This document shows positions 1 through 36,986 of a stretch of DNA of 36,986 bases, piece by piece. The number at the start of each line of letters is the position of its first letter. Position 1 is the stretch's first letter. Below the pieces are notes generated by a model. That model had not been told where the DNA came from and searched no databases. It was given only the letters and a program-made list of their open reading frames with translations. Source of the DNA: Candidatus Omnitrophota bacterium (lineage in GTDB: Bacteria > Omnitrophota > Gorgyraeia > Duberdicusellales > 4484-171); the NCBI GenBank assembly GCA_028713415.1, contig JAQTOI010000009.1, positions 1 through 36,986 on the forward strand. Direction: 5' to 3'. The position numbers were made by a program, and so were the translations under genes.

Positions 1-1164
1 ATTGCAGGCCTTGCGGCAGCTGCCCCTGAAGCTGAACGCGCGGCTAAAAAATCGCTGGACGCGATTAAAGCCCTAGAGGCTGTCCTGATTTCCGGAGACA
101 ACATTAACATCGCCCTTACCTTAAAGAACCTTAAAGACTCGGTGGATAATTTACCCAGTGTACTTGCAAAAGAAGGGCCCACCCCAAATCTTACCAGGCA
201 AATAAGCGAAATAGCTGATCGCTTGAAGGCGTTGGCTGGGGAAGAAGGCTATGATTTTGGAGATTTAATAGAAGAAGCGCTGGGTGAGTCTCCGGCTATT
301 AAGGAAGTGCGTAGTAAAACCGAAGCAATACGTTCTGTAGTCGATTTACTGCTTCAGATTTTTGAAGCTAAATTTGGCGGCGTGGATGTGCCGATTGTAT
401 CTACGTCACTCGCTCCGGGCAGCGTGCGTTTCCGGATAGTGGCGGTTAACCCGTCTAAAATAAAGAAGCAAACCGTAGATGTTAAAACTTATCTTCCCCA
501 AGAAGTCAGGCCCAAAGATGTGATGGAATTGGGCGGGCTCGCACTTGAATACGATCAGGAAAAGTCAATTTACTATGTGTATAAACCGGGCTTAGCGCTT
601 GCGCCGGCTGAAGTAAGAGTATTTAATGTTGAGGTTGAAGACGTCTGGATTGTGCCTGATAAGCAACTTTCAGATTTGAAGAGCCGCACTGACAGTATTT
701 TGAAACGCCTAGAGAAGACTGAATATTACGACAAAGGTAAGGAAGTAGCGGATAGTATTTATACCCGTTTGCAGACGATTTCGAATACCCAAATTGACGA
801 TACAGTGAGCAGAGCGCAGCATATAGGAATTTATCGAGACAATCTTCTAACAATAGAACAGATAAAAGAGGATATCGCGAGAATGGAGAAGATGCTTGCG
901 ACCGCAGGGGGGCCGCTTGCACCGGAAATGTTGACTAAGCCTAAGATAAAAGCTGAAGAGCCTTCCAAAACAATGACATGGATAGTGATATTTGTTATCA
1001 TTATCTTTACGGGGCTGTTGGCGGGAGTACTTTTCTTTACCTGGCACCGGCAGGTGCGTTCCGCAAAAGAAGAGCTTTTAGCCGCGAAAAAGGCAGCTTT
1101 TCCTGCAAGTACACCTGAAGAAGAGGGGCCGTCTTCGGATAAAGAACCGAAAGAGAAACAGTAA
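1..1164 (+). CDS. C-terminal part of an uncharacterised protein with a C-terminal transmembrane anchor (5' end outside the window)
   Basis: Frame +1 is open from base 1 (IAGLAAAAPEAERAAKKSLDAIK...) into the listed ORF. Coiled-coil-like region, then a TM segment (TWIVIFVIIIFTGLLAGVLFFTW) and a charged tail. No family recognised. Confidence 0.75.
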   Translation: MAGLAAAAPEAERAAKKSLDAIKALEAVLISGDNINIALTLKNLKDSVDNLPSVLAKEGPTPNLTRQISEIADRLKALAGEEGYDFGDLIEEALGESPAIKEVRSKTEAIRSVVDLLLQIFEAKFGGVDVPIVSTSLAPGSVRFRIVAVNPSKIKKQTVDVKTYLPQEVRPKDVMELGGLALEYDQEKSIYYVYKPGLALAPAEVRVFNVEVEDVWIVPDKQLSDLKSRTDSILKRLEKTEYYDKGKEVADSIYTRLQTISNTQIDDTVSRAQHIGIYRDNLLTIEQIKEDIARMEKMLATAGGPLAPEMLTKPKIKAEEPSKTMTWIVIFVIIIFTGLLAGVLFFTWHRQVRSAKEELLAAKKAAFPASTPEEEGPSSDKEPKEKQ

Positions 1165-1175
1165 AAGCTTAAACT

Positions 1176-1421
1176 ATGGCGCTCGATGTATTACTGCTAA
1201 ACCCTCAAGCGGTTATTTTTGAAGGGAAAGCCGAAAACGTGATATTGCCCGGAGAACAGGGGGTATTTGAAATTTTGCCGTACCACAAACCCACCTTGAG
1301 CCGCTTGATTTTCGGAACCGTGTTTGTAGATAACCAGAGTTTTCCCCTGCGACGGGGAGTGGTTAAAGTCATAAACAACAAAGTAACAATCATAATCGAA
1401 GAACGCGAGCGCCAAGTTTAG
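1176..1421 (+). CDS. atpC: F-type ATP synthase epsilon subunit, N-terminal beta-sandwich domain only
   Basis: 81 aa with epsilon-like pattern (LLNPQAVIFEGKAENVILPGEQGVFEILPYHKP); the C-terminal helical domain is absent. Next to other F1Fo genes. Confidence 0.75.
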   Translation: MALDVLLLNPQAVIFEGKAENVILPGEQGVFEILPYHKPTLSRLIFGTVFVDNQSFPLRRGVVKVINNKVTIIIEERERQV

Positions 1422-1672
1422 CGGCACCTGAAAAATCAGAAGAAAGTTAAAATTTTTTATATTTTTTTATACATTCGTGCCACAAGGTCACATTCTGAAA
1501 AAGCGCGGATTATAGAGGACAGCGTTTTAGTCCTTCAATTATGCGCAAGGTAAGCCCTGAGTAAAACAAAACTTAAGGGGCTTTAGAAATGCGCACGAAA
1601 ACCTCAGCCTCTTGCGTGGGGTGCTTTACATTTTATGCGTGAGTTTCACTTTACTGAGTTTATTTTTTAAAT

Positions 1673-1891
1673 ATGGGCAGAAACCTAGCATTATTAATCA
1701 TTTTCGGATTATGCATTCTGGGGCCTTGCGCAGTATTTGCGGTGAGTAGTTTTGCCAGCATTAACGCATTAGGAAGAAATCCTTCCAGCGCGCCAAAAAT
1801 TTTTACGGCCATGGTCCTGGTGCTGGTATTTGCTGAAGCGCTAAGCCTCATAGCTATGCTGGTAGTGTTTCAGCTTTTCAGCGCATCGTAA
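1673..1891 (+). CDS. atpE: F-type ATP synthase subunit c
   Basis: 72 aa, two hydrophobic helices, polar loop ALGRNPSS, acidic residue in helix 2 (VFAEALSL). Confidence 0.8.
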   Translation: MGRNLALLIIFGLCILGPCAVFAVSSFASINALGRNPSSAPKIFTAMVLVLVFAEALSLIAMLVVFQLFSAS

Positions 1892-2056
1892 GCAATAAAA
1901 AAGCTCATAAGCTCCTAAGTCCATAAGAAAGAAGAAAAAAGATGCCCTGGAGCCGGTTTATTTCCAATAATTGCTTATGAACTTATCAGTCCCTCGGGAA
2001 TACTCGGGACTCCCGTTGGTCGCTTAAGGGCTTATGAGCTAAACTGAAGGAGTAGA

Positions 2057-2779
2057 ATGATAATAATATTATCAGCATTTATTTTTCTGGTGCTTATTAC
2101 CTTAATCCTCATCTACGCGTTCAGGCGTATTTTAGATAAAAATGTAGTTTCCGCTACATCGCACTTTGATACGCTTAGCCAGGATTATGACAAGAGACAA
2201 CACGAGATAAACCGGCTCCTTGAGGAAACGAAATTAAAAGCACAAGCGTTGCTCGCACAAGCGCAATCTGAAAGTGAAAAGCTAAAACAAAAAATTATTA
2301 CGGAAGCAGAAAGTGAGAGAGACAAAATTGTCGCCGGGGCGCGCACCCAGGCAGGAGAAATCATAAACCAGGCAGATAAGGCGCGCAATGCTTTGCTAGC
2401 CGAAATCGAAGAAAGAATCACCAAAGAGGCTGTTAAAAAAGCATCTAATTTAATACAGGAAGCCCTTCCGGAAAGTTTTAGGAGCCAGGCACATGCGCGT
2501 TGGGTTGATGATTTGCTCAAAACCGGATTCGGAAAACTGGATAAAATTCGCATAAACGAAACCGTGAAAGAAGTAAAAATTATCTCTGCTTTTCCTTTAA
2601 CTGATGAACAACGCAAGAAAATTTCTCACTACTTAGAAGAATCTTTAGGGAAAGGGTTTACTGTTAAAGAAGAAATTGATGAGAAAATCGTTGTAGGCCT
2701 TGTCATCCAGATAGGGAGCCTTGCGCTGGATGCAAGCCTTAGAAACAAAATTAAAGAAAAAGCGATAGCCAAAGCTTAA
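2057..2779 (+). CDS. F-type ATP synthase b-delta fusion protein
   Basis: N-terminal single TM plus long charged coiled coil (b-like), then a delta C-terminal-like domain (SAFPLTDEQRKKISHYLEESLGKGFTVKEEIDEKIVVGLVIQIGSLALDASLRNKI). Confidence 0.8.
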   Translation: MIIILSAFIFLVLITLILIYAFRRILDKNVVSATSHFDTLSQDYDKRQHEINRLLEETKLKAQALLAQAQSESEKLKQKIITEAESERDKIVAGARTQAGEIINQADKARNALLAEIEERITKEAVKKASNLIQEALPESFRSQAHARWVDDLLKTGFGKLDKIRINETVKEVKIISAFPLTDEQRKKISHYLEESLGKGFTVKEEIDEKIVVGLVIQIGSLALDASLRNKIKEKAIAKA

Positions 2780-2780
2780 A

Positions 2781-4250
2781 ATGCAGCCAGAATCAGAGAC
2801 TAAATTTGAAGTCCGTGAAGTTGGATTTGTGCAGTCGGTCCGCAAGTTCATCGTTATAGCTAAAGGCCTTCCTTTTTGTATCAACGGCCAAATCGTAGAG
2901 TTTGCCAACGGCACTTTAGGCTTGGTAATGGGTTTTACTGAAGAAAAGGTCCAGATTTTGATTCTTGGAGACTCTACCAGTATTAGGGCGGGAGATGAAG
3001 TTTATAACAAAGGGCAATTTTTAAAACTGCCCGTAGGTGATGGTTTTATCGGACGCGTAGTAAGCAGCCTGTGCCAGCCGCTTGATGGAGGCGAGCCTAT
3101 AGAAGCAAAGGGCCTTTACCCTGTTTTTATAGTTGCCCCTGGCGTTATGGACAGGCAACCGGTTAAAGATACGCTTGAATCCGGCGCTCTTATTATTGAC
3201 GCGATTATCCCTCTGGCTAAGGGCCAGCGCCAGCTTTTGATAGGCGATCGTCTCACCGGTAAAACTACAGTCGCGGTTGATGCAATATTAAATCAGAAAG
3301 GAAAAGGTGTTATCTGTATTTATTGCTGCATAGGCAAGCCATATTCAGCGCTTACCAAGGTTCTTGATATTTTCAGGGAAAATGAAGCGCTTGATTATAC
3401 TATAGTGGTGAGCGGTATCGCATCAGTTACAGTGGGAGAGCAGTATCTGGCTCCCTACACCGCGTGCATGTTGGGCGAGTATTTTATGGCACAGGGGCGC
3501 GACGTACTCTTAGTCACGGATGATTTAACCAAGCATGCCTGGATATATCGCCAGATTTCTTTATTATTGGAAAGAGCCCCGGGGCGCGAAGCTTATCCGG
3601 GAGATATTTTTTATATTCATTCACAAATGATGGAGCGCGCAGGCTACTTGCGCAAGGAGCTTGGCGGAGGCTCAATGACGTTTTTACCGATAGTTGAAAT
3701 ACTTCAAGGGGATTTAACCGGTTATATACCTACCAACTTGGTTTCGATGACTGACGGGCAACTTTATTTTTCCACTGCGCTTTTTAATAAAGGTTTTAAA
3801 CCGGCTATCGATTTTGGCCTTTCGGTTTCGCGTATCGGCAATAAAGCCCAGTGGCCGGCGATGAAAGCTTTAAGCAAATCGTTGCGCCTTGACTACTTGC
3901 AATATAAGGAACTCCTGCAGATGACGCAATTGCGGACAACAGGGCTTTCTAAAGAAGCGGAAAGCAAATTGAGAAGAGGCGAGGCGATAAACCAGCTTAT
4001 TATCCAGGATAAAAGCAAGCCCGTATCCCTTGAGGAGCAGGTTATTTATTTATACTCTTTGAGCAAGGGCCTCTTAGATAGCCTGTCTGTTACCCAAATC
4101 AAGCAATTCCGGCAGGGAGTTTTGGCTTTTTTTGAAAAAAATTGCCCGGAGTATACCAAAGAGCTAAGAGAGACCAAAGATTTAAGCGAAGCCCTTAAAG
4201 CTAAAATGGATGCGACACTTTCAGGGTATTTGAAACAATTGATTGTTTAG
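2781..4250 (+). CDS. atpA: F-type ATP synthase alpha subunit (divergent)
   Basis: P-loop GDRLTGKTT, VTDDLTKHAWIYRQISLLLERAPGREAYPGDIFYIHS, and SVSRIG arginine-finger region. Confidence 0.93.
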   Translation: MQPESETKFEVREVGFVQSVRKFIVIAKGLPFCINGQIVEFANGTLGLVMGFTEEKVQILILGDSTSIRAGDEVYNKGQFLKLPVGDGFIGRVVSSLCQPLDGGEPIEAKGLYPVFIVAPGVMDRQPVKDTLESGALIIDAIIPLAKGQRQLLIGDRLTGKTTVAVDAILNQKGKGVICIYCCIGKPYSALTKVLDIFRENEALDYTIVVSGIASVTVGEQYLAPYTACMLGEYFMAQGRDVLLVTDDLTKHAWIYRQISLLLERAPGREAYPGDIFYIHSQMMERAGYLRKELGGGSMTFLPIVEILQGDLTGYIPTNLVSMTDGQLYFSTALFNKGFKPAIDFGLSVSRIGNKAQWPAMKALSKSLRLDYLQYKELLQMTQLRTTGLSKEAESKLRRGEAINQLIIQDKSKPVSLEEQVIYLYSLSKGLLDSLSVTQIKQFRQGVLAFFEKNCPEYTKELRETKDLSEALKAKMDATLSGYLKQLIV

Positions 4251-4425
4251 TTTGACACCGCAAAGGCGCAAAAGGGCCACTGAAAACGCAAAGAGGAAGA
4301 TTAAACGGCTTATAGAACGTATATCGAATCATATATGAGTCGTTTTCGCTAAGAAAATCTAAAGCATTTTGCGATTTTGCGGATTTTAGCGGTTTAGCGG
4401 TGTAAATTAAAATTAATATCATTCT

Positions 4426-5268
4426 ATGCAGACAATTTCAAATATCAAAAAAGATTTGGAATTCAACCGTGGGCTTTCTTCGCTTATCGAAGCATTGAAA
4501 AATATTGCGGTTTCACAATATCGTTCGCTTGAACGTAAAGTAAAAACTTTCGGAGGTTTTCTCTCAAATATTGAGGGTTTTTTTGAGCTCATTGACCGAA
4601 ACCGTGTAACGCATCCTTTTGTTGTGCCCACAAAAAATACTCAAATGGTGGTGGCGATAACCTCGGACAGCGGCCTTTTAGGCGGTTTAAATATGGAGGT
4701 CATCTCTATTGCCTTGCATCAACTGCAGGATATCAATGGATCTCTAGTGGTAGTAGGTGAGCGCGGGAAAATATATGCACGTGAAAGCGGCGTGCCTTTT
4801 ACCGCTTTTCCCGGTATTAAAGATGAAGATCGTTACGGACAAGCAATGCAGCTGCGTAATTACCTTACGGAGAAATTTCTGCGCGAATCGTTTGGGTACC
4901 TGAAAATAGTTTATCCTCACCCGGTTTCTTTTACCGTGCAAAAAGTTTACGTAGTGCCAGTTTTGCCATTTGCCAAGGAATTAGCTGCGACAAAGAGCGT
5001 AGCAGTGGCTGACATTCTTCTTGAATCTAACATGGCTGATATAGTAGAATACCTTGTTTATTTATGGCTTGGACAGAAATTGTATGAGCTCTTTGGCTTA
5101 AGCCGCCTGGCAGAATTTGCTGCCCGCTATGTACATCTTGAAGAAAGCCTACAAAAATTAAAAACAATAGATACAAAGTTGCGCTTGCAGTACTTCAGGG
5201 TGCGCCATGAGATTATCGACCGCAGCATGCGTGAATTGTTTAGCGCAAGGCTTCTGTATGCGGGATGA
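4426..5268 (+). CDS. atpG: F-type ATP synthase gamma subunit (divergent)
   Basis: N- and C-terminal helices with the SDSGLLGGLN Rossmann motif; lies between alpha and beta. Confidence 0.88.
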   Translation: MQTISNIKKDLEFNRGLSSLIEALKNIAVSQYRSLERKVKTFGGFLSNIEGFFELIDRNRVTHPFVVPTKNTQMVVAITSDSGLLGGLNMEVISIALHQLQDINGSLVVVGERGKIYARESGVPFTAFPGIKDEDRYGQAMQLRNYLTEKFLRESFGYLKIVYPHPVSFTVQKVYVVPVLPFAKELAATKSVAVADILLESNMADIVEYLVYLWLGQKLYELFGLSRLAEFAARYVHLEESLQKLKTIDTKLRLQYFRVRHEIIDRSMRELFSARLLYAG

Positions 5269-5271
5269 TAT

Positions 5272-5303
5272 AAAGACCACAGACCAAAGACCGAAGACCA
5301 AAG
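5272..5303 (+). repeat. Heptanucleotide tandem repeat between gamma and beta genes
   Basis: agaccac agaccaa agaccga agaccaa agag, immediately before the beta ATG. Confidence 0.75.
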
Positions 5304-5305
5304 AG

Positions 5306-6706
5306 ATGGATAAGAAGACTAAATGCGGGAAAATAATATCGGTTCAGGGGCCGGTTGTGGATGTAAAATTTTCAGAAGCTTCCGATGTCCCCAATATCTT
5401 TACCGTTATGTCTACGCATACGGTTGATAATGCCGAGGTTGTGCTTGAAGTAGCGGAACATGTGCCTGGAAATATCGCCCGCTGTATTGCTATTAATTCT
5501 ACAACGAACTTGCAGCGTAACCAGCAAGCTGACATTATAGGCGATGCCATCCAGGTTCCCACAGGGGATGCCCTCTATGGGCGCATTATTAATATTTTGG
5601 GCCAGCCTATAGATCAAAAAGGAGAGGTCAAGACGTCAGAGATGGTTTCGATACGAAAGCCTGAAATGGGCAGTAAGGTTAAAATCAGCAAAGATAAAAA
5701 TATGCGCCGCAGTTTTGAAGTGATGGAGACCGGGATTAAGATTATTGACCTCCTGTCCCCATTGGTTAAGGGAAGTAAAACCGGCATTTTGGGCGGCGCA
5801 GGCCTTGGAAAAAGCGTTTTGACTTTGGAAATAATACAGCATATTGTAAAAAAATATCAGGGAAGTTGCGTCTTTGTAGGAGTAGGGGAGCGTATACGTG
5901 AAGGTAATGAGTTATACTATGAGCTTCAAAAACACGAAGTTTTATCTAAAACCATGATGGTTTTTGGCCAGATGAACGAGCCTCCCGGCGCTCGTTTTGG
6001 TGTTGCCATGACCGGCATTACTATGGCAGAAACGGTTCAACGTAAAAATCAGGATGTTTTGTTGTTTGTTGATAATATTTTTCGTTTTGTGCAGGCAGGC
6101 GCGGAAATCTCCACGCTTTTAGGAAGGGTGCCCTCGGAAACAGGTTACCAGCCTACGTTGCTTTCGGAGGTGAGCGAGTTCCATGAGAGAATTCGTTCTA
6201 CACCTGATTCGGGAGGCTCAATTACCTCTGTTGAAGCGGTATATGTACCAGCGGATGACCTGACAGACCCGGCGGTTGTGGCAATTTTTAGCTTTCTTGA
6301 TTCAGTTTTAGTACTGTCCCGCGAACGTATACAGCTTGGGCTTTATCCGGCAATAGACCCACTGCTTTCATCGTCGGCAAATTTGGATATTGATATCGTA
6401 GGCAGAAGGCATTTTGATGTTGCCCAGGAGGTAATAAGGGTCTTCCAGCGATATGAAGAGCTTCGCAGGATAGTACTTGTGGTAGGTATTGATGAATTGT
6501 CTGCGGCTGATAGAATTTTATATGAGCGCGCAAGAAAATTACAGAATTTTCTCACGCAGCCATTTTTTGTAGGCGAAGCATATACCGGTAAAAAAGGCGC
6601 TTACGTGACCATTGAAGAAACCCTTAGCGGTTGTGAGAAAATTATTGCCGGCAGAGTAGACAATAAGCCCGAAGAAGAGTTTTATTTGATAGGCGCTCTT
6701 ACATGA
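5306..6706 (+). CDS. atpD: F-type ATP synthase beta subunit (divergent)
   Basis: P-loop GGAGLGKSVL, GVGERIREGNELY, LLFVDNIFRFVQAGAEISTLLGR, YVPADDLTDPA. The ORF is open from 5207, but ATG 5306 (MDKKTKCGKIISVQGPVVDV) fits better. Confidence 0.93.
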   Translation: MDKKTKCGKIISVQGPVVDVKFSEASDVPNIFTVMSTHTVDNAEVVLEVAEHVPGNIARCIAINSTTNLQRNQQADIIGDAIQVPTGDALYGRIINILGQPIDQKGEVKTSEMVSIRKPEMGSKVKISKDKNMRRSFEVMETGIKIIDLLSPLVKGSKTGILGGAGLGKSVLTLEIIQHIVKKYQGSCVFVGVGERIREGNELYYELQKHEVLSKTMMVFGQMNEPPGARFGVAMTGITMAETVQRKNQDVLLFVDNIFRFVQAGAEISTLLGRVPSETGYQPTLLSEVSEFHERIRSTPDSGGSITSVEAVYVPADDLTDPAVVAIFSFLDSVLVLSRERIQLGLYPAIDPLLSSSANLDIDIVGRRHFDVAQEVIRVFQRYEELRRIVLVVGIDELSAADRILYERARKLQNFLTQPFFVGEAYTGKKGAYVTIEETLSGCEKIIAGRVDNKPEEEFYLIGALT

Positions 6707-7170
6707 ACATACGCAACCAGAAAAAGCTCGGTGAGATCCTAATAGCTAAAAAGATGCTTTCGCAGCGCCAACTCGATGAGGCTTTGCGTGAACAGGCGCG
6801 AACAAAAGAATTCTTGGGGACAATTTTAATTCGCACGCACCAGATTGATGAGGCCCAGTTTCTTACGGCGATGTCTGAACAGTTTAATATGCCGGTAATT
6901 ACCTTGACGGATAAATTTATTGACTGGAAACTCCTAAAACATTTCAGCCCGACCCTAATCATTGATTATAAATGCTTTCCCGTTGCGCAGGGTGATTCAG
7001 GTTTGACTATAGCAATAACAAATCCACTGGATGCCTGGGTATTAGCAAAAGCGGAAGAAGAATCGCAAGGCGCGCGGGTTCTATTTGTGCTGGTAACACA
7101 AAAAGATATGGATGACGCTATCGCACGCTACAAGCAGCAGGCTCGAACAAACCTAAAGGGGTTATTTTAA
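6703..7170 (+). CDS. Stand-alone MshEN / GspE N-terminal-domain-like protein (putative c-di-GMP binding)
   Basis: KKLGEILIAKKMLSQRQLDEALREQ...LGTILIRTHQIDEAQFLTAMSEQFNMPVI resembles the MshEN repeat; ATGA overlap with the beta-subunit stop. Confidence 0.75.
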   Translation: MNIRNQKKLGEILIAKKMLSQRQLDEALREQARTKEFLGTILIRTHQIDEAQFLTAMSEQFNMPVITLTDKFIDWKLLKHFSPTLIIDYKCFPVAQGDSGLTIAITNPLDAWVLAKAEEESQGARVLFVLVTQKDMDDAIARYKQQARTNLKGLF

Positions 7171-7173
7171 GCA

Positions 7174-9348
7174 ATGCCAAAGAGAATTGATACAATTTTG
7201 TCTGAAGGCCTCGTCGAAAAAGGATTAATTTCTAAAGACGCGGCTGATCAGATTTTGAAAGAAGCGCAAAATAGTGACAAAAGTTTTAAAGAGCTTTTGC
7301 TGGGCCGCAAAATTCTTCCGGAGCATGATATTTTAATTATTCTGTCAGAAAAACTTCATTTACCGTTTATTGAACTAAAACAAACGACAATTGAGAAGTC
7401 CGCAATCGCAAGAAGCCCGTTTAAAATCTCCTCTTACTATAAATTCATGCCTGTGGTATTTAAAGACAGGGTTTTATCTATTGCTGTTGCTTATCCTTTG
7501 GATGTAAAAATACAGGATGAAATTATAACTCAACTGGGCTGTGATATTAGCGTTAACCTTGCATGTGAAAGCGATATATCGGATGCTCTGAAAAAATATT
7601 ACGGCCTTGGCGCTGAAACCATCCAGAGTATCAATGTTGCCGATAGCGATGAGAAGGGCTCCACTATCGCAAGCCTGCAGGAAAAAATAGAAGATATTGA
7701 AAAACTCGCTACGGACGCCTCCGTAATAAAGCTGGTGAACCAAATAATTTTGGAAGCATACCGCAAAAGAGCAACCGATATACATATTGAGCCTTACAGG
7801 AAAAATGTTTCTTTACGCTACCGCATTGACGGAGTGTTATATGACGCACATGTGCCTGCGGAAATTAAGAATTTTTTGAATGCCATTATTTCGCGTATCA
7901 AAATCATGTCTAATCTGAATATCGTGGAGCGCCGCTTGCCTCAGGACGGCAGGGCAGTCGTCAGAGTCCAGGAACAGGTTCTTGATTTGCGCATTTCAAC
8001 TATTCCTACACCTTTTGGTGAAAGCGTAGTTATCAGGATTCTGCCTACGCAGATGCTTTTTAGCTTAGAGAAATTAGGCCTGGCAAAGAATGAAGTGGAT
8101 ATTTTTGAGAAACTAATCTTAAAACCTCACGGTATTATTTTTGTAACCGGCCCCACAGGTAGCGGGAAAACGACCACGCTTTATACCTGCCTTTCTCGTA
8201 TTAATACCAAAGATCGCAAGATTATCACCATAGAGGACCCAATAGAATATGAAATGCCCGGCATTACTCAAATACAGGTTATGCCGGAAATCGGCCTTAC
8301 CTTTTCCACTGGGCTACGCAGCATGTTAAGGCATGACCCGGATGTTATAATGGTAGGGGAAGTGCGTGATCTAGAAACCGCCGAGATCGCTATACGTGTT
8401 TCGCTCACGGGCCACATAATATTTTCAACCTTGCACACCAATGATGCACCCAGCGGTATTGCCCGGCTCCTTGATATCGGCTTAGAACCCTATTTGCTCG
8501 CCTCGACGGTTGAGGCATTCGTTGCTCAAAGATTGATACGCGTTATTTGCCAGGATTGTAAATATGAAGATACCGCCGCTCCCTTAGAGCTTAAAACCAT
8601 GATAGCACACGATCTGGGCATATCGGTTGACGGCGTAAAGATATATCGCGGTAAGGGCTGTTCTGCGTGTAATTTTACCGGTTTCCTGGGACGCACCGCC
8701 ATATATGAAATTCTAGTGGTGAATGAAATTATAAAAAATCTTATTTTGAAAAAGGCCGCCGCTAATGATATTAAAAAAGTTGCAGTTTCCGGCGGCATGC
8801 ACACCTTACGTCAAAACGGCTGGAATAAAGTTATTTCAGGAGAAACTTCTCCCGAAGAAGTCATGAAGGTAACAACTCTCGAAGAAGTTAGCGGCGAAGG
8901 TGCTACTTTTGATAGCGCGCAAGCAAAACAAGATAAACAATCCTTTGACGTTCCTGTTGCGCAGCCTTCAAAAGGAAATGTTCCGGGGGCAAAAATCGCT
9001 GACAAACGGATTTATAACCGCCTGGATAGCAAAGTAAACTTACATTACACTTTGATAAAACCCGAGGATGCCATTGATAAGAAGGGTTTTGCGTTAGACC
9101 GTTACGGACAAACTGCTAATATTTCCGCGGGTGGCCTGTTATTTATTTCGGATGAAAAAATAGATATAGGCTCGATTATCGAGATGCATCTTGAGCTTCC
9201 CGATGGAAGCGAAAAGCCCATAGAGTGTTTAGCAAGGGTAGTCCGCATAGAAGAGATAGAGCCGGAACATAAGTATAACATCGCTGTTTGTTTTCTTGAT
9301 ATTACAGGCACGGAAAGAGGAAGGTTGAATAAGTTTGTGCAGAGGTAA
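7174..9348 (+). CDS. gspE: Type II secretion / type IV pilus assembly ATPase GspE with a C-terminal PilZ domain
   Basis: GspE_N region, Walker A GPTGSGKTTTLY, Asp box IEDPIEY, RHDPDVIMVGEVRD, tetracysteine CQDC...CSAC; C-terminus has RIYNR (RxxxR) and NISAGG (PilZ D/NxSxxG). Confidence 0.93.
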   Translation: MPKRIDTILSEGLVEKGLISKDAADQILKEAQNSDKSFKELLLGRKILPEHDILIILSEKLHLPFIELKQTTIEKSAIARSPFKISSYYKFMPVVFKDRVLSIAVAYPLDVKIQDEIITQLGCDISVNLACESDISDALKKYYGLGAETIQSINVADSDEKGSTIASLQEKIEDIEKLATDASVIKLVNQIILEAYRKRATDIHIEPYRKNVSLRYRIDGVLYDAHVPAEIKNFLNAIISRIKIMSNLNIVERRLPQDGRAVVRVQEQVLDLRISTIPTPFGESVVIRILPTQMLFSLEKLGLAKNEVDIFEKLILKPHGIIFVTGPTGSGKTTTLYTCLSRINTKDRKIITIEDPIEYEMPGITQIQVMPEIGLTFSTGLRSMLRHDPDVIMVGEVRDLETAEIAIRVSLTGHIIFSTLHTNDAPSGIARLLDIGLEPYLLASTVEAFVAQRLIRVICQDCKYEDTAAPLELKTMIAHDLGISVDGVKIYRGKGCSACNFTGFLGRTAIYEILVVNEIIKNLILKKAAANDIKKVAVSGGMHTLRQNGWNKVISGETSPEEVMKVTTLEEVSGEGATFDSAQAKQDKQSFDVPVAQPSKGNVPGAKIADKRIYNRLDSKVNLHYTLIKPEDAIDKKGFALDRYGQTANISAGGLLFISDEKIDIGSIIEMHLELPDGSEKPIECLARVVRIEEIEPEHKYNIAVCFLDITGTERGRLNKFVQR

Positions 9349-9416
9349 TACCGCAAAAACGCAAAAAGGTGAGATGAAAAAGTGGAAAAATATTCACGTA
9401 ATAACTAAACAATTAT

Positions 9417-10634
9417 ATGCCTATTTATAAATACCACGCTAAAAAAGGTCCGGAGGAGGTTGTCGAAGGTAATATTGAGGCTCATTCGCAGGATGAGGCT
9501 ATAGAGAAGTTAAGCCAGCAAGGGTATTTGCCATTACGCATCGAACAGCAGGAAGAGAAATCCACTTCAGTTAAGGTTGTCTCTAAACGCGAGATAGGCA
9601 GAGTCCGCGGCCGTGAAATTACCATTGTCAGCCGCCAATTAGCCAGCCTCCTGAAAGCAGGCGTTAGCATCCTTAATTCGTTAAGTATTATCGCAGAGCA
9701 GTCAGAAAATATACATTTGCGTAATTTGGTTTATTATATTTATAATGAGGTTCGTCAGGGTGCTACTTTTTCCCAGCCTCTGTCAGCATTTCCTAAGATA
9801 TTTTCTCCCCTATATGTCGCCATGGTGCGCACCGGTGAAGATAGCGGATCTCTGCCGGAGACTCTTCTGCGTATTGCCGAATATCGTTTCAAAGAGGAAG
9901 AAATGATGTCGCGTTTTCGCATGGCCATGGCTTACCCAATACTTATGGCAATTGTGGGTTTCGGGACGATAGTTTTTATGTTTGTCTTTGTGATGCCAAG
10001 GCTTATGCAAATTTACCTTGACGTGCGCCAAGACCTGCCGGTACCGACAAAAATTTTGCTTGGTATTACTAAAGCAGTAAAACAATGGGGAGGGTGGTTA
10101 GCTATTGGTGCCGTTATTGTCATCCTGCTTCTCAGGCGCCAAGCTAAGACTAAAAGCGTAAGGCTGCATTTGAGCCAATTAAAACTGCGCTTGCCTGTTT
10201 TCGGGGAGTTTGCTCTGAAGCAGGAACTTGCGCGTTTTTGCCTTACCTTAGAGCTTTTGATACACAGCGGCATCCCTATACTGCGCGCCATAGAGATAGC
10301 GATACCTGTTTTAAGTAACGAAGTCATCAAAGAGCAATTAAGAAGCAGCCACAAAGCCCTTGAAGCAGGTGGATCGTTTGGCAGGAGCCTGAAAGAATCC
10401 AAGGTTTTCCCGCTTTTTATGAGCAACCTCCTTATTGTGGGTGAGGAATCCGGCAAGCTTTCTGATAGTTTAAAGGAAATAGGTTCTTCCTATGAACGCG
10501 ATACTGAAGAAGCTTTGAAGGTGTTTGCGACACTGCTTGAACCCCTTATGATTTTAGTGATGGGTTTGATTGTCGGTTTTATCGTAATGGCGATGTTGTT
10601 GCCGATTTTCGAAATTAATCTGCTGGCAACCTAA
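9417..10634 (+). CDS. gspF: Type II secretion inner-membrane platform protein GspF/PilC
   Basis: MPIYKYHAKKGPEEVVEGNIEA start, duplicated GspF domains with three TM helices, FSQPLSAFPKIFSPLYVAMVRTGEDSGSLPETL. Confidence 0.93.
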   Translation: MPIYKYHAKKGPEEVVEGNIEAHSQDEAIEKLSQQGYLPLRIEQQEEKSTSVKVVSKREIGRVRGREITIVSRQLASLLKAGVSILNSLSIIAEQSENIHLRNLVYYIYNEVRQGATFSQPLSAFPKIFSPLYVAMVRTGEDSGSLPETLLRIAEYRFKEEEMMSRFRMAMAYPILMAIVGFGTIVFMFVFVMPRLMQIYLDVRQDLPVPTKILLGITKAVKQWGGWLAIGAVIVILLLRRQAKTKSVRLHLSQLKLRLPVFGEFALKQELARFCLTLELLIHSGIPILRAIEIAIPVLSNEVIKEQLRSSHKALEAGGSFGRSLKESKVFPLFMSNLLIVGEESGKLSDSLKEIGSSYERDTEEALKVFATLLEPLMILVMGLIVGFIVMAMLLPIFEINLLAT

Positions 10635-10649
10635 CGGAAACACGGCCCT

Positions 10650-10692
10650 TCGACTATGCTTAGGGTCGTCCTGAACGAGTGAAGCGAGCCGA
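10650..10692. repeat. Inverted-repeat intergenic element (ccttcg...cgaagg type)
   Basis: cccttcgactatgcttagggtcgtcctgaacgagtgaagcgagccgaagga. Confidence 0.6.
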
Positions 10693-10806
10693 AGGACGAA
10701 TTACCAAGAATACCTGCCCGCTCTGTCTAGCGATAGCGAGGCCTCAGGCAGGAAGATCGAACTGCCACGAATGTAAGGAATAGTAAAACTCCCGTGATAT
10801 TTACCA

Positions 10807-11682
10807 TTGAAACTGATGCATAAGGCAAAGCTATTAAATTTATTCTTTATCGCTATTATTCTTTTCTGTGTAGAGGTGCGCAACAGCGCTGCGGCCGATT
10901 GGAGAGAGCTGGGCAGCGATCATTTTATAATATACTACAGTGGAGATGATAAACTTGCCGATGATGTCGCAAAACGTGCGGAGGCTTATTACAAAGATAT
11001 TGCGATTATGCTGGGGTACCCGCGTTATTCTGAATTCTGGACTTGGGAAAAAAGGGTTAAAATTTATATTTATCCCGACAAAGAATCTTTTTTGCGCTCC
11101 AGCGGCCAACCAGCCTGGTCAGAGGGGATTGCTGATTATAAGCTGAAGCAGATAATAAGTTACGCCTGGAGCAAGGGTTTTACGGAGTCCCTTTTGCCGC
11201 ATGAAATGGCGCATTTAATTTTCAGGGATTTTGTTGGTTTTCGCGGTGTCGTGCCCTTATGGCTTGATGAAGGTGTGGCGCAGTGGGCGGAAGAGCAAAA
11301 GCGAGACCATATAAAAGCAATGGCCCGGCATCTTTATGAAACGGATGCGATATTGTCGTTGTCTGACATGATGAGGGTGGATATTGGAAACCTTAGAGAA
11401 GCAGCCAAAGTTTATATTCGTTCTACGCGCATAAAATCCGGAGAACCCGGCGTGTTATTTATCAGCGGCGATCAGCTGGTTTCTACATATTATTTACAAT
11501 CCGTTTCTCTGGTGGGTTTTTTAATAGAAAAATACGGTTCCAGCAGCTTTGCTGATTTCTGCCGGCAATTGCGCGATGGAAAACATTTAGAAGAGGCTTT
11601 GCGTTTTGCTTACCCAACGCATCTGCGCAGCCTCGATGATTTAGAAACGGAATGGCGTAAGTATCTGGAAAAAGGAGAATAA
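10807..11682 (+). CDS. Secreted or membrane-anchored gluzincin metallopeptidase (peptidase MA-like)
   Basis: N-terminal hydrophobic signal, HEMAH zinc motif, downstream WLDEGVAQWAEE third-ligand motif. Start is TTG 10807 or ATG 10816. Confidence 0.8.
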   Translation: MKLMHKAKLLNLFFIAIILFCVEVRNSAAADWRELGSDHFIIYYSGDDKLADDVAKRAEAYYKDIAIMLGYPRYSEFWTWEKRVKIYIYPDKESFLRSSGQPAWSEGIADYKLKQIISYAWSKGFTESLLPHEMAHLIFRDFVGFRGVVPLWLDEGVAQWAEEQKRDHIKAMARHLYETDAILSLSDMMRVDIGNLREAAKVYIRSTRIKSGEPGVLFISGDQLVSTYYLQSVSLVGFLIEKYGSSSFADFCRQLRDGKHLEEALRFAYPTHLRSLDDLETEWRKYLEKGE

Positions 11683-11843
11683 AGAATTATTTGATAGTAA
11701 AAAAATAACAAATTCCAAGCACCAAATTACAAACAATATCCAAATTCCAAGCGCCAAATGACCAAAATATATTTTTCGGACATTGTTATTTCAGGTATTG
11801 GAATTTATTTGTAATTTGTAATTTATTTTCACAAGGAGGTAAA

Positions 11844-12257
11844 ATGATTTTTAGTAGAAAAATGAAGGCATTCACTCTTATTGAACTGATGCTGGTTGTC
11901 ATTATCATCGGGGCTCTGGCAGCAATGGTTCTGCCGCGTTTTGCCGGGAGAGGCGAACAGGCTCGTATCGGAGTTGCGCGTGCCGATATAGAGGCGCATA
12001 TACCCACAGCACTGAAACTCTACGATTTAGATAACGGCGGTTTTCCATCAAGCGAAGAGGGCCTTAACGCATTACTGAATAAACCGGCTTCAGCTTCCGG
12101 CTGGCATGGCCCGTATTTGGAGAAAAAAGCTATTGATCCCTGGGGTAGAGAATATAAATACAAGAGCCCGGGGGATCACAAAATTGATTATGATATTTAT
12201 TCTGTCGGCAAAGACGGGCAAGAGGGCACGGCAGATGACGTCAAGAATTGGGAATAA
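11844..12257 (+). CDS. gspG: Type II secretion major pseudopilin GspG
   Basis: AFTLIELMLVVIIIGALAAMVLPRF leader, GFPSSEEGLNALL, WHGPYL, DPWGREY, SVGKDGQEGTADD; SD aaggagg upstream. Confidence 0.95.
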   Translation: MIFSRKMKAFTLIELMLVVIIIGALAAMVLPRFAGRGEQARIGVARADIEAHIPTALKLYDLDNGGFPSSEEGLNALLNKPASASGWHGPYLEKKAIDPWGREYKYKSPGDHKIDYDIYSVGKDGQEGTADDVKNWE

Positions 12258-12777
12258 ATTCAGAGGTCAGAGGTCAGAAGTCAGAAGTCAGAAAAATCTG
12301 TTCTCTGCCTTTCCGCCTTTAGCCAGCGACCTTGCCGCTAGGCAGGCGAGACCTCGCCGCGAAGCGGCGGGCTGTCGTCTGCCTTCTGGTTTTACTTTGG
12401 TTGAGGTAATGGTTGCCACGGCGGCTCTGGCCTTTAGCGCAGCGCTTATTTATCGAGCTTTCTTTATTTGTGCAGATTCGTTTAACTATTACCTAAGTTA
12501 TTTGTCTATCAGCCCGCGTTCGGATGAAATGTTGTGGCAAGCGCAAGATAACCTGTCTAAATTCGGCCAGCTTAGGGACATGGATAGCTCTGGTGAGGCT
12601 GTCATTAACAATAGGCGTTTTAGCTGGGAGTTGTCTTATGCGTTTGTGGATGAGATAGAAAATTCCCAGTTATACAGGATAGATTTAGTTACTTTATGGC
12701 AGGCGGGAACAAGGCATATTGAGCAGCCGAGAATAGCCTATGTGTTATTTAAAAAAAGAACAGAAAGCGTCCAGTAA
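12235..12777 (+). CDS. Type II secretion minor pseudopilin (GspI/GspH-like)
   Basis: Prepilin motif PSGFTLVEVMVATAALAFSAALIYRAF; position between GspG and a J-like pseudopilin. Frame open from 12106; ATG 12235 is the likelier start. Confidence 0.75.
   Translation: MTSRIGNKFRGQRSEVRSQKNLFSAFPPLASDLAARQARPRREAAGCRLPSGFTLVEVMVATAALAFSAALIYRAFFICADSFNYYLSYLSISPRSDEMLWQAQDNLSKFGQLRDMDSSGEAVINNRRFSWELSYAFVDEIENSQLYRIDLVTLWQAGTRHIEQPRIAYVLFKKRTESVQ
12262..12292 (+). repeat. Heptanucleotide tandem repeat inside a pseudopilin ORF
   Basis: cagaggt cagaggt cagaagt cagaagt cagaaaa. Confidence 0.8.
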
Positions 12778-12838
12778 AGATCATGGGGGTGTGCTTATCG
12801 GCTACAATAGCCTTTTTTATTCTTTACGTAGTTCTAAA

Positions 12839-13411
12839 GTGCGCATTAAATCTTTCACGCTCATTGAGTTAGTTATCGTAGTGGCTCTTGCTGCAGTCGT
12901 GAGCCTGGCAATATACAGAACGTTTGCAAGCGGCCTTAACATATGGAAGAAAACACGCGTGACGCCTCCGCAGGAGGAGACAGCATTCTTTTTTGAAAAG
13001 TTCACCGCGGAAGCACGCAATAGTTTAAAATTTACCGGCATAAATTTTTCTGGAGAAAAAGATAGAGTTGAGTTTCCTACTCTCGTAGAAAGCCGGATAT
13101 TGGGAAAAACAGTAGGCAAAATTGCTTACATTTACGATGAAGGCCGGCATATTTTGCGCAAAAAGCAGTATGATTATTCTCAAAGTTACCTAGGCGGAGA
13201 AGGCTCAAGCTACGATGCGTTAACTAATGTTAGCTCATTTCATTTTACTTATTATTTTTTTGATGAACATAAAAATGAGTATGTCTGGATGGATGAATGC
13301 GTTCAAAATAAAATCCCGATAGCAATTCATATGGAATTTGAACTCAGCAGTCCTGAAGGGCTTACTTTTAATTTTTCTAAAACAATCAGGATTCCAGTGG
13401 AAAGTTATTAA
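12839..13411 (+). CDS. Type II secretion minor pseudopilin (GspJ-like)
   Basis: GTG 12839 gives the short leader MRIKS^FTLIELVIVVALAAVVSLAIYRTF; ORF open from 12740. Order G-I-J-K supports J. Confidence 0.75.
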   Translation: MRIKSFTLIELVIVVALAAVVSLAIYRTFASGLNIWKKTRVTPPQEETAFFFEKFTAEARNSLKFTGINFSGEKDRVEFPTLVESRILGKTVGKIAYIYDEGRHILRKKQYDYSQSYLGGEGSSYDALTNVSSFHFTYYFFDEHKNEYVWMDECVQNKIPIAIHMEFELSSPEGLTFNFSKTIRIPVESY

Positions 13412-13419
13412 GGAAGAAA

Positions 13420-14421
13420 ATGCGTCCACGCGCAAGTATTTTAATTATAGTTCTCTGGTCAGTTTTTTTACTGACGATTTTTGCAGTGGTTTTAAGTTAT
13501 GGCGTGCGCCAGAAACTTGAAGTGATAAAACGAATAGATTCACGAAGCAACTTGCGCTATCTCAATGAGGCCTGCATAGAGAAGACCATCTTCGACATAA
13601 AACGTGTGCAAAAAAAAGAATATTTCGTTTTCAAAAATTCTACCCCATCAGAAAACGGAAATCCTTTAATGACAGAGGTAGATATTATAGATGATAAACC
13701 CGGGGGAAACGCGCATTCATTTGAGCTTAGATCATCGATATATACCTCGCGCGTTAGTGTATTTGACGAAGCTAGGAAGCTAAATATCAATATGGCGAGC
13801 CTACCTGTCATGGAGCGGCTTTTTATGATTGTCTTAGGTTTCGACAAGATTGAGGCGTCTGAGCTGGCGGCATCCATTGTTGACTGGAGAGACACTGATA
13901 GCCTTCTAACCTTGCCTTTGGGCAGCGCAGAAGACTCTTATTACCGTAACTTTCCTTATTCTTACGAAGCTAAAGATGGGCCATTTGAAGCTTTAGAAGA
14001 ACTTCTTTTGGTGAAAGGTGTTACGCGCGAAGTATTTGAAAAGCTTAATAATTATATTACAATCTATGGTGATGGCAAAATTAACATTAATACCGCTCCC
14101 GAGGAAGTGCTTAATGCTGTCGGGTTTTCTAGCGATATGGTTTCAAAAATTATTGCATTGCGCCAGGGAGACGACGGTATACCAGGTACTGCCGACGATA
14201 TTGTTATTGATGCGCCGGGAAATTTGCAATCTTTGATGCAGGGTCGTTTCAAACTAGGCGAAGCTAACTTACAACAATTAGAACTTTTAGCCGATGCTTT
14301 CACCGTTACAACATCTTATTTTACTATCAAAGCTTCAGGGTTGCGCGCTGGAGGAAGCGCGCAAGCGCAGACAGTTTGCGTAGTTGACAGAATGGGTAAT
14401 ATTTTGCGTTGGATTGAATAA
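13420..14421 (+). CDS. gspK: Type II secretion minor pseudopilin GspK
   Basis: N-terminal TM SILIIVLWSVFLLTIFAVVLSYG, KLNINMAS, IVDWRD(T)D, ININTAPEEVLNA. Confidence 0.92.
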   Translation: MRPRASILIIVLWSVFLLTIFAVVLSYGVRQKLEVIKRIDSRSNLRYLNEACIEKTIFDIKRVQKKEYFVFKNSTPSENGNPLMTEVDIIDDKPGGNAHSFELRSSIYTSRVSVFDEARKLNINMASLPVMERLFMIVLGFDKIEASELAASIVDWRDTDSLLTLPLGSAEDSYYRNFPYSYEAKDGPFEALEELLLVKGVTREVFEKLNNYITIYGDGKININTAPEEVLNAVGFSSDMVSKIIALRQGDDGIPGTADDIVIDAPGNLQSLMQGRFKLGEANLQQLELLADAFTVTTSYFTIKASGLRAGGSAQAQTVCVVDRMGNILRWIE

Positions 14422-14447
14422 CAAAAGGGTTTTTAAGAGCGGTTATT

Positions 14448-15935
14448 ATGTTTGGAATAAATCTGGAGCATCTTAACATATTCGGCGGTAAAAGCTACAA
14501 AGAGCTGGTTGGTGTTGATTTAAGTGCTAACCACCTTAAGCTATCGTACATCCGATATTCTACGGCACATCCTGAAGTGGTCAATTTGGCGGCCAGGACC
14601 ACAAGCGGCCTCTCCGACGCTGATATTTCTAAGTCGCTTAATGCAGCATTTCATAGCTTACATACCAAAAGGCCCGTAGTTATCGTAACATTGCCCTCGA
14701 GTCTTGTTATAACTAAAAATATTGAAATACCTTCAAGTAACCCAAAGGAGATACGCGAAATCATCAATTTGCAGGCAGGCAGGCATACGCCATATTCGCG
14801 CGAAGAGATAATTGTTGATTACATAGATTTAGGCACCTATAAACACAGTTATACTAAAATTCTATTAGTTATTGTAGCGCGCAGTACGATTAAGCGTCAC
14901 GCTGAAATACTCGATAAAGCTGGATTACGGCTGGATTGTGTATTTTTTTCCGCCGAAGGCCTCGCGCGCGCTGCCACGAAGTTATTTAAGCTGGATGCCG
15001 AAAATTCACCGGTTAACATCATCCAGGTCGATGAAGGCTCAACGGATTTTACGATTGTTTTAAGAAATAAAATTTTATTCGTACGCAGTATTCCTATAGG
15101 CACCCAGCATGTATTATTCGAAAAGGAGAAATATCTCGTGCGTTTCGCCGATGAAATAAAAAAATCTCTCGAAGCATACCAGAGCGAAGATATTGATAGG
15201 AGCCCCACGACGCTTATCCTAACAGGAGCCACCGAAGAGCTCAAGGATTTGGAGAATGTTCTTAATAATACTTTGCACTTTCCAGTGAGAAATATTCCAT
15301 ATACGCGTAACTTGTTGGTTTTACCTGACGCTTCAGCTACATTGTCTTCCGAAAAAAGAGTTTCATTCTTGAATGCGATAGCCCCGTTACTATCATTTAA
15401 TGAGATGAAGGTTAACCTAATCCCGGAAGAGGTTAAGTTACGTAAGTCTTTCGAAGAGAAGGGGAAAGAGCTCATCAAGACAGGCATATTGGTGTTGACC
15501 ACGTTCGTGTTGGTATTTTCTATTTTGATTAATAAAATTTACTTTAAAACGGTATATTTGAGAAACTTAAAAGCTAAGTACAACGAGCTCGATAAAAGCG
15601 CAAAGACGCTCGAAAAAGATTTTGCGCGAGTTAGCCTTGCGCGTAGTTATACCGCGCACCGTGGTGTCCCGCTAGAGGCTCTGGCTGAATTATACAGTAT
15701 TGCGCCCTTAGACATTGAATTGAACAATATCCGCCTTGACGATAAAGGAAGGTTTACGGTGCGCGGCACTGCTGAGGCGATGTCTACCGTTTTTGCTTTT
15801 ATCGAAAGCATGGAAAAATCAAACTATTTTAAGGAAGTTAAAACCAAATATACTTCAAAACGTAAAGAAAACTCAAAAGACGTGACAGATTTCGAAATAA
15901 CTTCTTTGCTTGACAAGGGTATGGTTAAACCATGA
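14448..15935 (+). CDS. PilM-PilN fusion (GspL-like) assembly protein
   Basis: Actin-like PilM fold motif VGVDLSANHLKLSYI, then one TM (TGILVLTTFVLVFSILI) and a PilN-like periplasmic region. Confidence 0.82.
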   Translation: MFGINLEHLNIFGGKSYKELVGVDLSANHLKLSYIRYSTAHPEVVNLAARTTSGLSDADISKSLNAAFHSLHTKRPVVIVTLPSSLVITKNIEIPSSNPKEIREIINLQAGRHTPYSREEIIVDYIDLGTYKHSYTKILLVIVARSTIKRHAEILDKAGLRLDCVFFSAEGLARAATKLFKLDAENSPVNIIQVDEGSTDFTIVLRNKILFVRSIPIGTQHVLFEKEKYLVRFADEIKKSLEAYQSEDIDRSPTTLILTGATEELKDLENVLNNTLHFPVRNIPYTRNLLVLPDASATLSSEKRVSFLNAIAPLLSFNEMKVNLIPEEVKLRKSFEEKGKELIKTGILVLTTFVLVFSILINKIYFKTVYLRNLKAKYNELDKSAKTLEKDFARVSLARSYTAHRGVPLEALAELYSIAPLDIELNNIRLDDKGRFTVRGTAEAMSTVFAFIESMEKSNYFKEVKTKYTSKRKENSKDVTDFEITSLLDKGMVKP

Positions 15936-16492
15936 AAATAAAGCTACAGTCATTATACACATCGCTAGCGCATCTTTCTAAGCGTGAAAAACTTGTTTTG
16001 TATGTTGCCGTTGCCATTATTTTTGTAACTCTGTTGGATAGGCTAATTATCGGGCCCATCACCTTGAGAATAAAGTTACTTAACAAGGAAATAGAGGATA
16101 CACAGCGCACCATAGAAACTAATTCACATATATTGGCACAAAAGGACAGAATACTGGCTGAGAGCGCAAAATATGCTTCGTTTTTAAATAGCAATAAATC
16201 CGAGGACGAAGAAGTAACTGCCCTACTCAAGGAGATTGAGGCAATTGCAAATAAAGCTTCTGTCTATTTGGTTGACATGAAACCGGCTCCGGCAAAAGAA
16301 GAGGGAGCAACGAAGAAATACATTGTAACAGTAACATGCGAAGGGCAGATGGATCAGATTATTGATTTTATTTATAATATCGAAAGCTCAAGCAAATTAC
16401 TGGTTATTGAAAAATATGAAATCAGCCCGAAATCGCAAGAATCAAGCGTGGCTGTTGCCGGAATGACTGTATCAAAAACGATTATACCTTAA
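15932..16492 (+). CDS. PilO/GspM-like assembly protein
   Basis: ATGA overlap with upstream PilM-PilN; N-terminal TM, coiled coil, PilO-like C-terminal fold; operon position. Confidence 0.7.
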   Translation: MKIKLQSLYTSLAHLSKREKLVLYVAVAIIFVTLLDRLIIGPITLRIKLLNKEIEDTQRTIETNSHILAQKDRILAESAKYASFLNSNKSEDEEVTALLKEIEAIANKASVYLVDMKPAPAKEEGATKKYIVTVTCEGQMDQIIDFIYNIESSSKLLVIEKYEISPKSQESSVAVAGMTVSKTIIP

Positions 16493-16539
16493 CGAAAAAG
16501 GGCGATGCGCTTAAGTCAAAAAATAGAGGAGGCGAGACC

Positions 16540-17109
16540 ATGAAAGCCGGAGGAGCTACCTTTATTAGTTTTTTTGTTATCTTAGTTTTATTCTATAGTT
16601 TTTGGGCAAGCGCCGCTCCCACAATGCAACAACGAGAAGCTCATGCCGACAGAAACGATGACGGAGTAGTGGATAGAAAGGAAAGGCAGATAGAGAAAAA
16701 TTGGGAGCACAAACAGGAGTCGAAAGTTAATAAATGGTGGGAAAATAAAGCTGACACAAATAATGACGGGATAGTTGATAGCAGCGAACTTGCTTCCTGG
16801 AAAACCATTGAAAAAGAACACATAGATTTAAATGCTGATGGCACGGTTGATGCAAAAGAGATAAGGCTTTCCTGGAAGGAACTCAAACAAAGGGCCAATA
16901 CGCCTCTTGAGAAAAAATATGATTACGATTCGGATGGTTGGCTTGCGCCAAGCGAAGCAACCCAGATGCTTAAGGATAAATATACTTTATTGCAGACAAA
17001 TTCACAGGCACGGGTTGATACAGAAATTGAAGGCAAATATGATACCAACAATGACGGCATAATAGACGCTCAAGAAGCAGGAGATTTAAAGGAGGACTTG
17101 GGAATATAA
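16540..17109 (+). CDS. Secreted EF-hand protein with five calcium-loop motifs
   Basis: Signal peptide; 12-residue loops DRNDDGVVDRKE, DTNNDGIVDSSE, DLNADGTVDAKE, DYDSDGWLAPSE, DTNNDGIIDAQE, each with Glu at position 12. Confidence 0.87.
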   Translation: MKAGGATFISFFVILVLFYSFWASAAPTMQQREAHADRNDDGVVDRKERQIEKNWEHKQESKVNKWWENKADTNNDGIVDSSELASWKTIEKEHIDLNADGTVDAKEIRLSWKELKQRANTPLEKKYDYDSDGWLAPSEATQMLKDKYTLLQTNSQARVDTEIEGKYDTNNDGIIDAQEAGDLKEDLGI

Positions 17110-17164
17110 CCTAATATATCAAATTCGGCTTTATATCGTAAACTTATCCCTTGCCTCTAAATAT

Positions 17165-17258
17165 CCGAAAAATTTACTGCAAGCCGTAAGCTTGCGCGAA
17201 ATTTTTCGGAAAGGCTTCGGGATTAAATTCTCCGCCTAAGGCGGAGAATTTAAGGAGG
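17165..17258 (+). promoter_or_regulatory. Two-hairpin cis element ending on the Shine-Dalgarno sequence (copy A)
   Basis: ccgaaaaattt...aaatttttcgg, then ttaaattctccgcc-taa-ggcggagaatttaa merging into aaggagg. Confidence 0.75.
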
Positions 17259-17262
17259 TGGT

Positions 17263-17745
17263 ATGAAGAAACTGATAGCATTTTTTATGGCGGTAATTTT
17301 TCTTTATAGTTTTACCGCATACCCTTTGGGCAGGACGCTATTTCAGATACGCAACGGCGTCTTTGAGGAATCAAAGCAGGTGCAGTCGTTATTGCCGAAC
17401 TCAAAAGACGCAGGGCTTCTTGTAAGCATGTGGGATTCCTGTATAATTACAGTAACGCAGTTAAACGCGTATTTTTATATGCTTGGCATCTTTGAAAAAA
17501 TAGATAACAACCTGTTAACTGATGAGCCACTTAATTATTTAGAATCCTGGTTAACTGAAATAAAAAAGACCAGCGATATGAACCTAAAGAGCCTTGATTC
17601 TTATTCGCAGCCGATTACGCAAGAAACAAGAATCCATAAAGAAAAGCTGCGCGAATACCTTGCGGATTTGAACCGGCAAATCGACGTTGAATTAGGCAAG
17701 GTGGCGACAATTAAAAAATCATTAAGAGTGCGGGTAACACGTTAG
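17263..17745 (+). CDS. Small secreted protein of unknown function
   Basis: N-terminal signal peptide MKKLIAFFMAVIFLYSFTAYPLG; strong SD aaggagg; helical charged remainder. Confidence 0.7.
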   Translation: MKKLIAFFMAVIFLYSFTAYPLGRTLFQIRNGVFEESKQVQSLLPNSKDAGLLVSMWDSCIITVTQLNAYFYMLGIFEKIDNNLLTDEPLNYLESWLTEIKKTSDMNLKSLDSYSQPITQETRIHKEKLREYLADLNRQIDVELGKVATIKKSLRVRVTR

Positions 17746-17845
17746 ATTATGAGCAAGTTTGCTTAAAATTACTTTTAAGCCTCATGCAATCAACAGGATA
17801 GAAGCCCCTTTTTTAAGACTTGCCATTATAATTTATTAATTAATC

Positions 17846-18499
17846 ATGAAGCGCAGACAATACCAGATATTCTTTGATTTTGATAATACTATTACTTCTT
17901 TTGACGTTCTCGATGAAATTATAAGAAAATATTCCATCAATAATCACTGGCAGTTTCTGGAGGAAGAATGGGAGAAGGGAAGAATAGGCTCAAAAGAATG
18001 CCTCGCCGGACAGCTTAAAAACGTTAGAATTAGTAAAAACGCCTTGAGGACGTACCTTTCATCCGTTAGGGTTGAACCATATTTTCGTAGAATTCTAGCG
18101 ATATTAAGGAAGAAAAACATAAAAGTTTTCGTTGTGAGCGATAGTTTTCTATTTATAATTAAAAACATTCTAAGAAATAACGCAATTTCTCCCCTACCAA
18201 TATATGCCAATAAATTATTATTTAAAGGGAATAAGCTCAAGCCTTTGTTTGCGCATAGAAACAATTCTTGCTCTTCTTGCGCGCATTGTAAAAAAAATAC
18301 CTTGTTGAGCATAATAAAAAATGATAAAATCAATATTTATATTGGAGACGGCCTTTCTGACATTTGTGCGGCGCAAAACACACAGCTTGTATTCGCAAAG
18401 GGCCGGCTTCTTGAATATTTTCTTCGAAAGAAACGAGACTGTATCCCATTTTGCAACCTAAAGGAAGTTTACCGGCAGCTCAAAAAGACATTACAATGA
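17846..18499 (+). CDS. HAD-superfamily phosphatase, MtnX/phosphoserine-phosphatase-like
   Basis: FFDFDNTITSFDV, VVSDSFLF, CSSCAHCKKN insert, YIGDGLSD. Confidence 0.85.
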   Translation: MKRRQYQIFFDFDNTITSFDVLDEIIRKYSINNHWQFLEEEWEKGRIGSKECLAGQLKNVRISKNALRTYLSSVRVEPYFRRILAILRKKNIKVFVVSDSFLFIIKNILRNNAISPLPIYANKLLFKGNKLKPLFAHRNNSCSSCAHCKKNTLLSIIKNDKINIYIGDGLSDICAAQNTQLVFAKGRLLEYFLRKKRDCIPFCNLKEVYRQLKKTLQ

Positions 18500-19905
18500 T
18501 ACCACGCCAAAAAATCACAAAAAAATTTTCAAAAAGTCCAAAAAATGAACTTATGCAGCTTGAGGCAAAATACTGTTCATGGGGAGACACTGTTCATTAT
18601 TCCAGATACCCTAAAATTTTTAACCGTGCCGAAGGAAGTTTTCTTTACGACCATGAGAATGTGGCGTATCTGGATTTGCAAATGTGGTATTCTGCCGTTA
18701 ACTTCGGTTATTGTAACGCGCGGCTTAATGCTGCTTTGAAACGGCAGATTGACGTATTACCCCAACTTGCTTGCCAGTATTTGCATGAGGAAAAAATCAG
18801 GCTTGCCACAAAGATTGCTCAACGGATGGAAATCGCATTTGAGGAAAAAGGAAGGGTTCATTTTAACGTAGGCGGCTCTGCGGCCATTGAAGATTCTCTA
18901 AAATTAGTCAGAAACTATACCGGGAAAAACCTGGTCTTTTCATTTATGGGAGGCTACCATGGTAGAACTCTTGCTGCTTCCGCCATCACTTCGAGCTATC
19001 GCTACCGCGAAAAATTCGGGCATTTTTCCGATAGATCTTGCTTTATTCCTTATCCTTATTGTTTTCGGTGCCCCTATGAGCAAAAAAAAGAGTCCTGCGG
19101 CTTGTATTGCCTGAAGCAATTTGAACGCCTCTTTGAGAGTGAGTATTATGGAGTTTTAAATACCAAATCCAATAAATGCGAATTCGGAGCTTTTTACGTC
19201 GAAGCAGTGCAGGGCACAGGCGGTTATGTAATACCGCCGAAAGATTATTTTTCAAGGTTAAAAGAAATTTTAAATAGGTATAAAATCCTTCTGGTTGACG
19301 ATGAAGTGCAGATGGGAATGTATAGGACGGGAAAACTTTGGGCCATAGAGCATTTTAATGTTATTCCGGATATTGTTGTTTTTGGAAAAGCCTTAACCAA
19401 CGGTTTAAACCCGCTTTCTGGGGTATGGGCAAAAGAGGAATTGATTTCTCCGGCTATATTCGGGCCCGGCTCTACGCATTCAACTTTTTCTTCCAATCCT
19501 CTCGGTACTGCAGTAGGCCTTGAAACGATGAAGCTTATAGAGGAGTCCAATTTTGTCCTAGATGTTCCAGCTAAAGGCAAATATATGGCCGCGCGCCTCA
19601 AAAATTTGCAAAAAAAATACCCACAAATAGGCGATGTGGACAATTTGGGCCTGGCTATACGTGCTGAAATTTGTGAAGCAGATGGTTATACCCCTTCTGC
19701 TGCATTGACTAATACAATAGAGGAAATTGGATTAAGCGGAAAACTTTCAAGCAACGGCAAGAAATATGGCCTGGTTCTGGACGTCGGAGGTTATTATAAA
19801 AATGTTTTTACGATGGCGCCCTCATTTTATATCAGCGAAAAAGAAATGGATTTGAGTATCGATCTTTTCGAACAGGCCATGATAAAAGCTTTAAAAAAGT
19901 ATTAA
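18496..19905 (+). CDS. Class III PLP-dependent aminotransferase
   Basis: GGSAAIEDSLKL, FMGGYHGRTLAA, LLVDDEVQMGMYRTGKLWA, VVFGKALTNG (PLP lysine). ATG 18496 overlaps the upstream stop (ATGA). Confidence 0.88.
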   Translation: MIPRQKITKKFSKSPKNELMQLEAKYCSWGDTVHYSRYPKIFNRAEGSFLYDHENVAYLDLQMWYSAVNFGYCNARLNAALKRQIDVLPQLACQYLHEEKIRLATKIAQRMEIAFEEKGRVHFNVGGSAAIEDSLKLVRNYTGKNLVFSFMGGYHGRTLAASAITSSYRYREKFGHFSDRSCFIPYPYCFRCPYEQKKESCGLYCLKQFERLFESEYYGVLNTKSNKCEFGAFYVEAVQGTGGYVIPPKDYFSRLKEILNRYKILLVDDEVQMGMYRTGKLWAIEHFNVIPDIVVFGKALTNGLNPLSGVWAKEELISPAIFGPGSTHSTFSSNPLGTAVGLETMKLIEESNFVLDVPAKGKYMAARLKNLQKKYPQIGDVDNLGLAIRAEICEADGYTPSAALTNTIEEIGLSGKLSSNGKKYGLVLDVGGYYKNVFTMAPSFYISEKEMDLSIDLFEQAMIKALKKY

Positions 19906-20010
19906 TTCTTTTACCCATGTACCAGTCCCGCATAGGCATAGGCTCGTTACGGTATATGCTTACGCCCCGCGCGTAACCCTAAAAAACCTTGCTATGGGCC
20001 TTTAGGCCAT

Positions 20011-21261
20011 TTGGTTATGATGAGACCACGAAGAGTTGTTATAACAGCCCTGGGGATAGTTTCACCTATCGGGATAGGGGTAGATGATTTCTGGAAAGCA
20101 ACCATAGAAGGTAAATCAGGAGTTTCGCTGGTTTCTGGTTTTGATACTTCACGTTTCCGTTCGAAAATAGCCGGTCAGATAAAAGAATTCAACCCCCTTG
20201 ATTTCATTCCTAACGAAACCGCCCACAAGGTCGATCGTTTTGTTAATCTTGCGCTTAGCGCATCGAAAATTGCCTTAGACGCAAGCTGTTTGGAACTATC
20301 TAAAGAAGATTCAAACAGGATAGGGGTCATATATGGTTCGGGGCTTGGCGGAGTATTATTCCATGAGGAACAGATACTTAAAGGCTATGAAAAAGGAACT
20401 CATCGCCTAAGTCCCTTATGCGTACCGCGTATAACACCAAATGCAGTTTCTTCCCAGATAGCGATTTTTTTTAAACTTTTTGGCCCAAGCATGGTTATCG
20501 CAAATGCCTGTGCTTCAGGGACTAATGCAATCGGCGAAGCATATCGTAAAATAAAATACGGAGAGGCGGATATAGTATTTACCGGAGGCTCTGAGGCACC
20601 CCTAACCGAATTTACTTTCGGTGCTTATGATTCCATGAGAGTACTTTCAAAAACCAATGATGAGCCCACACGCGCCAGCCGCCCCTTTGATGCTAAACGT
20701 AATGGATTTGTTTTGGCCGAAGGCGCAGCTACGCTTATTCTGGAAGAACTAAGCCACGCTCTCGCGCGCGGGGCTCATATATACGCAGAGCTAATCGGTT
20801 ATAGCGCAAGCAGCGGAGCATATAATATGGTGGTTCCCAGGCCTGACGCTCATGATGTGATTTGGGCAATGCGTAAAGTTTTTGAAGATGCCGGGTTATC
20901 TACTTCCGATATACAATACATTAACGCGCATGGCACCTCTACTGAGCTAAACGATGCCGTTGAAACAAAAGCAATTAAAGAATTATTCGGGCAGCAGGCT
21001 TATAAAATACCTGTTTCTTCCACAAAATCGATGATAGGGCATTCCATAGGAGCTGCCGGCGCCATCGAAGCGGCTGTTTGTTCTTTGGCGATAAAGCATC
21101 AAATTATCCCGCCTACTATCAATTATGAAAACCAGGACCCGGAATGTGACCTGGATTATGTCCCCAATAACAGCCGTCAAGCGTCCATGGAGGCGGTTCT
21201 TTCCAATTCCTTTGGTTTTGGCTCCAATAATGCCTGCCTTCTTTTTAAACGTTACCCATGA
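20011..21261 (+). CDS. fabF: Beta-ketoacyl-ACP synthase II (KAS II)
   Basis: NACASGTNAIGEA active-site Cys, NAHGTSTELND and STKSMIGHSIGAAGAIEA histidines. Start probably ATG 20017 or 20020. Confidence 0.92.
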   Translation: MVMMRPRRVVITALGIVSPIGIGVDDFWKATIEGKSGVSLVSGFDTSRFRSKIAGQIKEFNPLDFIPNETAHKVDRFVNLALSASKIALDASCLELSKEDSNRIGVIYGSGLGGVLFHEEQILKGYEKGTHRLSPLCVPRITPNAVSSQIAIFFKLFGPSMVIANACASGTNAIGEAYRKIKYGEADIVFTGGSEAPLTEFTFGAYDSMRVLSKTNDEPTRASRPFDAKRNGFVLAEGAATLILEELSHALARGAHIYAELIGYSASSGAYNMVVPRPDAHDVIWAMRKVFEDAGLSTSDIQYINAHGTSTELNDAVETKAIKELFGQQAYKIPVSSTKSMIGHSIGAAGAIEAAVCSLAIKHQIIPPTINYENQDPECDLDYVPNNSRQASMEAVLSNSFGFGSNNACLLFKRYP

Positions 21262-21446
21262 ACCAGACCGCCAAGGGGGCGGACGGTTCAGGGTTTCACT
21301 CCTATAAAGCGAAATTTTTAAAAAAAATGTCCGTTTTCTTGAAAATTTGACAAAAATATGGTATGTTTTATTTGAAAACTGGACTTGTTGGTCAAAAGCC
21401 ACGGGTCCAGTTTTCTGTTTATAGGGGTAAAAATATATAAAATTTT

Positions 21447-21824
21447 ATGATGGCTATCAAGCCGATTATGCATGAACGTAGAAAATTTCCGCGCGCCAAT
21501 ATTTCTTTTCCCGTTGAATGTAATCCGCTTACGTCTAATACCTATTTCTATACGGTTTCTAAAGATATGAGCCCCTCGGGAATAAAAATATTAAGCAATA
21601 CTTTCCTTTCAAAAGACGCGCTATTTAAAGTAAGTATCAATTTTATCGATAAGGTTATGCAGCTAAAGGCCAAGGTAGCATGGTGCAGCCAAACGCGTAC
21701 CCCGGACACTTTTCATACCGGTTTGCAATTTGTTGAAGTTAATTCCGAAGAACAAAATAGCCTTAACCGTTTTTTTAGTAAGATTACCCCATCAGTACCC
21801 TCAAACGATAGCCCTTCAGCCTGA
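21447..21824 (+). CDS. PilZ-domain protein
   Basis: RRKFPRANISFPVEC (RxxxR), KDMSPSGIKI (D-x-S-x-x-G), GLQFVEV ending. Confidence 0.85.
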   Translation: MMAIKPIMHERRKFPRANISFPVECNPLTSNTYFYTVSKDMSPSGIKILSNTFLSKDALFKVSINFIDKVMQLKAKVAWCSQTRTPDTFHTGLQFVEVNSEEQNSLNRFFSKITPSVPSNDSPSA

Positions 21825-21958
21825 AAGATCTTATTGCGTTCGCCATTTTCAACTCCCCATAATCTAGTTAACCTTTTTAAGGCGTTTAGGTTAGGATTGC
21901 CATATTTTACAATTGATTAAATAATAGCGCATGGTATTATGGTTTTTATAAGGAGGGA

Positions 21959-22648
21959 ATGCTGAAAATGAAAAAGATTATTGTTGCCGGCTTATTTTTT
22001 TTAATGGTAACAGTTAATTTTTCTATAGTTTACGCGCAGGGTAAATGGACTGCTTTGGTGGAAGAATCAGGAAAAGTATTGTCCCAGATACAGGAGATAC
22101 CTGAACAAAGCATACCGGAAAAGCTTCTTGAGAATTGCGAAGCTATTGCTATATTTCCTTCTACAGTTTCTGCAGGCTTAGGGATTGGCGGGAAATACGG
22201 CCAGGGCATTATCATGGTCAAGAATCATAAGACAAAACGCTGGTCTGCCCCGGCAGTTTTTACTATTGCCGGCGGGAGTATCGGCTGGCAGATAGGCGGA
22301 CAGGCGACAGATGTTATTTTACTGATCATGAACGCAAGAAGCGTGGAAGGTATTTTACAGGGAAAATTCAAGCTTGGCGCAGATGCGTCAGTCGCCGCAG
22401 GCCCTGTAGGCAGAAACGCAGAGGCTTCGACTGATGTGCAACTTAAAGGAGGCATTCTTTCATACTCGCGTTCAAGGGGGCTTTTTGCAGGCCTGAAATT
22501 AGAGGGAGACGTAATTGCGCAGCATTGGGAAGGCAATAAATCGCTCTATAGTAAAGATTTTAGCGCAAGAGAAATACTCCTTGAGGGCAAAGTGAAGCCG
22601 CCGAAATCTGCCGATGAGTTGTTGGGAATATTGAATAAATACAGGTAG
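21959..22648 (+). CDS. Secreted SYLF (YSC84-like) domain protein
   Basis: Signal peptide; CEAIAIFPSTVSAGLGIGGKYGQGI, GGSIGWQIGGQATDVILLIMN, SYSRSRGLFAGLKLEG. Confidence 0.9.
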   Translation: MLKMKKIIVAGLFFLMVTVNFSIVYAQGKWTALVEESGKVLSQIQEIPEQSIPEKLLENCEAIAIFPSTVSAGLGIGGKYGQGIIMVKNHKTKRWSAPAVFTIAGGSIGWQIGGQATDVILLIMNARSVEGILQGKFKLGADASVAAGPVGRNAEASTDVQLKGGILSYSRSRGLFAGLKLEGDVIAQHWEGNKSLYSKDFSAREILLEGKVKPPKSADELLGILNKYR

Positions 22649-22742
22649 AATAATATTTAGGTATTGCTACGGGCGCTGCGAGATTAAATTTCCCGTCTGC
22701 AACTTCGTGGCTATCAAAATGTACTTCCGGGCGCCTGTATAT

Positions 22743-22834
22743 TGTGAAAATTTCCTGCTCTGTAAAGCATGAAATTTTCACAAAGCGCCTCGGAAGTTAA
22801 ATTCTCTCGCCTATAGCGAGAGAATTTAAGGAGG
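22743..22834 (+). promoter_or_regulatory. Two-hairpin cis element ending on the Shine-Dalgarno sequence (copy B)
   Basis: ttgtgaaaattt...aaattttcacaa, then ttaaattctctcgc-ctata-gcgagagaatttaa merging into aaggagg. Confidence 0.75.
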
Positions 22835-22838
22835 AATA

Positions 22839-23789
22839 ATGTTCAGAGAAAAGATAAAAGTGTTTGATTGTACCATCAGAGATGGTGGGCTTATTAATAA
22901 TCATGATTTCGACGATAGATTCGTGCGGGAAGTTTATAAGGCTCTTTCGTTAGCCGGCGTGGACTATATGGAGATGGGGTATAAGAATTCGAAAAAACTT
23001 TTTTCGCCAAAAGAATTCGGAAAATGGAAGTTTTGTGATGATGAGGCGATAAGCAGTATCATTGACGGAAATAAGTCCAAAACCAAGATTTCGGTGATGG
23101 TCGATGTTGATCGCGTGGATATCGAAGACGTAAAACCAAAAAAAGCAAGCCCGGTGGATATGATACGCGTGGCTACCTATGTTAAGGATATTGATAAGGC
23201 TATATATCTCGTAAATAACTTTGCCGAGAAGGGGTATGAAACTACCGTTAATATTATGGCTATTTCAAGAGCTCTTGATAATGAATTAACTGAAGCACTT
23301 TGCCAGCTCGAAGAAGAATGCAAGGCAAACACCATCTATATAGTTGATAGCTTTGGAGCGCTGTATCAGGAAACTACTGAATTTCTCATTAAGAAATTTA
23401 AAAGTATCTTAAAAACAAAGGAAATTGGCATTCATGCGCACAATAATCAGCAGCTTGCGTTTGCCAACACCATTGAAGCGATAATACATGACGCTAATTT
23501 TGTTGACGGGACTGTTTACGGGCTTGGCAGGGCCGCCGGAAATTGCCCGCTTGAACTTTTAATAGGATTCTTGAAAAACCCCAAATTTGACATAAGGCCT
23601 ATTTTGGACCTCATATCCAATGAGTTTATACCGCTTAGAGAAAAAATGGAATGGGGTTACATTATACCTTATGCTATAACCGGTATTCTCGACGAACATC
23701 CCAAAGCCGCAATGGCGCTGCGCAACAGTGATAAAAAAGAAAATTATAGAGAGTTTTATGAAAGTTTAGTAGGGGATGATCTGGATTGA
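22839..23789 (+). CDS. HMGL-like (DRE-TIM) aldolase family protein
   Basis: VFDCTIRDGGLINNHDF metal-site motif, YIVDSFGALYQETTE, IGIHAHNNQQLAFANTIEAI, GTVYGLGRAAGNCPLELL. Confidence 0.88.
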   Translation: MFREKIKVFDCTIRDGGLINNHDFDDRFVREVYKALSLAGVDYMEMGYKNSKKLFSPKEFGKWKFCDDEAISSIIDGNKSKTKISVMVDVDRVDIEDVKPKKASPVDMIRVATYVKDIDKAIYLVNNFAEKGYETTVNIMAISRALDNELTEALCQLEEECKANTIYIVDSFGALYQETTEFLIKKFKSILKTKEIGIHAHNNQQLAFANTIEAIIHDANFVDGTVYGLGRAAGNCPLELLIGFLKNPKFDIRPILDLISNEFIPLREKMEWGYIIPYAITGILDEHPKAAMALRNSDKKENYREFYESLVGDDLD

Positions 23790-24424
23790 CAATGGAGATA
23801 GGTAGATTTAAGAAACTACCCATTTTGGGCATATTACGCGGCATAGACCAAGATAGGCTTGAACCGCTCATCGAAACAATAATAGCGTCAGGCCTTGAAA
23901 CGATAGAGATAACCATGAATACGCCGAATGCGCCGCTCTTGATAAAAAAATCTATCGAAATTGCCGGAAAGAAACTGGCGGTAGGAGCTGGAACAGTGCT
24001 GGATAAGCAAGCTTTAGAAGCTGCCGTTTTAGCCGGTGCAACTTTTATCGTTATGCCGGTATTGGTGGAGGAAGTAGCGCGTTATTGCACCAGGAATAAA
24101 ATCCCGTTCTTTCCGGGAGCGTTAAGCCCGCAGGAAATATATACAGCCTGGCATTCGGGTGCCACTATGGTAAAAGTTTTTCCTTCCGGTTTCTTTGGCC
24201 CACAGTATTTTAAGGAAATAAAAGGGCCATTTGGCGATATTGAGCTTTTGGCCTGCGGTGGGGTTACTGCACAAAATATGCGGGAGTATTTGGCAGGTGG
24301 AGCCAGCGCCGTTGCTTTTGGCGCAAGCGTTTTTAAGCCGGAATGGCTCCGGAAGAAAGATTTTTCCAGCATAGCCGCATCCGTCAGAGATTTTGTTACC
24401 GAGGGTAAATCTATTTTTACTTAA
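23786..24424 (+). CDS. eda: KDPG/KHG aldolase (2-dehydro-3-deoxy-phosphogluconate aldolase family)
   Basis: ILRGI, ETIEITMNTPNA, VGAGTVLD, FFPGALSPQEI, VKVFPSGFFGPQYFK, ACGGVTAQN. Start TTG 23786 (overlap) or ATG 23792. Confidence 0.9.
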   Translation: MTMEIGRFKKLPILGILRGIDQDRLEPLIETIIASGLETIEITMNTPNAPLLIKKSIEIAGKKLAVGAGTVLDKQALEAAVLAGATFIVMPVLVEEVARYCTRNKIPFFPGALSPQEIYTAWHSGATMVKVFPSGFFGPQYFKEIKGPFGDIELLACGGVTAQNMREYLAGGASAVAFGASVFKPEWLRKKDFSSIAASVRDFVTEGKSIFT

Positions 24425-24459
24425 ATTTTCCAGGCATTTTTTAGTTCAAGAAGTACCGT

Positions 24460-25299
24460 ATGCTAATTTATGTTTTGCGGAATTTTTTCTACTTTTATAT
24501 TCTTGCGGCCATTATTTTTTTCACTCCTAAGGCTATAGCAGGAGCAGAAGAGACTCAAGTTAAGATTTTCCGAATAAAGGCGAGTAACGCGCAATCACTT
24601 TATTCCGTGGCCAATGATTTAAAGAGTGCGCAAGGCAAGATTAGCATCGATAAAAATACAAACAGCCTTATTGTAGTTGATTACCCTTCTGTAATAGCGC
24701 GCATAGAAAGTGTTATCAGCCAATTGGATATACCTGAAAAAATGGTTGAAGTTAAAGTTTTAATCGTTGAAGCTGACAACAGATTCTTTAATAATATAGG
24801 CGTGAGTGTTGGTAAGATTATTCCGGAGGAAGGATTTAAAACAATAGTTAATTTAATAGACAGTTCTGCTGTCGCACGAAAGCGTTCGCAGATGCAGGTG
24901 CGCACGCTCAGCAACCATCCCGCAACGCTTTCCGTGAGCAAAGATGAAATTTTCGGCTCAACCATTACCAATTATAATGATGGTACCCAAGTGGTAGCTT
25001 TTGTGCGCCAGCCTGTGGGAAATTTTTTAGAAGTAATACCTACGGCCAATGATGACGGAACAATAACCATCGCCCTGCGGCCGGCTTCAAGCGAACTAGC
25101 CCCTGACGGCCTGATAGAGGAAAAATCAATTTTAACCCAAGTGGTAGTTAAAAACGGAGACACCGTGGCCATAGGAGGGGCGGATACTGCTTATGACGAG
25201 GAAAACCGGCAGGGAGTTTTAGGCTTGCCGCTGTCATCGGAAAGGAACCGCGCAAGTAAAAGTGTAATCATGTTCCTTACGGCAGAAGTTTTCCAGTAA
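24460..25299 (+). CDS. Short secretin-like protein (one N-domain plus a reduced secretin core)
   Basis: Signal peptide; secretin N-domain (FRIKASNAQSLYSVANDLKS...SVISQLDIPEKMVEVKVLIVEAD) and core motifs (NFLEVIPTANDDGTITIAL, TQVVVKNGDTVAIGG, SVIMFLTAEV). Confidence 0.75.
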   Translation: MLIYVLRNFFYFYILAAIIFFTPKAIAGAEETQVKIFRIKASNAQSLYSVANDLKSAQGKISIDKNTNSLIVVDYPSVIARIESVISQLDIPEKMVEVKVLIVEADNRFFNNIGVSVGKIIPEEGFKTIVNLIDSSAVARKRSQMQVRTLSNHPATLSVSKDEIFGSTITNYNDGTQVVAFVRQPVGNFLEVIPTANDDGTITIALRPASSELAPDGLIEEKSILTQVVVKNGDTVAIGGADTAYDEENRQGVLGLPLSSERNRASKSVIMFLTAEVFQ

Positions 25300-25311
25300 C
25301 CATAGAGATAT

Positions 25312-27384
25312 ATGGGAAAAAGAAATATACGGCTAAAAATCATATTTATAACGGGACTTTTTCTATTCGAAGTATTTTTATTGACTTTCTTACTTTTTTG
25401 GGCTGTTCGCAACTATGAGAATAGCGTGAAATTATCTTCTACTGCCTCCGGAAAAATCGATGCGGTTAAGGATTTACAAATTGCTTTAGCGGAAGTTTCG
25501 ATGCCGGTAAATGATTTTCTTATTGCAGGCTCAGATAGAAACGAACCTAAGAATTTCAGAACCGTAAGCACGCGGCTTGAACGCCTCTTTGCTACTCTCG
25601 CAAAAGAAAAAATTACCGTTGGCGCACAAGTGCAGGTATTGGCAGATATTCAGAAAAAATATTTTTCCGGAAAAAAAATTGCGCAAAAAATTTTAAATCT
25701 ACCCGATGCGATCAGGGAACGTGAAGGTGGCGCATTAATGGAAAATATGGATAAGGAATTTAGCGATGCATTGCGCCAGGCTGAAAAATTGCATGAATAT
25801 GCGCTCCGTGGAGTTAGTGACGCGAAAAAAAATTACCAAAAATTCAGTAGCTTAATTGCCTTTCTGACTCTTGTTATTATACTTTTTAATCTATTTTTTA
25901 TCGCTGCTATTATAATTTTTTTTGAGCGTGCTGTAATAGCGCCGATTTTTTCTTTGCGCTCAGCCGCCCTTGAGGTTGCCGCGGGAAATCTGGATAAAAA
26001 GGTAGAAATTTACGCGAATAATGAGATTGGAGAACTTGCGGCTCTTTTTAATGTTATGGTAGAGAAGCGCAAAATGGCGCAAAATGAACTTTTAAATCAA
26101 AATCAAACTCAGGAGATACTTAATGATATTCTTAAAATATCTTTAGAAAATATTCCGTTTGCCGAAGTATTAAAGAAAACTATTGAGCGCCTGTTCTCCA
26201 TTCCTTGGTTTTCATTGGAAAGAAGAGGAGGTATATTTCTTGTTGAAGATAATCCGCAGCTCCTTACACTGAAAGCGCAGGCAGGCTTATCTTCTCAAAT
26301 TCAAGAAATGTGTGAATGTGTGCCTTTTGGAAAATGCCTTTGCGGTAGAGCGGCGGCTTCCGGTAAAATTGAATTTGCCGACTGTTTAGATGAACGGCAC
26401 GAAAGCACTTACAGCAACATGCCTCCTCACGGGCATTATTGCGTGCCGATTGTCAATGTTGATAAAAAACGGTTAGGGGTGATTAACCTTTACCTTAAAG
26501 AAGGGCATAAAGATTCAAGCAGAGAAAGGGAACTCCTTACGGCTATCGCCAATATCCTTGTGGGCATAATCGAGCGCAGAAGCGCGGAAGAATTGCGGGA
26601 AAAAGCCTACGCCGAGCTTAAAAGTACACAGGAGCAACTAATACAGTCAGAGAAATTTAGGGCTATAGGCAAACTCGCCAGCGGAATCGCGCATGAGGTA
26701 CGTAATCCACTAGCGATAATCATGCAGAGTGCAGACTACCTAGCGAATAAACTCTACGAAAACAAAGATGTAGGAGACGTTGCGAGCATGATTAAGGAAA
26801 ATATCAAGCGGGCCGACAACATTATTTGCGCTTTGGTTGATTTCTCCAGGGTAACTAAACTTGAGCTTGAGTCTCTCGATATTAATTTGCTGATAGAAAA
26901 TTCTCTTTTATTGATTCCGCACAGTTTTATTTTGGAGAATATAGAGGTGGTAAAGGCATTTAGCGCAAATCTCCCGCCAGTTACGGCTGATAAAAAAAAG
27001 CTTACCCAGGTATTTATTAATATATTCTTAAACGCTATACAGGCAATGCCCGACGGAGGCTCGCTCTTTATCCGCACCTACGAAACTAAAGTTACCGCAC
27101 CCTTTTACGATAAAAGCAAAGACGGGCAAGTAGCATTCGAAGCAGGAGAAAATATAGTACGTATTGAAATAGAAGATACAGGATGCGGCATCTCTCCAGA
27201 ACATCTAAAGTTAATTTTTGACCCATTTTTTACCACGCGTTCTTCTCAACAAGGCACTGGTTTAGGGTTAAGTGTAGTAAAAAATATTATTCAAATGCAT
27301 AAAGGTTTTATTGATGTAGAAAGCCAGGTGCAGAAGGGTACAAAATTTATTATTACCTTAAAAGGAGGTGGGTCAGTCGTATGA
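25312..27384 (+). CDS. Membrane sensor histidine kinase (TM-HAMP-GAF-HisKA-HATPase)
   Basis: Two TM segments, HAMP, GAF with a Cys-rich motif, GIAHEVRNPL H-box, N/G boxes (QVFINIFLNAIQAMPDGG, DTGCGIS, GTGLGLSVVKNI). Confidence 0.93.
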   Translation: MGKRNIRLKIIFITGLFLFEVFLLTFLLFWAVRNYENSVKLSSTASGKIDAVKDLQIALAEVSMPVNDFLIAGSDRNEPKNFRTVSTRLERLFATLAKEKITVGAQVQVLADIQKKYFSGKKIAQKILNLPDAIREREGGALMENMDKEFSDALRQAEKLHEYALRGVSDAKKNYQKFSSLIAFLTLVIILFNLFFIAAIIIFFERAVIAPIFSLRSAALEVAAGNLDKKVEIYANNEIGELAALFNVMVEKRKMAQNELLNQNQTQEILNDILKISLENIPFAEVLKKTIERLFSIPWFSLERRGGIFLVEDNPQLLTLKAQAGLSSQIQEMCECVPFGKCLCGRAAASGKIEFADCLDERHESTYSNMPPHGHYCVPIVNVDKKRLGVINLYLKEGHKDSSRERELLTAIANILVGIIERRSAEELREKAYAELKSTQEQLIQSEKFRAIGKLASGIAHEVRNPLAIIMQSADYLANKLYENKDVGDVASMIKENIKRADNIICALVDFSRVTKLELESLDINLLIENSLLLIPHSFILENIEVVKAFSANLPPVTADKKKLTQVFINIFLNAIQAMPDGGSLFIRTYETKVTAPFYDKSKDGQVAFEAGENIVRIEIEDTGCGISPEHLKLIFDPFFTTRSSQQGTGLGLSVVKNIIQMHKGFIDVESQVQKGTKFIITLKGGGSVV

Positions 27385-27764
27385 ACAAGAGAAGAATAAT
27401 GGTAGTTGACGATGAAGAAAATTTCTTACAGATTGTAAAGTTAAATCTAGAGGAAACAGGGCAATATGAGGTACTTACGTTATCAACTGCTAAAAATATA
27501 CTGGATGAGTTGCATCGGTTTAGGCCAGATCTAATATTTCTTGATCTTCTTATGCCTTCTGTTGGCGGTATTGATGCTTGCGAGGAACTTAACCATGACG
27601 ACTTGGGGCGTAAGACCCCCATTATCATCGTTTCCGGGCTTGCTAAAGAACAGGATAAACTTAAAGCGTATAAACTAGGTGTGATTGATTATCTTAATAA
27701 GCCAATCGATTTAAAGACTATGCTCAAGGCTGTTGATAAAGCATTAGGGGAGTTTAAGGTGTAA
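27381..27764 (+). CDS. Single-domain response regulator (receiver)
   Basis: VVDDEENF, LIFLDLLMPSVGG, IIVSG, YLNKPID; ATGA overlap with the kinase. Confidence 0.92.
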   Translation: MNKRRIMVVDDEENFLQIVKLNLEETGQYEVLTLSTAKNILDELHRFRPDLIFLDLLMPSVGGIDACEELNHDDLGRKTPIIIVSGLAKEQDKLKAYKLGVIDYLNKPIDLKTMLKAVDKALGEFKV

Positions 27765-27811
27765 ACAATTGTGGGCGCTAATTCTATATGAATCTAAAAT
27801 AGGAGTAAACG

Positions 27812-29464
27812 ATGAATAGGGTCCTTATTGTGGACGATGAAACAGAAGTATTGGAAGCACTATCTTCTAATTTGATGCGCCGCGGATATTCTGTGAATAC
27901 AGCCCCCAATGCTGAAGCTGGAATTGCGAAGACAAAGACAGAGAGATTTGACGTAGCCCTTGTTGATATTAAATTGCCGGGCATGGATGGAATAATGCTG
28001 CTTGAACAGATAAAAAAGATAGATGCTGAGATGGAAGTTGTTATGATTACCGGGCATGCATCAGTCGAATCTGTTAAGCTGTGCATGCAGAAAGGTGCTT
28101 ATGATTATATTGAGAAGCCATTGGATACCAATAGAATCGCAGTAGTTATTGAGAAGGCGCTCGAAAAACGCCAACTCACAACAACGGTTGCTTTGCATGA
28201 AATAAGCAAGGCGATTTTTTCTACAATAGAAATGGATGAGCTCCTAAAAATAATTGTAGATTTGGCCATGAAAGTTTTACAGGCGGATGATTGTTCTATA
28301 ATGCTTTTTGATGAAAACAATAAGTTATATATTGCTTTTTCTCATGGTCTTGACGAAGAGATTAAAAAGAGCACTAGATTAGCTATTGGAGAAAAGATTG
28401 CCGGATGGGTTGCGGAAACTAAGCAGCCAATAATTCTAATTAATGGCTTGACGAATGACCCAAGATTTGCGGGTATAACGGGAAGAGAAAATATTAAATC
28501 AGCTATAGTAAATCCGCTACTGAAAAATGATAAAATATTAGGCATTCTAGCAGTTAGCCGCAAACAAATAGAAGAGAATTTTAATAAAGCTGATTTGTAT
28601 AAAGCGACAGTATTTGCTTCTTTGGTAAGTTTAGCGTTAGATAATGCAAATTTATATAAAAATATTCAAAAATTGCGAAACGAACTCATTCTGGTTAATA
28701 AAAGTCTAGAAAATAAAGAAAAAAATGCTTTGGCAATGGTTGCGCAGCTTAGAGCTGCGCACGAAGAGTTAAAGGCCAATCAGTACCAATTGTTGCAGTC
28801 TGCAAAACTTTCCGCTTTAGGCCGGCTCGTCTCTGATATGGCTCATGAAGTCAATAATCCCTTAATGATAATTTCAGGTAATGCCCAACTTTCTCTTATG
28901 GAAGAGATATCAAGCGAAACGGTAAAAAATAATCTTAAGGTTATTTTTGAAGAAAGCCAGCATGCAAAGGATATCCTGCAAAGGTTGCTCAAATTCGCCC
29001 GTCCCAGTAAGGACCAGGTGAAAGATGTAGATATCAACAAGAGCATAGAATCGGTGGCAATCCTTTTAGGGCACCAATTTAATTTATCTAACGTCCAAAT
29101 AATAAGGAGCTATGCCGATGATTTGCCGCATATTTCAATAGATGAATGCCAAATGCATGAAGTATTCATGAATCTTTTAAATAATGCCAGAGATGCTATG
29201 CCTGGAGGCGGAGTTATTACGATAACTACCGGTATTGAGGGCGACTATTTGAAAATAGACTTTTGCGATACCGGATGCGGTATGTCTGAAGAAAATATGA
29301 AAAAAATATTTGAGCCATTTTTTACCACCAAGGAAAAAGGCACAGGGCTTGGTTTGTCAGTATCGTATGGTATCGTAAAGGTGCATAACGGTGAACTGAA
29401 ATTAAAAAGCATTCCCGACAAGGGCACCACCGCCACTATATACTTACCCTTAAAGAGAAGCTAA
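27812..29464 (+). CDS. REC-GAF-histidine kinase hybrid
   Basis: LIVDDETEVLEAL / VALVDIKLPGMDG / YIEKPLD receiver, GAF domain, DMAHEVNNPL H-box, FMNLLNNARDAMPGGG, GTGLGLSVSYGIV. Confidence 0.93.
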   Translation: MNRVLIVDDETEVLEALSSNLMRRGYSVNTAPNAEAGIAKTKTERFDVALVDIKLPGMDGIMLLEQIKKIDAEMEVVMITGHASVESVKLCMQKGAYDYIEKPLDTNRIAVVIEKALEKRQLTTTVALHEISKAIFSTIEMDELLKIIVDLAMKVLQADDCSIMLFDENNKLYIAFSHGLDEEIKKSTRLAIGEKIAGWVAETKQPIILINGLTNDPRFAGITGRENIKSAIVNPLLKNDKILGILAVSRKQIEENFNKADLYKATVFASLVSLALDNANLYKNIQKLRNELILVNKSLENKEKNALAMVAQLRAAHEELKANQYQLLQSAKLSALGRLVSDMAHEVNNPLMIISGNAQLSLMEEISSETVKNNLKVIFEESQHAKDILQRLLKFARPSKDQVKDVDINKSIESVAILLGHQFNLSNVQIIRSYADDLPHISIDECQMHEVFMNLLNNARDAMPGGGVITITTGIEGDYLKIDFCDTGCGMSEENMKKIFEPFFTTKEKGTGLGLSVSYGIVKVHNGELKLKSIPDKGTTATIYLPLKRS

Positions 29465-29838
29465 TGTATACTATTTTAGTTATTGACGATGAACCGAAGA
29501 TGGCCGATATTCTGCAGCGTTTTTTGATTAAATCAGGATTCAAAGTAATGGTCGCTCTGGGCGGAGAAGAAGGTATGGGTGTTTTGTGTTCCGCGGTTAA
29601 AGTGGATCTAATAACTTTAGACATGAAAATGCCTGGAGTAACCGGAATTAATGTTTTGAGGGGGATGAGGGGATTAAATAGAAAAACACCGGCCATTATT
29701 CTTACCGGTTCAATTAACCTAGACTATTTCCTGTTTACGGAGTTGCAGGAAGTTGGGCTTACGCGCGAAGATATTCTTTATAAACCCGTAGATTTATTTG
29801 TATTCTTAACACTGATCAAAAAGAGACTTGGGATATAA
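29464..29838 (+). CDS. Single-domain response regulator (receiver)
   Basis: LVIDDEPKMADIL, LITLDMKMPGVTG, IILTGS, LYKPVDL. Confidence 0.9.
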   Translation: MYTILVIDDEPKMADILQRFLIKSGFKVMVALGGEEGMGVLCSAVKVDLITLDMKMPGVTGINVLRGMRGLNRKTPAIILTGSINLDYFLFTELQEVGLTREDILYKPVDLFVFLTLIKKRLGI

Positions 29839-29880
29839 AAGCATAATAGCGGATTCATCTATCAATGTAAGAGGGGCAAT

Positions 29881-30648
29881 ATGTTCAAAAGCGTTTTGTT
29901 AGCGGATAGTGATATTAAATTTAGAGAAAAATTTCACGATACATTATCTTTAATCGGACATAAGGTAGATTGCCTAACCAATAGCGAAGATATTTTTACG
30001 CGGTTAGAAACCGAAAAGCCTGGCCTGCTTGTTTTAGGGCACGATTTAATTTCACTGACAACGTATGAATTTCTTGAAAAGCTAAGGGCAATTGAAAAAC
30101 AGATGCCGGTTGTGTTTTTAATAAAAGAATCCCCGAGCACCCTCGCGTTATCTAAAATCAAAAGCTTTGCCGCGGTAGATGTCGTAAAGAAAGATTTTTC
30201 TAATCATCTTATGTTTAAGGTTATCCTAGAGATTATACACGAGCCTGGCGAAAAGATTGAGGAGGGCAAACATTCAAATTTGGGAAAAATACTGGTTGTC
30301 GATGATATGGCTCAGATGAGAACGTTAGTAAAAGGTTTATTGAAGTTTCGCGGTTTTGATGCTCTTGAGGCGCCCGGCGGCAAAGAGGCTTTAGAGCTGA
30401 CAGAAAAAGAAAAGCCTAGATTAATCCTCTTGGATATGAGAATGCCGCAGATGGATGGGTTGGCGGTATTGAATAAAATTAAAGAATTTGATAATTCGAT
30501 AAAGGTTGTTATGCTAAGCGGGTTAGAGGATGAAGAAGCCATTAATGAAGCACTTAGGGCGGGAGCCTGTGATTTTCTCGTCAAGCCATTTGATTTTAAA
30601 AAACTTGAAGTGTTAGCCTTAGCGATACTTATATCAATATCACGTTAA
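29881..30648 (+). CDS. Tandem receiver protein (degenerate REC followed by canonical REC)
   Basis: REC1 ADSDIKFREKF...LLVLGHDLIS lacks the usual phospho-Asp context; REC2 VVDDMAQMRT...LILLDMRMPQMDG...LVKPFD is intact. Confidence 0.88.
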   Translation: MFKSVLLADSDIKFREKFHDTLSLIGHKVDCLTNSEDIFTRLETEKPGLLVLGHDLISLTTYEFLEKLRAIEKQMPVVFLIKESPSTLALSKIKSFAAVDVVKKDFSNHLMFKVILEIIHEPGEKIEEGKHSNLGKILVVDDMAQMRTLVKGLLKFRGFDALEAPGGKEALELTEKEKPRLILLDMRMPQMDGLAVLNKIKEFDNSIKVVMLSGLEDEEAINEALRAGACDFLVKPFDFKKLEVLALAILISISR

Positions 30649-31800
30649 ATTCTTACTTCCCTGATACATTTCATACTTTAGGAGACGGCATTCAATCTGC
30701 GCGTTGAAAAACTGCAGGCGTTTACTTGTGCGTAAGCCAACTTTTTTTGCGAGTTCCATATTTGCGGTGAAAATATAAGCTGTAAGCCCCACACATTTTT
30801 GCTTGAAAAAATCACCTATTTTTTCGTAAGTTTCTTCAAGCTCCCGCACGCTCCCCATGCGAATTCCGTATTCCGGATTAAGGATAATGATTCCCTTGTT
30901 TAAAGGAATAGGAGTTTGAGAAAAGTCGCATACCTTAAATTCAATAAACCTGTCAACGCCGGCGGTCATTGCATTGCTTCTAGCGGCTTCAATAGCTTGC
31001 TTGTCGATATCCGTGGCCAGGATAGGAGCTTTTAAAACTTTCTTACTTATCTTTTGCGCTTCTTTGCGCATCGCCTGCCACACTTTTGCGTCAAAGCCTT
31101 TAAGGTGCATAAAACCAAAATTGCCTCGAAGTGCGCCTGCCGCCCTATTTAATGCGATAAGTGCAGCTTCTATCGCCAGCGTTCCGCTTCCGCACATCGG
31201 GTTTATGAACGGTTCTTGGCCGCTGTAACCAGTGGCCATTACAAGGCTAGCTGCCAGAGTTTCCTGTATGGGCGCTTTATGGGGATTTTTTCTGTAGTTT
31301 CTATCGGCTAATTTCTGCCCTGAAGTATTCAGGTAGAGCCAGCAGCGGTTATCTTTCCAATAAAGATGAATAACGATATTGGTACGTTTTATCCCTGAGT
31401 CAGGCCGGCGCGAATATTTTTTAAAAAGGCGGTCGACTATAGCGTCTTTGGTTTTTTGGCTGGCGAATACAGGGTTACGTATCGAAGAGGTATTCGTTTG
31501 CGCAACTACGTTTATGTATTCATCGATGTCAATAATGTCTTCCCAGGCCAAGGCCGAAACTTGCCCGTAGAGCTCTTCCGGCGTTTCTGCGTTAAATTCT
31601 CCAAGTAAATAAAGCACATTATACGCAGTACGTAGATAAAGGTTAAGCTTAAAAGTATCGCGCAAGGCTGCCTTGATAGTGAGGCCTGTGTTATGGCGTG
31701 ATAGTATTATAAAGCCTAAACGCTCTACTTCCTGCGCCAAATAAGGCATTAAGCCGTTTGCGCAGGTTACCAGAACAGTATTTTTACGTTCAAGGTCCAT
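30640..31800 (-). CDS. THUMP-domain class I SAM-dependent RNA methyltransferase (RlmL N-terminal-domain-like)
   Basis: THUMP-like N-terminus, NRKNPHKAPIQETLAASLVMATGY, INPMCGSGTLAIEAAL, NPEYGIRMG. Confidence 0.87.
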   Translation of the reverse strand: MDLERKNTVLVTCANGLMPYLAQEVERLGFIILSRHNTGLTIKAALRDTFKLNLYLRTAYNVLYLLGEFNAETPEELYGQVSALAWEDIIDIDEYINVVAQTNTSSIRNPVFASQKTKDAIVDRLFKKYSRRPDSGIKRTNIVIHLYWKDNRCWLYLNTSGQKLADRNYRKNPHKAPIQETLAASLVMATGYSGQEPFINPMCGSGTLAIEAALIALNRAAGALRGNFGFMHLKGFDAKVWQAMRKEAQKISKKVLKAPILATDIDKQAIEAARSNAMTAGVDRFIEFKVCDFSQTPIPLNKGIIILNPEYGIRMGSVRELEETYEKIGDFFKQKCVGLTAYIFTANMELAKKVGLRTSKRLQFFNAQIECRLLKYEMYQGSKNLT

Positions 31801-31856
31801 ATTGATTAAGCCTATTATAGGCTAAGTATGCCAAACTGTCATTCATAAATTTTTTA

Positions 31857-31884
31857 TTGACAAAAAATAAATTTGTTGTATAGT
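31857..31884 (+). promoter_or_regulatory. Sigma70-like promoter upstream of the cold-shock gene
   Basis: TTGACA (31857-31862), 16-nt spacer, TATAGT (31879-31884). Confidence 0.7.
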
Positions 31885-31920
31885 ATCTTTCTTCGTAGTA
31901 ACGAGGTGTAGAGTTTTAAG

Positions 31921-31957
31921 CCGTAAGGTCAGAGAAACATCACCTTACGGTTTTTTT
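31921..31957 (+). terminator. Intrinsic-terminator-like hairpin in the cold-shock gene leader
   Basis: ccgtaaggt-cagagaaacatc-accttacgg followed by ttttttt, 50 nt before the csp ATG. Confidence 0.8.
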
Positions 31958-32007
31958 GCTTCTCACTAATATTTATTACAATTTTACAAAAAGGAGGTAG
32001 TAACACA

Positions 32008-32208
32008 ATGGCTAAAGGTAAGGTTAAATGGTTCAACAACAAGAAGGGCTATGGATTCATTACCCTTGAGTCAGGCAATGATGTGTTTGTGCATCATACT
32101 GCAATTCAGGGTGAAGGCTATAAGTCTCTAGAAGAAGGCCAGGAAGTTGAATGCGAAACCCAGATGGGCGCTAAGGGCGAGCAGGCAACCAAGGTCGTTA
32201 AGTTGTAA
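32008..32208 (+). CDS. Cold-shock protein (CspA family)
   Basis: [30 protein letters not shown] with RNP1 and RNP2; SD aaggagg. Confidence 0.96.
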
Positions 32209-32223
32209 ACCAAAAAAGACGGT

Positions 32224-32259
32224 AAAGGCCCGGCAGAAAAGCCGGGCCTTTATTTTTTC
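32224..32259 (+). terminator. Intrinsic terminator of the cold-shock gene
   Basis: aaaggcccggc-agaaaa-gccgggccttt followed by attttttc. Confidence 0.9.
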
Positions 32260-32445
32260 AATGAGGCAGCAACCTTTTCAAGCTTCAAGAGCGCAGAAAA
32301 GTTGCGTGGCCGAATTGATCCTGCGAGTGGTTCTAAAATTACGAAGTAATTTCAGCACTGTTAACGAAGCAGGATAACTTTCTTAATCCTCCATGCTTTT
32401 TCCAGGTATCAAAACCCCATTTATCTTTATATTTCCAGCTTTATC

Positions 32446-32473
32446 TTGACACAAACACCGCATCAGTTAAAAT
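32446..32473 (+). promoter_or_regulatory. Sigma70-like promoter upstream of the MFS gene
   Basis: TTGACA (32446-32451), 16-nt spacer, TAAAAT (32468-32473). Confidence 0.6.
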
Positions 32474-32498
32474 ACTTTCATTATTAACCCGTAAGGCC

Positions 32499-33665
32499 AT
32501 GCAGAATTCAAAAAAATCCGCATTAAAATTCATAATTTTATTGGGCTTGGTGAGTTTGTGCGCGGACATTACCTATGAAGGCAGCCGCAGTATTACAGGC
32601 CCTTTTCTTGCTACTTTAGGTGCAACAGGCGCAATAGTGGGGTTTATCTCCGGCTTTGGAGAATTGGTCGGATACGGCCTGCGCCTCCTTTCCGGCTACA
32701 TCACTGATAAAACAAAAAAATACTGGTTTATTACGATTTTTGGTTATGCTATCAATCTGGCTGCAGTGCCGCTATTGGCTCTTGCCGGCCGCTGGGAAAT
32801 AGCTGGAGCGCTTATAATTTTGGAGCGAATGGGCAAAGCTATTCGAACTCCCGCCAGAGATGCCATGTTGTCTCACGCAACCAAGGAACACGGCCATGGT
32901 TTTGGGTTTGGTTTACATGAGGCAATGGACCAAATTGGGGCTTTAACAGGCCCTTCGATTGTTGCCCTGGTTCTATATTTAAGAGGAAGTTATAAAGCCG
33001 GGTTTGCTATTCTGCTTATACCTGCACTTTTTGCTCTTACTATTTTGGTTATTGCGCGCCACATTTACCCTAAACCCCAAGAATTTGAACTAAGCACGCC
33101 CGCAATTCAAAAAAAAGGCATTAATCGGACCTTTTGGTTATATTTAGCTGCCGTTTCTATGGTTGCGGCGGGCTACGCTGATTTTCCGCTGATTGCATAT
33201 CATTGCAAAAAAATGTCAATAGCATCAGATAGTTTTATTCCGATTTTTTATACCATTGCCATGGGGGTTGATGCTATAGCCGCGCTTGTTTTTGGACGCC
33301 TTTTTGACCGCATAGGGCTGTTAGCCATGGCTATCGCTGTTACGATTTCATTGCTATTTGCTCCTTTGGTTTTTTTCGGCAGCTTCTGGGTAGTACTTGC
33401 AGGAATGATTTTGTGGGGTATTGGCATGGGGGCTCAAGAGTCAATTATGCGCGCTGCAGTCGCCGATATGGTCTCTAGCGAAAGAAGAGCTTCTGCCTAC
33501 GGAATATTTAATACCGGTTACGGCGTGTTTTGGTTTTTAGGCAGCCTGCTGATGGGTTTTCTTTATGATATATCATTACCCTTGTTGGCCGCGTTTTCTG
33601 TTGGCACGCAATTTGCCGCAATTGGCATATTTGTTTTGGCCAAAAAGAGCCTAAACAAAAGCTAA
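32499..33665 (+). CDS. MFS transporter
   Basis: About 12 hydrophobic segments; RTPARDAMLSHATKEHGHGFGFGLHEAMDQIGALTGP cytoplasmic-loop pattern typical of an MFS subgroup. Confidence 0.9.
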   Translation: MQNSKKSALKFIILLGLVSLCADITYEGSRSITGPFLATLGATGAIVGFISGFGELVGYGLRLLSGYITDKTKKYWFITIFGYAINLAAVPLLALAGRWEIAGALIILERMGKAIRTPARDAMLSHATKEHGHGFGFGLHEAMDQIGALTGPSIVALVLYLRGSYKAGFAILLIPALFALTILVIARHIYPKPQEFELSTPAIQKKGINRTFWLYLAAVSMVAAGYADFPLIAYHCKKMSIASDSFIPIFYTIAMGVDAIAALVFGRLFDRIGLLAMAIAVTISLLFAPLVFFGSFWVVLAGMILWGIGMGAQESIMRAAVADMVSSERRASAYGIFNTGYGVFWFLGSLLMGFLYDISLPLLAAFSVGTQFAAIGIFVLAKKSLNKS

Positions 33666-33705
33666 ACCATTCTTAAGAAACCCTTGAATTTATAACAAAA
33701 AACAC

Positions 33706-33734
33706 TTGCTATACTCACGGCAGCTTGTTATAAT
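33706..33734 (+). promoter_or_regulatory. Sigma70-like promoter of the tRNA gene
   Basis: TTGCTA (33706-33711), 17-nt spacer, TATAAT (33729-33734), 16 nt before the tRNA. Confidence 0.75.
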
Positions 33735-33750
33735 TTTTAATACTTTTGAA

Positions 33751-33825
33751 GGGCCCGTAGCTCAGTCGGTTTAGAGCAGTTGACTCATAATCAATTGGTC
33801 CGGGGTTCAAGTCCCTGCGGGCCCA
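33751..33825 (+). tRNA. tRNA with CAT anticodon (elongator Met, or Ile2 if lysidine-modified)
   Basis: Acceptor gggcccg/cgggccc, D arm, anticodon loop ctCATaa, T-loop ttcaagt. CCA not encoded. Confidence 0.92.
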
Positions 33826-33826
33826 G
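33808..33826 (+). repeat. Direct repeat copy 1 (tRNA 3' end)
   Basis: caagtccctgcgggcccag, identical to 33938-33956. Confidence 0.95.
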
Positions 33827-33937
33827 GATGCGCGAGTACGCAATGCTCTTGAGGCAAAATTGCGTTTTTATAGATAGCTTAGCAGAACACTTGGATCTAA
33901 TAGCACACTTCGTGTGCGCTGCTTCGCAGATTAGATA

Positions 33938-33956
33938 CAAGTCCCTGCGGGCCCAG
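33938..33956 (+). repeat. Direct repeat copy 2 (orphan tRNA 3' fragment)
   Basis: caagtccctgcgggcccag, identical to the tRNA 3' end at 33808-33826. Confidence 0.95.
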
Positions 33957-34063
33957 TTGTTTAAAGCCGTTGACTTTAAACAACAGAGCAATTGAGCAAT
34001 CGAAAATAGAACAATAGATTTGAGGCTCAATTGCGGTCTATTGTTCAATTGTTCTATTGCTCG
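33956..34063. repeat. Palindromic intergenic element
   Basis: gttgtttaaag-ccgttga-ctttaaacaac (11-bp arms), then a longer imperfect inverted repeat gagcaattgagcaat...tagaacaatagat...tctattgttcaattgttctattgctc. Confidence 0.75.
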
Positions 34064-34191
34064 AAGGTGAGACGCAACGCTCTTAGGCTAAACTTGTTTT
34101 TTATGGAACGCTTAGTAAATACTCGGATTTAATGACACATGGCATATAGCATAAAATTATTCGCCACGTGCTATAAGCCATACGCTATTTA

Positions 34192-34265
34192 GGGCACATA
34201 GCTCAGTTGGTTAGAGCGCTACGCTCACATCGTAGAGGTCGCCCGTTCAATTCGGGCTGTGCCCA
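34192..34265 (+). tRNA. tRNA-Val (CAC anticodon)
   Basis: Acceptor gggcaca/tgtgccc, anticodon stem-loop ctacg-ctCACat-cgtag, T-loop ttcaatt. CCA not encoded. Confidence 0.93.
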
Positions 34266-34291
34266 TGTATGTCAAAAAGCTGGGAATATTT

Positions 34292-35017
34292 ATGAATTTA
34301 AAAGATGAGATGCACAAATTAGTGCAGTTACAGAAGATTGATTTGCAAATATACCGTCTCATCCAAGAGCGTGATGTAGAAAAACCAGCGCAAATAGAAA
34401 AAATGGAAGCTGGATTTCAAGAGAAAAAAAAGGTTCTCGAAACATTAGATAAAGAACTGAAAGACTTGCAGGTAAAACGCAAGAATAAAGAATTGGACCT
34501 TGCGGCAAAAGAAGAGGCAGTAAAAAAATCACAGGCTCAACTTTATCAGCTCAAAACCAATAAAGAATATCAGGCAAAATTAACAGAAATTGCCTCTATT
34601 AAAGCCGATGTATCTTTGTTTGAAGAGGATGTTTTGAAGGTTTTTGATTCTATAGAAAAAGCTGACGCAAAGTTTAAAGCGGAAAAAGAACGGCTCATTT
34701 GTGAAGAGAAGAAATTCAAAGAGGAAGAAGCGCAAGTTAACCTTCGGATGCAGGCAATAGGAGATGAGATAAGCAATTTAGACGGTAAAAGAAATATACT
34801 TGCCAAAGGCATCGATCAAACCATTTTGACAAAATACGAAAAACTGCTAAAGACCCGTTTCGGAGTGGCCATGGCGGCCGTTGATAATGATAGTTGCGGA
34901 GCCTGCCATATGCATGTGACTGCACAGAAAATAAACGAAATAAAGATGTATAAAGAATTGGTATTCTGTGAAAGTTGCGTTAGGCTTCTTTATGTATCAG
35001 AGGATATTCCGGAATGA
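34292..35017 (+). CDS. C4-type zinc-ribbon coiled-coil protein (CT398-like)
   Basis: Long coiled coil, then CGACHMHVTAQKINEIKMYKELVFCESC. The listed start 34259 overlaps the tRNA; ATG 34292 is more likely. Confidence 0.85.
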   Translation: MNLKDEMHKLVQLQKIDLQIYRLIQERDVEKPAQIEKMEAGFQEKKKVLETLDKELKDLQVKRKNKELDLAAKEEAVKKSQAQLYQLKTNKEYQAKLTEIASIKADVSLFEEDVLKVFDSIEKADAKFKAEKERLICEEKKFKEEEAQVNLRMQAIGDEISNLDGKRNILAKGIDQTILTKYEKLLKTRFGVAMAAVDNDSCGACHMHVTAQKINEIKMYKELVFCESCVRLLYVSEDIPE

Positions 35018-35409
35018 TTACAATTTATACTGACGGCTCATCCGCTGGGAATCCCGGTAGAGTAGGTATCGGTTATTTGTTGTATAAAGGAAAAACTCTT
35101 ATAAAGGAAGAAGGAATTTATCTCGGTATCCAAACTAATAATTTTGCAGAATATATGGCATTAATTTTTTCTCTCGAAGAGGCCTTGAGTATGGGAGAGA
35201 AACAGGTTTCCGTTTTTTCCGACAGCAAATTGCTTTGCGAGCAGATAAACGGAAATTTTAAGGTAAAAGACAATAATATTTTTCCACTTTTTGTGCTTGC
35301 GAAAAAATTAATATCTTCTTTCGAAGCTTTTACAATCACACATATTGAGCGGGAGAAGAATAAAGAAGCAGATGCCCTGGCGCAGAACGCATCAGGATTT
35401 TTGCGATGA
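35014..35409 (+). CDS. RNase H-family protein (RNase HI-like)
   Basis: IYTDGSSAGNPGRVGIGYLLY, NNFAEYMALI, VFSDSKLLCEQING, EADALAQNA; ATGA overlap with upstream gene. Confidence 0.9.
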   Translation: MITIYTDGSSAGNPGRVGIGYLLYKGKTLIKEEGIYLGIQTNNFAEYMALIFSLEEALSMGEKQVSVFSDSKLLCEQINGNFKVKDNNIFPLFVLAKKLISSFEAFTITHIEREKNKEADALAQNASGFLR

Positions 35410-35426
35410 AATCAAATAAGACTTTA

Positions 35427-35510
35427 GAAGCGGAAAAACGCGGAACAAAACGCGGATAGACGCGGAAATTTCAGCGTAAATCCGCGTAGATATCCGCGTG
35501 TATCCGCTTC
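35427..35510. repeat. Imperfect palindrome with iterated cgcgga/tccgcg units
   Basis: gaagcggaaaaacgcggaacaaaacgcggatagacgcggaaattt...aaatccgcgtagatatccgcgtgtatccgcttc. Confidence 0.85.
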
Positions 35511-35533
35511 TATCATTTAAGAGGGGGTTAATC

Positions 35534-36292
35534 ATGAGCGGTCATTCAAAATGGGCTAGTATTAAACACAAGAAAGGGGCTGCCGACGCAAAGCGCGGAC
35601 AGCTTTTTACCAAACTAATCAGGGAAATCACTGTTGCTGCTAAAGCAGGGGGCGGTAATCCCGATAATAATGCCAGTCTTCGTACGGCAATCGAACGGGC
35701 ACGGGCTGCCAATATGGGTTCGGATAACGTCGAGAAGGCAATTAAAAAAGGAACGGGAGAGCTTGAAGGGGTAACCTACGACAGCTGTATTTTTGAAGGA
35801 TACGGCCCAGGAGGCGTGGCGATGCTGGTTGAAACCTTAACCGACAACAAGAACAGGACTTCCGCTGAAGTCAGAAATATTTTTTCTAAAAAAGGAGCAA
35901 ATCTGGCCGGCGCAGGAAGTGTAGCCTGGATTTTTAATAAAAAAGGGTACTTTTCTATCGACAAGGCGCAAAAAAGCGAGGATGAGATATTTTCCATTTG
36001 CGTTGAAGCTGGCGCAGAGGATGTGCAAACCCTTGATAAAAATTATGAGGTGTATTGTGATGCCAAAGATTTTGAAAAAATAAAAGAAGTGTTAAAAAAT
36101 AAGGGCATTAAGTACGAAGAAGCGGAGTTGACCATGATACCTGCCTCAAAAGTTAAGGTAACCGGCAATGACGCTAAGGCGCTGCTTTCGCTCATTGAGG
36201 CTCTTGAAGAACACGAGGATGTGCAAAAAGTTCATGCTAATTTTGATATCCCGGATGACGTAATGGAGCAGATCGCCAAAGAGATTGAGTAA
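35534..36292 (+). CDS. yebC: YebC/PmpR-family protein
   Basis: MSGHSKWASIKHKKGAADAKRGQLFTKLIREI and the full-length family pattern; precedes ruvC-ruvA. Confidence 0.95.
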   Translation: MSGHSKWASIKHKKGAADAKRGQLFTKLIREITVAAKAGGGNPDNNASLRTAIERARAANMGSDNVEKAIKKGTGELEGVTYDSCIFEGYGPGGVAMLVETLTDNKNRTSAEVRNIFSKKGANLAGAGSVAWIFNKKGYFSIDKAQKSEDEIFSICVEAGAEDVQTLDKNYEVYCDAKDFEKIKEVLKNKGIKYEEAELTMIPASKVKVTGNDAKALLSLIEALEEHEDVQKVHANFDIPDDVMEQIAKEIE

Positions 36293-36298
36293 TTGCTG

Positions 36299-36862
36299 AT
36301 GAGAATTTTAGCTGTGGATGTGGGTTTTAGGGTATGCGGATATGCGATTTGCGACGTGCAAAACCTTGACGTCCTTTTGATTAAAGAAGGCGAGATAAAA
36401 CCTTTTCCTAAGCAAGCATTGCCCCAAAAGCTTAATTATATTTTCGAAGAGCTAACGAAAGAAATCAAATTTTATAACCCAAAAGCTATAGTGGTAGAAA
36501 CGCTTTACTCGCACCATCGCCATCCCACTACCATGGGGTTATTGGCACAGGTGCGAGGGGCAATAGTTTTGCTGGCAGAGCGCTGCGGCCTTGAATTTTA
36601 TGAATATGCACCTACACGCGCGCGAAAGTGTTTTCTGGGAAGAGGCAACGTTAATTCCTTTCAGGTAAAAAAGATGGCGGAAAATGTTACAGGTAAAGAG
36701 TTTATGTCAATACATACCGCGGACGCCTTTTCGCTGGCGGTGGCTTTTTCGCATACCCAGAAGTTTCAAAAATTAAGCGCGAGCCTGCCTGATTGCGCGC
36801 GCAAAACTGCAAGCCTTCATAACCGCTTTAGGTCAGCTTTATTAGAAAACAGTAAAACATAG
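36299..36862 (+). CDS. ruvC: Holliday junction resolvase RuvC
   Basis: LAVDVGFRVCGYAI, VVETLY, MGLLAQVRGAIVLLAE, HTADAFSLAVAF; context yebC-ruvC-ruvA. Confidence 0.92.
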   Translation: MRILAVDVGFRVCGYAICDVQNLDVLLIKEGEIKPFPKQALPQKLNYIFEELTKEIKFYNPKAIVVETLYSHHRHPTTMGLLAQVRGAIVLLAERCGLEFYEYAPTRARKCFLGRGNVNSFQVKKMAENVTGKEFMSIHTADAFSLAVAFSHTQKFQKLSASLPDCARKTASLHNRFRSALLENSKT

Positions 36863-36867
36863 ACAAG

Positions 36868-36986
36868 ATGATTTCAAGTATCAGAGGCAAATTGGTCAAG
36901 AAGGAAGAAGAGAGGTTAATTCTCGAAGTAGGCGGAATTGCTTATGAAATAGGCATTCCTCGTAATGTTTCGCAGGCGCTTAAAAT
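36868..36986 (+). CDS. ruvA: Holliday junction helicase subunit RuvA (partial, runs off the window)
   Basis: MISSIRGKLVKKEEERLILEVGGIAYEIGIPRNV. Confidence 0.9.
   Translation, partial: MISSIRGKLVKKEEERLILEVGGIAYEIGIPRNVSQALK

Follow-up and report, generated by a model that had tools for sequence, protein, structure and literature searches.

A secretion and pilus assembly ATPase of Omnitrophota with a covalent PilZ tail: a probable relocation of the c-di-GMP receptor

How c-di-GMP controls the motors of type IV pili and type II secretion systems is an open question, with two routes on record: an MshEN domain inside the motor, or a PilZ protein acting with FimX in trans. An Omnitrophota operon in the window (the whole 36,986-nucleotide stretch of DNA analysed here) encodes a motor with a PilZ domain of its own. 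A 724-residue open reading frame at 7174..9348 (+), free of internal stops, joins an MshEN domain, a T2SSE ATPase core and a C-terminal PilZ domain in one polypeptide, called GspE-PilZ below. In the accessible part of the open-access literature, no description of a GspE/PilB-PilZ fusion was found. The original prediction, made from the DNA letters, described a complete GspE ATPase with its tetracysteine motif that continues into a tail with the two c-di-GMP-binding motifs of PilZ, and took this tail to imply direct control of the motor.

The T2SSE core spans residues 179-564 (7708..8865, +) and matches the full profile (PF00437, 428.4 bits), with conserved nucleotide-binding motifs that include the Walker A sequence GPTGSGKTT. 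The tetracysteine metal site, formed by C459, C462, C496 and C499 (8548..8670, +), is invariant in 68 homologs, and this part of the prediction is thereby borne out. The protein thus has the features of the GspE/PilB secretion ATPases. Its scores stay below the cut-offs of both the equivalog for GspE proper (TIGR02533, 577.3 vs 630.25) and that for PilB (TIGR02538, 556.5 vs 675.65); judged by its sequence, the ATPase is of GspE/PilB type, and these scores do not settle the exact system to which it belongs.

The core is followed by a linker (residues 572-608, 8887..8997, +) for which AlphaFold2 gives a pLDDT below 50, and then by the PilZ domain at residues 609-724 (8998..9345, +; PF07238, Foldseek). 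The tail had been placed correctly at 9007-9345, although the domain starts slightly earlier, at about residue 609 (base 8998), after the linker. In the full protein, the PilZ match covers residues 643-723 with 43.6 bits against a Pfam cut-off of 22.5, and the tail by itself (9007-9345) reaches 47.1 bits with an E value of 3.2e-12. Both predicted motifs are present: RxxxR as RIYNR (R612 and R616; 9007..9021, +), whose two arginines are invariant in 68 homologs, and [DN]xSxxG as NISAGG (9118..9135, +), found in 69 of 74. The AlphaFold2 model of GspE-PilZ, built on an alignment of 68 fusions, has a mean pLDDT of 85.9, with most of the PilZ part at about 90; the value is lower, 77.1, for the tail modelled without the rest of the protein. 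Modelling bears out the assignment of the tail, since PilZ structures lead the Foldseek matches in the PDB with a probability of 1.00 and many of them are bound to c-di-GMP. These fold matches include MotI/DgrA, a Pseudomonas PilZ, Alg44, MrkH, YcgR and BcsA, while MotI/YpfA are the sole matches when PDB sequences are searched with a profile of the tail. Among the PDB matches listed for GspE-PilZ, no chain aligns beyond about residue 577.

The covalent tail had also been set against the usual routes of c-di-GMP control over such ATPases, N-terminal MshEN domains or separate PilZ proteins. The covalent PilZ stands, but this GspE has an MshEN domain as well, a degenerate one, at residues 1-146 (7174..7611, +), with a Pfam match above cut-off at residues 62-146 (PF05157, 51.4 bits). 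MshEN domains bind c-di-GMP through two 24-residue motifs, of which Gly3 and Gln24 touch the ligand (PMC5013675, PMC11731258), and the criterion applied here was two motifs of the form RLGxx(LVI)(LVI)xxG...LxxxLxxQ separated by a 5-residue spacer. The window's protein reads ILSEGLV...KEA and SFKELLL...SEK, with Gly3 and Gln24 missing from both motifs, and its N-terminus scores 18.4 bits in NCBIfam NF053729 against a cut-off of 38. This loss is general among the fusions. By best ungapped placement, not one of 70 fusions keeps all four key Gly/Gln residues and 55 of the 70 keep none; all four are kept in 8 of 17 non-fused Omnitrophota homologs.

The tail was used as a query across 285 sampled Omnitrophota genomes, from which the matching regions were then retrieved. 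This search for the predicted architecture yields 74 MshEN-T2SSE-PilZ proteins, the window's own counted in, and three further, more divergent fusions outside that set. R612, R616 and G654 are invariant across the 68-row alignment of fusions, and identity to the window's tail drops to about 40% within the aligned set. RxxxR was counted in 73 of the 74; the single miss, L081, reflects the point at which the search started, and its tail reads KRIYPR. An assembly chimera, or a chance read-through of gspE into a neighbouring PilZ gene, might be suspected in a fragmented metagenome-assembled genome with 18 PilZ matches. Its probability is vanishingly small, and it was rejected because 74 homologous loci, nearly all from separate genomes, have the identical domain order.

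A quick tree of the T2SSE core unites the fusions in one supported clade (SH-aLRT 98), within which PilZ was lost once, in L190, L195 and L200. These three still have a degenerate MshEN whose motif has not been regained, and neither an MshEN nor a PilZ gene is seen near them, so the machine can evidently run lacking both. Since loss of the MshEN motif and gain of PilZ each happened about once, their association is one evolutionary event and not many, and the tree offers only 2 independent pairs and no statistical power. Six further full-length T2SSE paralogs from the genome of the window were examined, and all lack a PilZ tail. A scan of genome contigs used query patterns built from close relatives; its strong matches (identity at least 40%), where readable across, are fusions labelled Omnitrophota, save one labelled only "bacterium", and with these patterns none of the strong matches is a fusion from another named phylum. 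The scan matches from Spirochaetota, Auribacterota, Nitrospirota, Holophagae, Chloroflexi and other phyla are PilZ proteins without a T2SSE core.

Directly upstream of the motor gene lies a standalone MshEN gene (6703..7170, +) that encodes 155 residues. Its ATG overlaps the stop codon of the F1-beta gene (ATGA), and it ends 3 nt before gspE. The protein has an intact c-di-GMP motif (NF053729 51.8 bits, cut-off 38), with both halves in place as KLG...Q and FLG...Q, though Gly10 is replaced in each, and it matches the structures of PilF GSPII-B and MshE. A lysine at motif position 1 is also seen in the high-affinity PilF GSPII-B (PMC11731258), and the affinities of MshEN-type domains for c-di-GMP range from 6 to 500 nM (PMC5013675, PMC11731258). 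Detached MshEN genes lie directly upstream of the fusion in 29 of 74 loci, and tandem pairs occur at L055, L056, L077 and L078. In the contig-scan set, all four key residues are kept in 27/27 detached MshENs. The other 45 loci have no detected MshEN gene nearby, and some of these sit on truncated contigs. Because the MshEN of the motor is degenerate and an intact MshEN gene precedes it, PilZ would replace or complement MshEN and not stand apart from it. Further PilZ proteins occur around the fusions: at L161, L162, L164 and L166, a second one (about 161 residues, over 90 bits with the tail profile) follows directly downstream and no detached MshEN lies upstream, and the window has a stand-alone PilZ protein of 125 residues (51.6 bits) at 21447-21824, 12 kb downstream of the fusion.

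The genes that follow GspE-PilZ resemble those of a type II secretion system. They encode the platform protein GspF (9417..10634, +; PF00482, TIGR02120), the major pseudopilin GspG (11844..12257, +; TIGR01710 135 bits, cut-off 88.85), GspJ-like and GspK-like minor pseudopilins (12740..14421, +; profile matches), and PilM-PilN-like (GspL-like) and GspM-like assembly proteins (14448..16492, +; profile matches). The plain label "T2SS" was dropped in favour of "T2SS-like" because GspG passes its T2SS cut-off but GspE, GspF, GspK and GspM remain below theirs. gspF comes after the fusion in 69/74 loci, often followed by relatives of GspG, GspJ, GspK, PilM-N and GspM. A Peptidase MA-like protein between gspF and gspG (10807-11682) is kept in 43/74 loci. 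Right after the GspM-like gene, at 16540-17109, the window encodes a protein with EF-hand/dockerin-like calcium-binding repeats, a possible secreted substrate, which was not found near other fusions within the stretches retrieved.

An F-type ATPase module (1176..6706, +) precedes these genes and consists of a b-OSCP fusion (2057-2779), alpha (2781-4250), gamma (4426-5268) and beta (5207-6706), together with epsilon-like (1176-1421) and c-like (1673-1891) genes, both named by eye from their sequences. F-type ATPase genes precede the fusion in 70/74 loci, immediately ahead of the pilus/T2SS-like run. Subunit a was not found in the window's genome, which is 94% complete; in five other genomes (G069, G145, G250, G190 and G122) it lies on another contig than the fusion locus. 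The window's genome has more ATP-synt_ab pairs on contigs C34 and C12. Upstream of the module, positions 1-1164 encode the C-terminal end of a protein with a likely transmembrane helix, a part for which no Pfam match was found. In several relatives, a protein of about 1800-3200 residues precedes the F-ATPase module. Among L220, L221, L224, L226 and L237, the homolog of the window's protein measures roughly 2700-3200 residues in several and about 430-470 residues, beside a separate large open reading frame, in others.

Seymour et al. (2023) described "symbiotic", non-respiratory type 2/3 F-ATPase loci with type IVa pilus genes in Omnitrophota and proposed a role in symbiosis (PMC10066038). The adjacency of F-ATPase and pilus genes that marks this locus type is found here, and the present locus very probably belongs to it. 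That its F-ATPase is of type 2/3 has indirect support from subunit a, missing from the window's genome and on separate contigs in relatives. As the co-location has already been reported, the novelty here is on the c-di-GMP side, in the fusion and the detached MshEN; neither PilZ nor c-di-GMP occurs in the main text of that paper.

The domain architecture and predicted fold, the pattern of kept and lost motifs, the single clade and the gene order are together best explained, in our judgement probably correctly, by a T2SS-like or type IV pilus assembly ATPase whose c-di-GMP receptor has moved from MshEN to the PilZ tail. On the evidence of the motifs, the receptor role seems to have passed from one end of the protein to the other. 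The ancestral N-terminal MshEN would be retained as a structural N1 domain that has lost signal binding, and the C-terminal PilZ, on its flexible linker, would now be the receptor. With c-di-GMP bound at RxxxR/NISAGG, the junction of linker and PilZ would fold against the barrel of the domain, and PilZ would then dock differently on its own hexamer and so switch pseudopilus assembly. The likeliest dock may be the degenerate MshEN/N1 domain, by analogy with free PilZ on the N1 domain of PilB in Xanthomonas (PMC8389850, PMC11656802). In the window and in many of its nearer relatives, the free intact MshEN from the same operon would provide a second c-di-GMP input at the motor, perhaps as a receptor of higher affinity. 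We infer c-di-GMP binding, a docking site and an effect on the motor, of one sign or the other. Direct motor control, as originally predicted, is the natural reading of a PilZ tail with both motifs conserved across the clade, and c-di-GMP is probably made and read in the window's organism, given the 12 GGDEF and 18 PilZ matches in its genome. Doubtful is a wider reading, in which a non-respiratory F-type ATPase without subunit a, the pseudopilus motor with its covalent PilZ and the detached MshEN, all from one operon, would make up one c-di-GMP-gated machine; two sites of different affinity would read the signal and set the motor as well as how it couples to the rotary ATPase.

Even a PilZ domain with good motifs can act mainly by protein docking. 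The tail might be chiefly a docking or localisation module that ties the ATPase to a partner or a pole, with c-di-GMP having little effect or none; the long low-confidence linker would fit a docking arm, and the PilZ of type IV pili binds PilB N1 without binding c-di-GMP (PMC11656802, PMC8389850). That precedent weakens on comparison, because PilZ of the Xanthomonas/Pseudomonas type does not bind c-di-GMP, whereas the fusions keep RxxxR essentially invariantly and [DN]xSxxG nearly so, and we consider this account unlikely, if worth serious attention. It is quite improbable that the detached MshEN is the main receptor, acting on the motor in trans, with the PilZ tail secondary. The intact motif in every detached copy scanned, the position directly before gspE with an ATG overlapping the preceding stop, and the nanomolar affinities of such domains all speak for it, but the gene accompanies only a minority of the fusions, almost all of which retain the PilZ motifs. 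Reception by the covalent PilZ tail is thus the reading preferred here.

We know of no PilZ tail on XpsE, the GspE of Xanthomonas campestris. Its MshEN has lost c-di-GMP binding through motif changes (PMC5013675), as is predicted for the fusion. The MshE, GspE, PilB and PilF ATPases share the ATPase family and the N-terminal fold with GspE-PilZ, and c-di-GMP acts on them at the motor (PMC5013675, PMC11731258). Unlike those with a c-di-GMP-binding MshEN (GSPII), the fusion has lost the MshEN motif and has PilZ at the opposite end. The Xanthomonas PilB-PilZ-FimX system has PilZ working at the assembly ATPase, an enzyme that itself binds no c-di-GMP (PMC8389850, PMC10333796). In that system the receptor is FimX and PilZ is a separate, non-binding protein; the PilZ of the fusion is covalently attached and possesses both motifs. 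The cellulose synthase BcsA, one of the fold matches of the tail, is likewise an enzyme with a C-terminal PilZ, which gives it covalent c-di-GMP control, but it is a different enzyme, the fusion being a secretion ATPase.

Enzyme-PilZ fusion is already an established theme, as BcsA illustrates. What is new in GspE-PilZ is how two known types of c-di-GMP receptor are arranged on a known motor; the arrangement is conserved and clean, and purified protein would allow a direct test. Since motor, sensor and mutants reside on one polypeptide, their allosteric coupling is directly measurable. In this clade, an in-motor MshEN appears to have given way to a covalent version of the PilZ route, with the dead MshEN kept as a scaffold and a live MshEN present as a separate subunit in many members. 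This suggests that the Omnitrophota F-ATPase/pilus locus, proposed to serve symbiosis, is under c-di-GMP control.
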